Assembly: GCA_016124585.1 (NCBI GenBank) | Contig: WGNL01000029.1 | Span: 62,001 to 126,000, forward strand | Source: Bacteroidota bacterium | GTDB lineage: Bacteria > Bacteroidota > Bacteroidia > Chitinophagales > Saprospiraceae | DNA: 64,000 nucleotides | Reading direction: 5' to 3' | Shown here: in pieces, positions 1-64,000 of the stretch | How positions within the stretch are numbered: position 1 is the stretch's first letter | Layout of the letters: every line of letters starts with the position of its first letter | The notes under the pieces: model-generated | What the model saw: only the letters and a program-made list of their open reading frames with translations | Told to the model about the DNA's origin: nothing | Databases searched by the model: none | Translations under genes and position numbers: made by a program

Positions 1-1010
1 CCACGGATGCCAGTAGTTTGCCCAGCAAGGCGAATATTCGGGCAGCGTTCAAACAGATGGAAGCGACCAATGCGGAAGATGTGCTGTTCCTTTATTTTTC
101 TGGTCATGGTGCTACCTACACGGATGGCAACAAGGAAGATTTTTACTACTTGACCAAGGATGTGAGTGACATGCAACTCAACGATGACGTGAGTTTGCGG
201 AACAGCGTCTGCATCTCCACCGATACTCTGAATGCATGGTTGAGCGAGATTCCCGCCAAAAAACGGGTCATCATTTTCGATGCCTGCCACTCTGGCAAGG
301 CTGCCGAGGCTTTGAAGGGGAGCAAGGCACCACAGGCTTCGCAAAAGCGGGAGTTGCAGCGGCTTCAGGATCGTTCTGGCACTTTTGTTTTGGCAGGTTG
401 CGAAGCAAACCAACTCAGCTACGAAGACCCAGACTTGCTGCAACAGGGCTTGTTGACTTACGGGCTGCTCTACGGTTTGCAGAGCCGGAAGGGAACACTC
501 ACTGATGGGGCGGTGGATGTTCAAACGCTTTTTCAATTTGCCCGGGACGAGGTGCCAAATTTGGCGAGCGACCTGAACCTCTACCAAAAACCCGTGCTGA
601 CCGTGCCCAGTGGCGATGCGTCCAGTTTCTCCATCGGCTGGGTACACCCCGGCACTAATATTCAGTTGGAGCGCAAAAACCAGTTTGTTATCCAGAGCAT
701 GTTCCTGAACAAAGAAGGATTCAACGACGACCTTGGTTTATCTGTCGCATTCGATGACAGACTGACGGAAGGCGGCATAGAAGGCAATTTGGGAAAAATG
801 GTTTTCGCTAATACACGGCAATTGCATGAGGCCTGCGCCATCCGTGGACTTTACACGGTTGCAGATGGTAAAATTACTAGGTTGGATGGGCGGATTTTTC
901 TTCCAAACAACGTCACCAAGGAGTTTGTGGTTCAAAACGTGCCTTCAACGGATGTAACTGGACTCGTGGACAAAATCGTTTCGGAGGTAAACAGTAAACT
1001 AGTGGATTAG
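1..1010 (+). CDS. Caspase-family (peptidase C14) protein, 5' truncated by window edge
   Basis: The frame is open from the first bases of the window and reads into the middle of a caspase p20-like domain, so the true start lies upstream; the first possible in-window start (TTG at 18) is not the real one. The catalytic dyad is visible: His in YFSGHG (about 109-127) and Cys in FDACHSGKA (about 280-305). After the domain come about 130 residues with a mixed beta pattern that I do not recognise. It should cleave proteins after a residue read by its S1 pocket; the substrate is unknown. It differs from the TPR-linked paralogues further right: no TPRs, and no GEQWGGGRG segment. Family call is firm; the C-terminal part is unassigned. 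Confidence 0.88.
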   Translation, partial: TDASSLPSKANIRAAFKQMEATNAEDVLFLYFSGHGATYTDGNKEDFYYLTKDVSDMQLNDDVSLRNSVCISTDTLNAWLSEIPAKKRVIIFDACHSGKAAEALKGSKAPQASQKRELQRLQDRSGTFVLAGCEANQLSYEDPDLLQQGLLTYGLLYGLQSRKGTLTDGAVDVQTLFQFARDEVPNLASDLNLYQKPVLTVPSGDASSFSIGWVHPGTNIQLERKNQFVIQSMFLNKEGFNDDLGLSVAFDDRLTEGGIEGNLGKMVFANTRQLHEACAIRGLYTVADGKITRLDGRIFLPNNVTKEFVVQNVPSTDVTGLVDKIVSEVNSKLVD

Positions 1011-1064
1011 GCCAATAAATCTGGTTTCAAAATCACAAACCACGCACCGATTTTACGCCAATTT

Positions 1065-2768
1065 TCAGCGAATCTGCCAGTACTTGCACCACTGAACCAG
1101 TTCGTTTTCTTCGTTGAATTGGAAAATTAGGCCCGACACCGGATTGGGGTTTTGGTCCAAGTATCGCAAGAAAGAACCATTGCCCAGACTGATGAAAGCG
1201 AAGGGTTCGCCATATTTTTCCTCAACTTGTTGCCGATTGTTGCCCAAAATGATGTCTTTGGCGGAGGCCTGTTTGTAATCAGAGCTTGTCAATCGGATGG
1301 TGGTGTCCAATTTCCTCCGGTTTCCTCCTGTTCCTTTGGTGCTGCTGTTGCCTAGTGCGGTTGATTCCGCAAATTCCTTAGCCAAAAACTCAATTGTAAA
1401 ATCAGGTTCTGCAACGATATCGGCTTTTTTATCGGTCACTTTGTTGAGCACAAATCTGGCCGTTTCGATTTGTTCGGCACTCAGGTTCAATTTCTTGATC
1501 CCTCCTCTTGGGTTTTTTATATCGTTTAGGATATTTTGGTTGGTTTTCGCCAAAAAATGACTGGAGTCAAGTTGAAGTGCTTCTTTGAAAAACTGGTTTG
1601 CGCTCAGGCTATCCTTGTTCAAAGCACTTAAAATACCGAGTAGCACTTTTGAATTTGCCAAAGTCGGCTTCCATTCTGGGTTGTCTCCGGCTAGGCGGAT
1701 GGCGTGTTGCGCAGCACTTTCCGCATCGGCCCATTCAAGGTCACTGTATTCGGTTTGCGAGATGCCCAACAGGGCGTGCGCACAGCCTTCGTTGAGGTAG
1801 GCTATCGGGTAAAAATTGTCGAACTGGCGTGCTTTTTCAAAAAAGCCGATGGCTTCCGTCAGCTTTTCCTCCCGGTATTCTTTTTCAAGGTCGCCGTCTT
1901 TTGTTCCTGGTCTCAATCTGGACTGAACGTCCAGTTCCACCGGGTAGAGGAAGGTATTTTCCTTTGGTGTAAACTTTTTCATGGCAGCCAGTGTGGACAG
2001 CACGCCGAGGTTGTTGTAGATTTCCCGGCTTTGAAAATCTTCCAGCACCTTGTAGTAGTATTCAAGTGCATCGTCGTACTCCTCCAGCACAGCCAGATAG
2101 TTGCCCATTTCGAAGATTTTCAGTAGCTTTTTCAGCTTTTCCTCCGACTCCACGGAGATGTTTTTTCGCTCCTCTTTTTTAGGGTATTTTGAAAGTTTGG
2201 CATCCGTGAGGTTGTATTGGTCGTACACTTTGTCGAGGAATTTCGGCATGATGCCAAATGGGTTGAACCCAGCCTGGTAAGATAAAAAGCCGCCCAAGTA
2301 ATCAGCTTGGATTTCGTCCTCTTTGGCATCGTCTTTCACGGCATTACCGAGCCCGTTCCCTTTGAATTCCGAGGCGAAATACTCCTCCCAATCGTGGTGT
2401 TCGTAGCAGTGTACCAACTCGTGGGATAGGAAAACGGCCATGGCGTTGAGGGAGTCTTTGCCGAAGCTCGTGCAGATGTCATATCCTTTTTCTTCCAGCA
2501 TTATGAGGCCGATTTTTGGGTAGGCCACTGCCACGCCCGAACCTGTTTCTTTCACAAATCGGAGGTGGGGCCTGCGGGAGAAAAGGTCGCCCTTGGCATT
2601 TTTTAGTTTTTTGAAAACTCCTTGAATGACTTTGGCCTTGTAGGTAGTGGCGAGTTCCGGGTCTGCAGAGAAATCGAGTTCCTCCGTTTTGGTGATAACC
2701 AAATCCGTTTTTGGCAAATAATAAAAGCCAAGACAAGTGGTGACAAAGGCAAGCAATACTGTTTTCAT
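1065..2768 (-). CDS. Exported M48-like zinc metallopeptidase with TPR repeats
   Basis: 567 residues beginning with a signal peptide (about residues 1-18). The zinc site is visible as HELVH (residues 116-120) followed by EIQAD at about 152-156, the spacing and ExxAD form of M48-type peptidases, where Glu152 would be the third ligand. Residues about 210-420 hold TPR-like helices (NNLGVLS, AYLNEGCAHALLG), and a separate domain of about 70 residues closes the protein (KDIILGNNRQQVEEKYGEPF, a beta-rich end). It probably acts in the periplasm on folded or misfolded proteins, with the TPRs binding partners, as in BepA-like proteins. Convergent with the truncated caspase to its left, divergent from the caspase-TPR gene at 2954. 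Confidence 0.8.
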   Translation of the reverse strand: MKTVLLAFVTTCLGFYYLPKTDLVITKTEELDFSADPELATTYKAKVIQGVFKKLKNAKGDLFSRRPHLRFVKETGSGVAVAYPKIGLIMLEEKGYDICTSFGKDSLNAMAVFLSHELVHCYEHHDWEEYFASEFKGNGLGNAVKDDAKEDEIQADYLGGFLSYQAGFNPFGIMPKFLDKVYDQYNLTDAKLSKYPKKEERKNISVESEEKLKKLLKIFEMGNYLAVLEEYDDALEYYYKVLEDFQSREIYNNLGVLSTLAAMKKFTPKENTFLYPVELDVQSRLRPGTKDGDLEKEYREEKLTEAIGFFEKARQFDNFYPIAYLNEGCAHALLGISQTEYSDLEWADAESAAQHAIRLAGDNPEWKPTLANSKVLLGILSALNKDSLSANQFFKEALQLDSSHFLAKTNQNILNDIKNPRGGIKKLNLSAEQIETARFVLNKVTDKKADIVAEPDFTIEFLAKEFAESTALGNSSTKGTGGNRRKLDTTIRLTSSDYKQASAKDIILGNNRQQVEEKYGEPFAFISLGNGSFLRYLDQNPNPVSGLIFQFNEENELVQWCKYWQIR

Positions 2769-2870
2769 AATGATTTTGGTTTGTGAAAAAATAAAAAGAA
2801 AAGCCCTCTTTCTGACGGCGTAATTTTAAGGTTTATACCTTGGGAAACCAAAAAGGAATCAGTGAAAACA

Positions 2871-2878
2871 TAAATTTG
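2871..2878 (+). promoter_or_regulatory. Candidate -7 promoter element TAAATTTG
   Basis: Matches the Bacteroidota primary sigma -7 consensus TAnnTTTG and lies 75 bp before the caspase-TPR start at 2954. I see no good -33 TTTG at the usual spacing, so this is a weak call. Confidence 0.35.
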
Positions 2879-2953
2879 TATTTCAAGGAAATAGAAAATA
2901 TGGCTAATTTCACCTTGAACCGTTGCCGTGAAACTGCATTCAAAACAACCTAA

Positions 2954-4933
2954 ATGAAAATAGCGAGCATCCTGTTTTTATGCCTTTTTTTTAATATGCT
3001 TTTTGCCCAATCACCTGTTGCTCCAACAGCAAAAGGGGCCGCACCCATGTCAGAAGCCAACAGCGTTCCGGGTATTACAAGGGCATTGGTCATCGGCATT
3101 TCAAATTATCAAGAAGATGGCATTCCTGATTTGAAATATGCCGACAAAGACGCCAAGGAATTTGTGAAATTCCTGAAATCAAAGGGCGGTGGCAGCCTGA
3201 AAGATGAACAGATAAAATTACTTACTAACGAGCAAGCTACCTATGGCCAAATTTATGCGGAACTTGATTGGTTGTTGGAGACCAGCGGCCCAGACGACCA
3301 AGTCCTCATTTACTTCTCTGGGCATGGCGATGTGGAGACCAAAACCAAACGGCAACCGGGCTTTTTGCTTGCTTATGATACGCCTCCTACCAACTACATG
3401 ATTGGTGCCTTGCGGCTGAATGACCTCAACGATTACCTCGAAACACTCGTGGACCAGAAAGCCAAAATCATTGTCATCACCGATGCATGCCACTCTGGCA
3501 ATCTGGCCGGGGGAAGGGATGGTGTATTGGCTACCGCCACGGCATTGTCTTCCCAGTTCATGAACCAAGTTAAAATCATGTCCTGCCAGCCGAACGAAAT
3601 CTCCCTTGAAGGCGAACAGTGGGGTGGGGGGCGTGGTGTATTTTCCTACCACTTGATTGATGGGTTGGTGGGAATGGCAGATAGTAACAAGGACGATATC
3701 GTGACGCTTTCCGAATTGGAGCGTTACCTTGATCAGACTGTGCCGGTAGAGACTGACCAGCAGCAGTATCCAAATACTACGGGGGCAAAAGGGACGAAGC
3801 TCGTTCAAGTTGACCCAGTGGAACTGGTGGCGCTGATGGCTGAACGTGCTGCGCCGCAACAGATGAAGCCCATCACGTCGAAAGGGCTGGAGACTGATAT
3901 CCTAGCTGCTGCGGATACTTCAGTTCAAGAGCTATATCAGGAGTTTTTAGTGGCGGTGGATAGCCATTATTTCCTGCCTTCCGATATAAATAAAGACCGT
4001 CAATCCGGGCGCTCTGCTAGTGAGTTATATGATATATTGTCGCACGAAACGTCGCTTGCGGCCATGCAGGGATTGATGAAGCGCAATTTTGCCGCTGCCC
4101 TTCAAGATGATTCGCAACAGGCCATCAATGCCTACCTCCGTGCAGACCAAGCTGAACTCAACCGTCGATGGAACGACGAAATTGACCACTACAAAACCAA
4201 TCCATTATATCTTGCAAAAGCTGCCTCAGTATTGGGCAAAGGACATGTTTTATACAATCAATTAATCGCTAAGCAGTACTATTTTGAAGGCTTAATAAAA
4301 CGGTTGGAGGGTGGGAAGTTAGGAGACACAATAATGCTGAATCAAGCATTGGCTCTCGAATTTAAAGCGCTGGAATTGGACAGTGGAGCTGCCTATGTTT
4401 ATAATGAAATTGGGTTGATTTATGATGGAATTAGGTTGGTTTATAAGGCAGCTGACAATGAGCGCATGAATTCTATTTTGTTCCAAAAACAGTTGGATAA
4501 TTATGAAGCTGCGATGGAGTTGGCACCTAAGTGGGTGATGCCATATCATAATGCTTCATATACCTATAGGGAATGGAGGAAATTTGATATGGCGGAAGAA
4601 ATGGCAGAAAAAACTGTCAGTTTGGATTCAAGCTTATATCTTGTATATGAAAGATTGGCTTTTTCATATTATTATGTCGGAAAATATTCAAAAGCTATTG
4701 AGTTAAATAAAAAAATAATTAGCTTAAATCCTGATTCAAGTCTCTATTATTATAATATTGCTTGCCTTGAGTCACTGCTTAATCATAATTCGCAATCATT
4801 GGATTGGCTTGAATTAGCAATACAGCATGGCTATAAATACGAACAAATTGAAACTGATTCTGATCTAGAAAATATACGAAGTGAGGAACAATATAAACTA
4901 CTTATTCAAAAATATTTTCCAGAAAAGCGGTAG
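2954..4933 (+). CDS. Exported caspase-TPR protein
   Basis: 659 residues: signal peptide (1-19), caspase domain (about 42-290), linker, then TPR repeats (about 430-640). The catalytic pair is His124 in YFSGHGDVE and Cys179 in TDACHSG. The segment SCQPNEISLEGEQWGGGRG (about 210-228) is shared with the four left-facing paralogues and probably lines the substrate pocket. Directly after it residues 243-254 (DSNKDDIVTLSE) resemble an EF-hand calcium loop, with Gly replaced by Asp at loop position 6. The TPRs end in a conserved tail (KYFPEK) also found in the paralogues. Likely a periplasmic or surface cysteine protease whose TPRs recruit partners. The only intact member of this set on the + strand; the last 500 bp are clearly AT-richer than the catalytic part. 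Confidence 0.88.
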   Translation: MKIASILFLCLFFNMLFAQSPVAPTAKGAAPMSEANSVPGITRALVIGISNYQEDGIPDLKYADKDAKEFVKFLKSKGGGSLKDEQIKLLTNEQATYGQIYAELDWLLETSGPDDQVLIYFSGHGDVETKTKRQPGFLLAYDTPPTNYMIGALRLNDLNDYLETLVDQKAKIIVITDACHSGNLAGGRDGVLATATALSSQFMNQVKIMSCQPNEISLEGEQWGGGRGVFSYHLIDGLVGMADSNKDDIVTLSELERYLDQTVPVETDQQQYPNTTGAKGTKLVQVDPVELVALMAERAAPQQMKPITSKGLETDILAAADTSVQELYQEFLVAVDSHYFLPSDINKDRQSGRSASELYDILSHETSLAAMQGLMKRNFAAALQDDSQQAINAYLRADQAELNRRWNDEIDHYKTNPLYLAKAASVLGKGHVLYNQLIAKQYYFEGLIKRLEGGKLGDTIMLNQALALEFKALELDSGAAYVYNEIGLIYDGIRLVYKAADNERMNSILFQKQLDNYEAAMELAPKWVMPYHNASYTYREWRKFDMAEEMAEKTVSLDSSLYLVYERLAFSYYYVGKYSKAIELNKKIISLNPDSSLYYYNIACLESLLNHNSQSLDWLELAIQHGYKYEQIETDSDLENIRSEEQYKLLIQKYFPEKR

Positions 4934-4969
4934 TTTTCCTGAATTAGTGTTTAATAGTTAATGCCAAAA

Positions 4970-5008
4970 AGAAAAGGAGGCAATTAACATGGTTGCCTCC
5001 TTTTTTGG
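4970..5008. terminator. Bidirectional intrinsic terminator
   Basis: Stem AAGGAGGCAA / TTGCCTCCTT around a 9-base loop, with T6 on the + side and A-rich sequence on the left that serves as T-tract for the opposite strand. It sits between two convergent genes (2954-4933 and 5037-5939). Confidence 0.85.
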
Positions 5009-5036
5009 TATTAAGTTTTTGTTTATACACATTCTA

Positions 5037-5939
5037 TTATTTAATATTTTTCAAAAATGCGACATATATTTGAGAAGCGATTACATTTTTGCTGTCCATT
5101 TTCATAGCTTTTTGATATCGCATTGCAGCAGATGACTTAAAATTCTGAGAGTCAAGTTCAAATGCTTCCAATAAGATTTTTTGAATGGCATTGCAATTGT
5201 TGTATTCTTTATCCTTTATTAATGTAGCTAAAGCCATTTCTTCTTCCTTGGCTGAAACAAAAGTAAAACTTATAACTTTTGAAGCTGTCTTGTTGTCATT
5301 TGCAAGCATAACTTGAGCATAGCAGGTTTCTCCCGTTTTAATATCTAACTGCGATGGGTCAATACTAAAAGAAGAGTTTGCAACTATAGCAGATAGGATT
5401 GGAGATTCCTGTGATGATTGATAAACAATAAGATGATAAGATGTATTGCCTGGAATCGAAGTCCACCTAAATGTAATAGGCTGAAGTAGGATTTTCCCTT
5501 CAAATGGATTCTTGAAAAGGAGAGAATCTTTGTCTCCCCAGCCTTTGGCTTTCTTAATTGTGTCAGTAGTCCCATATCCCTTTGCTGCAAACGCCATCGC
5601 TGCAAATTTGGATGTTTCTCCCTTTTCCTCCACCTCTTTCGCCAAGGCAGCCACTTGGTAATTTCCTTTTTTACTGATGGTCATAGAGCGGTCGTCCTTT
5701 ACCAAGGTGAACGACGCTTTTTTATTTACGATTACAGTTGCATCTTCACTGAGTAAGGTGCCAGGTTCTACTGGCTTGTCTGTACTGCTTCCGTTATCTT
5801 TGTAAGTAACTTTTCCACTTACGTCTGACACGATACATCTTGTATCCTCATCAATAATTCCTTGTGAAAAAGAGGTGTTTTTAACGATGGCAACTAAAAA
5901 TAGCACAGCCATCATTTGGGCAAGGATCGTTTTCATCAT
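5037..5939 (-). CDS. Exported FecR-like domain protein, function unknown
   Basis: 300 residues with a signal peptide (about 1-25, ending FSQG). Residues about 38-100 read as a FecR-like beta domain: VSGKVTY, then a 'LLSEDATVIVNKKASFTLV' pattern typical of domains that describe a periplasmic sensor surface. The middle (150-215) looks like an Ig/fibronectin-type fold (FRWTSIPGNTSYHLIVY). The C-terminal 60 residues are helical and TPR-like (SAAMRYQKAMKMDS). It might sense or bind in the periplasm next to the caspases; no enzyme motif is visible. The FecR assignment is from the sequence pattern only. Confidence 0.6.
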   Translation of the reverse strand: MMKTILAQMMAVLFLVAIVKNTSFSQGIIDEDTRCIVSDVSGKVTYKDNGSSTDKPVEPGTLLSEDATVIVNKKASFTLVKDDRSMTISKKGNYQVAALAKEVEEKGETSKFAAMAFAAKGYGTTDTIKKAKGWGDKDSLLFKNPFEGKILLQPITFRWTSIPGNTSYHLIVYQSSQESPILSAIVANSSFSIDPSQLDIKTGETCYAQVMLANDNKTASKVISFTFVSAKEEEMALATLIKDKEYNNCNAIQKILLEAFELDSQNFKSSAAMRYQKAMKMDSKNVIASQIYVAFLKNIK

Positions 5940-6016
5940 AAAATTTTTAAACGGTGATAAATAATTGTTTAAGTGTATAAATGATTGGGTTTTAGATGGT
6001 TAAATAAGGTTATTTG

Positions 6017-6024
6017 CAAATTTA
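6017..6024 (-). promoter_or_regulatory. Candidate -7 promoter element (minus strand TAAATTTG)
   Basis: Reads TAAATTTG on the minus strand, about 78 bp before the start at 5939. A -33 partner is not clear. Confidence 0.3.
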
Positions 6025-6096
6025 GAATTAATGTTTAGAAATAAAAGTAGGAATAATCTTAAGATAAATTCTGTCAGATGAATTAACATTTAAGTC

Positions 6097-7500
6097 TTAT
6101 TCGCTTACAAAATACATGTCAACAGCCCCTTTACCTTTTGCCTCCACTTTGCCACGATAAATACAGGCAAATTGCTCTTTTACCAATTCATAGGTTGAGC
6201 CAGATATATTAATTCGGCCTGCTTCACTGGTCTGTTCCATCCTGGCGGCGATGTTCACCGTGTCTCCCCAAATATCGTAGGCGTATTTCTTGATGCCCAC
6301 AATACCGGCCACTACAGGCCCGGTGTGGATGCCAACCCGTGCCTTAAAAGGTGGCTTGCCCAAGGCTTCTTGTTTTCGATTAAAATTCTGTAAAAAAATC
6401 AGCATTTCCTGCCCCGCTTTTATAACGCTTACCGCATCAAAAGCCGCATTTGCCGAAGCAAGTCCAGATTCGGTGAGCCCACCAGCGCAGATGTAGCAGT
6501 CCCCAACGGTCTTGATTTTTTCCAAACCATGCGCTGTGATGATACGGTCATACGCCTCAAAACAGGTGCCAAGGTAAGCCACCAATTCCTCTGGGCCAAT
6601 TTGCTCCGCAATGTTCGTGAAGCCTTGAAAATCGCAAAAAAGCACGGTCACCATCTCATGCCGACGGGTGTCTGAATGTCCAAATTGCTTGAGTTCTTGG
6701 GCAGTTTCAGCAGGCAGGATATTGTAAAGCAGGGCATCCGAAGCTTCCATGTCCACACCCATTTGCCTGTTTTCTTTTTCAAGACGTTTCATCTTTTTTT
6801 GCCAGAAAAACAAGCCGACACCTGCTGCTGGGAAAAGTAGGCCAAGCAGTGTCCTCGCCCAGCCAGCTTGCCACCATGCCGGGTCAGGAGCAATAAGCAT
6901 GGAGCATTTCAGACCTTCAGCGCTTTCGATTTGAAAACTGAATTTTCCCGGATTCTCTAGGATGGAATTCATCACGGCAGCGGCAGCCTGTTGGTATTTG
7001 GAACTGGCATCCTTGGCCAATGCTGAAAACAGTCCAATGGCCTGCATTTGGTCAACATTTGCGGCAGCTAGGGCAGTATACCAACGAGCCTCGTCCTGTA
7101 GGTCAAAGCCACTGAGTTGGGATAGCGGTGAGAGGATTTTTAGTGCTTTTTCGGGAGCTTTCAGATACAAAAAGGTCAAGCCAAAGTATAAGCGTGCGGT
7201 CTTATCGTCAGGGTGAGCTTTGAGGTAAACATTCAGCAATTGTTGGGCTTCCTGGTAGTTGGCTACTCCATACTTGTCGAGCGCTACGGCTAGGCTGTCC
7301 TGTTGGTTTTGTGCCAGCCCAGCAAAACCAGCTACCTTCATTTCCTCCAATATGGCCGCATATTTTTCTTTTTCCGGCTGATAAAGTTCCGACTCCAACC
7401 GTTGAGGCTGTGCAGGTCGGCTGAACCAATAAACTCCTAACCCAACTAGCACGAGTGCAACGGCAAGATGATGGCCATACTTCAAGAGGTTTTGTTTCAT
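6097..7500 (-). CDS. Membrane adenylate cyclase (class III) with TPR-like periplasmic region
   Basis: Converts ATP to cAMP. I start it at the ATG at 7500 (467 residues), because a start at 7548 would add 16 poor residues that overlap a terminator. Order: membrane helix (about 9-27), TPR-like helical segment (45-200), second membrane helix (about 215-235), short coiled linker, then the cyclase domain (about 275-467). The catalytic domain shows LFCDFQGFT with the metal-binding Asp, KIKTVGD with the adenine-selecting Lys and second metal Asp, and DIWGDTVNIAARM with the Asp and Asn/Arg of the active site. Lys plus Asp argue for adenylate rather than guanylate. The TPR part faces the periplasm and may read an external protein signal. 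A minus-strand TAACTTTG directly before the ATG would give a nearly leaderless mRNA. Confidence 0.88.
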   Translation of the reverse strand: MKQNLLKYGHHLAVALVLVGLGVYWFSRPAQPQRLESELYQPEKEKYAAILEEMKVAGFAGLAQNQQDSLAVALDKYGVANYQEAQQLLNVYLKAHPDDKTARLYFGLTFLYLKAPEKALKILSPLSQLSGFDLQDEARWYTALAAANVDQMQAIGLFSALAKDASSKYQQAAAAVMNSILENPGKFSFQIESAEGLKCSMLIAPDPAWWQAGWARTLLGLLFPAAGVGLFFWQKKMKRLEKENRQMGVDMEASDALLYNILPAETAQELKQFGHSDTRRHEMVTVLFCDFQGFTNIAEQIGPEELVAYLGTCFEAYDRIITAHGLEKIKTVGDCYICAGGLTESGLASANAAFDAVSVIKAGQEMLIFLQNFNRKQEALGKPPFKARVGIHTGPVVAGIVGIKKYAYDIWGDTVNIAARMEQTSEAGRINISGSTYELVKEQFACIYRGKVEAKGKGAVDMYFVSE

Positions 7501-7505
7501 GTGGG

Positions 7506-7513
7506 CAAAGTTA
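7506..7513 (-). promoter_or_regulatory. Candidate -7 promoter element (minus strand TAACTTTG)
   Basis: Matches TAnnTTTG on the minus strand and lies only 5 bp before the ATG at 7500, which would place transcription start at or next to the start codon. No good -33 element at standard spacing. Confidence 0.35.
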
Positions 7514-7539
7514 ATTTTAGTTTTTTGGACATATATTTT

Positions 7540-7581
7540 TAAGCTCAAAAAACCTCACCCAGCTTAATAAACCGGGTGAGG
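7540..7581 (-). terminator. Intrinsic terminator, minus strand
   Basis: Stem CCTCACCC / GGGTGAGG (7553-7560 / 7574-7581) followed on the minus strand by GGTTTTTTGAG. It ends transcription from the small secreted-protein gene at 7713-8102 and supports starting the cyclase at 7500. Confidence 0.75.
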
Positions 7582-7712
7582 AATAAAATCACTGCTCTTT
7601 CTCGAACTATTATTTCTAGGATTGGCTCTGCTGAAAAACGAAGATGGTTATTTCAGACAGCCACCTTTGCTTCAATTGTTTTTCATTTGGTTGCTGTGAT
7701 TTTATTTTTTAC

Positions 7713-8102
7713 CTATTGATTTTGGTCTCCACAAGATGGCAGTTTGATGGTTCGTGTTACCTGTTTCCCATCCTTCAATCGCATCACCCTAACTTTGGCA
7801 TAATCACCACATATACAATCTTGGTTCATTTGGTGACCACCGTGGCTGCCATTTACTTCCCATATGTATGCATAATCTTGTGGTTTATCAATCTTGATAT
7901 TCAAAGAGACACCTTCTGCAAAACATGTATTGGCAATTATTTGAAAATCAAAATCAGGGGCAATTTTAATCATTGCTTTTTTTGCAAATGTAGTATTGGT
8001 AGGGGTTTTGTGATTTTGTGCTGATAATTCGTTGCAGAAAAATACAATCATGCAAATAGCAAAAATCATGGACAAAAAGCGGAATTTCTTTGAATTTTTC
8101 AT
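7713..8102 (-). CDS. Small secreted PKD-like protein, paralogue 1 of 3
   Basis: 129 residues with a signal peptide (about 1-29, ending ELSAQ). The mature part is a single Ig/PKD-like beta domain marked by YIWEVNGSHGGH, then CICGDYAKVRV and a final pair of cysteines. The same pattern (WEVDG..AGH, CACG..A.VRV) occurs at the C-terminus of the protein at 9432-10049 and, in weaker form, in the middle of the one at 8294-9325, so these three genes form a local paralogous family. The conserved cysteines suggest disulfides and a periplasmic or surface location. Function is unknown. Confidence 0.7.
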   Translation of the reverse strand: MKNSKKFRFLSMIFAICMIVFFCNELSAQNHKTPTNTTFAKKAMIKIAPDFDFQIIANTCFAEGVSLNIKIDKPQDYAYIWEVNGSHGGHQMNQDCICGDYAKVRVMRLKDGKQVTRTIKLPSCGDQNQ

Positions 8103-8205
8103 AAGGCATTTAATTAAAAATTAACGATGTTGGTTGCTTTCGATGTACATATATTCCTTGCTTTGGATTTAGTTATCAGGGGTATTCAATTTTTTTTTAA
8201 AAAAA

Positions 8206-8250
8206 GTACGCCACAGATGCCATTGCTATCTGTGGCGTACTGCCTATTTA
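8206..8250 (-). terminator. Intrinsic terminator, minus strand
   Basis: Perfect 13-bp stem GTACGCCACAGAT / ATCTGTGGCGTAC with a 9-base loop. On the minus strand it is followed by eight T, so it terminates the gene at 8294-9325. Confidence 0.85.
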
Positions 8251-8293
8251 AAGTTTTCGCTAAAAATGTCTTACTCCCCCTTTTTTAACATAG

Positions 8294-9325
8294 CTAATTG
8301 TTGCTATCCATTTTAGCGGTCTTTGCCTTTTTGTCTGGCGTCGTTCTCCATCCTTGCTTTTTGATTAAGTCATCGAAAAACTTTTCAAATTCTTTTAACT
8401 CCTGTGGGGCATCAAGAATATCTTCCACTTGGTGCTCTTTGCCATTAATGTTGACGTATATAAAAGTGGACGGTGCATCCCAAACTTGATAATCCGGATA
8501 CTTTCTCTCCATCTGGAAAAACTTGATTTTATCGGCCATTCTTTCTATCTCCTCAAGCGTTTCCTTGTCCACTTTAGTTTCCTTGATTCCCATTGTGCCA
8601 ACGTTCATTTTCCCTTCCCATCTTATTCTGCCATCATGAAAAAACTGTACTTCATAAATTGGGCATTGTCCGAAGCATCCCGTTTTTTTATATGCTGTGG
8701 CAATTGCTGGAATAGGCGCCCCTCTTGAAGTTAGCGCTTGTTCACTCACAGGTGCAATGTATAGAGTGAGTAGGCCACCGCCAGATTTTTGGCTGATTTT
8801 TACTTTGGCTTCTTTGATATTTAAGCAACTAATACTGCTCGTTTTACTAGCTATTTTGCCATCAATTGTCCATTCGAAATCATATGCTTGCTGTGTTTTT
8901 TTATCGTAATCAACCTGCTCATCAGCTATTACAACTGCATCGATGGAAACCATACCGTTGTTACATGGTTTTTGTATAATTTCAACAGTAAATGGCTGCT
9001 TATCAACTGTTTTCCCTGCGACATCTACTGCCTCTTTTTTGACTACGACCAATGCTGAAGTGCAAGTCGGCTGCACGGTTATTGGTTTGCAGGTTTCCTT
9101 CTTTGATTTTTTTTCTTGACATGGCACACATTGGTGCACTGTGCGGCATTCAGCATCTGCTTGGGCTTGATTCGTTTTCTTTGCTGCCTCAATGGCATCC
9201 TCACAATAGGCTAAGCTAATGCTATTGGTTGTTTTCTTTTTACGTGCCGACTTTTGAGCAAAAGAAATGTCGGAAATAAATAGGCACATCATGACAATTA
9301 AAAACTTAAATGTGATTGATTTCAT
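8294..9325 (-). CDS. Secreted Cys-rich protein with PKD-like and DUF6438-like domains, paralogue 2 of 3
   Basis: 343 residues. Signal peptide (1-23, ending ISFAQ); N-terminal Cys-rich region (40-90) with YCEDA, ADAEC and HQCVPCQ; a PKD-like segment around 105-195 (FEWTIDG); and a C-terminal domain (about 200-325) with YKKTGCFGQCPIYEVQFFHDG, matching the CFGxCPxY signature I know from DUF6438. The N-terminal Cys motif is shared with the protein at 9432-10049 (YCDLA, ADATC, GCIEC). DUF6438 has no established biochemical role that I know. A short Lys-rich tail ends the protein. It ends at a strong terminator and is separated from its right neighbour by about 100 bp, so it may be transcribed alone or with it. 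Confidence 0.72.
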   Translation of the reverse strand: MKSITFKFLIVMMCLFISDISFAQKSARKKKTTNSISLAYCEDAIEAAKKTNQAQADAECRTVHQCVPCQEKKSKKETCKPITVQPTCTSALVVVKKEAVDVAGKTVDKQPFTVEIIQKPCNNGMVSIDAVVIADEQVDYDKKTQQAYDFEWTIDGKIASKTSSISCLNIKEAKVKISQKSGGGLLTLYIAPVSEQALTSRGAPIPAIATAYKKTGCFGQCPIYEVQFFHDGRIRWEGKMNVGTMGIKETKVDKETLEEIERMADKIKFFQMERKYPDYQVWDAPSTFIYVNINGKEHQVEDILDAPQELKEFEKFFDDLIKKQGWRTTPDKKAKTAKMDSNN

Positions 9326-9431
9326 TTTTTTAGAATTTAGCTAATTAATAAAAATATACCTGTACTATAAAATGCTGAATTATGGTAACAGGTATATTTG
9401 TTATTGCAGGATTTTTTACTGGTTTTGCAGC

Positions 9432-10049
9432 TTATTTATCAGAACCGGTGCCGCTGCCGCATGCTGAATTTAATTTCATCCGCAAGGTGACAGCTTGGGC
9501 TGTAGGCAAGTAAGTAACTCTAACTGTAGCAATCTTCCCACAGGCGCACTGGACGGTGGGCAAGTGGCCTGCCTTGTGTCCGTCCACTTCCCATAGGAAG
9601 GCGAATTCCCGGTTGTCTATATCATGCCCAGGTACATAAACTTCCAAGTTGGTGCCCCCAGCAAAGCAAGGACTTTGTATTATTTTAGGCTGAAAAGTAC
9701 TGACTGGGTCGTCAATAGCGGCAATTCCTCGACTCTTGGGGTCAGGTTGTACCTCAATGTCTGTCACGGTTTTACACTCGGCCATTTTCGGTTGGACTAC
9801 CAAAGTCGCAGCTAAAATCATTTTTGAGGTACGGTCCATGCATTCTATGCAACCTGATTGAGTAGTACAGGTGGCGTCAGCTTCGGTTTGCAGTTTTTTC
9901 TCTAATGTGGGTAACGCTAAATCGCAGTATTTGACTTGACTTGAAGTAGATGTGCCTCCGTCGGTTTGAGCCTGTAACTGATTAAGGCAACAAAAGAAAA
10001 GGGTGGCGATGGCGCATGATGTGGCCAAGGAAATTGCTTTCATTTTCAT
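9432..10049 (-). CDS. Secreted Cys-rich PKD-like protein, paralogue 3 of 3
   Basis: 205 residues; the second Met (residue 3) is an equally good start. Signal peptide to about residue 27 (LQAQT). Residues 40-75 carry the same Cys pattern as the 8294-9325 protein (YCDLALPTL, ADATC, GCIEC), and residues 125-200 carry the WEVDGHKAGH / CACGKIATVRV domain of the 7713-8102 protein. It therefore looks like the full-length ancestor form of which the other two are a shortened and an extended version. No catalytic motif is visible. Confidence 0.7.
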   Translation of the reverse strand: MKMKAISLATSCAIATLFFCCLNQLQAQTDGGTSTSSQVKYCDLALPTLEKKLQTEADATCTTQSGCIECMDRTSKMILAATLVVQPKMAECKTVTDIEVQPDPKSRGIAAIDDPVSTFQPKIIQSPCFAGGTNLEVYVPGHDIDNREFAFLWEVDGHKAGHLPTVQCACGKIATVRVTYLPTAQAVTLRMKLNSACGSGTGSDK

Positions 10050-10198
10050 AATGGTTTATATTAAAAGTGATGAAAAATTAAATCCAGTTTTTTGATTAAT
10101 TGAGACAAAGCATGAAAATCAAATCATTTAGATTTCTGTATTCTTTTCATTCTCATATTGTAAAATCGTTATCACCTGCTTATTGGTGAAATTAAAAA

Positions 10199-11020
10199 TT
10201 ATTCCAACAAAACGAATCCTGCCCAGAAAAAAGGGTTCTGATATTTTTCCCGCATCTCTTTTTGCGCAGCACGAAATGCATCCTGGATAGTCATTTTATC
10301 CAATAGCCATTTTGTGTAAAAGGTCGTCATCAGTTCTTGGGTCTGGAAATCGGGCACTTGCCACAGGGGCATGATGATATTTTTTGCACCTGCTATTTTA
10401 AATGCCCGTTGGAGACCACATACACCTTCGTTACCTTGTATATCGCCAAGCCCTTTTTCACAAGCAGACAGCACAACCAGCATTGTGTTGGAGAGATTCA
10501 TCTGACTGATTTCATAGGCTGTCAGAATGCCATCCTCCATACCCGGCCGCATGGGGCGACCGTTTTCCCAAGCGTAGTTTGTGCCTGCCATGATAAGCCC
10601 AGAGCGCATCATGGGCTGTTCGGAAACCTTGAAGAATGGCTCATTTTTTTCGCCAACGCTGTTCCGCTCATCGGCACCAGTTGGGGGCACATCTGGGAAG
10701 AAAAAACCATGCGTGGCGATATGCAAAACCTTGGGTGAAGGGGCAGTAGAACCGATGGCTTTGAACGCTGCTTCACTGGCATCACCCCCACGGAGGGTGT
10801 GACTCTGATAGCCGTTGGATTTCAGAATCGGGTCGATTGCTAGGACTTTCCGGCTGGCGAAGCGCAGGTCGGGGATGTCGGGGCTTTGATAGTCGGAGAT
10901 GCCGACGACGACGGCGTAGGTGCTGCCAGTCTTGGGGATACTGATGGGGGAGGCACCTTTCTCCTGACCGAAAAGACAGATGGACAGGAGAAGAAATGGC
11001 AGGAGGATGTAGTATTTCAT
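10199..11020 (-). CDS. Exported CHAT-domain peptidase with caspase-TPR-type N-terminus (hybrid)
   Basis: 273 residues from the ATG at 11020, chosen because a signal peptide (1-19, ICLFGQ) follows at once; the longer frame to 11092 has none. Residues 33-55 (TYAVVVGISDYQ...IPDLRFA) are almost the same as the start of the caspase-TPR paralogues at 11708-19047. From about residue 57 the sequence changes to a CHAT domain: HIATHGFFFP with His104, LSACEKGLG with Cys187, then GLQRAFKIAGAK and PLWQVPDFQTQELM. CHAT is a caspase-related cysteine protease fold, best known as the caspase-like TPR-CHAT effector of type III-E CRISPR. Here it is exported and has no TPRs. It looks like a recombination between a caspase paralogue and a CHAT gene. 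Confidence 0.85.
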   Translation of the reverse strand: MKYYILLPFLLLSICLFGQEKGASPISIPKTGSTYAVVVGISDYQSPDIPDLRFASRKVLAIDPILKSNGYQSHTLRGGDASEAAFKAIGSTAPSPKVLHIATHGFFFPDVPPTGADERNSVGEKNEPFFKVSEQPMMRSGLIMAGTNYAWENGRPMRPGMEDGILTAYEISQMNLSNTMLVVLSACEKGLGDIQGNEGVCGLQRAFKIAGAKNIIMPLWQVPDFQTQELMTTFYTKWLLDKMTIQDAFRAAQKEMREKYQNPFFWAGFVLLE

Positions 11021-11107
11021 AAAATAGCTCTTTATAGCAATGGCAATGGTTTTTTGGTCAGGTCTTTCAAACTTTTGGAAAGCCTCGATCAATGAGAGAA
11101 GGTTGTG

Positions 11108-11554
11108 CTATTCGCCACCATCTGTAAGTGTACATCCACATGCCTGATATAACATTGCTGGCGTACACTCAACATAATTAGCAACGTGTTCTGGTAGAAT
11201 GATAACATATTGATTGCCGCTACCACCACAGTTTTCGTACAGTCCTGCTATAACAGTCAAGCATGGCATTGCATCAATTTCCGTCCCCCTCGATTTGGGA
11301 CGGTTTTGATACTCCATCGCCAACTTCTCTGCTTCTTGGGGGTGCAGGTTTCGTATGTACGCCATAATTTCCTCTTTGGAACCTTTCTGCATTTCTTCGG
11401 GCAGGACAAATACCATCGGCGCTTTGGAAGCGGCTACCTCTTTTTTGGAAGTTGTTTCGCCTGCGCCTGAAATGGATTTAGTATGGGTGCAGCTGTAAGC
11501 GCAAATGGCAAAAATTAAAATTGCCAAGGAGAGGATGAAATGTTGTGATTTCAT
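11108..11554 (-). CDS. Lipoprotein, function unknown
   Basis: 148 residues from the ATG at 11554; the 26 residues of the longer frame before it lack a signal. The start gives a lipoprotein signal with lipobox ICAYSC (Cys about 22). The mature protein is Lys/Glu rich, with an amphipathic helix (KEEIMAYIRNLHPQEAEKLAMEY), then a Cys-rich end (MPCLTV, YENCGG, VECTP, YQACGCTL). The cysteine-rich C-terminus recalls the secreted trio at 7713-10049 but has no clear common motif. It lies between the CHAT hybrid and the caspase-TPR operon, in the same direction. No function can be given. Confidence 0.65.
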   Translation of the reverse strand: MKSQHFILSLAILIFAICAYSCTHTKSISGAGETTSKKEVAASKAPMVFVLPEEMQKGSKEEIMAYIRNLHPQEAEKLAMEYQNRPKSRGTEIDAMPCLTVIAGLYENCGGSGNQYVIILPEHVANYVECTPAMLYQACGCTLTDGGE

Positions 11555-11707
11555 TTTAAAAAGATTTAAGGTTGTGAAAAAATTGATTGACATTACTGGA
11601 CATTCATCCAGTTTTATTGAGATCTTTATCACTGTGAATGTCGATTATTTAAAAAGCATTTTTGTGGCAGCCTGTTAGGACATAGTTTTTAAGCTAATAT
11701 TCTTGAA

Positions 11708-14185
11708 TCATTTGCCTGTTTGGTCGGGGAAGTATTTTTTCATCAGGGCTTTGAACCCATCACTGTTTCGGATATTATCCAAGTCGCTATCTTCCATATA
11801 TTTACTAAAAGGTATGCTCTCCAACGCCAAAGTTTTTTCCAACCAAACCAGGGCTTGCTGCTCGTCTTGCTTAAGGCTGTACATACATGCCATATTGTAT
11901 TTTGCCCATTGATCTTTGGGGTCTAATGACAAAGCTTTTCTAAAGTATTTTTCTGCCTCATCCAACCGTCGCTGCTCCATGAAGAAAAGCCCAGGACTGT
12001 TATAAAAATTAATATTGGTTGAATCGAGTTGGATGGCTTTTTTGAATTGTTGCTCAGCCTCGGCATAGCGGTGGGTCTTTGTATAAATATGCCCCAAATT
12101 ACATTGGATGGTGGCATTGGTCGAATCGAGTTGGATGGCTTTTTTGTATTGTTGTTCAGCCTCGGCATTTCGATTCATTATTGAATAAATAACCGCAAGG
12201 TTGCTATGATTAATTGCTCTAGTCGAGTCGAGTTGGATAGCTTTCTTTAATAGTTCCTCAGCTTCTGCATAACGATTTTTTTTGGCATAAACAATCCCCA
12301 AGTTGGCATAAAATACATACGAAGTCGAATCAAGTTGAATACCTTTTTTGTAGATGGCTTCAGCTTCCTCTAAGCGGTTTGTGTTTTCATAGACAATTCC
12401 CAATAAGGCGTAGGTGGGAATAAAAGTCGAATCGAGCTGAATAGCTTTTTTTAAATATATTTCTGCGTTGAGAAATTCATTTTTATTCATGTAAATATTT
12501 CCCCAAACCTCCCACACTGCCGCCGAATTGGAATCCAATTGCATAGCCTGGTTTAGATAGTAAATTGCCTTATCAAAATCTCTGTGTTTTTCGGAATACA
12601 TAAATGCCAAATCGGTATAGGGAAGCACCCAGGCAGGATTCAAATCCTTGGCCTTTTGGGTATATATTTCAGCTGAATCGGGCTGAAGCAGGTTGTAACA
12701 AAATACTTTGCTCATCTGCCAATAGGCCTGAGGCAGTTCCGCCTGCCAGTCGAGCGCAGTACGGAAGGCTGCCAGTGCCCGTCCGGCCAGTTCTTGGTTG
12801 GGGTTGCGGTCGGAGTTCGCCAGCAGGTAGCCCTCGAAAAAATACCTCCTCGCCTGCAGGGTGGCGTACATGTAATGGTCCTTCCCCAGCAAGTCTGCTG
12901 CCCGCCCGAGGAGGCGGGGATATGACCTGACTTTCTCGGTAAACACTTTTATGGGCAGTAGCCCTTTTGGGCCGCTTGCCGCTGCGCTCAGCAATTGGTC
13001 ATCGCTGTTCTTCATCCAATTGTTCATCACCTGCTGTGCGTCGTCCTGCAGGGCGGCGGCATAGTTCCTTTTCATAAAACCCTGGAGTGGTGCGAGCCCC
13101 TCCACCTGCGTCAGTTGGGCATAGTAATCCTCGGCACAATTTCCGGCAGGTTCCAGAAAGCGTTTTTCTTCCACGGCTAGCTTGAAGGCCCGGTACATCT
13201 GCCGGATGCTCGAGTCCACCTTCGCCAGCACCTCGTCCTCAAATCCCCTGCCCTCCGTGGCGGCGAAAATGGGAAGCCCCTTCTCCTTCGACTTTTTCAG
13301 TGCTGTCAGGATGGAGGCGTCCACTGTGGCCAACCGCTCCGTTTTGTTGCCCAACAGCATGGGGACTTGGCTCTGGGGGGAAGCTTCCAAGGTCACATGG
13401 TCCTCCAGGTAGCGGTCAATCTCGCCAGTGGTGACCGTGCCGTCGGCGTTGCGGTCGGCGAGTCCGAACAGGCCGTCCACGAGATGGTAGCTGAAGCAGC
13501 CCCTGCCCCCTCCCCACTGTTCACCTTCCATGCTGTACTCGTTGGGCTGGCAGGAGAGTATCTTCACCTCGTTGGCGAATTGTTTGGCAAGGTTGGCACT
13601 GGTGAGCTGCCCCCCGCCGATTTGGCTGCCCGCCAGCTTCCCGGCGTGGCAGGCATCGGTGATGACGGTGACCTTGGCGAGGTTCAGTGTGGAAAGCGTG
13701 GTGACAACCTCCTGCAAAAATGCCAGCGAGTAGGTGCCGCCGCCCATGTACACCCTTGTCGGGGCATCCCATGCGAGCAGGAACCCCGGCTGGGAGACGG
13801 TCTTGCGCTCCACATCTCCATGCCCGGAGAAATAGATGATGACCTGGTCGCCTTCCTTGGCCAGTTCGATCAGGGCATCAAGGGCTTCTGCGATGCGCCC
13901 GGCCGTGGCCTGCTCGTTGGTCAACAGGCTCAAATGGTCGGCATCCAAGCTCCCACCAGCGGGCGAGCGCAGGAAGTTGGCGAAAGCCTCGGCATCCCGG
14001 TCGGCAAAACGCAGGTCAGGGATGTCCTTGTCCTGGTAATCGGAGATACCGATGACAACAGCGTAGGTGCTGGTGGACTCAATATTTAGGTTGTTTGAAA
14101 TGATCGGTGAGGCACCTTTCTGCTGGGCAAAAAGGCAAACCGATAAGAAAAGGAAGATGTGGATAAGCTGATATTTCATTTTCAA
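11708..14185 (-). CDS. Exported caspase-TPR protein with recently expanded TPR array
   Basis: 825 residues: signal peptide (1-21), caspase domain (about 40-290), linker, TPR array (about 460-800). Catalytic His122 (YFSGHGDVE) and Cys179 (TDACHAGK) are present, as is SCQPNEYSMEGEQWGGGRG. Residues 244-255 (DRNADGTVTTGE) form a textbook EF-hand calcium loop (D-x-N-x-D-G...E). The TPRs are 34-residue units with nearly the same core (AEAEQQFKKAIQLDST) repeated about six times, so the array grew recently. The catalytic part is GC-rich compared with the TPR part, as in its neighbours. It is the last of four tandem paralogues; it starts 5 bp after the previous gene's stop, so co-translation is likely. 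Confidence 0.9.
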   Translation of the reverse strand: MKMKYQLIHIFLFLSVCLFAQQKGASPIISNNLNIESTSTYAVVIGISDYQDKDIPDLRFADRDAEAFANFLRSPAGGSLDADHLSLLTNEQATAGRIAEALDALIELAKEGDQVIIYFSGHGDVERKTVSQPGFLLAWDAPTRVYMGGGTYSLAFLQEVVTTLSTLNLAKVTVITDACHAGKLAGSQIGGGQLTSANLAKQFANEVKILSCQPNEYSMEGEQWGGGRGCFSYHLVDGLFGLADRNADGTVTTGEIDRYLEDHVTLEASPQSQVPMLLGNKTERLATVDASILTALKKSKEKGLPIFAATEGRGFEDEVLAKVDSSIRQMYRAFKLAVEEKRFLEPAGNCAEDYYAQLTQVEGLAPLQGFMKRNYAAALQDDAQQVMNNWMKNSDDQLLSAAASGPKGLLPIKVFTEKVRSYPRLLGRAADLLGKDHYMYATLQARRYFFEGYLLANSDRNPNQELAGRALAAFRTALDWQAELPQAYWQMSKVFCYNLLQPDSAEIYTQKAKDLNPAWVLPYTDLAFMYSEKHRDFDKAIYYLNQAMQLDSNSAAVWEVWGNIYMNKNEFLNAEIYLKKAIQLDSTFIPTYALLGIVYENTNRLEEAEAIYKKGIQLDSTSYVFYANLGIVYAKKNRYAEAEELLKKAIQLDSTRAINHSNLAVIYSIMNRNAEAEQQYKKAIQLDSTNATIQCNLGHIYTKTHRYAEAEQQFKKAIQLDSTNINFYNSPGLFFMEQRRLDEAEKYFRKALSLDPKDQWAKYNMACMYSLKQDEQQALVWLEKTLALESIPFSKYMEDSDLDNIRNSDGFKALMKKYFPDQTGK
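11935..12545 (-). repeat. Tandem 102-bp coding repeats (TPR units)
   Basis: About six consecutive 102-bp units, each encoding a 34-residue TPR ending KKAIQLDST or a close variant; the minus-strand complement of the LDST codons recurs at about 12020, 12122, 12224, 12326 and 12428. Unit spacing is regular and bases are well conserved, pointing to recent in-frame duplication. Confidence 0.8.
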
Positions 14186-14190
14186 GTGAT

Positions 14191-16611
14191 TTAGTCTTTG
14201 AACTGATCGGGGAAATGCTTCCTCATCAATCCCTGCCAGGCTGGCAGTTCTTCCAGTTCTTTAAAATTGTTGGAAATTTCATTGTAGTTGTTGTAGCCTT
14301 TTTCGATGGCTTTTTCCAAGTAATCCAAGGCGGCTTCCAGTTCCCCCATTTTTATTTTCAGGAAACATAGGTTGACATAGGTTCTGTTAAAATCTGGGTT
14401 AATGCTGATGGCCTTTAGATAGTATTTTTCGGCCTCTTCATATTGGCCTACCAATCGGTAGCTGTTTCCGAGGTTGTTCCAGCCCGGCATATAAGTGGAG
14501 TCTTCTTCCAATAATTTTGAGATGATGGGCCTGGCTTCGTCGTAGCGTTTCAGACGGAGATAGATATAACTGAGGGAGTTCCAGTTGTCTTTTTTGACAA
14601 TGGCGTCATAATGGTTCAGTTCAATGGCTTTCTCGTACGGGGCAATTGCTTCTTCCAAACGCCCCAATGCAATTAGAGTAGCCCCCATGCTTCCCCAGCC
14701 TTTGTGTTCGGTAGAGTCCAATTGGGCGGTCATTCTGTAGGCCTCAAGCGCCTGTTCGTAATTCCTGCCCATGAAGTAGGTATGCCCCAGCCGGTACCAG
14801 AATTCAGGATTGGTTGGGTCCAAGGCAATGGCTTTTTTCATTTCGTCGGCAGCCTCTTCCATTCTTCCTACCTCCCTGAGCAAGGCTGCGTAGTTAAAAT
14901 GCCAGCATGGGTACATGGCGCCTCCTTTGTCCTTGTATTTTTCAAAATATTCAAAACCTTTTGCCATGCTGGCGCTGTCCTTACCGGGGAAACTGGTCAG
15001 GTAAACACCCCATTGGTTGTACACATAAGGATGCAGTGAATCCACGGCATTGGCCTCCTTCATCAATTGGAGCACTTCATCATATTTATCGTGGCGCATC
15101 AATTCATAGCCCAAATCCACGTAGGGCAGTACCCAACCCGAAGCCAAATCGTTTGCTTTGCGGGCGCACCAAATGGCGGAATCCGTTTTGCCCAAAGTTT
15201 CATAGATAAGGCCCATCTGGTGCCAATTGATGGGCAGCTCAGGCTCCAGTTTTATGGATTGCTGAAAATAGGAAAGACATTCCCTGTTTTTCGCTTCCTC
15301 CTTCTTGTAGGAGGGGTCGCACAACACACCCTCAAAAGTGAGTTTCCTGGCTACTAATGAATTGTACATATAATGCCCCTCGCCGAGCAGTTGCGCTGCT
15401 CTTTCCAATTGTTTGGGAATTGACTCCAACTTGATGGATTTGCCGATGCAAGCCAGTTCCTGTACATCGGCTTTGAGCCAAATATTGATAATTTGCTGTG
15501 CGCTGTCTTGCAGGGCGGCTGCGAAATTCCTGCGCATACTTGAGTGGAGGCGCTGTAGTTGGGGTTCTTTTGACAATTGCTCATAATAAATATCGGCATT
15601 GGCCAAGGCAGGCTCAAAGAAGTTTTTCTGTGCCAGGCTGGTCTGGAAAGCCCGGTACATCTCCACCACTTTGGCATCTGCGTTCGCCAAAACTTCCTCC
15701 TCCATCCCCCTAGTATCCGTGGCGGCGAGGGTCTTCAACTTACCTTTTTTGGACTCCTCCAGTGCCAATAGGATGTCAGGGAATACATCCGTCAGCTTTT
15801 CAGCCCGATTGCCAATGGTCATCGGGCTTTGGCTTTGCGGGGCTACTTCGGCAGCCACCTTGCGCTCCACGTAGCGGCCGATTTCCATTAGGTTGATGCT
15901 TTGGTCGCTGTTGTTGTCGGCCAAACCATACAAACCATCCAGTAGGTGGTAACTGAAAGCACCTCTGCCTCCACCCCATTGTTCCCCTTCCATGCTGTAT
16001 TCTTCGGGCTGACAGGAAAGAATCTTGATTTCGTTGGCATACTGCTTGGCAAGGTTGTAGCCCGTTATCTGTGCACCGCCCACATTACTGCCCGACAATT
16101 TGCCGGCCCGGCAGGCATCTGCCACCAATATCACCTGGGCTTTGTTTTGGATGGACATGCTCGAAATGACTTCTTGCAACATGCCCAACGAAAAGGCACC
16201 ACCTGCCATATAAACCTTTGAGGGTGCGTCCCAACAAAGCAAGAAGCCCGGCTGTGTCAGGCTTTTTTTCTCCACATCGCCGTGACCTGAGAAGTAGATG
16301 AAGGCCCGGTCGTTTTCGCCGACCGTTTCCCAAAGCCAATCAAGCGCCGAGGCAAACTGGGCTTGCGTGGCCTGTTCGTTGATCAGCAGGCGCAGGTGGT
16401 CGTTGTCCAACGAACCGCCCGCCTTTGACCGCAGGAATTCTGCAAAAGCCTTGGCATCCCGATCGGCAAAGCGCAGGTCGGGAATGCCCTCGTCCTGATA
16501 GTCGGAAATACCGACGACGACGGCGAAGGTGTGGCCATTACTCCAATTTTTTTGCTGGGCTGATATATTGATGGATATCAACAGCATTAAAAGACAATAT
16601 ATGTACTTCAT
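14191..16611 (-). CDS. Exported caspase-TPR protein
   Basis: 806 residues from the ATG at 16611, which directly starts a signal peptide (to about residue 19, ISAQ); the frame extends 8 codons further upstream. Caspase domain about 28-275 with His110 (YFSGHGDVE) and Cys166 in ADACRAGK; Arg replaces the usual His after the Cys. SCQPEEYSMEGEQWGGGRG follows, then the EF-hand-like loop DNNSDQSINLME (232-243), which lacks the central Gly. The C-terminal half is a TPR superhelix of about nine repeats ending ...KHFPDQ. Likely exported protease with a large protein-binding arm. Located 75 bp downstream of the next paralogue, same strand, so part of one operon. Confidence 0.9.
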   Translation of the reverse strand: MKYIYCLLMLLISINISAQQKNWSNGHTFAVVVGISDYQDEGIPDLRFADRDAKAFAEFLRSKAGGSLDNDHLRLLINEQATQAQFASALDWLWETVGENDRAFIYFSGHGDVEKKSLTQPGFLLCWDAPSKVYMAGGAFSLGMLQEVISSMSIQNKAQVILVADACRAGKLSGSNVGGAQITGYNLAKQYANEIKILSCQPEEYSMEGEQWGGGRGAFSYHLLDGLYGLADNNSDQSINLMEIGRYVERKVAAEVAPQSQSPMTIGNRAEKLTDVFPDILLALEESKKGKLKTLAATDTRGMEEEVLANADAKVVEMYRAFQTSLAQKNFFEPALANADIYYEQLSKEPQLQRLHSSMRRNFAAALQDSAQQIINIWLKADVQELACIGKSIKLESIPKQLERAAQLLGEGHYMYNSLVARKLTFEGVLCDPSYKKEEAKNRECLSYFQQSIKLEPELPINWHQMGLIYETLGKTDSAIWCARKANDLASGWVLPYVDLGYELMRHDKYDEVLQLMKEANAVDSLHPYVYNQWGVYLTSFPGKDSASMAKGFEYFEKYKDKGGAMYPCWHFNYAALLREVGRMEEAADEMKKAIALDPTNPEFWYRLGHTYFMGRNYEQALEAYRMTAQLDSTEHKGWGSMGATLIALGRLEEAIAPYEKAIELNHYDAIVKKDNWNSLSYIYLRLKRYDEARPIISKLLEEDSTYMPGWNNLGNSYRLVGQYEEAEKYYLKAISINPDFNRTYVNLCFLKIKMGELEAALDYLEKAIEKGYNNYNEISNNFKELEELPAWQGLMRKHFPDQFKD

Positions 16612-16686
16612 TCGTTGGGTTGTTTTATTGTTCATAAGGGTTTAATAATCGTTTATTAGTGCCCAATATTCATTATTGAGCGTTGA

Positions 16687-19047
16687 TTAATTTTTGAATT
16701 TATCGGGAAAATACTTTTTTATCAAATCATCCCATCGCTGGCTTTGTTCCCGCAAGGGCTGTATCATTGGATCTTTTTGTAACTTGTTATAATCATAATA
16801 ACCAGCTTCCAAGGCTTTTTCCAAATAGGAAAATGCTTTGTCTGTTTGCCCTGTTACAATATTTATAGTAGCGAGACGGTAATAAGCAGGCGAAACTTCA
16901 AAGGAAGCGTCTATTTGTTTCCATAGGTAATTTTCTGCTTCTTTATAGTCTTTAAGGCCATAATAATAATCAACTATTTTATGGTAGTAATAAGGGTTCG
17001 TAGCATCTAAAGCATAGGCTTTGTCAAAATATTTTTTGGCTGGCTCGAATTCATTTGTTTTTGAATAATACCATCCTAAATCTACATAGAAATTGATTAA
17101 GGTGGAATCTAGGTGAACGGCGTTTAGTAAAGTATTGATGGCCAGTTGAATACTGTCTATTCCGTAATAAGATACGGCAAGGTTGCCCCATAGTAAAGCA
17201 ATGGTGCTGTCAAGTGCAATTGCTTTCTCCAAGTACATTGCGCCTTCTTTGGGACGCCCAATATTATTATAAAGGAACCCCAGGGTATTATATATCTTAT
17301 AATTGTTCGAGTCTCGTTGTAGAGCTTCATTCGCATAGGCCTCTGCTAATTTCAAATCTTCACTTTTGCTTTCAAGTATATGCCGCCATGTGTATGCCAA
17401 AGCATAACTGTGCATTAAATCGGCACTGGAGTCGATTTCCATGCCTTCGCCCAATAAGTCAAAAGCAGCTGGATAGTCATTGAATCGTATGAAAAGGTTA
17501 TAAGCTGTGGAAATATACGGCAATTGCCAATTGGGAACTTCCGTGACCGCTTTTCTGGTATAATATTCCATTGAATCCCTTTGCCTTAAATTTTCTCCAT
17601 AGGTAGAAGACATCAAATAATAGATATGAGGATTTGCGCTTTGGAATGCCAGCGACTGCTGGCATTTTTCTATTATTTGTCCACCTTTCTCCATGTTGTT
17701 GTTTCTGCCAAGTTGTAATTTTAGAACCAATGCTTCAAAGAAAAGCTGCCTCGCTTTCAATGCTTTGTACATATAGTGATTTTGTCCCAATATTCCTGCT
17801 GCTCTTGATAGGTGTTTAGGATATGTGCTGTATTTAGCTATAGCATTTTTTTTCGAGAGCCTTTGTTCCTCGGAATTCACCTTCAGCAATTCAATTAATG
17901 CTTGCTGTGCATCGTCCTGTAGAGCCACTGCGTAATTCCGTCGCATACTTGAATATAAGCTTTCCATTTGAGGCGATTTCATTAACATATTGTAGCAATA
18001 ATCTGCGCAATCTTCTATGCCACTTCCATTGGTTTCATTTGGAAAGAAACGTTTTTCGCTCAATAATTTTTTAAATTTTAAATAAACTTCCAAGATATTG
18101 GAATCCACATTCGCCAGCACATCCGCTTCCATGCCACGGGTGTCCGTTTGAGCGAAAATATTCAGTTGGCCTTTTTTGTTTTCAACCAAATGGGACAATA
18201 TATCTGGCTCCACATTGAACAGTTTTTCATTTTTGTTGCCCAATACAATGGGGATTTGGCTGTGCGGCGCTACTTCCACGGATACTTTATCCTCTAAGTA
18301 ATTCTTAATTTCCAACACATTCACAGCCATATCTTCATTTTCATCCGCCATGCCATACATACCATCCAATAAATGGTAACTGAACGCCCCTCGGCCACCG
18401 CCCCATTGTTCGCCTTCAATGCTGTATTCATTGGGCTGGCAGGAAAGTATCTTGATTTCATTGGCATATTGTTTGGCCAGATTGCTGCTTGTGATATGCA
18501 CGCCGTCCACCGTGCTGCCAGATAACTTGCCAGACCGACAGGCATCTGCCACCATGATGACATTGGCTTTATTCTGAACAGAAAGTGTTGAAATAACTTC
18601 TTGAAGCATGGGCAGTGGAAAAGCTCCACCAGCCATGTACACCCGTGACGGAGCATCCCAACACAACAAAAAACCCGGCTGGGTAAGGCTTTTTTTCTCA
18701 ACATCGCCATGCCCAGAGAAGTAGATGATGACCCTATCACCCTCCTTCGCCACTTCCCACAACCAGTCCAAAGCACCCGCAAACTGCGCTTGGGTGGCCT
18801 GTTCATTCACCAATAGTTTCAAATGGGTGTTGTCCAGAGAGCCACCTGCGGGCGAACGCAGGAAATCGGCAAAAGCAAGCGCATCTTTGTCCGCAAATCG
18901 CAAGTCGGGGATGCCGGGGTCTTGGTAGTCGGAGATGCCGACAACAACGGCATAGGTTTGGCCGCCAGAATCGATATTTTGAGCGATGGACTTTTCAGGT
19001 CGGCAAAATGAAGTTATAAGGCCAATGGTTACAAAAAGGTATCTCAT
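16687..19047 (-). CDS. Exported caspase-TPR protein
   Basis: 786 residues: signal peptide (about 1-22, SIAQ), caspase domain (30-270) with His113 in YFSGHGDVE and Cys170 in ADACRSGK, specificity segment SCQPNEYSIEGEQWGGGRG, and an EF-hand-like loop DENEDMAVNVLE (235-246). TPR-type helices fill about 430-760. Like its neighbour at 14191 it has DACR in place of DACH, so these two are the closest pair in the cluster. The TPR part is notably AT-rich and divergent, whereas the protease part is conserved, suggesting that the partner-binding arm evolves faster. Starts 25 bp after the stop of the inactive paralogue gene. Confidence 0.9.
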   Translation of the reverse strand: MRYLFVTIGLITSFCRPEKSIAQNIDSGGQTYAVVVGISDYQDPGIPDLRFADKDALAFADFLRSPAGGSLDNTHLKLLVNEQATQAQFAGALDWLWEVAKEGDRVIIYFSGHGDVEKKSLTQPGFLLCWDAPSRVYMAGGAFPLPMLQEVISTLSVQNKANVIMVADACRSGKLSGSTVDGVHITSSNLAKQYANEIKILSCQPNEYSIEGEQWGGGRGAFSYHLLDGMYGMADENEDMAVNVLEIKNYLEDKVSVEVAPHSQIPIVLGNKNEKLFNVEPDILSHLVENKKGQLNIFAQTDTRGMEADVLANVDSNILEVYLKFKKLLSEKRFFPNETNGSGIEDCADYCYNMLMKSPQMESLYSSMRRNYAVALQDDAQQALIELLKVNSEEQRLSKKNAIAKYSTYPKHLSRAAGILGQNHYMYKALKARQLFFEALVLKLQLGRNNNMEKGGQIIEKCQQSLAFQSANPHIYYLMSSTYGENLRQRDSMEYYTRKAVTEVPNWQLPYISTAYNLFIRFNDYPAAFDLLGEGMEIDSSADLMHSYALAYTWRHILESKSEDLKLAEAYANEALQRDSNNYKIYNTLGFLYNNIGRPKEGAMYLEKAIALDSTIALLWGNLAVSYYGIDSIQLAINTLLNAVHLDSTLINFYVDLGWYYSKTNEFEPAKKYFDKAYALDATNPYYYHKIVDYYYGLKDYKEAENYLWKQIDASFEVSPAYYRLATINIVTGQTDKAFSYLEKALEAGYYDYNKLQKDPMIQPLREQSQRWDDLIKKYFPDKFKN

Positions 19048-19071
19048 TATTTGTCGTGTATTGATTTTGAT

Positions 19072-21003
19072 TTATTTTCCCTCCGTCAAATCTGGGAAAT
19101 ATTTTTTCCTAAGCATTTCAAACTCCTTGGTATTTCTCAGGGTATTCAAATCTTTGTCGTTTTCCAAAAAAACAAGGTCAGTAAAGCCATTTTTGAAAGC
19201 TAGTTCTAACCATTCCAATCCTGCTTGCGGGGTGCCTTGCATGGTTTTTACACAAGCCAGGTTGTAATAAATGGATGGGTTGGTTGGTTCTAGTGAAGCG
19301 GCCCGCCGAAGCCATACATCAGCGTTTTCATAATCGGTTTTGTGGTGGTAAATCCGGCCAATATTGGCCACAGCAACAGGATTCCAAGGTGTCAAATTGA
19401 CAGCAGTGTGAGCATAAAAAAGGGCGCTATCCAGTTCACCTTTCTCGAAATGGAACAACGAAATGTTCAAAAATGGAACGCCCCATTGCGGCGCTAATTT
19501 AATGGCATGGAGGAAGAGCACTTTTGAGGTATCTGAATGTTGAAGAAAATGGAGTATGCCCAATTCATTCAATACGAAAGCCGCTTCCGGCTCGTATTTT
19601 AGGGCAAACAACTGTTTTTCCATTGCCTCCAAAAGCAGAAGTGAATCCCCGTTTTTTTCAAAATCCAAGCGGGCGGTCAGCCCCTCAAAATAGAATTTCT
19701 TGCATTGGATGATGCTGTTCATGAAATGTTTTTCCCCAATCAATTCCACCACCCGGTTCATGTACTTTGGGTAGGCTTTGTAATTACCTCCGTGCTTCCA
19801 GCGGCGTTGCAACTCACGGGTATCGGTGCGCAGGTAATCGTTCAGCGCCTGCTGGGTTTCATCTTGCAGGGAGGCGGCCAACTGTCGGCGCAAATGGCTG
19901 TGCAGCGCTTGGATGGAGGAAACGGTAAGTAGGCTGTCGTACAAATCGGAAGTGCAACGGCCCGCTGGCGTCATGAGTTTGCCTAGTTTTTTGGTGAGCA
20001 TGAAATCAAGGTACCACTGCCGTGTTTTCTCATCAGCGCTGGCCAGCATGGAGTCTTCCAGTTGGGTCAAATCTTGCCCCAAAAGCGATGGCAATTTGCT
20101 CTGTGTTTTCCCTGTATTTCGAAGCCCACGGGTTTCTTCCACCTCTGACATTTTTATTTTTTCTTCGGAAAAAGCTAGGAACGCAACGTAGCCACCCGGT
20201 AGTTTTTTGCACTTGGTGCTCAGATATTTAGCCATCTCCTTCGGTAAAATTTTTAAGTCATCGTTGAAGTCCGCTTCGCCAAGCATCCCATCCAAAAGCA
20301 TCGGGGAAATGCCGACCATTTTTTGCTTCGAATCTTGATTTTTATCCAAAGCCTCTTCAAAAAAAGCAAAAGGAAAAGACTGCTGAATGGCCGCCAACCA
20401 CTCCCGCCAGACTTCATCTTCCTTGACCGTGGTTTTGCCCATGTACAGGTCGAGAATTAGTTGAAAATGCAGGCTTTTTTTTCGGGCGATGTCCTGCGCT
20501 AGGTAGCAGAATTTTGCCAACGGCAAGCTGCCCGCCCTTCCCAGCAGCAGCGGCGAATCGGCCAGAAAAAGGTGCGGCACCAGCCCCTCGTCTGTGTTCA
20601 CCAGTCGGGCATTCCCCGTAAAATAAATCGTGATTTGGTCGCCCAATTGACTCTCCTCGTCCAGCCACTCGATGGCAGCAATGAAGCCCGCCAAGGTCGC
20701 TTTTTCGTTCGTCAGCAATTGGATTTGGTCAAATGCCAACAACCCGCCCTCCCTCGACCTCAAAAATGCCGCATACAATTCAGCATTTTGGCGGCTTTCC
20801 GGCAGCTTGGTCAACAGGCTGTCCTGGTATTCCGAAATACCGACGACGACCGCCCGGTGAGACTTTGGGACAACCGTTTCCGAGCTTGAGGTAACTTGAT
20901 TTTGTGTTAGAACTAGACTCAAGGAATTACTGCCCAAATCCAACTTCGAAATACTGGTGGAAATAAATAACAGGGAAAGACTGGCTAGCAGCAATGTTTT
21001 CAT
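19072..21003 (-). CDS. Catalytically dead caspase-TPR paralogue (pseudoprotease)
   Basis: 643 residues with a signal peptide (about 1-19) and the same layout as the active paralogues: AVVVGISEYQ start, GDQITIYFTG strand, TPR arm at about 430-620, KYFPDL tail. Both catalytic residues are gone: the SGHG motif reads TGNA (Asn131 where His is expected) and DACHAG reads DLYMG (Tyr187 where Cys is expected). GEQWGGGRG is also missing. The reading frame is intact and long, so this is not a decaying gene. By analogy to other pseudoproteases (cFLIP among caspases) it may act as a regulator, scaffold or decoy for the active members. That role is inference. Confidence 0.88.
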   Translation of the reverse strand: MKTLLLASLSLLFISTSISKLDLGSNSLSLVLTQNQVTSSSETVVPKSHRAVVVGISEYQDSLLTKLPESRQNAELYAAFLRSREGGLLAFDQIQLLTNEKATLAGFIAAIEWLDEESQLGDQITIYFTGNARLVNTDEGLVPHLFLADSPLLLGRAGSLPLAKFCYLAQDIARKKSLHFQLILDLYMGKTTVKEDEVWREWLAAIQQSFPFAFFEEALDKNQDSKQKMVGISPMLLDGMLGEADFNDDLKILPKEMAKYLSTKCKKLPGGYVAFLAFSEEKIKMSEVEETRGLRNTGKTQSKLPSLLGQDLTQLEDSMLASADEKTRQWYLDFMLTKKLGKLMTPAGRCTSDLYDSLLTVSSIQALHSHLRRQLAASLQDETQQALNDYLRTDTRELQRRWKHGGNYKAYPKYMNRVVELIGEKHFMNSIIQCKKFYFEGLTARLDFEKNGDSLLLLEAMEKQLFALKYEPEAAFVLNELGILHFLQHSDTSKVLFLHAIKLAPQWGVPFLNISLFHFEKGELDSALFYAHTAVNLTPWNPVAVANIGRIYHHKTDYENADVWLRRAASLEPTNPSIYYNLACVKTMQGTPQAGLEWLELAFKNGFTDLVFLENDKDLNTLRNTKEFEMLRKKYFPDLTEGK

Positions 21004-21072
21004 ATTGGTCTGTTTTGTGTGTCTATTTTTAGAGTAAATATCTTCAGAAACCTAAGCCACGGGCGGGCTAGA

Positions 21073-22638
21073 TTAAATTCCCAAATTGAAGGAGGCGCCC
21101 AAAAACAGCCCCAATCCGTATTTCCCTTTGGTCGGAATATCGCCCAAATCCGTGTCAAAAGGGTCGCCATTTTTGTAGCCTTTGCTGAGGCGTTGCACTT
21201 TTCCACCTTTCAGCCCCAGGGTCAGTACGAGCCGCTGGTTGGTTCCAAACATGACGCTTGGGCCAAGAAAAAACTCTACTCCCTGACCATCGTCACCGCT
21301 GAGCAGCGGTATCCCTGCCCCGAAAGTGCCTCCCACCGTCGCCTTCAATCCCCGGTAGCCGTGGAAGTGCAGAAAGCTGGTTAGTGTCGGAGTGAATACT
21401 CCGTCGTCTTCACTGACGATGACACCATTCCGAACGGAGTAACTCTGTGCTGGCTCGAAAAACTGCCCAAAACTCACCCCTGCGCTGGCCTTTACTTTCA
21501 GTCCACCACGCACCTCCAGTTTCAAGTTTCGCTCCTTCAAAACCGTTGCGGTATCGGTGCTTCCTTCTGGGTTTTTGCGCAGCAATTTGATGTCGAGGTT
21601 CACTTGGTCGGCGCTCGGTTTGATATTGGCGTGGTAGGTAAAATCATTCGAAATGACGGAGGCAAGTTTCAATTGCAGGGCTACCATTTCTTGCGTGTTG
21701 GGCAAATTTTGCGTGGGTGCGCCCCTAGCGGTGAGGGACTTTAACTGCTCGTTGATGCTCCTAGTTTTTACCCTGAAATCCGTCAAATTATGAGTGTAGT
21801 TTTGAAAAACTTCTTCCTTAAATTGATTGGAAGTGATGTCGGCGCTGAACCTGTCCAAGGCTGTCATTTTGGCGTTCAACTCGCCCTGTTTTGACTTAAT
21901 TTGATCCACATAAAATTGATGCTGCGAAGGCAGGTTTTGCCAAGCCAAGAGGTCATTCAGGCTCACGTCCGTGTTGGCGTTTTTTTGAAAAATAGTCTCG
22001 TAATATTCTTGACAGAGCTGCTTCACCAAGGAAGGTCTAAGGGTGCTTTCGGTGCGGAGTTGGTCAATATTTGCTAGTGCAATCCGGCTCACCTGCATGG
22101 CCTGTTCGTTGGCCATCAATTGGTTTTGAACGGTAGAGATTTCACCCATCAGCACTTGGATTTCCTGCATGGTCTGGTTGGCTTGGTCAATTTGCTCAGC
22201 CCCACGTCCTTTTTTCCTCTGGAACAAAGATTTCAACGTCACGATGCTATCGTTGAGTGTCAGCACGGGTAGGTCGAGGTTTAGCATTGGAAAAAACTGG
22301 CCACTTTCGCCTTCCATCCCAGTGTTAGCGAAGAGGTTTGGCATTCCGGGCATCAGGCTACCCATCCCCGCCATGCCCGTCATTCCGCTGCCTGAGTCGT
22401 CGGTGATTTCCTCTACCGTCAGTTCGATTTCGCTCACGAAAGGATTGTATTCGGTCAAATGCACCCGCACCTCGTCGCCCTTCCGTATCCGCAGCGAATT
22501 CACTGGTTTGCCATTTTTCAAGTAGCTGATGCTGTCGTTGTAGAGGTTGTAAAAAACTTGCATGTTCTGCCCACTAGCGGTCAGGCTGGCCGTAATCAAG
22601 CTAAGCAAAATGGCAAGGTGACGAAGGTGCTTTTTCAT
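21073..22638 (-). CDS. Exported protein with coiled-coil middle, possible beta-barrel end, unknown function
   Basis: 521 residues. Signal peptide (1-23, TASGQ); a small beta domain (28-85, RKGDEVRVHLTEYNPF); a Met/Gly-rich stretch (about 88-108, SGMTGMAGMG); a long helical, coiled-coil-like middle (about 140-300) rich in Gln and Leu; and a C-terminal part of alternating beta strands (about 345-521, ATVGGTFGAGIPLLSG, RLVLTLGLKGG) ending in GASFNLGI, like small outer-membrane barrels. It sits within the caspase operon, 41 bp after the metacaspase gene and 69 bp before the pseudoprotease gene. It could anchor or display the operon's proteases, which is a guess from position. Confidence 0.65.
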   Translation of the reverse strand: MKKHLRHLAILLSLITASLTASGQNMQVFYNLYNDSISYLKNGKPVNSLRIRKGDEVRVHLTEYNPFVSEIELTVEEITDDSGSGMTGMAGMGSLMPGMPNLFANTGMEGESGQFFPMLNLDLPVLTLNDSIVTLKSLFQRKKGRGAEQIDQANQTMQEIQVLMGEISTVQNQLMANEQAMQVSRIALANIDQLRTESTLRPSLVKQLCQEYYETIFQKNANTDVSLNDLLAWQNLPSQHQFYVDQIKSKQGELNAKMTALDRFSADITSNQFKEEVFQNYTHNLTDFRVKTRSINEQLKSLTARGAPTQNLPNTQEMVALQLKLASVISNDFTYHANIKPSADQVNLDIKLLRKNPEGSTDTATVLKERNLKLEVRGGLKVKASAGVSFGQFFEPAQSYSVRNGVIVSEDDGVFTPTLTSFLHFHGYRGLKATVGGTFGAGIPLLSGDDGQGVEFFLGPSVMFGTNQRLVLTLGLKGGKVQRLSKGYKNGDPFDTDLGDIPTKGKYGLGLFLGASFNLGI

Positions 22639-22679
22639 AAAAAAATTGGGTATTGTGATTTTAGTCTAGTTGAGCATTT

Positions 22680-24752
22680 TTACTCAATCACGAAAGTCAT
22701 GGAGGTGACATTTACCTCTGAGGCACTCATGGACAGCGACTTACCGCCACGGGCGCCGGTTTCATCGTTGAAAAATGTTTCGGCAAACACTTTTTCAAAG
22801 GGGTTTGAGGAAGCCGATTTTGCCTGCCCTCGGCTGCTAGCCACGTTCCGCAAATCAATCGGTTGGTCGGTGGCGATGAGCTTGAAAACTTCCATCCCCA
22901 GCGGTGCGTAGATGATGAAATTCTTTTTCGGCTCCTCAATGCTGCCCGGCTGCACCACGAACTGGGCGGGCGATTCGTTCCGGTCGTTTTGGCTGGGAAT
23001 GAGGACGTTCACAACGTTGTCCGGCTGAATGTCGAGCAGGGTGAAATAGGCTGGGCGATAACCGTCGTTCCGCACTTTTATCCGAAATCCATCACAAAAA
23101 ACCTTAGCCGTGGCTTTTTCATCCAACGCCTTGAAATGAATCGTTCCGTTTTTGTCCAAGCGGTCGGAAAGTTGGATGTCTTCGAGGTAAGTGCCCTTCC
23201 TCGTTCGGGGGTCGAATTCGATTTTTATCGGAACCAATTCAAAACTCACGGGCAACAGGTAGCTCTCCATTTCCATGTTTTTGAGGAAACGGGCCTGTCC
23301 GTAGTTTTTCAGTTGCCGCATGATGTTCTCCGCCAAAATCTCAGGTCGTAGGTTCTCCCGGAAAGTTTCGATAACCATGCCGCTGTTCGTCAACAACTGA
23401 ACGGCTGCGCCACGGCTGGCGTCGTTGCTGAGTGTCAGGTTGAGTTCGGCGTCTGGCGCTTCCTTCACAGCGGGTGTTTTTTCCAGTTTGCTCCGCAAAA
23501 TGGGCAGTACGGGATGGTCGGCTGGCAGCGAATTGGTGAAGCTGACGCTGAGGTCGCCAAAGCTTTGTTCCAAAACAAAAACCCAAGCGGACATGGCCAC
23601 GTCCTGCTCCAAATCGGTGCTCAATTCCACGGTGCTGGTGGTCGGTTCGGCGCTAATCACCGTGCCTTTCGCCAGTGGCGTCGCCCCAGCAATGGTGCGG
23701 GTTTCGGGTGGGTAAAAACCGAGCACCGCTCCGTTTTGGAGGCCATGCAACCAGCCTGCTTCCACGACCACCGAACCGGGGTCGTTCCAGCTTGTCACCC
23801 GATAAAATTCAGGCGAACCGACGATATTCCCAGCCATGATTTCTTGGTCGAGTGCCCCTTCCACTTGCGGATTTTGGCTGGGGGCAATGGCCGACATTTC
23901 CAGTTTGATTTGCTCAAAAAGCCCCCGGTAGGTGGTCTTGGGCGTTGCAGCAGCAAATTTTTTACTGAAAGCGTAGCTCAGCGAGCCGACGCCGTTTTTG
24001 TCCTCATCCTTCGTCTCGAAATTGAGTTGGTGCGCTGCTGCTCCGGAAAAGGAAACCATCGGGGCGAGCAGGTTGGCATCCCGTTCTGTGCTCCCGTCCA
24101 TGCCGGAGACATCGCTGCCAGTCTTGGAATTATTGGCTTGGTAAGCCTCTGATGCCATTTTGGTTTGGGTACCCCGTGCCTTGCCGATGCCCCTTGTCCC
24201 CGTACCGGAATGGCAGGCATCCAGCACGACCAACATATTTCCCTTTGGCCCAAGTTTGCGGCGCACCTCGTCCAGTAGTTGGCCAAGCTCATCGTCCCGC
24301 AGCAGGTTTTCCCCTTCGTAAACACCTTCCTGAAATTTCAGCGGGGAATTGATGGGGACGATGGCCTCGTCGTAACCGTCCAGTTCATCGCCGTTGTCAT
24401 CGGCGACTTGCTGGCCGTGGCCGGAAAAGTGGAAATAGGCTACCCCGCCCGGCTTTGCCGTTTCCACCAAATATTTTTGAATGGCTTGTTCGATGCCCGC
24501 TTTCGTAGCCGCCTCGTCGGTAATGACGTGGATTTCATTTTCAGAAAACCCCTGTTTCAGTAATGCTTTTTTAATGATGGCTACATCGTTGAGGGAACTG
24601 ATGGCGGGCCAGCCGGTCTCAGGTGGGTAATTGCCAATGGCGACCAGTAGGGCCGATTTTGGCGGGTCGGCAGCCAATGCTTTCCAACCAATTGCGAAGC
24701 AAAAAATAAAGGACAATACCCAGCGAACTGGGTAGGTAATTTGTAGCATCAT
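22680..24752 (-). CDS. Exported metacaspase-like protease with DUF4384-like C-terminal domain
   Basis: 690 residues. Signal peptide (about 1-28, KALAA). The caspase domain (33-300) has His112 in HFSGHGQQVADDNGDE and Cys180 in LDACHSGTG; the DDNGDELDGYDE acidic run after the His is the type I metacaspase signature, and metacaspases cleave after Arg/Lys and usually need calcium. The C-terminal region (about 560-670) with RNDGYRPAYFTLLDIQPDN and VLIPSQ resembles DUF4384, a domain often joined to caspases. It is the first gene of a six-gene left-facing operon reaching 11708 and lies about 150 bp from a divergent ECF sigma gene. Clearly a different branch from the TPR-linked caspases. Confidence 0.88.
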   Translation of the reverse strand: MMLQITYPVRWVLSFIFCFAIGWKALAADPPKSALLVAIGNYPPETGWPAISSLNDVAIIKKALLKQGFSENEIHVITDEAATKAGIEQAIQKYLVETAKPGGVAYFHFSGHGQQVADDNGDELDGYDEAIVPINSPLKFQEGVYEGENLLRDDELGQLLDEVRRKLGPKGNMLVVLDACHSGTGTRGIGKARGTQTKMASEAYQANNSKTGSDVSGMDGSTERDANLLAPMVSFSGAAAHQLNFETKDEDKNGVGSLSYAFSKKFAAATPKTTYRGLFEQIKLEMSAIAPSQNPQVEGALDQEIMAGNIVGSPEFYRVTSWNDPGSVVVEAGWLHGLQNGAVLGFYPPETRTIAGATPLAKGTVISAEPTTSTVELSTDLEQDVAMSAWVFVLEQSFGDLSVSFTNSLPADHPVLPILRSKLEKTPAVKEAPDAELNLTLSNDASRGAAVQLLTNSGMVIETFRENLRPEILAENIMRQLKNYGQARFLKNMEMESYLLPVSFELVPIKIEFDPRTRKGTYLEDIQLSDRLDKNGTIHFKALDEKATAKVFCDGFRIKVRNDGYRPAYFTLLDIQPDNVVNVLIPSQNDRNESPAQFVVQPGSIEEPKKNFIIYAPLGMEVFKLIATDQPIDLRNVASSRGQAKSASSNPFEKVFAETFFNDETGARGGKSLSMSASEVNVTSMTFVIE

Positions 24753-24905
24753 AATTGTTTTGCTTTTGGTTCACTAGGTACTTGAGGTTGGAAATTTATA
24801 CAGTTTTTGACATTTGGTTATCTATCCGGCCATTTTTTTGAAAAAAACAATCGTTGTGCAGCGTTCGCTACGGATATTGCATTAGCATTTCAAACCGCTC
24901 AAACT

Positions 24906-25472
24906 TTGGAACGAAGACAAAACCTTTTGATAACATCTGACGAAGATATCATCCGTGGCTGCCGAAAAGGCGAACGAAAAGCGCAACAAGCACTGTATGA
25001 AAAATACAAGCCCATGCTTTTCAGCATTTGCCTGCGCTACGCTTCTGGTTTCCATGAAGCGGAGGATTGGTTGCAGGATGGTCTCGTTCGAATTTTCACC
25101 AACCTCTACCAGTACCAGCCCACGGGCGCTTTCGGTGCTTGGTTGCGGCGGGTGATGGTGAACTCCTCGCTGGAGCAGTTGCGCAAGCGCAAAAGGGCGT
25201 TCAGCACGGTGGAAATCGGCGAGGTGGCCGACAATTTTGAAGCAGACGACAACCTTTTTTCAAAGTTTCGGGAAGAGGCGCTGGTGCGGATGCTGCAACA
25301 ATTGCCGGAAGGTTATCGGGCGGTTTTCAACCTCTACGTGATGGAGGAATATTCGCATTTTGAAATTGGCGAGATGCTTGGCATCGCTGAGAGTGCGTCC
25401 CGCTCGCAGCTTTCGAGGGCCAAGGCAATGCTCCGCCGGATGCTTGAAAAAAGCGTGGGGGCGGAGATTTGA
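24906..25472 (+). CDS. ECF-type RNA polymerase sigma factor
   Basis: Directs RNA polymerase to a dedicated promoter set. There is no ATG before the conserved part; TTG codons at 24807, 24906 and 24927 are possible, and I prefer 24906 or 24927 because family members start a few residues before 'DEDIIRGC'. Sigma region 2 is seen as ALYEKYKPMLFSICLRY and DWLQDGLVRIFTNL; region 4 as LPEGYRAVFNLYVMEEYSHFEIGEMLG and SRSQLSRAKAMLRRML (helix-turn-helix). Divergent from the caspase operon, and followed after about 100 bp by an anti-sigma-like/beta-barrel fusion gene. This arrangement suggests the pair control each other and perhaps the caspase operon. Confidence 0.88.
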   Translation: MERRQNLLITSDEDIIRGCRKGERKAQQALYEKYKPMLFSICLRYASGFHEAEDWLQDGLVRIFTNLYQYQPTGAFGAWLRRVMVNSSLEQLRKRKRAFSTVEIGEVADNFEADDNLFSKFREEALVRMLQQLPEGYRAVFNLYVMEEYSHFEIGEMLGIAESASRSQLSRAKAMLRRMLEKSVGAEI

Positions 25473-25476
25473 ACCT

Positions 25477-25562
25477 GTCATTTGTCATTGAGGTCATTGG
25501 TCATTTTTCAGCTTGACCAGTTCCTTCAATGTCTAATGACTACAATGACAAATGACTTTTTT
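25477..25562 (+). terminator. Palindromic spacer, probable terminator or attenuator
   Basis: Perfect 14-bp inverted repeat GTCATTTGTCATTG (25477-25490) / CAATGACAAATGAC (25543-25556), with further imperfect pairing inside and T6 directly after. It lies between the sigma gene and the next gene of the same direction, so it could reduce rather than end read-through. Its GTCATT words are themselves repeated. Confidence 0.6.
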
Positions 25563-25573
25563 AGCGCTAAGAA

Positions 25574-26845
25574 ATGGCAGAAAATCAACATAACGACAAT
25601 TTGGAGCGCTTCTTCAAAGCGAATTTGGAGGGCTATGCGCCGACACCTTCTGACGATTTTTGGTCGAGGATGGAGCCTGTCATTCCGCCAAAGCCACCGT
25701 ATTGGAGTGGCTGGTGGAGTGGTGCTGGAAGGTGGGTTGGACTTGCAATTCTGGCCATCGTGGCAGTTTTGGTGCTTTGGTTTTGGCACCGTGACCGCTC
25801 CCAAATTGAAAAGCTGAAAATAACCGTAGCCCAACAGGAGGAGCGTTTGCAGGCTTTGGATGCTACTGTTCAAACAAATGTTCCAGCGCCAACCACTGAC
25901 GAAAATCCTGCGCCAATCACAACTACTCCTGCCGAAAAACAAACAGTTGTGGCCACTTCTCCGCAAGTTGAAAAGGCAAGAATTTTCAATTCAAGCATCC
26001 CAGTCAAAAAGGAGTTGAAAAGCGAGAAATCAATCGTTTCGAAGCAAACAAAAGGTGCTCAAATTGAGGCGAAGCGGACTGATTTGAGAAAATCGTTTTT
26101 GACTCAACATGATAATAAACAGGGGATTGTAGCCAGTTCTCAAGAGACTATTCAACAAAAATCAGAATTGATAGAAACAAAAAAGCTGGATAGTTCAATG
26201 CCTTCTGAGTCTCACCTAAACTTAGAATCCAACTTGGGGATTCCAGTTGCTTTGGCTTCCAAAAACACTACGCTGATTAACAATACAACTAGGAGGTTGG
26301 TCGTAAAGCCAATTCTGGTTCGCCCTCAAATTGATTATCCTAAATTCTCAGTCGAAGCTGGAGCCACCGCATTCCGTTTGCCTTTGGGCCGACTCTTCCA
26401 GCAGGATACTTTCCTGACGGGCCGCACGGGGCTTTCCTATGGCATGGGTTTCAAAGTAAATTACGAACTGAACTCCCACACGACCTTGCAAGCTGGCTAC
26501 CAATTTACAAATCTTCGGGCGAGGCGGCTTGCGCTGCGTTACAACAGCTTCCCAGTGGCTGTGGTGAAACGATTGGCTTGGGGACGGCGGAGTCATTTGG
26601 AAGGTAAAATCGGGGCCAGCGTCAACAGTTTGGTGAGTGCCCGGACAGATTCCGACGGGCAGTCCGTGAAGGGTTTGAAGCCCACTTGGGTTGGGGTTAA
26701 TGCAGGTGTGGCAGCTACTTGGTCCATCACCGAGAATTTGATTTTTGTGGCAGGGCCAAATGCAGGTTTTTCCCTCACCCCAATAACGGCTGGAAGGCGC
26801 AGTTGGGATATTGGGGTGGGTACTGGCTTGCGTTATCAGCTTTGA
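25574..26845 (+). CDS. Anti-sigma-like inner-membrane protein fused to outer-membrane beta-barrel domain
   Basis: 423 residues with no signal peptide. The N-terminal 50 residues (NLERFFKANLEGYAPTPSDDFWSRMEP) resemble the short cytoplasmic regions of Bacteroidota anti-sigma-like proteins; then one membrane helix (about 52-70, WVGLAILAIVAVLVLWFW), a coiled region, a long low-complexity Gln/Lys/Thr linker (95-255), and a C-terminal barrel-like domain (about 260-423) with alternating strands ending GVGTGLRYQL. This puts one end in the cytoplasm near the sigma factor and the other possibly in or at the outer membrane. The architecture recurs next to ECF sigma genes in this phylum. The link to this sigma factor is inferred from position. 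Confidence 0.7.
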   Translation: MAENQHNDNLERFFKANLEGYAPTPSDDFWSRMEPVIPPKPPYWSGWWSGAGRWVGLAILAIVAVLVLWFWHRDRSQIEKLKITVAQQEERLQALDATVQTNVPAPTTDENPAPITTTPAEKQTVVATSPQVEKARIFNSSIPVKKELKSEKSIVSKQTKGAQIEAKRTDLRKSFLTQHDNKQGIVASSQETIQQKSELIETKKLDSSMPSESHLNLESNLGIPVALASKNTTLINNTTRRLVVKPILVRPQIDYPKFSVEAGATAFRLPLGRLFQQDTFLTGRTGLSYGMGFKVNYELNSHTTLQAGYQFTNLRARRLALRYNSFPVAVVKRLAWGRRSHLEGKIGASVNSLVSARTDSDGQSVKGLKPTWVGVNAGVAATWSITENLIFVAGPNAGFSLTPITAGRRSWDIGVGTGLRYQL

Positions 26846-26876
26846 AACGATTCATCAACCAGCTAAATAGCTATTT

Positions 26877-27581
26877 ATGAAAATCCGCTCAATTATCCTT
26901 TTTGCCCTTCTCCCAATGCTTGGTATTGCGCAACGCAACGCCAATTTGGAATTCGCCACAGGCTTGAATTTTACCGATTATTCCAACAAAATAGCCAATA
27001 CTAATGGCCACCTGAACTATGATTTCGGTTTGGCAATGGCATTTCCTTTGAAGAACCCTAAGCGGGAGTTAGTGGCAGGGATAAGGTTCATGGGCTATGG
27101 CGATAAAATTGAAAGTAACAACCTTCGGTATGGTAGTATGTTTGATACTACAACAGGTGAGTTCAATCCAAATTTACCTTCTGGTGAAAAAATTAACAGC
27201 CTTACATTTAAGCACAGCTACTACTATTTGGAAATACCGATTGGCATTCGCCAATATCTGACCAACGGTAATTCCCGGCTATTTATTCAAGCTGCTGTTG
27301 GGCCTTCCTATTTTCTGAGCGGGAGGAATGTAAGCACCTATGGATTTAGAACTGGCGGCAGTCAAACGGGCGTAAATCAAGATAACTCAAGCAGTTTCCA
27401 TACCGTGAATTTTATGGCAGACATGGGCTTCGGTTTCGAAATCTCAGTCAGTCAAAAACTGGGGATTCAATGTCAAGCGCATGCTCAGACCCAACTACTG
27501 GACGTCGTATCCAATTCTGAAACCCACGCCAAATGGTACGCCGCTGGTCTCCGTGCTGGTTTCCGATACCGATTATTTTGA
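26877..27581 (+). CDS. Outer-membrane beta-barrel protein (PorT-like)
   Basis: 234 residues with signal peptide (1-18, MLGIAQ) and alternating amphipathic strands throughout: NLEFATGLNFTDYS, LNYDFGLAMAFPL, YYYLEIPIGIRQYLT, FIQAAVGPSYFLS and a final aromatic strand (AAGLRAGFRYRLF) as required for barrel assembly. Strand order and the YLEIPIGIRQYL segment match the PorT-type 'outer membrane beta-barrel' family. It starts 31 bp after the upstream fusion gene and ends at a strong terminator, so the two are probably co-transcribed with the sigma gene. Confidence 0.78.
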   Translation: MKIRSIILFALLPMLGIAQRNANLEFATGLNFTDYSNKIANTNGHLNYDFGLAMAFPLKNPKRELVAGIRFMGYGDKIESNNLRYGSMFDTTTGEFNPNLPSGEKINSLTFKHSYYYLEIPIGIRQYLTNGNSRLFIQAAVGPSYFLSGRNVSTYGFRTGGSQTGVNQDNSSSFHTVNFMADMGFGFEISVSQKLGIQCQAHAQTQLLDVVSNSETHAKWYAAGLRAGFRYRLF

Positions 27582-27604
27582 ATAAACACCGAGTTTTCAA
27601 TATG

Positions 27605-27642
27605 AGCGCTGACAGCTACCAATGGCTGCCAGCGCTTTTTCT
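27605..27642 (+). terminator. Intrinsic terminator
   Basis: Stem AGCGCTGACAGC / GCTGCCAGCGCT with one mismatch and an 8-base loop, followed by T5. Ends the sigma factor/barrel transcription unit. Confidence 0.85.
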
Positions 27643-27719
27643 TTTCTTAAAACCAAATTCCCATCTTTGCCCAATCTCGGTTGGTTGACTGCCAACTGCC
27701 AACTGTCGAGCTGCCTACT

Positions 27720-28730
27720 ATGTTAATCTCCATCCTCATGCCCACTTTCAACATGGCCCCTTACCTGGTGGCATGCTTGGATAGTATTTTGGCGCAAACC
27801 GAGGAGAACTGGGAACTTATCGCCGTCAATAATTTCTCAACTGACAACAGCGCCGCAATCCTGCAAGCCTATGCCGAAAGTGACCCCCGCATCCGCTTTT
27901 TTCACAACGAAGATGAACTAGGCAGAACGGGCGTTTCCCCAGCCAATCGGTTTGCCTTCCAGCGGACGAGGGGGCCGCTCGTCACCCGTATGGACAGCGA
28001 TGATATCATGCCGCCGGAGCGGCTTTTTTTAATGAAAAAAATGCTCTTGGAAAATGGGCAAGGCCATGTCGCTACAGGCGCTGTGCGTTTTTTCGGAGAA
28101 AGTGGGGTAGGGGATGGCTATCGGAAATATGAAGCTTGGCTGAACGGACTCGCTGCCTCGGGCCGTCATTTCGAGGAGATTTACCGGGAAAATGTGCTGC
28201 CCTCGCCAGTTTGGATGGCGTGGCACAGCGACCTTGTATTGGCGGCTGCCTTCGAGGAGGATGTTTATCCTGAAGACTACGATTTGACCTTCCGCTTGCG
28301 GCACGCTGGCTGTAAAATTATCGCCACTTCGGAACTGCTGCACCACTGGCGGGAGCGCCCTGACCGCACTAGCCGCACCGACCCGAAATACCTTGACAAC
28401 AGCTACCTCGACCTGAAAACCCAGTGGTTCCTGAAAACGGATTTTGATGAAAATCGACCATTGGTACTCTGGGGTGCCGGGCGAAAAGGGAAGCGTTTGG
28501 CAGCGCTGTTACGAACCTGTAGCATCGCATTTCACTGGGTCTGTGACCAGCCCAGTAAATGGGGCCACGAAATCGCTGGCGTGAAAATGCTGTCTTATGA
28601 AATCATTTCACAACTACCTGACTCACAAGTGATTGTTGCAGTGGCTGCGGTGGATGGCCAAGCGTTCATCGATGATTTTTTGCAAAAAAATGGCCTGCAA
28701 AAAGGACAGGATTTTTGGTTTTTTTGCTGA
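27720..28730 (+). CDS. Family 2 glycosyltransferase
   Basis: 336 residues from the ATG at 27720, which lies directly before the canonical ILMPTFNMAPYL N-terminus. GT-A fold features: nucleotide-binding NNFSTDNS, and the metal-binding MDSDD (about residue 90) as the DxD motif. Residues about 240-336 form a separate Rossmann-like domain (PLVLWGAGRKGKRLAALL, then VIVAVAAVDGQAFIDDFL) typical of a nucleotide- or NAD-type fold attached to some sugar transferases. Substrate sugar and acceptor cannot be told. It is alone, with no other glycan gene next to it, and is cytoplasmic. The 40 bp before the start contain the repeated word CCAACTG. Confidence 0.85.
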   Translation: MLISILMPTFNMAPYLVACLDSILAQTEENWELIAVNNFSTDNSAAILQAYAESDPRIRFFHNEDELGRTGVSPANRFAFQRTRGPLVTRMDSDDIMPPERLFLMKKMLLENGQGHVATGAVRFFGESGVGDGYRKYEAWLNGLAASGRHFEEIYRENVLPSPVWMAWHSDLVLAAAFEEDVYPEDYDLTFRLRHAGCKIIATSELLHHWRERPDRTSRTDPKYLDNSYLDLKTQWFLKTDFDENRPLVLWGAGRKGKRLAALLRTCSIAFHWVCDQPSKWGHEIAGVKMLSYEIISQLPDSQVIVAVAAVDGQAFIDDFLQKNGLQKGQDFWFFC

Positions 28731-28869
28731 GGAAATGCCAGCTTTAGGCAAATGCCAAATTTCTGTCATAGCCCAATATTCACGCCTCACCGAACATTTT
28801 CCAGTTCTAAGATTTTCTAGCTTTACCCACCATTCGTTTTCAAACACAAACTATTCAGCTTCGTAAAAC

Positions 28870-30741
28870 ATGAGAACAATCTTCCTCTACCTCCTCGTTT
28901 TTTGCTTCGCAACGACCGCCCTTTCACAACCCAGTTTCACCGCCAACGAACAAGTGATACCCTACGCTGGCCCATTTGCCTACGGTGCAAATTTGAATTA
29001 CTACCCCGGCTGGGACGACCTGAAAGTGGCCGATATTTCCTTCGGAAACACCTCGCTTGGCCTGCCCGGAATTGGTCTGGATGCCTTCCGTGGCTCCCTG
29101 CCAGAACATTTTCTGGAGGCATGGGGCTACGATATTCGGGTTTCGTATTATCAGTATTATCAGTCGCTGGGCGCTGATAATCACCTCGTTTTTATTGGCT
29201 ATCCAACAGAAGATCACCGGGACCATACGCAGTATTGCCCCGGCACGGAGTCGGCGCTTTTTGCCAATTTGTACCAGCCCATCTGGGATGGCGGGATGAA
29301 TGGTACGCCTTACAACGAGCTGAATTATTACGCTGCCTATGTCTATAAAATGGTGAGCCAGTACAAGGATTATGTGCGGTTTTGGGAGGTCTGGAATGAG
29401 CCGGATTTCGCATGGAATACCTTCACCGCCTTCGGTCAGCCCGGTCAGCCTGGAAACTGGTGGGAAAACAATCCACCACCCTGCGACCAAGCGATGGCGG
29501 CGCCCATTTTCCATTACATCCGCATGTTGCGCATCACTTGGGAAATCGTGAAAACCCTTGACCCTGATAGTTACGTCTGTACGGGTGGTTTAGGTAATCC
29601 GGCCTTTTTGGACGCCATTCTTCGCAACACGGACAATCCCAACGACGGCGCAGTTTCTACTGATTTCCCACTGAAAGGCGGAGCCTATTTCGATGTGCTG
29701 AGTGTCCATTCCTTCCCGCATTTTGACGGTAGTTTGCGGGAGTATGTGGACCCGATTGGTTGGGTTTACCACCGCAATTCCGACTGGGCGGCGAAGGGAA
29801 TTACGAAGAAAATTACGGAGATAGAAAACGTGGCCGCCAGCCGAGGTTACGATGGCAATGTTTACCAAAAAAAACTGCGCCTCGTATCGGAGATGAACTT
29901 GCCCAGAAAGTCTTTCAATCCTGAATATTGGGGCACCAACGAGGCGCAACGGAACTACATCATCAAGGCGTTGGTGGAAGGGCAGCGAGAGCATTTTGAG
30001 CAGCTCTATTTTTACTTGATTTCTGATGAAGTGCCGGAACCAAACGCCGTTTACGAGTTCCAAACAATGGGTCTTTTTGATAATCTTGGGGGTTTCACTT
30101 ACCCCAATTATCAAGCCCACGATGAAGCGGTTGCTTTGAAAACCACCAGCGATTTTTTGAAAGGAAAAGTCTATGATGCTGCAATGACGGCTTCTTTGGC
30201 TTTGCCTTTGGATGTAGATGGTGCTGCCTTTACTAAGCCCGGCGACACGATTTTTGTGCTGTGGGCAAAAACGCAAGTGGACAAATCGGAAGTGGCCAGT
30301 GCGAATTACAGTTTTCCGAATGCAAAGATTAATGATACCGTAGTTATTTGGCAGTGGGATTATTCACAAACGCCTGATAGCCAGGAAGTTCCGGCAACCG
30401 ATTTGGCATTGACGGGAGTACCCATTTTTATGCGGTACAAACATGGAAGGCCAGTATTGAGCCAAAATGATTTGGAAGATTCAGCGATGAAAGGCACACT
30501 TAGTCTTTGGCCAAACCCAGCATCCGATAGATTGAATTTGGATTTTGAAGAATTCGAAAATGGTGGCTACGAGTTGCAGATTATTGATGCAGCTGGGCGG
30601 AATTTTTATGATCAGAAATTGGAAATCAATAATGCTTCGCAAACGCAGCGAGTTGATTTGACCAACTTCCCAAATGGGCTATATTTGCTGAAAATTAGAG
30701 GGGGGGATGGGGTGCTGGTGAAGCGTTTTTTGGTGATATAA
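28870..30741 (+). CDS. T9SS-exported glycoside hydrolase-like protein (clan GH-A type)
   Basis: 623 residues: signal peptide (1-20, TALSQ), a TIM-barrel-like catalytic region (about 35-430), a beta domain, and a type A T9SS sorting tail (about 540-623, LSLWPNPASDRLNLDF ... GLYLLKIRGGDG). FWEVWNEPDF places Glu177 where the acid/base of clan GH-A enzymes (NEP motif) sits, and SEMNLPRK with Glu341 is a possible nucleophile. It probably cleaves a polysaccharide at the cell surface. The exact GH family is not clear; GH39 or GH5-like enzymes are closest in motif order. No Sus-type transport genes flank it. Confidence 0.78.
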   Translation: MRTIFLYLLVFCFATTALSQPSFTANEQVIPYAGPFAYGANLNYYPGWDDLKVADISFGNTSLGLPGIGLDAFRGSLPEHFLEAWGYDIRVSYYQYYQSLGADNHLVFIGYPTEDHRDHTQYCPGTESALFANLYQPIWDGGMNGTPYNELNYYAAYVYKMVSQYKDYVRFWEVWNEPDFAWNTFTAFGQPGQPGNWWENNPPPCDQAMAAPIFHYIRMLRITWEIVKTLDPDSYVCTGGLGNPAFLDAILRNTDNPNDGAVSTDFPLKGGAYFDVLSVHSFPHFDGSLREYVDPIGWVYHRNSDWAAKGITKKITEIENVAASRGYDGNVYQKKLRLVSEMNLPRKSFNPEYWGTNEAQRNYIIKALVEGQREHFEQLYFYLISDEVPEPNAVYEFQTMGLFDNLGGFTYPNYQAHDEAVALKTTSDFLKGKVYDAAMTASLALPLDVDGAAFTKPGDTIFVLWAKTQVDKSEVASANYSFPNAKINDTVVIWQWDYSQTPDSQEVPATDLALTGVPIFMRYKHGRPVLSQNDLEDSAMKGTLSLWPNPASDRLNLDFEEFENGGYELQIIDAAGRNFYDQKLEINNASQTQRVDLTNFPNGLYLLKIRGGDGVLVKRFLVI

Positions 30742-30790
30742 TTTCGAAATTTAAAAAATTGGAAGGATATGGGTTGCACCATGTTATTTA

Positions 30791-31127
30791 TTGCGAAAAG
30801 AAGTTAAAGTACATAAAAATCCATCTGAATACCTTGAGCAAAATGGTCGGGATGCTTTTTTTACAAAAGAACAAATTACTTATCTTAAAGCACGGTTGCT
30901 GAATTATGATTTCCAACTTGTTAATGAGCAATCGAATAGATTAATCTATAATTTCAAAGGAGGGGAGTTAGGAATAAGCGCATTACTGACGGAATCAGGG
31001 CTATTTTTTCAAGTGGTTTTGCGCAGGATGGTATTTTTGAAATCGGAATGACTGCTTCTGAATTTACGGATACTGGTGAATTTGCCAGCTTTGACCCACA
31101 GACAGGTGAATGGGGAATCGAAGTCTG
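30791..31127 (+). pseudogene. Small conserved-looking protein with one -1 frameshift at a T6 run
   Basis: From the TTG at 30791 a frame of 86 codons ends at 31051. Its last 12 residues look random, whereas one frame to the left continues with SSGFAQDGIFEIGMTASEF and on to a stop at 31125-31127, giving a natural end (DPQTGEWGIEV). The two parts join at CTATTTTTTCAAG (T6 at 31004-31009): re-reading one T restores a single protein of about 112 residues. The start is uncertain since no ATG fits. Possible causes are a one-base deletion in the run, a sequencing error, or programmed -1 slippage. I do not recognise the protein family. Confidence 0.6.
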
Positions 31128-31140
31128 AATTTCACAAATT

Positions 31141-31689
31141 CTAAATTCGAATTACTCCCAATACTACTTCAGTTATTTCTCCAATTTCCATCTCTTCTTC
31201 AATCTTCAGCACTGGGCAATGCAAGTTTTCCAACCAGGCCATTTCATTTTTCCTGCTTCGCAAACCACCTCCATCACCATCGCAATCCGCCGCCCATTTT
31301 TTGAATTTTTCGAAAACCAAGTGCAAGTCGCCACCGGGGTCGAGGCGGGCATCACTGTACCGCTGCCGTTCCCGATTTTCAATGCGGGGGATACGGATAG
31401 AGGCAGGTAGCCAAATCCAAACCACGACTTCAAATTGAGGAATAAACACATCTCCCCATCCACAGAGCGAGCCAGAAAGCACCCAAGATTCAGCACTGTT
31501 CAGCTTTTCCCCCAACAATTTTCGGCGGTGGTCAGGATTGCGTTTCCGGCGGTAGGGTAGGTCGTCGTCTGTAAACCAGTAAACATCATCCGTATCAAAG
31601 TGCGGGCAACCTAAGCGTTCAGCCAATGCCCTGCCAAGACAAGTGGTGCCTGCGCCAGGAGCGCCCATGATGTGGATTTTTTTGGACAA
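31141..31689 (-). CDS. P-loop kinase, adenylate kinase/shikimate kinase-like
   Basis: 182 residues, cytoplasmic. Walker A is GAPGAGTT (residues 9-16) just after a first beta strand KIHIM, as in small nucleoside-monophosphate-type kinases. Residues 30-40 (FDTDDVYWF) match the substrate-binding Asp-Asp of shikimate and gluconate kinases, and Arg-rich helices (PRIENRERQRY) form the probable lid. Proteins of this kind are usually annotated 'adenylate kinase' or 'AAA family ATPase' without proven substrate. It stands alone, with M14 peptidase upstream and a frameshifted gene downstream. Confidence 0.75.
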   Translation of the reverse strand: MSKKIHIMGAPGAGTTCLGRALAERLGCPHFDTDDVYWFTDDDLPYRRKRNPDHRRKLLGEKLNSAESWVLSGSLCGWGDVFIPQFEVVVWIWLPASIRIPRIENRERQRYSDARLDPGGDLHLVFEKFKKWAADCDGDGGGLRSRKNEMAWLENLHCPVLKIEEEMEIGEITEVVLGVIRI

Positions 31690-31728
31690 AGGTGAATGAT
31701 CGAATGAAAGAAGGATGTAATGAGTGAA

Positions 31729-33483
31729 TTAGTCCAACGGCAGTCTCTTCAAATCCATCACACGGCCGACGGGGTAGAGGTTCAGGGTGGGTTCGAAGTA
31801 TTTGGTTTTAGTATAAACAAAATACAACTGTGCCCACTGGCTCTTCGCAAATTCTGGGTCGGCCTGCCGTTTGGCTTCCAGTTCGGCTTTCACGGAAGGG
31901 TTTTCCTTCAAAAATTGCGCAGCAATATCCTCAAAAACATAGGGCGAGAAATACTCTTTTTGCCCTAAAATTCCTTCAAAATAGTTCCAGGCAAAATAGC
32001 TGTCAACCGCTTGAGGTTCAATGGTTTCCATCAAAAAACGGACGGCGGGTTGGTCGGTCAGCGCCACATAGTCTCCCTCATGGAACGCCCAGTTTTTCGT
32101 CTCTTTTTCCACCTGAATATTGTGGTGCAGATAATGGCCTTCGTAAGCTTGTCTGGTCTCGTATTTTCCGATGCGGTACAGCTCGACTACCGGCTTGGCG
32201 TCGGCAGTGAGGCGCTTGAATTTTACCCCGTTCAACTCAAGCAATTCCACGACCGCCGAGTAGGCCTGCGGAATGATGTACGCCTTGGGTTTTGCGACTT
32301 TGACGGTCGGTTCAAAATGGTTCCAGTAGGGTATCTTCCTCGAAAATGGAGCAGTTCGGTCGTACCAAAGTCGGTCAAGGCCCGTTACTTCGCTGGGTTT
32401 GTATTTTCCTTCGTAACCCTTGAAAATGATGCTGTCAACTTGGGTGTCGTCCATTTTCCAGTCGAGGTTCATCTCCTCACATCTCATTGCTTCCTTGATG
32501 GCTTGCTTTCGTAATTCCTTGATTTTTTTATTCGTTTTGCTCAATTCCTCCAACAGCACCACCATGAAATCAATAGTTGCCTTCACCCGATTTGGGAAGG
32601 GTTTAAGCATATGCGTTTCCGGTACGAAACCGATGCAGTGGTGCAAAGCTGCATAGCCAGAACTGTACCTCGGCGAATCGTTAAACCCAGAAATCCCATC
32701 AAGTGGGGTCTCCTTGAATTCGTTGACGTAAGGCGTCATTTCCTGCCCCCGTTTGGCCATCTGTTTGTACAAATTGGGCATCATGGTGCTACGCAAATAG
32801 CCGCCTAGCACTGGCCCCAGCTTGTCAGGCTGGGTAGCGAGCATGGTCATCGTGTATTGGTAATCTGCACCGTTGGAAGTGTGGTTATCCACGAAAACAT
32901 CAGGCTGCCATTTATTGAAAATCTTCGCAAAACTGCGGGCGTTCTTCGTGTCGCTTTTGATGAAATCCCGGTTGAGGTCGAGGTTTTGGGCATTGCCCCG
33001 AAAACCATATGACTCTGGGCCGTTTTGGTTGGCTCGGCTGCAACAGCCCCGATTGAGTGCCCCGTCAATATTGTACATCGGGATGATGACCACGACGATA
33101 TTTTCCAGCAAATTTTGGAGTTCCTGGCGTTGGAGTAGGTCACGGCAGAGAATCATGGTAGCGTCCACGCCCTCTGGTTCGCCGGGATGGATGGCATTGT
33201 TGATGAGCAGGATGAGCTTGCCTTGTTGGCGCAATTTTTCTGGGTCAAATTCAGCGTATTTTGACACCACCACTTCATGCAGCGGCTTCCCAGAATCGGT
33301 ATTCCCAGCCTCGGACATGGTCAATTGCTTGTAACCCAAGTCCAATTTTTTGTAAAAATCGACGACTTCATCATAGGTGGCCGTGGTTTGATCATTTTCT
33401 TCAAATGGCGTGGTGTAGGTAGCTGTTTGGGCGGAAATAGCAACACTAAAAAGACTTAAAACTGCCATGAACAAATGTCGCAT
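31729..33483 (-). CDS. Exported M14-family zinc carboxypeptidase
   Basis: 584 residues: signal peptide (1-19, AISAQ), then the peptidase domain (about 38-330). Zinc ligands HPGE (His99, Glu102) and DNHTSNG (His201) follow the M14 pattern; NRDF near 171-174 supplies the usual substrate-binding Asn-Arg. The catalytic Glu is probably in PETHM (about 290). The C-terminal 250 residues form a beta-rich domain common in Bacteroidota members of the family. It removes C-terminal residues from peptides in the periplasm or outside the cell. It has its own upstream region, with no operon partner. Confidence 0.88.
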   Translation of the reverse strand: MRHLFMAVLSLFSVAISAQTATYTTPFEENDQTTATYDEVVDFYKKLDLGYKQLTMSEAGNTDSGKPLHEVVVSKYAEFDPEKLRQQGKLILLINNAIHPGEPEGVDATMILCRDLLQRQELQNLLENIVVVIIPMYNIDGALNRGCCSRANQNGPESYGFRGNAQNLDLNRDFIKSDTKNARSFAKIFNKWQPDVFVDNHTSNGADYQYTMTMLATQPDKLGPVLGGYLRSTMMPNLYKQMAKRGQEMTPYVNEFKETPLDGISGFNDSPRYSSGYAALHHCIGFVPETHMLKPFPNRVKATIDFMVVLLEELSKTNKKIKELRKQAIKEAMRCEEMNLDWKMDDTQVDSIIFKGYEGKYKPSEVTGLDRLWYDRTAPFSRKIPYWNHFEPTVKVAKPKAYIIPQAYSAVVELLELNGVKFKRLTADAKPVVELYRIGKYETRQAYEGHYLHHNIQVEKETKNWAFHEGDYVALTDQPAVRFLMETIEPQAVDSYFAWNYFEGILGQKEYFSPYVFEDIAAQFLKENPSVKAELEAKRQADPEFAKSQWAQLYFVYTKTKYFEPTLNLYPVGRVMDLKRLPLD

Positions 33484-33583
33484 TTGTAATTTTTAAGTGA
33501 AAAAATCGAGCACGAAGGTAGGATAAGTTCGCATGAAATCGCTGTGATTGTATGTTGGTAAAAATTTGTGGTGCCAGTTAATT

Positions 33584-33591
33584 TATATTTG
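33584..33591 (+). promoter_or_regulatory. Candidate -7 promoter element TATATTTG
   Basis: Matches TAnnTTTG, 64 bp before the lipoprotein start at 33655. A TTTG at 33565-33568 lies 15 bp upstream, slightly closer than the usual 17-23 bp. Confidence 0.4.
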
Positions 33592-33654
33592 TGTTTGTAC
33601 ATCGATCCAGTTTTTCGGTATTAATTTGCTGGATATTTCAACTGTTTAAATTTT

Positions 33655-34050
33655 ATGAAAAAACAATCTACATTGGCAAGGCCGTTGTGCCTTGCACTTT
33701 TCTGCATGTTTGCCAGTTGTAAGCCAACAGCTGGTCCTTGGCAACAGTTCATGGCTTGTCAAAAATACCCCTGCCTAACTGAAGTAGTAGCCGTAAAGGA
33801 TGCTTTCATCCAAGATCCGGAGCCGTTGTTTGAGGAATTCATCCAATCAAATGAACGAGGTGAAGACTGGTATATCGGTTGGATTTACACGTTGCGAGAT
33901 AGTGTAGTCAGCAACCCGATGTATGCCACTGAACCTGAGAGAGTCGCTATGAAACAAGCCATTATTTCAAAAGCCAGGGAATTCGAAAACGACGCCAAAT
34001 ATGGTGATTGGGCAAAATCCATCATACAAGTAATTGAAAATGTAGAATAA
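33655..34050 (+). CDS. Small lipoprotein, function unknown
   Basis: 131 residues with a lipoprotein signal; the lipobox is FASC (Cys about 22). The mature part is mostly helical with conserved-looking aromatic residues (EFIQSNERGEDWYIGWIYTLRD) and ends ENVE. No known domain is recognised. The decayed segment that follows (34051-34663) begins in the same frame right after its stop codon, which raises the possibility that a longer gene once existed here. Confidence 0.6.
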   Translation: MKKQSTLARPLCLALFCMFASCKPTAGPWQQFMACQKYPCLTEVVAVKDAFIQDPEPLFEEFIQSNERGEDWYIGWIYTLRDSVVSNPMYATEPERVAMKQAIISKAREFENDAKYGDWAKSIIQVIENVE

Positions 34051-34663
34051 GGCGTAAAACCAGATATTGCTGATGAGAATGGATTTCAAATCTCTTGCAC
34101 CTTAGCTTTTGGGTTTCCAAAGAAGCTGACTCTGGTAAATTGGAAGCACTTGAAATGACGACATAACCATTCGCTTCAAAATGCTTCCCAGGCCAATGGC
34201 TTGTTCGCACTTCCACTGCTGAATTCAGAGAAGACTGTTACTATTTTCTAACTTATTTGGTTGAGCAAGTCATAGCATAAATGTTGGGTGGCAACGAAGT
34301 GGGTTTAGGTTTTTGGCAATATTGTATTCGCCGATGAACTACAATGGCACTAACTTTTTCTATCTATCTCAGGCTGAAGTTGGAGTTGAAATACCTTTAG
34401 GATTGTTAGAGGAAGCGCTTAGTATAACCTACCCCAAGCCTGAAGCCAGGCTGACAAATATATTAACAGGAATTTTGTGAAGGAGAACTTGGAGCCCAAA
34501 TGCCTAAATGACTGCAACCCCTTTGGCAATTAAATGGTCAGGACAATATCTGTTTCACTCTAATGAAAGCTTATGACGAAACATTGGAATTGCTGATGAT
34601 TAGCTGTACTGGAAATAAACTCGTTTTCAAAGCAAAAATCAAACAAACTCAATCATTTTCTAC
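34051..34663 (+). pseudogene. Decayed gene remnant with several frameshifts and stops
   Basis: Protein-like pieces are scattered over frames: GVKPDIADENGFQISC from 34051; then SFWVSKEADSGKLEALEMTT (ends at TAA 34164) continuing in the same frame as PFASKCFPGQWLVRTSTAEF to TAA 34278; a third piece with FFYLSQAEVGVEIPLGLL and SITYPKPEARLTNILTG (34334-34480) in another frame; and last pieces to about 34663. Each piece has normal codon-like composition, but no single frame holds. I read this as one or two genes broken by frameshifts and stops. Function unknown. No intact gene is visible here, so this also accounts for the 614-bp gap. Confidence 0.55.
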
Positions 34664-35557
34664 ATGAAAAACTCAATCTTTTTCCTCCTTTTCTTTTCTT
34701 TTTTGTTCGTTGCCTGTGGTGAAAAAAAAGCACCCGCAACTGAGACCTCATTAGAGACAGCCGCTGACTTGACCATCGTGCCAGGCGATCATGTTGGTTT
34801 GGTGACTGCTGAAACGTGTAGTCGGGAAGGCATCCTTGCCGCCTATGGTAAAGATGCTAAAGTGGATTCTGTTTACCTTGGTGAAGGTATTGTAGGAGAG
34901 GGAGTGGTCATATTCCCATATATAGCCCGCCAGAGGATGGAAGTGTATTGGGATAATGAAATTGATGCCAAAAGACCTGCATTCATGCGCATTTATGGGG
35001 ATAGTACTGGTTCTGATTGGAAGACTGCCGAAGGCATTACCATAGGCACTCTGTTGTCTACAGTCAGGCAGATAAATGGCAAGGACTTTAATGTGGGTGG
35101 TTTTGGTTGGGACTATGGAGGCTATGTAATGGACTGGAATGGGGGCAAATTAAACGCTGCACTTTCGCTGCGCTTTGAACCTTCAGAAGACAACCCAGGC
35201 GCAGAAAAAGTACAAGGCGAGGGCAGTTTCAACAGCGACCTACCTGAAATGGCTGCTGCAAACCCCAAGGTTTCTGTGATGGAACTTCGTTTTTTAGCGA
35301 AGGAAAAACTACCAGACTGTATCATGAAGCAAATTGAAAACAACCGGGTAGCACAAGGTAGGATGGTGGTATACAAAATGACAGTAAATGGCTCCGACCA
35401 TTATTGGCTGCAAAGTGGTGCGGCTGCCTATGATGGCATTGAATTTATTTACGACGCCAACTGCAAGGAAGTCTGCAAAACAGGTGGGATGAGGAAGCCT
35501 CTTGACTGCATGAAGGCATACGAAAATGGGAAGTGGGGATTGGTTTGGGAGGAATAA
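34664..35557 (+). CDS. Lipoprotein, function unknown
   Basis: 297 residues with lipobox FVAC (Cys about 18) and a short linker, so it is anchored in a membrane. Residues about 45-170 form a beta-rich domain (MEVYWDNEIDAKRPAFMRIYG, VGGFGWDYGGYVMDWNGGK), and about 190-290 a second domain ending in a Cys-containing segment (EVCKTGGMRKPLDCMKAYENGKWGLVW) that probably has a disulfide. I recognise no catalytic motif. Downstream a terminator separates it from the converging beta-helix gene. Confidence 0.65.
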   Translation: MKNSIFFLLFFSFLFVACGEKKAPATETSLETAADLTIVPGDHVGLVTAETCSREGILAAYGKDAKVDSVYLGEGIVGEGVVIFPYIARQRMEVYWDNEIDAKRPAFMRIYGDSTGSDWKTAEGITIGTLLSTVRQINGKDFNVGGFGWDYGGYVMDWNGGKLNAALSLRFEPSEDNPGAEKVQGEGSFNSDLPEMAAANPKVSVMELRFLAKEKLPDCIMKQIENNRVAQGRMVVYKMTVNGSDHYWLQSGAAAYDGIEFIYDANCKEVCKTGGMRKPLDCMKAYENGKWGLVWEE

Positions 35558-35565
35558 AAAGAATT

Positions 35566-35594
35566 TGGAGATTGGGTTTTCGGCCCAATCTCCT
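35566..35594. terminator. Intrinsic terminator between convergent genes
   Basis: Stem GGAGATTGGG / CCCAATCTCC (10 bp) with a 7-base loop. The left side is A-rich (AATAAAAAGAATTT), which gives a T-tract on the minus strand. The + strand side has fewer T. Confidence 0.7.
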
Positions 35595-35604
35595 ATTGTT
35601 GGAA

Positions 35605-36615
35605 TTATAATTTCGAAGAAACATTGACCGCAAGTCTGTTCAGCAAGCGTTGAGGTACAGAAGTGTCTGGACAGAAAAACACTTCGTCATCTTGGTTTTG
35701 GTTATTCAAATAGTCACAGAGGAAAAAGTCGGGCTCCAAAACATTTTCTAAGGCCAGGGTGAAAAGAACACTACCTGCCGTCGCTTTATTCGCTACAAAA
35801 TTTGTGGATACTATCTGGTTTTTGCCAGCGCCGCTGTTTTGGGTAATAAAGACCGCACCGCCGAAAGCAGCTTCGTTGTTTACGAACTTACATTTTTTCA
35901 TTTCAATTTTTCCGAGGCCGTAGTCATTGTTGCTGAATACAGCACCTCCACCTTTGGCCGCTTTATTGGCTACAAACGTACAGTTGTCAAACTCAACTAC
36001 AGCCTCGCCTTCTTGTCCGTGGTTGAACACCGCACCGCCTTCTTCCGCATAATTTTCGAGAAAAACGCAGTTTTTAATGTTAACGGTGGAACGACCACCT
36101 TTGCCTGAACCATCATTAAAAATGCCACCTCCCGAGCGGTTACGACTGCCAACGGTTTCCCAGGCATCGGACTGTCCGCCTGTGATGACAAAACCATCGA
36201 GGAGGGTGCCTGAGTCTGCATTCTTAAAGTAAACTACCGTGAATGAGTTGTCGCCAGCTTCCTTTGTGCCGATTTCCCCACTCAATTTTGTGGGGTGTGC
36301 GAACCATCTGCGTTGCCCCAAGCTGTTTTCATTTCCATTGAAGCCACCGTAAATTTTTACGCCACCTGGTATTCGAAATGCAATTTCCCGCTGATGCACA
36401 TCGCAGTATTCGCATTGAACAGGGTGGTAGGTACCTTCTGCAACCCATATTTCATTGCCGAATTTTGCAACAGTCAGGGCTTGCTGCAAGCTGCCAAAGG
36501 CATTAGCCCAACTGGTTCCATCTCCAGTCCCATCTTGTTTGACGTAAATAACTTTTGCTGAGGATTCAATTGCAATACTTGCCACGAGCAGCAAGGACAG
36601 GATAGTGCTTTTCAT
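35605..36615 (-). CDS. Exported right-handed beta-helix protein
   Basis: 336 residues with signal peptide (1-20, ESSAK). It starts VIYVKQDGTGDGTSWANAFG and contains the EIWVAEGTYHP segment typical of Bacteroidota/Pmp-type beta-helix proteins, followed by repeated turns of about 24 residues with N-x-A/GGA motifs (FLENYAEEGGAVFNHG, FVANKAAKGGGAVFSNN, FVNNEAAFGGAVFITQN). This is a surface or periplasmic adhesin-like or carbohydrate-binding fold. No T9SS sorting tail is visible at the C-terminus, which is unusual for such proteins in this phylum, and the ending (LAVNVSSKL) looks complete. Confidence 0.75.
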   Translation of the reverse strand: MKSTILSLLLVASIAIESSAKVIYVKQDGTGDGTSWANAFGSLQQALTVAKFGNEIWVAEGTYHPVQCEYCDVHQREIAFRIPGGVKIYGGFNGNENSLGQRRWFAHPTKLSGEIGTKEAGDNSFTVVYFKNADSGTLLDGFVITGGQSDAWETVGSRNRSGGGIFNDGSGKGGRSTVNIKNCVFLENYAEEGGAVFNHGQEGEAVVEFDNCTFVANKAAKGGGAVFSNNDYGLGKIEMKKCKFVNNEAAFGGAVFITQNSGAGKNQIVSTNFVANKATAGSVLFTLALENVLEPDFFLCDYLNNQNQDDEVFFCPDTSVPQRLLNRLAVNVSSKL

Positions 36616-36732
36616 CTAGTGTTGTGTTAGTTTTGGTTAATAACGTAAGAATGTAAGAATCAAAAAAGGGGGAATTCAAATAAGGAGGGAATAAAATACT
36701 GCGTTAGCTGGAGAAGGAGAATAATTGCTCTG

Positions 36733-36740
36733 CAAAGATA
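36733..36740 (-). promoter_or_regulatory. Candidate -7 promoter element (minus strand TATCTTTG)
   Basis: Matches TAnnTTTG on the minus strand, about 118 bp before the beta-helix gene; a GTTG (imperfect TTTG) lies 21 bp further upstream. Confidence 0.35.
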
Positions 36741-37327
36741 ACTCATAAAACTTGTGACATTCAACCGTAGGCTATATGTGCAAGGATTTTTTTTTGAAAA
36801 ATGACATAAAAGACTTGATATTACTTGGTTTTTGAAATTTGAGCTCTAAAATATTTTTTTTATAGTAAAATGTTCTGGTCTGGTTTTTCACCTAATTTTA
36901 TTAACAAAAAACCAAGCAGCGCAAGGGCTTCGAACCACAAGTGCAGATTGTGAAAAACTGTGACAAGTAAAATTGACCATTCTAACTCTAATCAGGCTTG
37001 GTATTTGTTTAATTTTTAAAGTGAAGCTGCATTTTGCCAAAATACCAGAATGGAAAAAGGCGTAAAAAAGTTGACAATTGTTCAAATAGTTGACATTAGG
37101 TTTCAATAGCGGCCTATTTTTGGTTTAGATAAATTACAGGCATAAGCCAAAGGTTTTTCTTGGTTAGATGTGATGGTTACAATCTTGATTTTTACAACGT
37201 AGCTGAGCAACAAAAGTGGGCAAAACCACATTTGGATTGTGTGCCTATTTCGTACCTTGTTTTGGCGTACCTGCAACCTCACTGCCGTGAAACCATTGTA
37301 TTGAAAAACCCGTACCAGTAATTCTGC

Positions 37328-37335
37328 TAATTTTG
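37328..37335 (+). promoter_or_regulatory. Candidate -7 promoter element TAATTTTG
   Basis: Matches TAnnTTTG, 47 bp before the start at 37382; the -33 region holds only ATTG-like matches. Confidence 0.35.
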
Positions 37336-37381
37336 CCGCTTCTTTAAGAAATCAGGTATTTTAAAAATCAAACATCAGCAA

Positions 37382-40300
37382 ATGTTTTACCGTTATTTCC
37401 CATTGCTTTCCCTCCTTTTTTTGATGGAAAATGCTGCTGCTCAAGTGCCACTTCCCATCCAGCTTGAACAAGGTGGTAAACTTGGCAATAGAGAAAAATT
37501 GATGGCCTGTGCCGATCAATTTGCTGGCACAATTTCCTTTTCCAATTTCATTGGACAGAGCAATGATATCGACCTTGATACAATCTATTTTTGCTATGGT
37601 GATGAGATAAAGATTACGCCTAACGGCAATGCCAATTTAACTGGTGACCCTAACCCAACTACTGTACCCGGGATAACTTATGGTTATTTCAATTGCCCGC
37701 CCACTATTTCCGGCCCAAATTTGACCTCAATTTTGACAGACCCTTGTATCATCACGAATCCTGCTCCTATCAATGATTTGTGGATAACAGGTGGTGGGCA
37801 ACCCAATGGCACTATCACTTTCAGCAATACAGGCGTATCACAAAACGTATTCAATGGAGGCGACCCTGTGCTACTCTGGTTTGCTCCGATAACCCTCGAC
37901 CAATTCCCTAATACCTTCGAAGCGGACCCAAATACTGGAGAAGTTGGCCCTTGTGTAAATTTGAACGTAAGTGAGGCTTTTGCCGTGGTTTATCTCAATG
38001 AAATTACCACTTCCAACCTAAATACGAATACAGGAATCAGCGGATGTAAAGGAAGTTTTAAGGTATCTGGCGGGCTTCCCGAATTTGACGGGAGCAATTA
38101 TGACTTAGAAATCACTCTGATAGGTAACTCCGGAGTTCATGGAACAGTATTGAATGGACCAGTAACCGATGGTTCGACGGTTTCTTTCCAAGTGCCAGTA
38201 CCTGGACTGTACACAATTACAATTGAGGACGGCAAAAGCTGTGGCGCTACTTTGCTAGCTAATATGAGCAGTTGTGTCAATGTTTCGCAAAGTGTACAGT
38301 CGGTTTCTGCTGCACCCAATGACATGATTTGCCTAGATGTTACCAATGAAGGTGGATTCAACAATATTGTTTCGATGCAATATGGCCTCACTTGGGACGA
38401 AACGATATTGCAGTACACAGGCGTGCAAAACCTTACTGGCTTACTTCCAGGTTTTTCAGTTGCCAATAGTTTTAACAGCTTGGGCGATACACTGATTTTT
38501 TCTTGGGCGAGTCTTTCAGGAATGGGAGTCAATGTGCCAACTGGAACTGTACTTTATCAGATTTGCTTCAACGTGGTTGGCACCGATGGTGAATGCACGG
38601 GTATCGATTACATTGTACCAGCTGGTTCCTCCATCGAAGTAGTAAATGCGGCTGGTTCCCAGCTTGGATTCAATGGAATAGATGGGCAAGTATGCGTTTC
38701 CAATTCAGCAATCGTTATCAATTTTACTACCAATCCGGTAACTTGCCCAAGTGGGACGAATGGAAGCTTCACGGCCACTGTGAACGGAGGAACGCCTCCA
38801 TATCAAGTTACTTGGCAAAATACAGCTGGTGGTCCAGTTGGCGGCCCCGGTGTCATCAATATAGATGGGGGAAGCTTTACAGCCAATAACCTCTCGGCAG
38901 GAACTTACGGGGTGACAGTGACCGATAGCCAAGGCCAACCGCTTGTCTCAAGTGAACAAGTCACAGTCACAGGCCCACCACCACTCAATATTGTTTTTCA
39001 AAATAGCCAACCAAGTTGTAATGGTGATAGTGATGGCTCAGTATGTGCTCAACTCGTTTCTGGTGGCATTCCTGTAACTAATCCAACAGCAAATTATTCT
39101 TTCAGTTGGAGTGTAGCGGGATCGGGTAATAATAATTGCATTTCAGACTTAGCTACAGGAGCATACCCGGTGACTGTTACAAACAATGCTTCTGGCTGTA
39201 CTTTGACAGCCACCAGTAATTTGGGCCAACCTACGCCGCTGGTGGCCAATATCAACTCAAGCCCATCCACTTGTTCGGGCATAGGTGATGGCACAATTGG
39301 AGTTGTGATTTCGGGAGGAACCCCAAATAGCAATGGCGACTACCTGATTCAATGGCCGGATATAGGGGGCGGACTGAGCATCACCGGAGAAATGTCAAAT
39401 GTGATTGGATTAATTTCCGATACCTATCAATTATTGGTGACCGATAACAATGGTTGCCAGATTGACCAAAACATCTTCCTTCCTGCCCTAAAAACAATAC
39501 ATGCCAACGTCGTTATCACTCCGATCAGTTGCAGTAGTGTATGTAGTGGTGGTATTTTCCTGACCGCATTTTCAACTGGTGGTACTCCTGACTCACAATA
39601 CAATTTTGACTGGTTTGGTAATCCGATTCCCCCACCTCCAGTAGCTGAAACCAGCACTACGACCACCCTTGCTGGTCTTTGCGCAGGTTCCTACACGGTT
39701 GTCATTGAGAATTTAGATGGTTGTGAAATTGACACTACATTTGTTTTGGATTTGCCCACCGGCCTCGATGTTGCGTTAGCAAATGCCCAAAATGAATCTT
39801 GCCAACCTGGTGACGATGGGAGCATTACGGTCAGTGTGAATGGTGGCATAGCGCCGTTTACCTATGTCTGGGACAACTCACCTTCGACTGGACCTACCGC
39901 CTCCAACCTAAATGCAGGTACCTACACTGTGACAGTAACTGACGCAGGTATGTGTTCTGGCACCTTGACTTCAACTATCACAGCGCCAACTCCACCTGCA
40001 ATTACCTCTCTACCTGATGTCACTGTTCAATGCAATAGTACCAGTGGAAGCCTGACGGTAACCGCTACTCCAGGCAATACGCCAATCACCGGCTATAACT
40101 GGTCAAATGGCCAATCGGGACAGACGATTTCAAACCTCTCAGTGGGTACCTATTGGGTTTCAGTTGTTGATGCGTCAGGTTGTGTTGCCATTGATACTGC
40201 TGACGTTTTGGCCTCTTCGCAAATTACGATTGACAGTTTCCAAACCAGTTCACCTCAATGTCCAGGACTGGGCGGCGGCAATATCATTGCCTTTGTCAGC

Positions 40301-41983
40301 GGTGGCACCACACCTTATTTTTTCGAATGGTCGAATGGTTTGATGGGGAATGGCCTCTTCGTGAATAGTAACTTGGTGGCAGGAACTTATGCAGTGACGA
40401 TTATTGATGCAGCTGGCTGCCCACCTGTAATTGATTCTGTCACTTTGCTTGACCCTCCTTCCATTTTGGCTACTTTTTCTGCTGTTGATTCGGTTAGCTG
40501 TGCAAATACTGGGCAAACCTGCGATGGAACTGCCACCGCTACGGCACTTTACAGTGATAACTCAGCCGGGCAGTTTGATTTCACCTGGAGTAACGGTGAA
40601 ACGGACAACAATTTAACCAGTAGTACCGCCGTGCAGCTTTGTGCTGGCATTCAAAGTGTTATCGTTTCAGATGGTGTTTGCAATGATACTTTTGAAGTGG
40701 ATATACCATCCCCTTTGCCGATTTCACCTGGTCAGAATATCATCAACGTGAGCTGCAATGGTCTTTCTGATGGGGAAATCACTTTGCTGCCAAGTGGTGG
40801 CACACCGCCTTACAATATTGTTTGGCAAAATGGCACACCTGGTCCTACCTTGAGTGGATTGGCGGCAGGAAACTATACTGCGGCAATTACGGATGATAAT
40901 AATTGCAATTTCAACCATACGGTTACGATAGTGGAGCCCAGTCCTTTCGAGGTATTCCTGAATCCTTCTCAATCTGCCAATATCAGTTGTCCGGGTGAAG
41001 CGGACGGTATTATTTCCGTTGTTCCGCAAGGTGGAAATTTGAATCTTGGCCCGGCCACTTTCTTTTGGGCAAATGGTGTGGCAGGTAACAACCAGTCTTC
41101 AGCTACTAATTTAATGGCTGGCACTTATTCGGTGACTGTCGTTGACCCTAAAGGTTGCAGTGATTCCTTGACACAAACGATTTCTGAACCACCACCAATC
41201 CAATTTATTTTGGGTGATGCAAACCCAATTCAATGTTTTGGTCAAACAACGACCGTCACTGTTGATTCAATTTGGGGAGGAAACCCCACGGCGATCTATG
41301 TTTTTTCCGTAGGTACTTGCATCGGTCAATTGCCTGGCCAGCCTTGTGCAATTGTGAGTGGTGAACATGTCATCGAAATTGAAGATACCTTCAATAATTG
41401 TGTAGTTGATACTACTATCACCGTGGATGAGCCGCAAGAAATAAGTGTTTCATTGCCTACCAGCATTGAAATCGACCTTGGTGACTCGCTCACATCTTTA
41501 AAACCGACGATTGTCTCTTCTTTACCAATTGACACTTTCATTTGGGAACCTGCCGAAAACCTTTCTTGTGCAGATTGTAAAAACCCAAGGGTAACGGGAA
41601 TTACTCCGACCACTTACACTTTGACAGTGATTGATATCAACGGCTGTACGGCAACTGCACAGATTTTCGTGGATATTGACCGCAATCGTAAAGTTTACCT
41701 TCCAAATGTGTTTTCACCGAACGGCGATGGCATCAATGACAAATTTCAGGTGTTCACGGGAATTGGGGTGGAAAGGATTAATTTCGTACAGCTTTATGAC
41801 CGTTGGGGTGAAAGGGTTTTCGAAGAAAAAGACCTACCTCCTTCTCCAGACGGCACACCTGGTTGGGACGGTGTATTCCGTGGACAAGACATGGATCCTG
41901 CCGTTTTTCTTTACCTTGTGGAAGTAAAATTTGTTGATGGTAGGGTCTTGCTTTATCGAGGTGATGTGACACTTTTGCGCTAA
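37382..41983 (+). CDS. Giant T9SS surface protein with cohesin-like domain and SprB-type repeats
   Basis: 1533 residues: signal peptide (1-20, ENAAAQ), an N-terminal domain (about 45-200), a cohesin-like domain (about 300-440, VSMQYGLTWDETILQYTGV ... LYQICFNVVG), then about 11 SprB-type Ig repeats of 75-95 residues (440-1430), each with a CxGxxDGS-like start, SGGTPPY core and GTYxVTVTDxxGC end. The C-terminus (1440-1533) is the gliding-associated type B sorting domain: VYLPNVFSPNGDGINDKF, LYDRWGERVF, ending YRGDVTLLR. So it is exported by T9SS and sits on the surface, likely for adhesion or gliding. The cohesin-like domain is a possible docking site for other proteins. It ends just before a perfect palindrome terminator. 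Confidence 0.9.
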   Translation: MFYRYFPLLSLLFLMENAAAQVPLPIQLEQGGKLGNREKLMACADQFAGTISFSNFIGQSNDIDLDTIYFCYGDEIKITPNGNANLTGDPNPTTVPGITYGYFNCPPTISGPNLTSILTDPCIITNPAPINDLWITGGGQPNGTITFSNTGVSQNVFNGGDPVLLWFAPITLDQFPNTFEADPNTGEVGPCVNLNVSEAFAVVYLNEITTSNLNTNTGISGCKGSFKVSGGLPEFDGSNYDLEITLIGNSGVHGTVLNGPVTDGSTVSFQVPVPGLYTITIEDGKSCGATLLANMSSCVNVSQSVQSVSAAPNDMICLDVTNEGGFNNIVSMQYGLTWDETILQYTGVQNLTGLLPGFSVANSFNSLGDTLIFSWASLSGMGVNVPTGTVLYQICFNVVGTDGECTGIDYIVPAGSSIEVVNAAGSQLGFNGIDGQVCVSNSAIVINFTTNPVTCPSGTNGSFTATVNGGTPPYQVTWQNTAGGPVGGPGVINIDGGSFTANNLSAGTYGVTVTDSQGQPLVSSEQVTVTGPPPLNIVFQNSQPSCNGDSDGSVCAQLVSGGIPVTNPTANYSFSWSVAGSGNNNCISDLATGAYPVTVTNNASGCTLTATSNLGQPTPLVANINSSPSTCSGIGDGTIGVVISGGTPNSNGDYLIQWPDIGGGLSITGEMSNVIGLISDTYQLLVTDNNGCQIDQNIFLPALKTIHANVVITPISCSSVCSGGIFLTAFSTGGTPDSQYNFDWFGNPIPPPPVAETSTTTTLAGLCAGSYTVVIENLDGCEIDTTFVLDLPTGLDVALANAQNESCQPGDDGSITVSVNGGIAPFTYVWDNSPSTGPTASNLNAGTYTVTVTDAGMCSGTLTSTITAPTPPAITSLPDVTVQCNSTSGSLTVTATPGNTPITGYNWSNGQSGQTISNLSVGTYWVSVVDASGCVAIDTADVLASSQITIDSFQTSSPQCPGLGGGNIIAFVSGGTTPYFFEWSNGLMGNGLFVNSNLVAGTYAVTIIDAAGCPPVIDSVTLLDPPSILATFSAVDSVSCANTGQTCDGTATATALYSDNSAGQFDFTWSNGETDNNLTSSTAVQLCAGIQSVIVSDGVCNDTFEVDIPSPLPISPGQNIINVSCNGLSDGEITLLPSGGTPPYNIVWQNGTPGPTLSGLAAGNYTAAITDDNNCNFNHTVTIVEPSPFEVFLNPSQSANISCPGEADGIISVVPQGGNLNLGPATFFWANGVAGNNQSSATNLMAGTYSVTVVDPKGCSDSLTQTISEPPPIQFILGDANPIQCFGQTTTVTVDSIWGGNPTAIYVFSVGTCIGQLPGQPCAIVSGEHVIEIEDTFNNCVVDTTITVDEPQEISVSLPTSIEIDLGDSLTSLKPTIVSSLPIDTFIWEPAENLSCADCKNPRVTGITPTTYTLTVIDINGCTATAQIFVDIDRNRKVYLPNVFSPNGDGINDKFQVFTGIGVERINFVQLYDRWGERVFEEKDLPPSPDGTPGWDGVFRGQDMDPAVFLYLVEVKFVDGRVLLYRGDVTLLR

Positions 41984-41998
41984 GCCATTGATTGAGCT

Positions 41999-42052
41999 TG
42001 TCAAAAAAACGGCGCCCTCCCACAGCTGTGGGAGGGCGCCGTTTTTTTGACA
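41999..42052. terminator. 54-bp perfect palindrome, bidirectional terminator
   Basis: The two 27-bp halves are exact reverse complements with no loop base: TGTC + A7 + CGGCGCCCTCCCACAG, and its complement. On either strand it gives a strong GC stem followed by T7. It lies between the convergent genes ending at 41983 and 42064. Confidence 0.9.
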
Positions 42053-42063
42053 TAATTTCATCA

Positions 42064-43623
42064 TTATTCAAGGACAATTTTTTCCAACCTGCACCCATTT
42101 TTGCTTTCCATTTTCAGGAAGTAAATTCCGTTTGCCAATTTGCCAAGTTTGAAAATATGATGACTGCCCGTAGCTTCAGCTGTCAAAACGGTACGACCAG
42201 TCGCATCCAAAATGGAAAGACGTTCGACCGAGGTAGCGCAATCTGACCAATCTACCGATAATATTTCATGGGTAGGATTCGGTGAGATAGCGGCCTCACA
42301 ATCAAATGCTTCCTTTGTAGCGGTAAAAAAATCAGTGTCGGTCCACCAAGTATCTGCATGCTGCACTTCTGCAAGTTCTGCCAATGTCGCAACTGCACCT
42401 TTCACCACGTTTGCCATGAAAGTAAAATTGATGGTACCTAGCGTATCGCTTGGTTGGTGGTAATTAGGGTTACGGAAATTGGCTCCATCCGTCAGCATGA
42501 TGGCAGGTCGATTTGCTATCCAAAAAGGGGCGTGGTCACTACGACCAAGGTCAGGTGTGATTATTTGCCAATTTGATGGAGCTTCTACAGGAACAGACCT
42601 TAGTTCCGGAACATAAGCTTCGGCCGCATCCTGAAAGTCCTGCATCAGCAAAGCAGAACTGCCAGTTTTCCCAACATTTGTGATGAAATTGCCTTTAAAT
42701 TCTTGAGCGGCAACTTCATTGTAGGCATCCGGAAATAGGAAGTTGAATCCAGAGGGAAAGTTTTGAGAGTTGGGCGTGTCAGAGTAGAAGCCAATCATTT
42801 CAAAATCAACCATTCCTAAAATATCTTCACCATTCAATATTCCTGTTGAAACGTATTTTGTGCTACCAATCAGGCCATCTTCCTCTAAATCAAACCCAAT
42901 ATAATTGATAGATTTTTTAGTTGGGAATTGAGAAAGGATACGCATAGCCTCCAACATCCCTGCAACTGCTGAACCATTATCGTCAGCGCCTGGAGCATCG
43001 TCCCTTGTGTCAAAATGACCTCCTAGGATGTATGTTTCACCCGTGATACCTGTCCCATTTTGTTTGCCAATAATGTTTTCAGCATTATAGCTTCCGTAGG
43101 TAAAAGGCTGTAGGCTAGTCTCCAGACTGTGGTCAAGAAATTTTGAGTGTATAAAATCCTTGGTTTCCTGCAAATGAACCGCACCAGTCGTTCGGTGGCG
43201 GATTCCTTCAATGAAGGTGAGGTCTTCAAGTAGTCTGGTGCTATCCACCATGTCTACAAGTGATTGGATATCAATGGGTTGCTGGTCATCGGCAACAAGC
43301 AGCAATCGGAAATCATTCATGGCAGAGGCAGCGTATGCGCTGAAATCCCAGATGATTTGTTTGCCAGTGCCAGGATTTATGCCAACGCCAATGTCGCCTG
43401 TTGCATTGGCTGTAGCATAATCAAGCTTTGCGGCACCAGAGCTTCCTGCCCGGAGACTTATCGTAATTGGATCAGATTCGGCATCAGACAAATCATAATT
43501 GATGATGAAGGTATTGTTGGTACCCAATTGGACTTGTACATTGGAAAGTACGGGGGCTTGGTTTTGCCCAAAAATGTGATTCCCTAACAGGAGAAGGCAA
43601 ATAGCTAGATATAATTTCTGCAT
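42064..43623 (-). CDS. T9SS-exported M28-family aminopeptidase-like protein
   Basis: 519 residues: signal peptide (1-19, HIFGQ), an Ig-like domain (about 22-115), the M28 peptidase domain (about 130-415), and a type A T9SS sorting tail (about 445-519, ISPNPTHEILSVDW, GIYFLKMESKNG). Metal ligands are visible: GGHFDTRDDAPGADDNGSA (His, Asp), DLEEDGLIGS (Glu-Glu with catalytic Glu and metal Glu), and further His/Asp in GRSDHAPFW. It probably removes N-terminal residues from extracellular peptides using two zinc ions. Convergent with the giant surface protein. Confidence 0.88.
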   Translation of the reverse strand: MQKLYLAICLLLLGNHIFGQNQAPVLSNVQVQLGTNNTFIINYDLSDAESDPITISLRAGSSGAAKLDYATANATGDIGVGINPGTGKQIIWDFSAYAASAMNDFRLLLVADDQQPIDIQSLVDMVDSTRLLEDLTFIEGIRHRTTGAVHLQETKDFIHSKFLDHSLETSLQPFTYGSYNAENIIGKQNGTGITGETYILGGHFDTRDDAPGADDNGSAVAGMLEAMRILSQFPTKKSINYIGFDLEEDGLIGSTKYVSTGILNGEDILGMVDFEMIGFYSDTPNSQNFPSGFNFLFPDAYNEVAAQEFKGNFITNVGKTGSSALLMQDFQDAAEAYVPELRSVPVEAPSNWQIITPDLGRSDHAPFWIANRPAIMLTDGANFRNPNYHQPSDTLGTINFTFMANVVKGAVATLAELAEVQHADTWWTDTDFFTATKEAFDCEAAISPNPTHEILSVDWSDCATSVERLSILDATGRTVLTAEATGSHHIFKLGKLANGIYFLKMESKNGCRLEKIVLE

Positions 43624-43645
43624 GGTTGGAAATTTTTAGTTTGAG

Positions 43646-43653
43646 CAAAACTA
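43646..43653 (-). promoter_or_regulatory. Candidate -7 promoter element (minus strand TAGTTTTG)
   Basis: Matches TAnnTTTG on the minus strand, 23 bp before the M28 gene start, predicting a leader of about 15 bases. Confidence 0.4.
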
Positions 43654-43684
43654 AAAAAGCCATGCTTTTTATCCGAATGGATAA

Positions 43685-44236
43685 TTAATTGCTCGAGCGT
43701 GTATTTGCCTTTGCTGTATTTTTTGCGTTTTCAGGATTTGAAATATTCCTAACGATTGGGAAGGCAAAACTGGCGTAGTGGGAAAATTTCTTGGAATACT
43801 TCAAAGGCAGACGGTATTGCTTAGCAAAGCCCTCCAGAAAATTTTTCATCAATTCAGTGCTAACATTGCGGGAATTCGGTTTCAAATAAAACCCGATGTG
43901 TTCAAGACTACCATCGGCACGCCAGAAGAAGTGAATCCAAGCATTAATGCCTTTGAGGTCAAAATCCACGAGCTCTGCGTAGGCTTCCATCTCTTGCATC
44001 ATTCCCATCAATTTGGAATAAGCCAAATTCATGTCATCATTGCAGGCATCCAGCAAAGTGGATTGGTCCGCCATCATTTCGTCATAGCGTTTGTCCAGTT
44101 CTCCCAAAAGGAAAACAGTAGGTATGTCCTGTTTCAAAGGGAACTTGACAGAGCTGGTGCTTTGTGACAAAAGGTCTCCATTGCCACTACAAAAAATAAC
44201 TCCTGTTAGAATTGCGATTAACGATATTCTCTTCAT
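43685..44236 (-). CDS. Exported protein of unknown function
   Basis: 183 residues with a signal peptide (about 1-25, GDLLSQ). The mature part alternates helices and strands: DIPTVFLLGELDKRYDEMM, a helical middle, LKGINAWIHFFWRADGSLEHIGFYLKPNSRN (a beta-hairpin-rich segment), and FAKQYRLPLKYSKKFSHYASFAFP. The 'FFWRADGSLEHIGFYLKP' pattern looks like a conserved small domain similar in shape to TonB-type C-terminal folds, but I would not name it. It has a weak terminator-less gap to the M28 gene. Confidence 0.6.
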   Translation of the reverse strand: MKRISLIAILTGVIFCSGNGDLLSQSTSSVKFPLKQDIPTVFLLGELDKRYDEMMADQSTLLDACNDDMNLAYSKLMGMMQEMEAYAELVDFDLKGINAWIHFFWRADGSLEHIGFYLKPNSRNVSTELMKNFLEGFAKQYRLPLKYSKKFSHYASFAFPIVRNISNPENAKNTAKANTRSSN

Positions 44237-44501
44237 CGTTTTACAGCTTTAAAAGTGTTACAGCGTAGCGGTGTCTAAAATTTCTTTTAGCCTAATTTGA
44301 GGTAATTTGGAAGGAGGGGGCTTTTTGTATAGTTTATTTTGTGAAAATTTGAATGGAGTGAGAAATACCAAAGTGCCTTACAAATTTACGGATAGAATCC
44401 GAACTATCCATACGTTCGTCTAAAATTAGGCCAACAAATTTTATAACCCCTTATCTTGCAGGCTTTTATGAAACAACTTTTGAGAAAACTAATTTTTTGA
44501 G

Positions 44502-45110
44502 ATGATTATTGATGTTATTTTACTCATTGTTGCCGGGTGGGGTTTTTACCAAGGTTACTCCAGGGGCATCATCAAAACAGTTTTTACTGTTTTCTCCATT
44601 GTCTTTGGTTTGATGGTCGCCTTTAAGTTTTCGCCAGCAGCCACTCGTTTCATTGAGACAGCCTTCCATTCCAACAGCCCTCTGAATTTTATTGTAGGCT
44701 TTTTGTTGTCTTTTGTGCTAACAATGATAATTATTCGAATGACAGCGCAGTTCTTCGAAAAAACGCTGCAAGCTGCCAACATCAATGTCATTAACAAATT
44801 CGCAGGTGGGATTTTGTTAGCTTCTCTCTACACACTTGTTTTGAGCTTGTTGATTTGGTTTGGCGACCAAGCGCACATCATAACTCCAGAAAATTCTCAA
44901 GGCTCGATGACCTACCAAAGTTTGAAAGTTTTTCCAAGTAAGATGAAAGGGGTTTATGATTACATCAAGCCTGGATTTCAGGATTTTTGGCATGAATCGG
45001 TAAAGTTTATTGATCAAATGCAAGAGAAAAGTCTTGAAAAAACAGAGTCGCAGCCTACCATTTTTGATATACCTGAAGAAAATGAAAAGCAAGAAAAATC
45101 CGCAAATTGA
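44502..45110 (+). CDS. CvpA-family inner-membrane protein
   Basis: 202 residues with four membrane helices (about 2-20, 25-42, 63-85, 100-120) and a cytoplasmic tail. The N-terminus IIDVILLIVAGWGFYQGYSRG and the DPxG-like region 'NKFAGGILLASLYTLVLSLLIW' match the CvpA (colicin V production) family, which occurs in most bacteria and is linked to envelope stress and cell-surface growth. The C-terminal 60 residues are charged and repetitive in Glu/Lys. It is followed by the separate promoter of the cysteine attenuator. Confidence 0.88.
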   Translation: MIIDVILLIVAGWGFYQGYSRGIIKTVFTVFSIVFGLMVAFKFSPAATRFIETAFHSNSPLNFIVGFLLSFVLTMIIIRMTAQFFEKTLQAANINVINKFAGGILLASLYTLVLSLLIWFGDQAHIITPENSQGSMTYQSLKVFPSKMKGVYDYIKPGFQDFWHESVKFIDQMQEKSLEKTESQPTIFDIPEENEKQEKSAN

Positions 45111-45167
45111 CGATTTAGGCTAAATGTTATAAAAAACGTAAAAACTACACTTTCTATCCAAAATGTG

Positions 45168-45197
45168 TTTGACAGTATTGTCACCTTTTTATATTTG
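45168..45197 (+). promoter_or_regulatory. Promoter of the cysH leader, TTTG-N18-TATATTTG
   Basis: A -33 TTTG (45168-45171) and a -7 TATATTTG (45190-45197) are 18 bp apart, the spacing expected for the main Bacteroidota sigma factor. Transcription would start near 45204, just 13 bases before the leader peptide ATG. Confidence 0.7.
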
Positions 45198-45216
45198 CCC
45201 ATCAATCAACTAGTAC

Positions 45217-45291
45217 ATGAAGCTTTTCATCAATTTACTCAATCATTTTCAGCCCACTTTGATGTGCTGTTGTCGTTGTTGTATTCCGTGA
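45217..45291 (+). CDS. Cysteine-run leader peptide (24 residues)
   Basis: A 24-codon frame from ATG 45217 to TGA 45289-45291. Residues 17-22 are CCCRCC, i.e. five Cys codons out of six (TGC TGT TGT CGT TGT TGT), in a genome where Cys is rare. It starts 13 bases after the predicted transcription start and stops 40 bases before a strong intrinsic terminator that precedes the cysteine-biosynthesis gene cysH. This is the layout of amino acid attenuators such as trpL and hisL, with the rare run placed so that a shortage of charged Cys-tRNA stalls the ribosome before the terminator. Too short for normal gene callers. Leader role is inference. Confidence 0.65.
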   Translation: MKLFINLLNHFQPTLMCCCRCCIP

Positions 45292-45331
45292 AAAGCGCTG
45301 AATTGGCATTAAATAGCTAAAGCTGTTTAAG

Positions 45332-45368
45332 AAAGCCTTTTCGGAGCTACCCCGAAAAGGCTTTTTGT
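45332..45368 (+). terminator. Attenuator terminator before cysH
   Basis: Perfect 13-bp stem AAAGCCTTTTCGG (45332-45344) / CCGAAAAGGCTTT (45352-45364), 7-base loop, then TTTTTG. A possible competing pairing is GAAAAG at 45290-45295, next to the leader stop codon, with CTTTTC inside the left arm; a ribosome at the stop codon would cover it, and one stalled at the Cys codons would leave it free. Confidence 0.8.
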
Positions 45369-45563
45369 TTTACACCGTTTTTTCCGATTTCCGGCCCAAA
45401 CAGGTTTAAAAATTCATTCGCAAGAGAAGGCTGGTTGGTGGGTTTTATCTTAAATCCATCAAGTTGGACTGTCGCCTGTTGTCACAGGTGGTACAGATAT
45501 TTTATTTTGTTGTGGGGCGATACTGCCGCATGACTTGTTTCATCATTTTTATCTTCAATTTTC
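45369..45563 (+). other. 195-bp untranslated stretch between attenuator and cysH
   Basis: No gene. Contains small inverted words (CTGTCGCCTGTTGTCACAGG) that could fold, but I see no known riboswitch consensus. Confidence 0.4.
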
Positions 45564-46301
45564 ATGATGACCTTCGAATTAAATAATTCAAGAATTGCAG
45601 AAACAACCAAAACTACTCAGTGGCAGGACATCAGCGTTGAATTGCTAAACGATATTTTTACTCCCCTTCCTTTTCAGGAACGGATACGATTGCTCTATAA
45701 ATATTTTCGGGAGGATGATGTACTGCTTACATCTTCCTTCGGTACGACATCCGCTTTCCTGTTGTATTGGGTAAATGAAGTTCGTCCAACGCAGACTATC
45801 CATTTTATTGATACGACCTACCATTTTTCAGAAACAATTGCCTACAAGGAAAAACTGACAGCGCTGTTAGGTCTGAAAGTAGTAGAAGTGCTGCCTGAAC
45901 CAGCCCAAAATGCCTTGACCCGTGATGAAAGATGGTGGCAGGAGCATCCCCGGATGTGTTGTAGCATCAATAAAGTTGTACCGTTGGAGTCAGTCAAGGC
46001 GGCACACAAGGTTTGGATTTCTGGCCTGATGTCCTATCAAACCGAATTTCGTTCGCACCTGCGTGTCTTCGAACGGCAGGGTGATATTCTCAAGTTTCAC
46101 CCACTGATTGATGTTGATGAAGGGGAACTACTGTATCATTTTTCGTTGCACAATTTACCCCGCCACCCGCTTGAAGAACGGGGATTTGGCTCCATTGGAT
46201 GTGTACATTGTACCAAGCAAGGTGAGGGTAGGGAAGGGCGGTTCAAAGGCCAAAGCCGTACGGAATGTGGGCTGCACCCAGGATATTTTATTAAAAAATG
46301 A
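45564..46301 (+). CDS. cysH: Phosphoadenylyl/adenylyl-sulfate reductase, assimilatory
   Basis: 245 residues, cytoplasmic. Reduces (P)APS to sulfite in sulfate assimilation toward cysteine. Visible motifs: SSFGTTSAFLLYW (PP-loop-like ATP-pyrophosphatase fold), RMCCSINKVVPL (Cys pair), and GCVHCTKQGEGREGRFKGQSRTECGLH near the C-terminus (CxxC, then the redox ECGLH). The two Cys pairs are the ligands of the 4Fe-4S cluster of plant/bacterial APS-reductase-type enzymes. It is probably controlled by the Cys leader attenuator 270 bp upstream, and overlaps no other true gene; the YkgJ-type gene starts 50 bp after its stop. Start at 45564 (ATG ATG) fits the usual length. Confidence 0.92.
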   Translation: MMTFELNNSRIAETTKTTQWQDISVELLNDIFTPLPFQERIRLLYKYFREDDVLLTSSFGTTSAFLLYWVNEVRPTQTIHFIDTTYHFSETIAYKEKLTALLGLKVVEVLPEPAQNALTRDERWWQEHPRMCCSINKVVPLESVKAAHKVWISGLMSYQTEFRSHLRVFERQGDILKFHPLIDVDEGELLYHFSLHNLPRHPLEERGFGSIGCVHCTKQGEGREGRFKGQSRTECGLHPGYFIKK

Positions 46302-46350
46302 TAAAACAGAGACAAAGGCTTTCGGCTATTTTTGGGGCAAAAAATCAAAA

Positions 46351-46848
46351 ATGCCATCACCGCTGATTGAGACTTGGAAACAACGAAAGCCAAAGACAGA
46401 GGCAGAAAATTTGGAAATTATTAAGCGGCTGAAGCGCAAGCAGGGCAAACAGTTGGATGTCTTGGCCGATGAAGTTCATGATGATGTATTCAAAAAAATT
46501 GATTGTTTGGAATGCGCTGGCTGCTGCACGGGTATTCCACCAATTGTCACAAGGGCAGATGTGACTCGGATTGCAAAGGATTTTGGGATGCGACCTGCCG
46601 ATTTCCAAGATAAATACTTGATGGTGGACGAGGATGGGGATACCGTTATGAAAACGACACCCTGCCCATTTTTGGAATCTGACAACAAATGCCTGATTTA
46701 CGATATCCGCCCTCGTGCTTGCCGCCAATATCCACATACCAACTACCTCGATTTTTCAAAAAACATGCGGCTACATGCACCGAATGCAAATATCTGCCCA
46801 GCAGTTTTTCATATTCTTAGGGAAATTGAGAGGCGGTTGGACAAGTGA
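46351..46848 (+). CDS. YkgJ-type cysteine-cluster protein
   Basis: 165 residues from the ATG at 46351; the frame is open further upstream inside cysH, but those residues are unlike the family. The metal-binding cysteines are seen as LECAGCCTGIPP, CPFL, CLIYDIRPRACRQYP and ICPAV, the typical CxxCC...C...C...CRxYP arrangement of the YkgJ/Fe-S or zinc cluster family (also called UPF0153). Such proteins are of unknown biochemical function. Lying 49 bp after cysH in the same direction, it is likely in the same mRNA and thus under the same cysteine control. Confidence 0.85.
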   Translation: MPSPLIETWKQRKPKTEAENLEIIKRLKRKQGKQLDVLADEVHDDVFKKIDCLECAGCCTGIPPIVTRADVTRIAKDFGMRPADFQDKYLMVDEDGDTVMKTTPCPFLESDNKCLIYDIRPRACRQYPHTNYLDFSKNMRLHAPNANICPAVFHILREIERRLDK

Positions 46849-46896
46849 TTGACAATCTGCTGTAAACAACATTGCCGACCACTTGCCTCTAATAAT

Positions 46897-47901
46897 TTAA
46901 CTCAGTTCGGTCCCCACTTTCTCTAACAGCGCTTTAGTCAGGCGAATACCTTCCTCTTCAGACACTTTTTCCCCTTCGTATTCGATACCGATATAATCCG
47001 TATAGCCTGCTTCCTTGACCACTTGGAGCATTTTTCGGTAGTCGGTTTCCGTGCAATTGCCTTCGGCGTCAAAATCATGTGTTTTTGCACTAACTCCTTT
47101 GGCGAACGGCATCATCTGTCCAACTCCTTTGTAGCGGTCGTACTCTTCAACGCAAGGCCCATTCCATGGATCACCGTCCTTGTTGTCCCTCCTAATGCAG
47201 AAATTACCGAAATCAGGTAGGCAGCCAACATTGGGTTTATTGATTTCCTTCATCACACCGCTGAGCCAATCCCCATTGGACGAGTAGCCGCCGTGATTTT
47301 CCACGATGACGTTTATGCCAGCTTGGGCGCCATATTCACCGAGTTTGCTCAGCCCCTCAACTGCTGCCTTGGCAGCTTCTTCAGGGTTTTTATTACTGCT
47401 GAAAGCATTTACCCGGATGCTCTTGCAACCCAGTGTATGGGCAGCGTCCACCCATTTTTTGTGATTTTCGATGGCTTCAGCTAACATTTTTTTGTCTGTT
47501 TCGGCCATGCCACCCTCCCCATCTATCATGATAAGATTTTGAAAAACTCCATTGTCGGCAGCCCGTTTGTTCAGTTCAGCAAGGTAGGTAGCGTCTGTGG
47601 CTTTGTCCTTGAACATCTGATTCACGTATTCGATGGCCTCAATTCCGTATTTGTTGCGAGCAGTTGCGGCAAAGTCCAAGTTGTCGAGTTTTTTGTCGTC
47701 AAAAATGGTTCTGTGCAGTGACCATTCTGCGAGGGAAATTTTAAAAAACAAATTTTTAGCACCGCCGGTAATAGCGGTGGAATCGACTTGTTCGGCATTC
47801 TCATCTGTCGGCTTTCCTTCCTTGGTTGCGCAACCAGCGAGCCAAAATGCACCTAGCGCCATGGTGGAGTGTTTTAGGAAGTTTCTTCTTGGATTCGTCA
47901 T
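46897..47901 (-). CDS. Tat-exported lipoprotein of sugar phosphate isomerase/epimerase family
   Basis: 334 residues from the ATG at 47901; the longer frame to 48075 adds an implausible stretch. The start shows a twin-arginine signal with RRNFLK and lipobox LAGC (Cys about 23), as in Bacteroidota lipoproteins folded in the cytoplasm before export. The body is a TIM barrel of the xylose-isomerase-like/hydroxypyruvate-isomerase type: LAEWSLHRT, GIEAIEYVNQMF, VIVENHGGYSSN (catalytic Glu), CLPDFGNF (metal Asp), GISAKTHDFD with His, and YIGIEYEGEKVSEEEGI (metal Glu). Substrate sugar unknown. It is convergent with the YkgJ-type gene. Confidence 0.85.
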   Translation of the reverse strand: MTNPRRNFLKHSTMALGAFWLAGCATKEGKPTDENAEQVDSTAITGGAKNLFFKISLAEWSLHRTIFDDKKLDNLDFAATARNKYGIEAIEYVNQMFKDKATDATYLAELNKRAADNGVFQNLIMIDGEGGMAETDKKMLAEAIENHKKWVDAAHTLGCKSIRVNAFSSNKNPEEAAKAAVEGLSKLGEYGAQAGINVIVENHGGYSSNGDWLSGVMKEINKPNVGCLPDFGNFCIRRDNKDGDPWNGPCVEEYDRYKGVGQMMPFAKGVSAKTHDFDAEGNCTETDYRKMLQVVKEAGYTDYIGIEYEGEKVSEEEGIRLTKALLEKVGTELS

Positions 47902-47947
47902 TTTTGTGAAATTTATGATGGTGAAAACGCAGTTTGAAGGGATTTGC

Positions 47948-47955
47948 CAAAGGTA
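47948..47955 (-). promoter_or_regulatory. Candidate -7 promoter element (minus strand TACCTTTG)
   Basis: Matches TAnnTTTG on the minus strand, 47 bp upstream of the ATG at 47901. Its position inside the longer possible frame supports the shorter start. Confidence 0.4.
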
Positions 47956-48138
47956 ATTCAAACAATGATTTTTTAAGTTTTTAGGAAAATCTTTCAATGA
48001 CTTGAACCTATAAATAGGTGTTGGTGTACCCCTTTCACATCTATAATTAAAGATTGGCATGTTGGTTTTTTGCAACCCTGTTGAGGTCAGCCTGTCATTT
48101 TGTAAAATCCTCTTTTCACTCGACTAGAATCACCTTGT

Positions 48139-50826
48139 ATGAAAAAATTTGCCTGCCTGCTTTGGGGCTTTATTGCCTGCCTTTTCAGCATTTGTAGTTT
48201 TGGACAAAGTAAAAGTGCCTCTGACCCCGACCCCCAAAAGCGCCAATATTTCACACAAAAAAATGTTGGAACGGAGATAAAATTGGATGGTATTCCAGAT
48301 GATAAAGGCTGGGATGCCGTGCCTTGGTCTTCCGATTTTGTTCAAAACCAACCTAATAACGGTGCAGCACCAGACCAACAGACCAGCTTCAAAATCCTTT
48401 ACGACGACAAGTTTCTTTACATCGCCTACCATTGCCATGACAAATCGCCAGATTCCATCGTACAGCGTATGAGCAGGCGTGACGAGTTCCCAGGCGATTG
48501 GGTGGAAATCAATATTGATAGTTACCACGATTTGCGAACGGCTTTTTCCTTCACGCTCTCAGTTTCTGGGGTTCGTGGAGATGAGTTTATTTCCAACAAC
48601 GGTGACAACTGGGACGATAGCTGGAATCCGATTTGGTTTGGCAAAACGCACATAGACGATACAGGATGGACGGCTGAGGTGAAAATTCCACTTAGCCAAC
48701 TACGTTATGGCGATGAACCAGAAAAAGTATGGGGAATTCAGGTGCAGCGCCGGATTTTCAGAAAGGAGGAACGCTCCACTTGGCAGCATATCCCACAAAA
48801 CGGAAAAGGTTGGGTGAGCCGGTTTGGAGAATTGCATGGCCTGAAGGACATCCCTTCACAACGCCAAATCGAGATAGCCCCCTACGGCGTTGCGCAGCTT
48901 GAAACTTACAAGAAAGAAACGGGCAACCCGTTTGCTGATGGCACCGATGGCAAGCTCTCTGCTGGCGTGGATGGCAAGGTAGCGGTCACGAGCGATCTGA
49001 TTTTGGATTTCACCATCAACCCAGATTTTGGGCAAGTGGAAGCAGACCCTTCTCAAGTTCGTATTGATGGCTTTCAAAATTACCTCCAAGAAAGAAGGCC
49101 ATTCTTTGTCGAAAGCCGCAATATTTTTAACTACCAGTTGACGGGGTCAGCAGCCGGTGGCGATTACGATGCTGACCAACTTTTTTATTCCCGCCGAATT
49201 GGCGATGCACCCCATGGTAGGGTCAATTTGACCGATGGGGACTATGCCAAAGTGCCACAGAAGACATCAATTTTGGGTGCAGCCAAGTTCAGCGGAAAGA
49301 CCAAAAACGGCTGGAGTATCGGTGTGTTGGAAAGCATGACACAACGGGAAAAAGCATTGGTCGATCATGAAGGTGAACGGCACCACGAATTGGTGGAACC
49401 TCTAACTAGCTATTTTGTAGGCAGGTTGCAGAAAGATTTTGACGAAGGGAAAACCATAGTTGGTGGAATTTTTACGGCGGTGAACCGAGAAGATGGCTTG
49501 GAAGACATTTTACACCGGAGCGCCTACACGGGCGGCATTGATTTTCAGCATACTTGGAAAAATCGTACCTACTACCTCACCGCCAACGGCATTTTCAGTC
49601 GAGTGAATGGAACCGCCGCTGCAATCATGAACACACAAACAAGTTTTGAACATTTCTTCCAACGCCCCAACGCCAAAGAGCTTTCCGTTGACCCAAACCG
49701 CACCTCTCTTACAGGACATGGCGGCACCATCAAATTTGCTAAATTCGGTGGGAAGGAAGATGAGAAAGGGCGCATCTTCAAGTTTGAAACGGGTGTGACT
49801 TGGCGCTCACCAGAGCTGGAAATGAACGATATTGGCTTTCAGCTTTCTTCCGATGAATTAAATCATTTCGCATGGGCAGCTTATAATATCTTAAAGCCTT
49901 TTTCAGTCTTCCGCAGTTTTCGGTTGAACTACAACCATTGGTCTCGTTGGGACTTTGGAGGCCAACATCTCTACCAAGCTTTCAATACCAATGCTCATGC
50001 TCAGTTCAAGAGCAACTGGCAGATTGGGTCTGGCCTGACCTGGGAACTTTTGGATATTTCCAATACTGCACTACGAGGTGGTTCATCACTGCGCAGACCA
50101 AATGGACTGGGCAATTTTTTGTACATCAGTAGCGACCAACGCAAGAAATTCTATCCATACTTTGAAATCTTTAACGGGTTTGGTTTTGATAAAACGGTTC
50201 GTTCAAATAATTTTTACCTGAGCCTTGCTGCACAACCCAAAGACGCTCTGAGCATAAGCCTTGGCTCTAGCTTCAATCGCTATTTCCGCAAGCAGGACCA
50301 GTATGTCTCAACGGCAAATTACAATGGACAAACCCGCATCATCGTTAGCGAAGTAAATCAGAAAACTTTTAGCATAACGCTTCGGGTAAATTACAATGTA
50401 ACACCAGATTTTACTATACAATATTACGGCTCACCGTTCATTACTAGACCATTGTACAAGAATTTCGCTTATGTGACTGACCCTCTAAACAAGGAATACA
50501 ATAGCCGTTTTCATCGGTACAATTCCAATGAAATCAAAGCAACAGACGGTGTGTTCGAAGTGGATGAAAATGGCGATGGGCAAGTCGATTACAATTTTAG
50601 CAGTCCTGATTTCAATTTTGTACAGTTCCGCTCCAATTTGGTGGTGCGCTGGGAGTATATCGCAGGTTCAGAACTCTACTTGGTTTGGTCACAGAGCAGT
50701 GAGCCAGATGGCGCTGTTTTTTCGGATATAAATTCAAAATTAGGGCATAGCCTCTTCGACAACTCCTTTGGGGAAAAAGCCCGGAACATTTTTCTAATCA
50801 AAATGACGTATCGTTTTTTACGGTAA
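48139..50826 (+). CDS. DUF5916 outer-membrane protein with CBM9-like N-terminus
   Basis: 895 residues: signal peptide (1-22, SICSFGQ), a CBM9-like carbohydrate-binding domain (about 38-220) with IKLDGIPDDKGWDAVPW, LYDDKFLYIAYHC and EINIDSYHDLRTAFSF, then a long region with many alternating beta strands (230-895) typical of DUF5916, ending in MTYRFLR with a terminal aromatic as in outer-membrane barrels. Such genes are common in marine Bacteroidota; proposed to bind and handle glycans at the outer membrane, although function is not proven. It has its own terminator. Confidence 0.85.
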   Translation: MKKFACLLWGFIACLFSICSFGQSKSASDPDPQKRQYFTQKNVGTEIKLDGIPDDKGWDAVPWSSDFVQNQPNNGAAPDQQTSFKILYDDKFLYIAYHCHDKSPDSIVQRMSRRDEFPGDWVEINIDSYHDLRTAFSFTLSVSGVRGDEFISNNGDNWDDSWNPIWFGKTHIDDTGWTAEVKIPLSQLRYGDEPEKVWGIQVQRRIFRKEERSTWQHIPQNGKGWVSRFGELHGLKDIPSQRQIEIAPYGVAQLETYKKETGNPFADGTDGKLSAGVDGKVAVTSDLILDFTINPDFGQVEADPSQVRIDGFQNYLQERRPFFVESRNIFNYQLTGSAAGGDYDADQLFYSRRIGDAPHGRVNLTDGDYAKVPQKTSILGAAKFSGKTKNGWSIGVLESMTQREKALVDHEGERHHELVEPLTSYFVGRLQKDFDEGKTIVGGIFTAVNREDGLEDILHRSAYTGGIDFQHTWKNRTYYLTANGIFSRVNGTAAAIMNTQTSFEHFFQRPNAKELSVDPNRTSLTGHGGTIKFAKFGGKEDEKGRIFKFETGVTWRSPELEMNDIGFQLSSDELNHFAWAAYNILKPFSVFRSFRLNYNHWSRWDFGGQHLYQAFNTNAHAQFKSNWQIGSGLTWELLDISNTALRGGSSLRRPNGLGNFLYISSDQRKKFYPYFEIFNGFGFDKTVRSNNFYLSLAAQPKDALSISLGSSFNRYFRKQDQYVSTANYNGQTRIIVSEVNQKTFSITLRVNYNVTPDFTIQYYGSPFITRPLYKNFAYVTDPLNKEYNSRFHRYNSNEIKATDGVFEVDENGDGQVDYNFSSPDFNFVQFRSNLVVRWEYIAGSELYLVWSQSSEPDGAVFSDINSKLGHSLFDNSFGEKARNIFLIKMTYRFLR

Positions 50827-50851
50827 AAAATCGACGCTGACACCATATGAA

Positions 50852-50901
50852 AGCGCCCATATTCTACATTTAAGTAGTGGAATATGGGCGCTCTTGTTTT
50901 T
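50852..50901 (+). terminator. Intrinsic terminator
   Basis: Stem AGCGCCCATATTC / GAATATGGGCGCT (13 bp) with a smaller CTAC/GTAG pairing in the loop, then TTGTTTTTT. Confidence 0.85.
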
Positions 50902-51236
50902 TACAATTATTTATTCCAAAAAATACAAATTGAGTTTGGTTTTTGAACTTTAGGCCATTACATTTGCCAAAACAGAAATATTATTGAATCATATTTCTGT
51001 ACACACCTTCATGACACCAGTCAGAACCCTAGATAAAACCACGCTTCCTTTTTGATTTATTAAGTCAATTTTTTTCGGTGGACTTTCTTGTCCGACTTCC
51101 AAATGAGTTTCCATTGTATTGCAAAATGCGCAATTCAACAACGGATTTGCATCAGCTTGACTGAGGTCGGAATCTCGAATAGCTCCCTGTAAAAATTGCA
51201 ATTCATTCGCCACCAATAATTTCAAAATAGACCAAA
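50902..51236. other. Intergenic region before the AraC-type gene, with one operator-like inverted repeat
   Basis: Perfect 10-bp inverted repeat ACAGAAATAT / ATATTTCTGT (50972-50981 / 50991-51000), 9-base spacer, could be an operator or a weak terminator. No convincing gene; a minus-strand 89-codon frame here overlaps the start of the AraC-type gene and looks accidental. Confidence 0.45.
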
Positions 51237-51959
51237 ATGAAGCAGTACGTCTCCGCATTACAACCCGTTCCGTTTTCCTTCAGGCAAGAGAAAAATGAAC
51301 CCTTCTTTGAGCCGCAACCTTTTGTAAAACTTGCGAAAAAACATACAGCAAATCCCGTTCAACTCAAATGGTACGCTCCAAGTTCCGATGATTTTTTACT
51401 ACTGGCCGTCAAAGGCATCGATGCTCAAACTGTCAAAGAACTCTTGGGTTTTCTCAAGTCACATTCAAATTTCAACCCATCCAATTGCGCTGCAACCAGC
51501 CTCCAAGACATGATGAATGTCGCCGTTGAGTTTACGCAAACTGAGCCTCCCGTCCAAAGTTCAACCCAAACCATTCAAATAGAAAATGAGCCGATCCAGG
51601 ATGACGCACTGCAATCCTTGTTTATGGATTCCGTGAACGAAAAAATTGAGGAAAACCTTGGCAATGAACACTTTCGGGGAACCGATCTGGCAAAGCTTCT
51701 TTGCTGCTGTGAAATGCAGTTGTATCGAAAAATCAAGCAACTGTCCAAGTTGTCCCCCGCAAACTATATCAGAAGATATCGACTTCGCCGCAGCCTTCGC
51801 AGCTTGCAGGAAAGCGACTTGCCAATCTCTCAAGTCTGCTTCAACATGGGCTTTCGTTCTTTGGAGTATTTCAGCCGCAGCTTCAAAAAGGAATTTGGTA
51901 TTTGCCCCTCCGCCTATCGCTCAGGGCAAAATGTTGAAATAGTGCAAATGAATGTTTGA
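51237..51959 (+). CDS. AraC-family transcriptional regulator, probable regulator of the eCIS operon
   Basis: 240 residues. The C-terminal 100 residues hold the two helix-turn-helix motifs of AraC proteins: NEHFRGTDLAKLLCCCEMQLYRKIKQL and DLPISQVCFNMGFRSLEYFSRSFKKEFG, ending CPSAYR. The N-terminal 130 residues are not a cupin or receiver domain that I recognise; they include a short beta segment with VQLKWYAPSSDDFLLLAVKGID. It lies 90 bp before the first eCIS gene in the same direction, so it is the prime candidate activator of the injection system, or an upstream member of the same transcript. The CCC in the first HTH helix is unusual. Confidence 0.85.
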   Translation: MKQYVSALQPVPFSFRQEKNEPFFEPQPFVKLAKKHTANPVQLKWYAPSSDDFLLLAVKGIDAQTVKELLGFLKSHSNFNPSNCAATSLQDMMNVAVEFTQTEPPVQSSTQTIQIENEPIQDDALQSLFMDSVNEKIEENLGNEHFRGTDLAKLLCCCEMQLYRKIKQLSKLSPANYIRRYRLRRSLRSLQESDLPISQVCFNMGFRSLEYFSRSFKKEFGICPSAYRSGQNVEIVQMNV

Positions 51960-51989
51960 TTAGGTCAAGTCTAGCCTTCTCGGCCACAC

Positions 51990-51997
51990 TATTTTTG
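51990..51997 (+). promoter_or_regulatory. Candidate -7 promoter of the eCIS operon, TATTTTTG
   Basis: Matches TAnnTTTG, 53 bp before the Pvc16-like gene. No clear -33 element, in agreement with a promoter that needs an activator such as the neighbouring AraC-type protein. Confidence 0.4.
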
Positions 51998-52049
51998 AGC
52001 CTGAAGAAAACACCTAACCGCCCTGGTTAGCTGCCCAAATACCCGGAAA

Positions 52050-52673
52050 ATGATCATCCATGCACTGCAAATACTCCGCAAGGAGCTGGAAGAATTCCTC
52101 AAGCCGATCGATGCGAACGACGACCGAGTAGTAGAGCTTGGCAATGTGGCCCCCTTGGACAAAATGCAGGGCGAGGTCAACGGCAATGATTCGAACAAGG
52201 TGCTTATCACATTAATTAATGTGCGGGAAGAAAAAACCTTGAAAAATGGCCCGTTCAGCCGACGGAACGACGCCACACTTCGGACTGAGTATTTCAATCC
52301 TCATGTTTTCTTAAATCTTCATGTGTTGGTCAGTGCGAATCAGGTAAATTATTCCAATGCCCTCATTTACCTATCAAGGATTGCAGCTTTTTTCCAATCA
52401 AAAAATGTGTTTACGCATCTTAATTCGATGGAAGTCACCGATTCTGAAGTACCAGCCACGGAGCAGATGGAAACTTTTAAGATAATCCTTGACCTCTACT
52501 CGCCGTCTTTTGAGGAACTCAACCACATTTGGGGAACGCTTGGCGGCAAGCAAGTGCCTTCGCTCGTCTATGCTGTGAGGCTCGTAGAAATCACACCACG
52601 TAAACTAAACGCTACTGGCGGATTGGTAGAAGAGGTCATGCTAAACGTTCACGGAAAAAACAACGCCAATTGA
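52050..52673 (+). CDS. eCIS tail cap/terminator protein (Pvc16-like, DUF4255)
   Basis: 207 residues, cytoplasmic until assembly. N-terminal ALQILRKELEEFL helix, LGNVAPLD, and the IYLSRIAAFFQSKNVFT and LNHIWGTLGGKQVPSLVYAVRLVEI segments are the markers of Pvc16/Afp16 N-terminal domain (DUF4255). This protein caps the distal end of the tube and sheath and sets length. In PVC and AFP operons the corresponding gene is last; here it is first, as in several Bacteroidota eCIS. It ends with TGA two bases before the next start (TGACCATG), so translation is tightly coupled. Confidence 0.9.
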   Translation: MIIHALQILRKELEEFLKPIDANDDRVVELGNVAPLDKMQGEVNGNDSNKVLITLINVREEKTLKNGPFSRRNDATLRTEYFNPHVFLNLHVLVSANQVNYSNALIYLSRIAAFFQSKNVFTHLNSMEVTDSEVPATEQMETFKIILDLYSPSFEELNHIWGTLGGKQVPSLVYAVRLVEITPRKLNATGGLVEEVMLNVHGKNNAN

Positions 52674-52675
52674 CC

Positions 52676-53773
52676 ATGCAAAACGGTGACCTCATCATTT
52701 CAAAGTTTCCAGTGCTCTTCCAAGTGAAGGTGCTGCACCACTTCTTTCTCGATGTAGGGTCAACCTTGTTCGACAACTTGCCGGCTTTGGACAAAGTAAA
52801 AATACTGGCCGATTTTGACCTACGGGCTATCCTCCAAATTGAGCCAACAAAAAGCACGCAGCAAATCTTGGATGGTCGCAATTTACTGTTCAAACCTCAC
52901 GGCCTCGGCTTTGCTGTGCTTTGTCAAGCGGATGGAAACGGAGTGGTGGATGCAGGTAAAAAGCCCATCATTGGAGAAAAACTTCGGTTTGGCGTCAAAA
53001 TAGTGGATCCATATTTCCGACAGTACACCGCAAGTTTTCTAGTCAATCAACAGGTTCGAATTGAAAAATCGACTGATGGGAGAAGCCCGGACCGTTTCTT
53101 CAAAAATGTTTTTCTATTGAAAAACGATGTAAGTGGTCAGTCGAATTCCCTTTCAGCCACACCTCCTAACTACGATTCGACGCTCGAATATGCGCCTGAA
53201 TCCATCGTTCAACATGATGTGAATTTGGATGGAAATCCACCTTTCTTCATCGCTCAACGGCTGGTAGCGACCAATGCTCCACCCACAAATGGCGCTAACC
53301 TGGATTGGCTTCAGCTAGCGCAAATTGCTCCGCAAAACGCCAATTTAAAATACGTTTCGCAAACAGATTTCACTGAGGTAGAACTGGAAAATGATATTCC
53401 CCCAGATTGTGTGGCGCTGATTGAAATTGAAGCGAACGCAGGGCCAGGAGCTTTCCATCTGTATGATTCCAATGATGATTTGAATTCACCCAGTTTTGAA
53501 GTCCGGTTCAAGAACCGACTGACATGGTGGCGGCACAGCTTGGCACCGTGGGTAGCAGGTGCGTTAACCAGCATCACCCAGCAAGAAATCAGGCCGCTGA
53601 CTTTTCGGGGAAAGCAAAATATCGACTTGACTTTTCAAGTCTCCGATGGCAATAATGGCAATGTTCCATTGGAGAAAAAAGGAGTGGATGTTCCTTCTAA
53701 GCAAACGCCCATTCTACCAGAAACAAATAATGCGGGAAGCGTAAATCGCTTGCTGTCAGATATTTACATTTAA
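52676..53773 (+). CDS. eCIS-linked protein of unknown function
   Basis: 365 residues from the ATG at 52676, three bases after the cap gene's stop; a TTG at 52670 overlaps that stop. No signal or membrane segment. The N-terminal half contains LDVGSTLFDNLPALDKVKILADFDL and a calcium-loop-like DGNGVVDAG (about 85-93); residues 230-300 are beta-rich; near 280-300 comes RLTWWRHSLAPWVAG. No known domain is recognised. Its place between cap and sheath genes suggests a structural or assembly factor, such as a cap adaptor, but this is from position only. Confidence 0.72.
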   Translation: MQNGDLIISKFPVLFQVKVLHHFFLDVGSTLFDNLPALDKVKILADFDLRAILQIEPTKSTQQILDGRNLLFKPHGLGFAVLCQADGNGVVDAGKKPIIGEKLRFGVKIVDPYFRQYTASFLVNQQVRIEKSTDGRSPDRFFKNVFLLKNDVSGQSNSLSATPPNYDSTLEYAPESIVQHDVNLDGNPPFFIAQRLVATNAPPTNGANLDWLQLAQIAPQNANLKYVSQTDFTEVELENDIPPDCVALIEIEANAGPGAFHLYDSNDDLNSPSFEVRFKNRLTWWRHSLAPWVAGALTSITQQEIRPLTFRGKQNIDLTFQVSDGNNGNVPLEKKGVDVPSKQTPILPETNNAGSVNRLLSDIYI

Positions 53774-53800
53774 TTTTTATAACCATTTAAACTCACCAAC

Positions 53801-55756
53801 ATGGCATTCGATTATAAGACCCCCGGTGTTTATGTGGAGGAAATTTCCAAGTTTCCTCCCTCGATTGCAGCCGTCGAGACAGCAATCCCCGCCTTCATCG
53901 GGTACACGGAAAAAGCGCAAAAAGTGACCGTTGGCGACCGATTGAACAAGCCTACAAAAATTGGTTCCATCGCCGAATATGTTGAAATTTTTGGAGGAGG
54001 CGCAAAGCCGACCGTCAGCAACGTGACGCTGGATGATTCCAATAATTTCAAGTCCGCTACCTTGGCTAACCAGTTTTACCTTTTCGACAGCCTCCGTTTG
54101 TTTTATGCCAATGGTGGTGGGGACTGCTACATAGTCGCAGTGGCAACTTATGACACAGCAGCGTTCACTGCCAGTGAATTCACTGACCCTGGCAAGGGCA
54201 TTTTGGCGCTGGAAACAGTAGATGAGCCTACAATTCTGGTTTGTCCCGACAATTCGTTGCTTACCACTGCCAACCATTTTTATGATGTTTACCAAGAAGC
54301 GCTAAAACAGTGCGGTAACCTGATGGACCGGGTTGGGTTATTTGACCTTAAGCAAAACGATCCACTGGGGGCTGATTTTAGAACAGGCATTGGTATCAAC
54401 AACCTTCGCTACGGAGCAGCCTACTCACCTTGGCTGGTGGTGAACATGCCTAAAAATATCAGATACCGTGATTTCAGCTCCGTAATTTTCAAGGAAACTG
54501 TAGCCACCACGCTTGGTGGCCTTACTTCCGACACGGCTATTCAAACGCAAATCGCCAGCTTCGAACAAGTCATTGCTGACGGCGACTTGATCACTGCGGC
54601 ATCCACCACCCTCAAAGGAGGTTCCCCCTCACTCCGTGAGCGATTCGATACGTTGGATACTGCATACAAGGCTGCTAAGACTGCTCCCAATGCCATGGCG
54701 GTTGTCAATTTCCTTTTCGATTTTGCCCGACAATTGGAAACACTGATTGGTGCTGGGGCAGGTTCACTTACAAATGCTGATTTCAAGAACGATATGTCAG
54801 CTTTGGTGACCTCAACTTGGAAAGGGATTTTCACGACTTTGATAAGCCACGATAAGGAAATGGCAACCAAAGTGGGCTCATACACGGCCCGTTTCAGCCT
54901 GCTTCCAGTACCGGCGAATGCTGCTTGGGGTGATATTTTTGGTGCTTCGCAACCAGGTGATTCAAGTGTGATTACGTTGCCGAATACAGATCCAGTTGCC
55001 GCCAGATTAGATCAAATAATGCCCTCTATCCGCACTGTTTTCGAAAGCATAAACGCCACCTGGATCAGTGGCGTCGCTGGTGCAATTACCAAGCTGGAAA
55101 GCGACAAACATGACGGGCTTTTGCAGTCTTCCTCAATTTATAAAACCATCATCACTGGTATTCAAAATACGAATACTAGTATGCCGCCTTCTGGCGCAGT
55201 TGCTGGTATTTATGCTTTTGTTGACAGAACTAGGGGCGTTTGGAAAGCACCTGCAAATGTTAGCTTGAGCAGCGTCATAGGGCCGAAGGACACTTTTACC
55301 TCCTCACAACTGGATGCTTTGAACGTGGACGTGAATGCTGGAAAATCAATCAATGCCATCCGGTCCTTCACGGGTAAGGGTACACTGATTTTCGGAGCAC
55401 GCACCCTTGCCGGAAATGACAATGAATGGCGCTATGTCTCCGTCCGCCGTTTTTTCAACATGGTGGAAGAGTCTACTAAAAAAGCTACTGAGCAGTTTGT
55501 ATTCGAACCAAACGATGCCAACACTTGGATAAAAGTGCAGGCCATGATTGAGAATTTCCTCAATTCGCTCTGGCGGGTTGGAGCGTTGCAAGGTGCTAAG
55601 CCTGAGCATGCCTACTATGTAGCCGTTGGGTTGGGTAAAACCATGACTCCACTCGACATTCTTGAAGGCCGGATGATTATCGAAATCGGGATGGCTGCGG
55701 TTCGCCCAGCTGAATTCATCATCCTCCGTTTTTCACATAAAATGGCAGAATCCTGA
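53801..55756 (+). CDS. eCIS contractile sheath protein
   Basis: 651 residues. The start YKTPGVYVEEISKFPPSIAAVETAIPAFIGYTEKA is the hallmark of phage tail sheath and Pvc2/Afp2 proteins. The C-terminal domain (about 500-651) with VRRFFNMVEESTKKATEQFVFEPND and KTMTPLDILEGRMIIEIGMAAVRPAEFIILRFSHKM is the conserved handshake region that interlocks subunits and drives contraction. The middle (200-480) is a large variable insertion on the outer surface. This is longer than the about 350-480 residues of PVC sheaths, which have three paralogues; here I see one sheath gene only. Confidence 0.93.
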   Translation: MAFDYKTPGVYVEEISKFPPSIAAVETAIPAFIGYTEKAQKVTVGDRLNKPTKIGSIAEYVEIFGGGAKPTVSNVTLDDSNNFKSATLANQFYLFDSLRLFYANGGGDCYIVAVATYDTAAFTASEFTDPGKGILALETVDEPTILVCPDNSLLTTANHFYDVYQEALKQCGNLMDRVGLFDLKQNDPLGADFRTGIGINNLRYGAAYSPWLVVNMPKNIRYRDFSSVIFKETVATTLGGLTSDTAIQTQIASFEQVIADGDLITAASTTLKGGSPSLRERFDTLDTAYKAAKTAPNAMAVVNFLFDFARQLETLIGAGAGSLTNADFKNDMSALVTSTWKGIFTTLISHDKEMATKVGSYTARFSLLPVPANAAWGDIFGASQPGDSSVITLPNTDPVAARLDQIMPSIRTVFESINATWISGVAGAITKLESDKHDGLLQSSSIYKTIITGIQNTNTSMPPSGAVAGIYAFVDRTRGVWKAPANVSLSSVIGPKDTFTSSQLDALNVDVNAGKSINAIRSFTGKGTLIFGARTLAGNDNEWRYVSVRRFFNMVEESTKKATEQFVFEPNDANTWIKVQAMIENFLNSLWRVGALQGAKPEHAYYVAVGLGKTMTPLDILEGRMIIEIGMAAVRPAEFIILRFSHKMAES

Positions 55757-55916
55757 CAAGGATTGAAGGATTGATGGTTGAAGGATGGAATATCCTACGA
55801 CCCTCCAATCCTTTGAATCCAACATCTAAATTAATCGGAAATGAAGGCTGACAATTGAAAAGTTGGACTTCCAGCCTTTCAATCCATCAATACTTCAATC
55901 CATCAATCCTTAAAAA
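55757..55916 (+). repeat. Word-rich imperfect palindrome between sheath and tube genes
   Basis: Left arm AAGGATTGAAGGATTGATGG (from 55758) and right arm CCATCAATACTTCAATCC...ATCAATCCTT (to about 55911) pair imperfectly; both are built from GGATTGA-type words. May act as an mRNA stem that sets the tube/sheath ratio or as an RNA stabiliser. Confidence 0.55.
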
Positions 55917-56348
55917 ATGGCAGAATATCCGCTTCCCAAGTTTCACTTCCAGGTTGACTGGGGTGGTGCAAAAATCAGCTTCACCGAAGTCACTGGCCTC
56001 TCCATGGAGCAGGAAATAATTGAGTACCGACATAGCGACAGCAAGGCATTTTCCAAAATCAAAATGCCAGGTATGCGCAAATACGGCAACCTCACCATGA
56101 AGCGAGGTACGTTCCAAGGCGATTTTGACTACTACGATTGGCTCGGTGAAATCCAGACCGACCGGGCCAATACCCGTCGAGATGTGGTTATTCGCCTGCT
56201 CAATGAATCGCACGAACCAGTTGCTGCCTGGAAAGCAGAGCGCTGCTTCCCCGTCAAAGTGCAAGCCAGCGACCTCAAATCAGATGGTAACGAAGTTGCC
56301 ATTGAATCCATTGAAGTGGCCATTGAGAGCCTCAGCTTGGTTAGATGA
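55917..56348 (+). CDS. eCIS inner tube protein 1 (Pvc1/gp19-type)
   Basis: 143 residues, a typical tube-protein length. FHFQVDWGGAKISFTEVTGLSMEQEIIEYR, then PGMRKYGNLTMKRGTFQGDFDYYDWL and VVIRLLNESHEPVAAWKAERCFPVKVQASDL are the strands and loop pattern of the gp19/Hcp-like tube family. These subunits stack as hexamers in the tube lumen through which effectors travel. Likely the main tube protein. Related to, but distinct from, the second tube gene that follows. Confidence 0.92.
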   Translation: MAEYPLPKFHFQVDWGGAKISFTEVTGLSMEQEIIEYRHSDSKAFSKIKMPGMRKYGNLTMKRGTFQGDFDYYDWLGEIQTDRANTRRDVVIRLLNESHEPVAAWKAERCFPVKVQASDLKSDGNEVAIESIEVAIESLSLVR

Positions 56349-56431
56349 CCATCATTGAAGTTTTTAGGGATTGAATGCAAGGCTATCCGAAAATTCAATC
56401 CCTCAATCCTTCAATTATTCAATCCTTGTGC
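56349..56431 (+). repeat. Palindromic spacer between the two tube genes
   Basis: Perfect 11-bp inverted repeat AGGGATTGAAT / ATTCAATCCCT (56366-56376 / 56393-56403), built of the same GATTGA words as the spacer at 55757-55916. Confidence 0.6.
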
Positions 56432-56869
56432 ATGGACAATTACTATCCTCCAGTCAGTTTCTACTTCCGGGTCGAGTTCGGCATCAGCGGCAACACCAAT
56501 GATGCTCGCTTTCAGTCAGTGTCCGGCCTGACAGTAGAGTATGACATGGAGACTTACAAAGAAGGTGGTGAAAACCGTTTTGAGCACAAGCTTCCTGTTC
56601 GGACAAAATACAATGACCTTGTGCTAAAGCGTGGTTACCTGACAGATTCGGCAGTGGTGCAATGGTGTTTCCGTGCTTTCCGTGACCGGGAATTTGTGCC
56701 AACTGACGTTACCGTCAAGCTCCTAAATGAAAATGGTGACCCACTGAAGGCTTGGAAAATCGTGCGTGCTTGGCCGAAAAAATGGTCAATCAGCGATTTC
56801 AATTCCACTACAAATGAAGTAGCAGTGGAGACCTTGGAACTAAGCTACCGGTATTTTGAAGAAATCTGA
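56432..56869 (+). CDS. eCIS inner tube protein 2 (Pvc5/gp19-type)
   Basis: 145 residues from the ATG at 56432; the frame is open upstream through the palindromic spacer, but that part is not protein-like. Features SFYFRVEFGISGNTNDARFQSVSGLTVEYDMETYKEGGENRFEHKLPVRTKY and WKIVRAWPKKWSISDFN define a gp19-type tube protein of the tube-initiator (Pvc5) kind, which links tube to the spike-adaptor. It is of the same fold as the previous protein but clearly divergent. Confidence 0.9.
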   Translation: MDNYYPPVSFYFRVEFGISGNTNDARFQSVSGLTVEYDMETYKEGGENRFEHKLPVRTKYNDLVLKRGYLTDSAVVQWCFRAFRDREFVPTDVTVKLLNENGDPLKAWKIVRAWPKKWSISDFNSTTNEVAVETLELSYRYFEEI

Positions 56870-56902
56870 GTGCCCATTTTCACTAACTAAAATTGCTAAA
56901 CA

Positions 56903-57079
56903 ATGCCATTAGAAATCAGGGAATTGGTCATCAAAGTCAACGTGAACGAAGGAGGCGGTAATGCTTCACAAAATCGACAAACGGGGCAAGCTGCTGCCCA
57001 AGGAGCTGACAAAAAAGCCATTATCAGCGAGTGCTTGGAGCAGGTCATGGATATTTTACAAAAGAAAAAAGAACGGTAA
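56903..57079 (+). CDS. Small eCIS protein (DUF5908-type)
   Basis: 58 residues: MPLEIRELVIKVNVNE, a Gly/Asn/Gln-rich linker, then KKAIISECLEQVMDILQKKKER. The start and amphipathic C-terminal helix match DUF5908, a short protein found next to tube and LysM proteins in Bacteroidota eCIS operons (a Pvc6-like slot). Probably a baseplate or tube accessory part. It starts 33 bp after the second tube gene and stops 39 bp before the next. Confidence 0.78.
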   Translation: MPLEIRELVIKVNVNEGGGNASQNRQTGQAAAQGADKKAIISECLEQVMDILQKKKER

Positions 57080-57118
57080 ATCTGAGGTTCACCGATTACA
57101 ATTCTAAATACACAACTC

Positions 57119-57808
57119 ATGCCCAACGGAGAGCTCGAAAAGATGATGATTTTCGCTTACGGCGACTCGGAAGCCTTGGAAAAAGGGGGCAAACAATTGC
57201 CCGGGTCACCCATTCGGGTGTTTATCAATCCCGATTCGTTCACGGTGGATTACAAACTGAAGTTTTCGCAGGACGACCAAGGCCAAGGAACCAGTGGTCG
57301 TCAGCTCAAGTATGAATACACGGAGCCTGAGGAGATGACTTTTGAGTTTCTGTTTGACAATAGTGGAATCATTGATGAAAAGCCCAAGGAGCATATCGCT
57401 GATGATATTGATGCATTTAAAAAACTCCTTACGGAGTACAAAGGAGAGTCTCATGAGCCACCTCACATCAAGCTGGCTTGGGGCAATTCCTTTCTATTCA
57501 AAGGCAGGCTTAAGCAATTGAGCATCAATTACAAGCTATTTTCAGCAGATGGAAAGCCATTGCGAGCCGTTGCAAAAACCGTTTTCAAGCAAAGCATCGA
57601 AGAGGAAAAACGGGCTGCTGCCGAAAACAACAGTTCACCCGACTTGACACATATTCGGATAGTCAAATCGGGGGATACCTTGCCACTGCTCTGCTTTGAT
57701 ATTTACGGCGAAGCAGGGCGCTACCTGCAAGTGGCGGAAGTCAACGGGCTTTCCAATTTTAGAGCGCTTAAACCAGGCATGGAAATATTTTTTCCACCAA
57801 TTATATAA
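57119..57808 (+). CDS. eCIS tube-spike adaptor with C-terminal LysM domain (Pvc7-like)
   Basis: 229 residues. The N-terminal region (1-170) with SPIRVFINPDSFTVDYKLKF, EEMTFEFLFDNSGII and HIKLAWGNSFLFKGRLKQLSINYKLFSADGKPLRAVAK is the 'contractile injection system tube protein' family; the C-terminal 50 residues (IRIVKSGDTLPLLCFDIYG ... LKPGMEIFFPP) form a LysM-type domain. In PVC/AFP the equivalent protein (Pvc7/Afp7) joins the tube to the VgrG-like hub in the baseplate. Confidence 0.9.
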   Translation: MPNGELEKMMIFAYGDSEALEKGGKQLPGSPIRVFINPDSFTVDYKLKFSQDDQGQGTSGRQLKYEYTEPEEMTFEFLFDNSGIIDEKPKEHIADDIDAFKKLLTEYKGESHEPPHIKLAWGNSFLFKGRLKQLSINYKLFSADGKPLRAVAKTVFKQSIEEEKRAAAENNSSPDLTHIRIVKSGDTLPLLCFDIYGEAGRYLQVAEVNGLSNFRALKPGMEIFFPPII

Positions 57809-57860
57809 CAGCATGCTAGTTATCTCAAAACATTTTTTGCTAGCAAAACAACCATAAATA

Positions 57861-59624
57861 ATGCCTTCGACTATTCCAACTCCGGCTACACCCGATGTTG
57901 TGACGATGAAAATTCTCAGCAATGGCAATGAGTTGCCCAGTGCCTATCAAGTGGTTGGAGTGGTTGTCAATGCAGAATTCAACCGGATACCCACCGCCAA
58001 AATCGTGCTGTTGGATGGCAATGCCGCCAGTCAGGATTTTCCTATCAGCGATAGTGAGGATTTGGTTCCCGGCGCTGAAATCGAAATCCAATTGGGTTAT
58101 CGAGCAAGGGAGAACAGCGTTTTCAAAGGTCTAGTGACCAGCCAAAACCTTAAAATCCGTCAAAACGGCAGCTATCTCACAATTGAATGCAAGGACAAAG
58201 CTGTGAAAGCTACCCTCGACCGCAAATTCAAGTATTTCCGGGAAGTGAAAGACAGCGACGTGATGGAAGAAACGGCAAGCGCACACGGATTATCTGTCGA
58301 TGTAGAATCCACGAGTGTTTCTCACAAGGAAATAGTCCAATATGACTGCACCGACTGGGATTTTTTGATGACACGTACCGATGCCAATGGCTTGTTTTGC
58401 ACCGTAAAAGATGGGACTGTAAAAATCGCAAAACCCAACCTCAGCCAAGAGCCCGTGCTTTCCTTGGAATTCGGAAGCACTATCCTTGAGTTTGATGTTG
58501 AAATGGATGCCCGCAACCAGTTCAAGGCAGTGAAAGCCAACGCTTGGGACCCCACCAATCAAGAGATTGTGGAGTCGGAAGCCAGTGAGCCAACGGTTTC
58601 CAACAATGGCAATATCTCAGCCAGCACCCTTGCCGATTCGATGGAAGTGGAAAGCTTTACCCTGAGCCATACAGGGCGATTGGAATCACCTGAACTGCAA
58701 GCTTGGGCTGATGCGAAATTGCTTCGCCAACGTTTGGCCAAAACCTGTGGGCGTGTGACTTGCCAAGGTTTTGCAGGCGTGAAGCCGGGCGACATGATTG
58801 AATTGAAAGGTGTCGGAGAACGATTCAATGGCAAGGTCGTCGTCTCTGCTGTTCGGCAACAAGTCGGTGAAGGAAACTGGCAAACCGATATTCAGTTTGG
58901 CGTAAAACCGGACTGGTTCTCTACCACCTACGACGTGCAACAGCCCAGCGCTGGTGGCTTGCTACCGCCTGTCAGTGGTTTGCAAATTGGCATCGTCACT
59001 ACCCTCGAAGGCGACCCAGATGGCGAAGACCGAATTCAAGTGCGGCTGCCTATCATCAGCAAGGATGATGAAGGTATCTGGGCTAGGATTTCAACGCTGG
59101 ATGCCGGTGATAATCGAGGAACTTTCTTCCGCCCCGAAATCGGCGATGAAGTAATCGTCGGATTTTTAAACGACGACCCCCGTCATCCAATCGTGCTCGG
59201 CATGTGCCACAGTAGCGCCAAACCCGCTCCTGAACCACCTTCTGACGATAACAACTTGAAAGGCTACGTGACAAGGGGCGAAATGAAAATGCTGTTTGAC
59301 GACGATAAAATGATCGTTTCCATGGAGACCCCGAATGGCAATAAACTGGCATTGACGGAAGAAGACGGTGGGGTGATAATAGAAGACGAAAACGGCAATA
59401 AAATCACAATGAACAGTGATGGAATTTCCATTGAAAGCGCCAAGGACATCATCCTAAAAGCAACGGGTGATGTGAAAATCGAAGGTGTGAACGTGGAAGC
59501 AAAAGCACAAGCCGAGTTCAAGGCCGAAGCCAATGCCAGTGCCACCATGAAAGGCAGTGCCACCGCAACCGTGGAAGGTGGTGCACAAGCAGTCCTGAAA
59601 GGTGGGATTGTACAAATAAATTGA
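57861..59624 (+). CDS. eCIS VgrG-like spike/hub protein (Pvc8)
   Basis: 587 residues. Residues about 1-370 form the gp27-like hub (PTAKIVLLDG, SEDLVPGAEIEIQLGYR, CTDWDFLMTRTDANG); about 375-460 the gp5 OB-fold (LQIGIVTTLEGDPDGEDRIQVRLP and RPEIGDEVIVGFLNDDPRHPIVLGMCHS); and about 480-587 a repetitive beta-helix needle (MNSDGISIESAKDIILKATG, then repeats of KAxAEFKAEA / GSATATVEGG). Trimers make the spike on which the PAAR tip sits. Nothing indicates an extra C-terminal effector domain. Confidence 0.93.
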   Translation: MPSTIPTPATPDVVTMKILSNGNELPSAYQVVGVVVNAEFNRIPTAKIVLLDGNAASQDFPISDSEDLVPGAEIEIQLGYRARENSVFKGLVTSQNLKIRQNGSYLTIECKDKAVKATLDRKFKYFREVKDSDVMEETASAHGLSVDVESTSVSHKEIVQYDCTDWDFLMTRTDANGLFCTVKDGTVKIAKPNLSQEPVLSLEFGSTILEFDVEMDARNQFKAVKANAWDPTNQEIVESEASEPTVSNNGNISASTLADSMEVESFTLSHTGRLESPELQAWADAKLLRQRLAKTCGRVTCQGFAGVKPGDMIELKGVGERFNGKVVVSAVRQQVGEGNWQTDIQFGVKPDWFSTTYDVQQPSAGGLLPPVSGLQIGIVTTLEGDPDGEDRIQVRLPIISKDDEGIWARISTLDAGDNRGTFFRPEIGDEVIVGFLNDDPRHPIVLGMCHSSAKPAPEPPSDDNNLKGYVTRGEMKMLFDDDKMIVSMETPNGNKLALTEEDGGVIIEDENGNKITMNSDGISIESAKDIILKATGDVKIEGVNVEAKAQAEFKAEANASATMKGSATATVEGGAQAVLKGGIVQIN

Positions 59625-59690
59625 GTGTAAACAGGATTGAGTTTTTGAGTGAGCATTCTCAAAACCTCAAACCGCAAATTTTCATAAAAA

Positions 59691-59960
59691 ATGCCTCCAG
59701 CTGCTCGAATCACAGACCTCATTGTCAGTGCTGCCACCCAAGGTGCCCCACTGCCCATACTGCCGCCAGGTGCCCCAACGGTGCTGGTAGGAGGAATGCC
59801 CGCTGCACGCATGGGCGACACTTGTGGCCCTGATGCCATAGTGATGGGTTCTACCACGGTGCTGATAGGAGGTATGCCAGCGGCACGTATTGCCGACCCA
59901 ACGGCAGGTGGGGGAGTGGTGATGCCACCGGGGGCAGTAACGGTAATAATTGGCGGATGA
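59691..59960 (+). CDS. eCIS PAAR tip protein (Pvc10-like)
   Basis: 89 residues with PAARITD near the start, GGMPAARMGDTCG in the middle and GGMPAARIADPTAGG near the end, the PAAR pattern of a zinc-binding cone that sharpens the VgrG spike. It is a stand-alone PAAR with no attached toxin. It starts 66 bp after the spike gene. A MITE-like palindrome begins right at its stop codon. Confidence 0.93.
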   Translation: MPPAARITDLIVSAATQGAPLPILPPGAPTVLVGGMPAARMGDTCGPDAIVMGSTTVLIGGMPAARIADPTAGGGVVMPPGAVTVIIGG

Positions 59961-60119
59961 TTAAAATAATCCAAGTTGCGGATGAGGTTGATAACAGTTT
60001 ATAAGGGTTGATAACAGTTGATTTTTGCGAAGTAGTAGGCTAAAATCAACCATTATCAACCTCATCAACCTCATCAACCTTGCCTTCTCTAAGTTATCCG
60101 CAACTTGAGTTAAAATAAT
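59961..60119. mobile_element. MITE-like palindromic element with 10-bp flanking direct repeats
   Basis: Terminal inverted repeats CAAGTTGCGGAT (59972-59983) and ATCCGCAACTTG (60096-60107) are a perfect 12-bp pair, with more inverted words inside (GAGGTTGATAA / TTATCAACCTC). The unit is flanked by the direct repeat TTAAAATAAT at 59961-59970 and 60110-60119, which looks like a target-site duplication. No open frame. It fills the gap between the PAAR and gp25 genes. Confidence 0.55.
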
Positions 60120-60125
60120 TGCAAC

Positions 60126-60572
60126 ATGAACCAACAACCACAAACCAATTTTCTAGGCAGAGGGTGGAGTTTTCCACCAAGTTTCGATGCCAATGCAGGT
60201 GCGGTAAAAATGCTGGAGCGAGAGGATGATATCCAGTCCAGCCTTGAAATCCTTCTAGCTACGTCCCTCGGCGAGCGGGTAATGTTGCCCGGCTACGGTT
60301 GCAATTTGGAGGAACTCCTCTTCGAAAACCTGAACACTACCACCAAGACTATCATTGCCGATAAAATCCAGACGGCCATCCTCTACCATGAGCCTCGTAT
60401 CGATGCCGAAAAAATAAGCCTGAACCCGGTGCAGGAACTGGAAGGCATCGTACTGATTGAAGTCACCTACCGGGTACGCAGCACAAACTCCCGGTTCAAT
60501 TTTGTGTACCCATTTTACAAGGAAGAAGGAACCGACGTCAACTTGACGGCCACACTAACGGAATTGACATAG
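60126..60572 (+). CDS. eCIS baseplate gp25-like protein (Pvc9)
   Basis: 148 residues. FLGRGWSFPPSFD, then VKMLEREDDIQSSLEILLATSLGERVMLPGYGCNLEELLFE and TTKTIIADKIQTAILYHEPRIDAEKI match the GPW/gp25 family of baseplate wedge proteins, which connect hub and sheath and start sheath polymerisation (the EPR region is visible as HEPRID). In PVC it comes before the PAAR gene; here the order is reversed, which is common in Bacteroidota. Starts 6 bp after the MITE-like element. Confidence 0.93.
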   Translation: MNQQPQTNFLGRGWSFPPSFDANAGAVKMLEREDDIQSSLEILLATSLGERVMLPGYGCNLEELLFENLNTTTKTIIADKIQTAILYHEPRIDAEKISLNPVQELEGIVLIEVTYRVRSTNSRFNFVYPFYKEEGTDVNLTATLTELT

Positions 60573-60615
60573 AAGCTTGGCTTAAAGCCAATACAGGTCA
60601 ATTTACTTACACATT

Positions 60616-60804
60616 AAAAGCGACCAGTTTGACATCGTAAATGACCAGTTTGACATTAGTAGCAACCAATTCTACATCGTAAGTGACCAGTTTGACATTA
60701 GTAACGACCAGTTTGACATCGTAAATGACCAATTTGACATTAGTAGCATCCGGTTTGACATCGTAAGTGACCAGTTTGACATTCGAAATGACCATTTATA
60801 CTTC
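60616..60804 (+). repeat. Nine tandem 21-bp repeats between gp25 and baseplate-J genes
   Basis: Nine units of 21 bp (189 bp) with consensus GTAAATGACCAGTTTGACATT, alternating so that a 42-bp higher order exists (units ending ATC versus ATT). In one + frame they encode repeated DQFDIVN-type heptads, without a start codon. Neither strand makes a convincing gene. Unit identity suggests recent expansion or slippage. Confidence 0.85.
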
Positions 60805-60860
60805 AAACAGACCCTAATCAACCTTTTCAACCATCATTAACCAATTTCGACCACCAACAA

Positions 60861-63800
60861 ATGAGCGATTGTGCTGAAATATTAAACCCAAAACGGGTAG
60901 AACGGGAAGGCACCAGCCAGACGGAACGGATGCAATCTGCTTTGCATCCCGACTTTGTAAAACTGGTGGAGCACGGTCCTGCAGATTGGATGGTTTTTGC
61001 AAAACGACTTGCCGCCAACCTCCATTTTTTCAATTCAGACAATGTGGATGCGGGTACTTGGGAGCTGTTTTTTGCCAAAGACCCCTCCGTGCTGCTGGCC
61101 ATGGCTGCCGTTCAGCGGGTCGATTTTTACAAACAAAATATACAGTCTTACCTAAAATACCTACTTGACAGTGACAACGAAGCAAACGACGCAGAACTGA
61201 AAAAACGCTTCGGCTATATCTTTGACAGCGTAGGCACCCTTGCCACCCAGCTCGATTTTTTGCTGGCCGCTTTACCGGATGAGATTGGTTTGAAAACAGT
61301 CCTGCAAAACCTTATCTGTTCCCAATTGGCTGAACCATTTGAGCGCCTTAAACTGCACTACGATGCAGCCGTCACAGCCAATTTGATTGACCTTTTGCCG
61401 CTACCGCAATGGAGTATTTTGGGCAGCGATATCCTTGATTTTGAGGAAACAAGAAGCCGCAGTTTTAGTCAAGATTGGAACAGTGGCACAGATTGGACGG
61501 GGTTTGATGCGGAAGCCATTTTGGGCGACCCCGCTGGCACCGTTTTCGAACGCTTGAATTTTGCGGCGGGCCACAACCTTTTTTCCGACATCCTTGACCA
61601 GTTTCTGAAAGTGTATGCCCGTGTGGTTGCCGAGGCCAAAACCAGCCTCGAAAAAACGCTGACAGAACTTAACAGCCACGAGCCGCACTATGCTCTTTTT
61701 CTGGCATTCCTTCGGCTAATGGAATACGCCCGTGACCATGCAAACACACTGACGGCAAGGCATCTGGATTATTACTACAAAGAAGTTTTACAGCTTAAAA
61801 AACGACCTGCCGAGCCAAACCAAGCGCATTTGGTTTTTGAGTTGGCAAAACATAAGGAAAGTCACCTCATCCCATCTGGCACGGCCTTTAAAGCCGGAAA
61901 AGACAGCGCAGGGAAGCCCGTGGAGTATCATCTTTCGGAAGATTTTGTGGCCAACCGGGCCAGCGTTTCAAGGCTTCAGTCGCTGCACCATGCTTCCCAA
62001 CTATTTGCATTTCCCATCTCCAATTCAAAGGATGGGCGTGGTGCAGAATTGGACAGTGAAGATGGACAATGGGATGCCTTCGTGCGGACTGGTACTAGTT
62101 CGGATTTGGCAAAAGTTGGCTTCGCAATTGCCTCGCATTACCTCTACCTTCGGGAAGGGGAGCGCCGAATCCGGTTGCGTTTGAAAGCGGCGGTTTTACC
62201 CAAAAACGCCCTCTCAAAATTGGCCTTCTGCCAAGCCTTTGACTACTATCTGACAGGTGAAAAAGGTTGGGTAAAAGCCACTTTGGACACTGCCAAAATC
62301 ACCGGAGGCAACCTTACCGCAAATATCGAAATCCCACTACTGCTGGATGGCGGGCAACCTGCCATTGTACCATTGTCGGCCAAGCCGCACGGTGACCAAT
62401 TGCCGGAAGGACTACCAACCCTCAAAGTCTTGCTGCGTCAAGATGGTGGAGCAAATTTGAGTGTAAGGAGCTTGCAGGAAATGTCTATTTCGCCAGCCCA
62501 AAGTGCCCTTGAAGTGGCGGTGGGTTATGACGATTTTGACAGCAATACCCCGAATGGACAGGGATTAAAGGACCTACAAATCGTATCAAAACTGGGAACG
62601 CTCAAGCCTGACAAACCTTTCCTCCCATTTGGGCCACAACCCGAAAAGGGAGATGCGCTCATCATCGGAAGCGATGAGGCGCTGCAAAAAGCAGGTGCAT
62701 CCTTCCAGTTTCAAGTGCACTGGAAAGGCTTGCCCGACTGGCGGGGCGACCTGGATTATGATTGGGTGAATGAGTTTACACCCCGTCTCAATTTACTGAC
62801 GCTCAAAAATGGTGTTTGGGAAAGTGCAGGTGCAACCGACAACGATGGGCTGCCCGGCTTGAAGGTCTTTAATGAAGAAATAAATCCCAAATCAGAATTT
62901 GTGTTCCCACCAAAGCGGTTTCCATTGCTGGCTGGACAGGACGCTGAGCCGCATTTCGACCAGCGCAGCTATGGAGTTGGTAGTCGAAACGGCTATTTCC
63001 GATTGGAACTGCTGGGTGATTTTGGCCATAAGTTGTACCAAATGACGCTGCCCCGCTATTTGATGCGGGTAGCCTTGCAACCTGATACTTTGGTGAGCAA
63101 CAGAGGCACTTTGCGAGACCTTGTCTATAAATTGGTGGATGGGCGCTACGTTCCGAAAAACATCTTCACGTTCACGCAGGACTACGTTGAGCATTTTTCT
63201 AAGGCCATGCCCACGCCGCCGTACACACCCGAACTAGAATCCCTGAGTTTGAGCTACATGGCTACGGTCAGCCTTGCCGATGCTACCACCGATTTTTACC
63301 AAATAACACCTTTCGGATTTTGCGAAGCAGCCGGGCAAAGCCCAGCGAATCTGCCACTCTTGAAAGGTTGGCAGACGCAAGGCGAACTTTTCATTGGGGT
63401 GGAAGGATTGAAGCCACCTCAAAACCTTTCATTGCTGTTCCAATTGGCTGAAGGCAGTGCCGACCCGACGGTTTTGAAACCGGAGAAACACCTGACTTGG
63501 AGCTATCTCAGCGGCAATGAATGGCGGGATTTCACCTCGGCAGAGTTCAGCGACCAGACGGGGCAGTTGACCCAATCCGGTATTCTTCGCTTTTCTGTTC
63601 CGAAAGATGCGACCAACGACGATACCCGCATTTTACCGAAGGGCATTCACTGGCTAAGGATGTCGTTGACGGAAAAACCGGAGGCCATTTGCAAAATCAT
63701 CAGTATCACCGCACAGGCAGCCTTAGCCACTTTTGCTGATAATGACAACGCTGCCAATTTTCTTGCTGCGCAAACCCCGGCCGGCACCGTTGCTAAATTC

Positions 63801-64000
63801 GTGCTGCCAGATTCAGCAGTCAAAAAATTGGTGCAGCCTTACGCTACGTTTGGAGGGCGGCAAGAGGAGGCAGAAGAGAATTTTTATACCCGAGTGAGCG
63901 AACGCCTTCGCCACAAGCAAAGGGCCATCACCATCTGGGATTACGAGCATTTGGTATTGGAGGCGTTTCCTCAAATCTTCAAGGTGAAATGCCTAAACCA
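60861..64000 (+). CDS. eCIS baseplate J-like protein (Pvc11), 3' truncated by window edge
   Basis: At least 1046 residues with no stop in the frame from the ATG at 60861. The start, DPSVLLAMAAVQRVDFYKQNIQ and HYALFLAFLRLMEYARDHANTLTARHLDYYYKEVLQLKKRPAEP are typical of the large Bacteroidota baseplate-J proteins. The visible end (FYTRVSERLRHKQRAITIWDYEHLVLEAFPQIFKVKCLN) is the conserved C-terminal baseplate J domain. In the particle it builds the wedge ring together with Pvc12. The family is usually 1,000-1,300 residues, so little is missing. Not recorded as a complete frame because it runs off the window. Confidence 0.88.
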   Translation, partial: MSDCAEILNPKRVEREGTSQTERMQSALHPDFVKLVEHGPADWMVFAKRLAANLHFFNSDNVDAGTWELFFAKDPSVLLAMAAVQRVDFYKQNIQSYLKYLLDSDNEANDAELKKRFGYIFDSVGTLATQLDFLLAALPDEIGLKTVLQNLICSQLAEPFERLKLHYDAAVTANLIDLLPLPQWSILGSDILDFEETRSRSFSQDWNSGTDWTGFDAEAILGDPAGTVFERLNFAAGHNLFSDILDQFLKVYARVVAEAKTSLEKTLTELNSHEPHYALFLAFLRLMEYARDHANTLTARHLDYYYKEVLQLKKRPAEPNQAHLVFELAKHKESHLIPSGTAFKAGKDSAGKPVEYHLSEDFVANRASVSRLQSLHHASQLFAFPISNSKDGRGAELDSEDGQWDAFVRTGTSSDLAKVGFAIASHYLYLREGERRIRLRLKAAVLPKNALSKLAFCQAFDYYLTGEKGWVKATLDTAKITGGNLTANIEIPLLLDGGQPAIVPLSAKPHGDQLPEGLPTLKVLLRQDGGANLSVRSLQEMSISPAQSALEVAVGYDDFDSNTPNGQGLKDLQIVSKLGTLKPDKPFLPFGPQPEKGDALIIGSDEALQKAGASFQFQVHWKGLPDWRGDLDYDWVNEFTPRLNLLTLKNGVWESAGATDNDGLPGLKVFNEEINPKSEFVFPPKRFPLLAGQDAEPHFDQRSYGVGSRNGYFRLELLGDFGHKLYQMTLPRYLMRVALQPDTLVSNRGTLRDLVYKLVDGRYVPKNIFTFTQDYVEHFSKAMPTPPYTPELESLSLSYMATVSLADATTDFYQITPFGFCEAAGQSPANLPLLKGWQTQGELFIGVEGLKPPQNLSLLFQLAEGSADPTVLKPEKHLTWSYLSGNEWRDFTSAEFSDQTGQLTQSGILRFSVPKDATNDDTRILPKGIHWLRMSLTEKPEAICKIISITAQAALATFADNDNAANFLAAQTPAGTVAKFVLPDSAVKKLVQPYATFGGRQEEAEENFYTRVSERLRHKQRAITIWDYEHLVLEAFPQIFKVKCLN

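Follow-up and report, generated by a model that had tools for sequence, protein, structure and literature searches.

Leader-peptide transcription attenuators of the trp, his and leu type occur in Proteobacteria. According to PMC2965389, demonstrated leader-peptide systems were confined to Proteobacteria and Actinobacteria as of 2010. Cys-run leaders have been described in Actinobacteria, where terminators were not seen (PMC1262725), as have cysteine-rich uORFs in mycobacteria (PMC4633059). Polycysteine short ORFs are also reported to occur in mycobacteria (Canestrari et al. 2020; PMC8764745), according to PMC9094748 and PMC9031893, and further cysteine uORFs are given in PMC13236596. The uORFC-8-2 motif, found before cysS in Rhodobacterales, contains a uORF with two tandem Cys codons (PMC8632094). 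Within Bacteroidota, leader-peptide attenuation was noted before amino-acid operons of Flavobacterium psychrophilum from their 5' regions (PMC9723704), and leader-like short ORFs were noted in Bacteroides (PMC7366714). The open-access literature searched, supplements excluded, contained no description of a Bacteroidota Cys leader. The earlier note on this DNA, made from sequence alone, had stated that Cys-run leaders are described in Actinobacteria and that it knew of no established one for Bacteroidota cysH.

The window, meaning the whole stretch of 64,000 nucleotides analysed, comes from a Bacteroidota genome of the Saprospiraceae, and the element studied here lies between a CvpA-family gene and cysH (Table 1). 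The earlier note had claimed that a TTTG-N18 promoter, a 24-codon Cys-run leader, a 13-bp terminator and cysH follow one another in that order and make up a cysteine attenuator. A sequence check of the window found all of these elements and confirmed their order and every coordinate. The attenuator claim is supported by comparison with relatives, regulation being inferred in the absence of expression data. We consider it very likely (probability about 0.88) that the element works by ribosome-mediated transcription attenuation, with charged tRNA-Cys as its signal and a sulfate-assimilation gene as its target; translation of the leader, ribosome stalling and the response to cysteine are inferred.

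Table 1 Features of the cysH region of the window. L081 is the corresponding locus of Saprospiraceae bacterium UBA6168.
Feature	Position	Strand	Details	Basis
CvpA (Colicin V production) family gene	44502..45110	+	Upstream neighbour	PF02674, E 4.4e-20
Candidate promoter	45168..45197	+	TTTG at 45168-45171, 18-nt gap, -7 box TATATTTG at 45190-45197 (form TAnnTTTG)	Sequence
Leader ORF	45217..45291	+	24 codons, MKLFINLLNHFQPTLMCCCRCCIP followed by stop	Sequence, comparison with relatives
Regulatory codons, Cys Cys Cys Arg Cys Cys	45265..45282	+	TGC TGT TGT CGT TGT TGT	Sequence; aligned to leader 1 of L081
Putative antiterminator 5' strand	45294..45307	+	Pairs 45294-45296/45346-45348, 45298-45302/45340-45344, 45305-45307/45335-45337	Folding
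Hairpin within antiterminator	45309..45330	+	9 pairs, 4-nt loop	Folding
Intrinsic terminator	45330..45371	+	Stem of up to 15 pairs, 45330-45344/45352-45366, 7-nt loop, T-rich tail	Sequence, folding
cysH, phosphoadenylyl-sulfate reductase, proposed controlled gene	45564..46301	+		PF01507, E 6.8e-28; NF002537, 176.8 bits (cut-off 154)
CxxCxxCC-domain (YkgJ-like) protein gene	46351..46848	+	Start codon inferred	PF03692 on longer ORF 46108-46848

The -7 box has the form of the consensus TAnnTTTG named in PMC9723704, and the leader ATG lies 19 nt downstream of it, so a short 5' leader is likely, the start site being unmapped. Five of the six regulatory codons encode Cys. The terminator, which has a core of 13 perfect pairs (arms 45332-45344 and 45352-45364), begins 40 nt after the leader stop, and the stop itself is 272 nt from cysH. 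The fold of the 174-nt leader RNA beat 200 of 200 dinucleotide shuffles (z -4.53). The terminator was missed by the simple terminator scanner run on the window, a miss that we ascribe, as the likely but inferred cause, to the stem running into the T tract; the promoter hexamers used by the simple scanner are not of the Bacteroidota type. A second terminator-like hairpin (45470-45493, 10 pairs of which 4 are G-C) lies between the attenuator and cysH, and about two such sites are expected by chance in the scan. An Rfam 15 search of the window stretch gave nine matches at E<=10, all under the gathering score, and in ten relative loci tRNA was the sole match; the leader element is covered by no family.

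Conservation was examined at the cysH loci of relatives. A cysH match was present in 35 of 60 relatives, and 30 cysH loci were inspected over 700 bp upstream. Within this distance a Cys-rich short ORF was clear in the window (L001), L008 and L012 and weaker in L010, L011, L018 and L019; none was seen in the 700 bp before cysH at the remaining loci, including four same-genus orthologues (L002-L005). Taken alone this result would count against the finding, but larger stretches showed a leader about 4 kb upstream of cysH, and that position accounts for it. L081 carries, one after another, leader 1 with its terminator, leader 2 with its terminator, a NirA-like sulfite reductase (SiR; PF01077/PF03460), uroporphyrinogen-III C-methyltransferase, a CysG N-terminal domain and cysH, and the leader thus heads a SiR-SUMT-CysG-cysH operon. 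Three of the four same-genus orthologues (L081, L082 and L084) carry the leader at the operon head; the fourth, L083, has neither SiR nor leader within the fetched stretch. The earlier note had proposed looking in relatives for a conserved Cys-run frame and terminator. Both are kept, but mostly at the operon head rather than directly before cysH.

The main set comprised 46 named cysH loci from other genomes (L081-L126), with which L061-L080 overlap; these were de-duplicated by hand before leaders were compared. In 31 of the 46, the cysH strand carries an ORF of 6-60 codons with a Cys run and, after it, an intrinsic terminator. As a control, runs of at least four identical residues of any kind with a terminator near the stop were counted on both strands. 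ORFs with at least four Cys in a row numbered 41 on the sense strand (38 with a terminator, in 24 loci) versus none on the antisense strand, and the next residues were Leu (22 sense, 5 with a terminator), Gln (9 antisense, 3), Ser (8 antisense, 1) and Gly (4 antisense, 1). Because the same layout recurs in relatives, and on the sense strand only, the arrangement is more than chance. The Cys codons of 58 leaders are mixed (238 TGT and 128 TGC), indicating that the Cys run is not a DNA repeat. The runs are 2 to 9 residues long, without fixed spacing or conserved flanks. The leader ORFs of L120 (at 2213) and L123 (at 2280) share SASKRCACW(H/Y)WCCCMQ, an unusually conserved peptide with Trp within the Cys cluster. 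Note that the 82 leaders eventually compared are phylogenetically non-independent.

Cys-run DNA by itself was rejected as a marker: the pattern matched 74 of 298 genomes and a reversed-pattern control matched at a similar level, making it uninformative alone. A strict pattern (Cys run plus AAAGCC) matched 11 of 395 genomes of the phylum with no convincing matched string; the sensitivity of this pattern is unmeasured.

The association of the leader is with sulfite reductase. A complete SiR gene with upstream sequence was available in 25 of the 46 loci, and a leader lies no more than 700 bp before SiR in 24 of these, the exception being L122, which has a complete SiR and no leader in the 700 bp before it. 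Three further loci have a truncated SiR region, two of them with a leader, and of the 18 loci with no SiR in the fetched stretch five have a leader. At L117 (2625-6651) a Cys leader precedes a cysteine synthase gene, the first of a series continuing with a JAB protein, a MoeB/rhodanese protein and cysH; this is another kind of cysteine operon, apparently controlled in the same way. No Cys leader with a terminator was found at cysD (0/30) or cysKM (0/30) loci of relatives, where flanks of only about 1.5 kb were available.

Across the class Bacteroidia, 93 of 345 genomes gave a SiR match, and the upstream regions of 81 were taken, 12 with weak or truncated matches being left out. The 81 include the SiR locus of the window's own genome (L141, the same place as L061). 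By the Cys motif, a leader and terminator precede SiR in 24 of the 81. When the motif was relaxed to six residues of which at least two are Cys and at least four are either Cys or Met, the count was 38 of 81 on the sense strand versus 0 of 81 on the antisense strand, and by a hand count of labels the 38 loci belong to 17 families; L178, which has a long frame, and L203 are doubtful members. The other 43 regions had no leader by the relaxed test. Among them are short stretches (L185 and L172 have 906-1100 nt) and some where SiR is perhaps not the first gene. An automatic grouping of the 81 regions by nearest gene mislocated the SiR starts and was set aside.

Two leaders are present in 22 of the 60 leader-bearing loci, one of these pairs having overlapping frames (spacing -59). 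The motif TAnnTTTG precedes 34 of the 60 first leaders, where shuffles gave 6.7 on average and 11 at most, and none of the 22 second leaders (shuffle mean 1.3); the exact motif is missing before the other 26 first leaders. This distribution fits one transcript that passes two gates in series, for which there are no transcript data.

A candidate switch had been put forward in the earlier note, pairing GAAAAG at the leader stop with CTTTTC of the terminator arm. This claim held in part: the pairing exists, but a longer one slightly downstream (45294-45307 with 45335-45348) is better supported. When free from nucleotide 10 after the Cys run, the partial transcript of the window folds at -22.3 kcal/mol, versus -10.7 kcal/mol with a ribosome at the stop, and none of 60 shuffled controls (mean -12.2 kcal/mol) was as low as -22.3. 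For 58 and later 82 leaders we then computed how well the RNA that follows the last Cys codon, up to the terminator, pairs with the 5' arm and loop of that terminator. Over the 82, leaders paired with their own arms at a mean of -14.82 kcal/mol versus -10.49 kcal/mol for swapped arms, with 0 of 5000 permutations as low, and the values were -15.04 versus -10.82 kcal/mol when only first leaders, one per locus, were used (n=60). The antiterminator therefore co-evolves with the terminator arm, as shown by computation only. In 60 of 82 leaders this pairing sets in at nucleotides 10-17 beyond the last Cys codon (17.6% with shuffled sequence), and partial-transcript folds had z below -1 relative to shuffles in 77 of 82 (mean z -2.90). 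That the stalled fold is lower by 4 kcal in 82 of 82 leaders was not retained as evidence, since it is partly a length effect, and the shuffle and swap controls were relied on instead. A protector pairing at the start of the leader also favored own over swapped partners (-22.51 versus -18.65), and in the window 45222-45230 can pair with 45288-45296.

The full-length leader was also folded with the ribosome footprint masked at one of four positions (Cys1, Cys3, Cys5, stop). The minimum-energy structure was the terminator in four of four cases, so antitermination must be kinetic, decided during transcription before the 3' arm is made. Classical attenuators also choose their structure during transcription. 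The footprint of a ribosome halted on a Cys codon, in either the A or the P site, extends over about ten nucleotides downstream and would leave the antiterminator strand just free, whereas a ribosome at the stop would cover it.

The proposed mechanism is as follows. When cysteine is plentiful the ribosome would pass the Cys codons to the leader stop and cover 45294-45303; with the antiterminator blocked the terminator would form and transcription would end before cysH. When Cys-tRNA is scarce the ribosome would stall on the regulatory codons and leave the antiterminator strand free to capture the terminator 5' arm while RNA polymerase is still making the terminator. Termination would thereby be prevented, and transcription would continue into cysH and the CxxCxxCC gene, which is likely to be co-transcribed with it, a point on which transcript data are lacking. 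The anatomy of the element, its conservation, its orthology to attenuator 1 of relatives and the co-evolution of antiterminator and terminator arm are shown. Four hallmarks of an attenuator are present: a Cys-rich leader ORF, a terminator before the gene, a phased competing antiterminator (computational only) and downstream cysteine-making genes. That leader and gene share one transcript from the upstream promoter is suggested by the motif counts alone, and a dependence of read-through on charged tRNA and on leader translation is inferred.

The orthology rests on a blastn comparison of window positions 43601-47000 with L081. Window 43701-45079 aligns with L081 348-1730 (71.6%) and 45588-46832 with 6022-7273 (72.1%); between them, 45260-45371 aligns with the leader 1 unit at 1909-2031 (73.4%, E 2e-11). 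The CvpA-family gene is syntenic with the gene preceding leader 1 in L081, and the CxxCxxCC gene adjoins cysH there too. About 4 kb of L081 (leader 2, SiR, SUMT and CysG-N) is absent from the window, which places the window attenuator directly before cysH. The window copy is thus a rearranged single unit orthologous to attenuator 1 of the SiR-SUMT-CysG-cysH operons of relatives. Since the full order is common among relatives, loss in the window lineage is inferred to be the likelier direction. The window leader is weaker than most, with Arg within the run and the operon partly lost, and decay is conceivable. The window genome has a second cysH at 48% identity. It also carries a second SiR-SUMT-CysG-cysH operon (L061; G000:C23:180000-199000) with two Cys-run leaders, one of which is MRCCCQMSMCCCTC.

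Methionine is frequent in these leaders. Met makes up 40 of 134 non-Cys residues within the Cys cluster and 73 of the 324 residues at the two positions flanking it on each side, and it occurs in or beside the cluster in 61 of 82 leaders. Over the set used for the tandem count, from which repeated peptides and one with unread letters were excluded, its share of non-Cys leader residues is 8.7%, as against 2.7% for the remaining short ORFs of these loci. The SiR upstream regions L148, L153 and L156 have MMCCMMC-type leaders, in which Met is about as numerous as Cys and which the pure Cys motif missed. Some Met residues before the Cys run may be alternative starts; those inside or after the run need another reason. 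Sensing of both sulfur amino acids, Cys and Met, is a possibility that has not been shown. A bolder reading, which could as readily prove wrong as right, is that across much of the class Bacteroidia assimilatory sulfite reductase has one of its main controls in Cys/Met attenuation, a system unreported in Bacteroidota before. One or two units in series with mixed leaders (MMCCMMC, MCMCFMC) would then give read-through upon shortage of either charged tRNA, and two gates would sharpen or multiply the response.

Four other explanations were considered. The one that survives best, though we judge it unlikely, is that the window element is a relic of the SiR-SUMT-CysG loss and no longer regulates. 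In its favor are the missing 4 kb, the Arg that interrupts the Cys run and the second SiR operon of the same genome with its own tandem leaders (L061). However, the window copy retains an intact promoter, ORF, stop, antiterminator and perfect terminator, and none of 60 shuffles equals its antiterminator.

Much less likely is that the leader works by translational coupling or re-initiation, as in mycobacterial polycysteine short ORFs, with the hairpin an incidental terminator. Mycobacterial polycysteine leader ORFs were reported as cysteine-responsive attenuators (cited in PMC9094748 and PMC9031893), and PMC1262725 found no terminators at polycysteine leaders. Against this, all units counted include an intrinsic terminator, covariation ties the antiterminator to the terminator arm and the window leader ends the full 272 nt short of cysH. 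Equally hard to sustain is the proposal that the peptide is the sensor, a Cys-rich nascent chain that stalls the ribosome by binding metal or reacting with oxidants, as in copper-responsive leaders. Cys clusters do generally bind metals, and an exported protein that senses copper as a nascent chain has been reported (PMC9973294), but runs of such variable length with no fixed spacing or conserved flanks and with Met interleaved do not fit. Moreover, the antiterminator pairing keeps phase with the last Cys codon, and the genes that follow are those of sulfur assimilation. A chance meeting of a Cys-coding repeat and a terminator, for which it may be said that Cys-run DNA is about as frequent in the control pattern, is all but excluded, being refuted by the comparative counts, in which the element recurs solely on the sense strand and heads a single type of operon.

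Transcription attenuation by a leader peptide remains the preferred reading, and it names a likely mechanism for control of assimilatory sulfate reduction across a large phylum. Codon-exact and easily tested predictions follow from it. The single and tandem attenuators (tandem in 22 of 60 loci) form a natural set for asking why two termination gates stack, and if Met codons do count, one short RNA reads both sulfur amino acids.

Very probably, then, the element is a conserved attenuator of the familiar leader-peptide sort, frequently tandem and mixing Cys with Met codons, in a phylum and a pathway that are new for it; its regulation by cysteine is inferred. Like the trp, his and leu attenuators it has a leader ORF with codons for the end product, an alternative antiterminator and an intrinsic terminator, and a biosynthetic gene downstream; it differs in its Cys (and Met) codons, its Bacteroidota promoter type and the frequent presence of two complete units in series. 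With the F. psychrophilum case it shares the phylum and the general mechanism suggested, but the passages of PMC9723704 on that case mention neither a cysteine leader nor a sulfur operon. The uORFC-8-2 motif likewise combines Cys codons in a uORF with a terminator stem, but has two Cys codons before a cysteinyl-tRNA synthetase gene in Alphaproteobacteria, whereas here longer runs precede SiR or cysH in Bacteroidota. Finally, the actinobacterial polycysteine leaders are also short ORFs ending in a Cys run before cysteine or sulfur genes. The mycobacterial ones are leaderless and no terminators were found in PMC1262725, in contrast to the intrinsic terminator and phased antiterminator of the elements described here.
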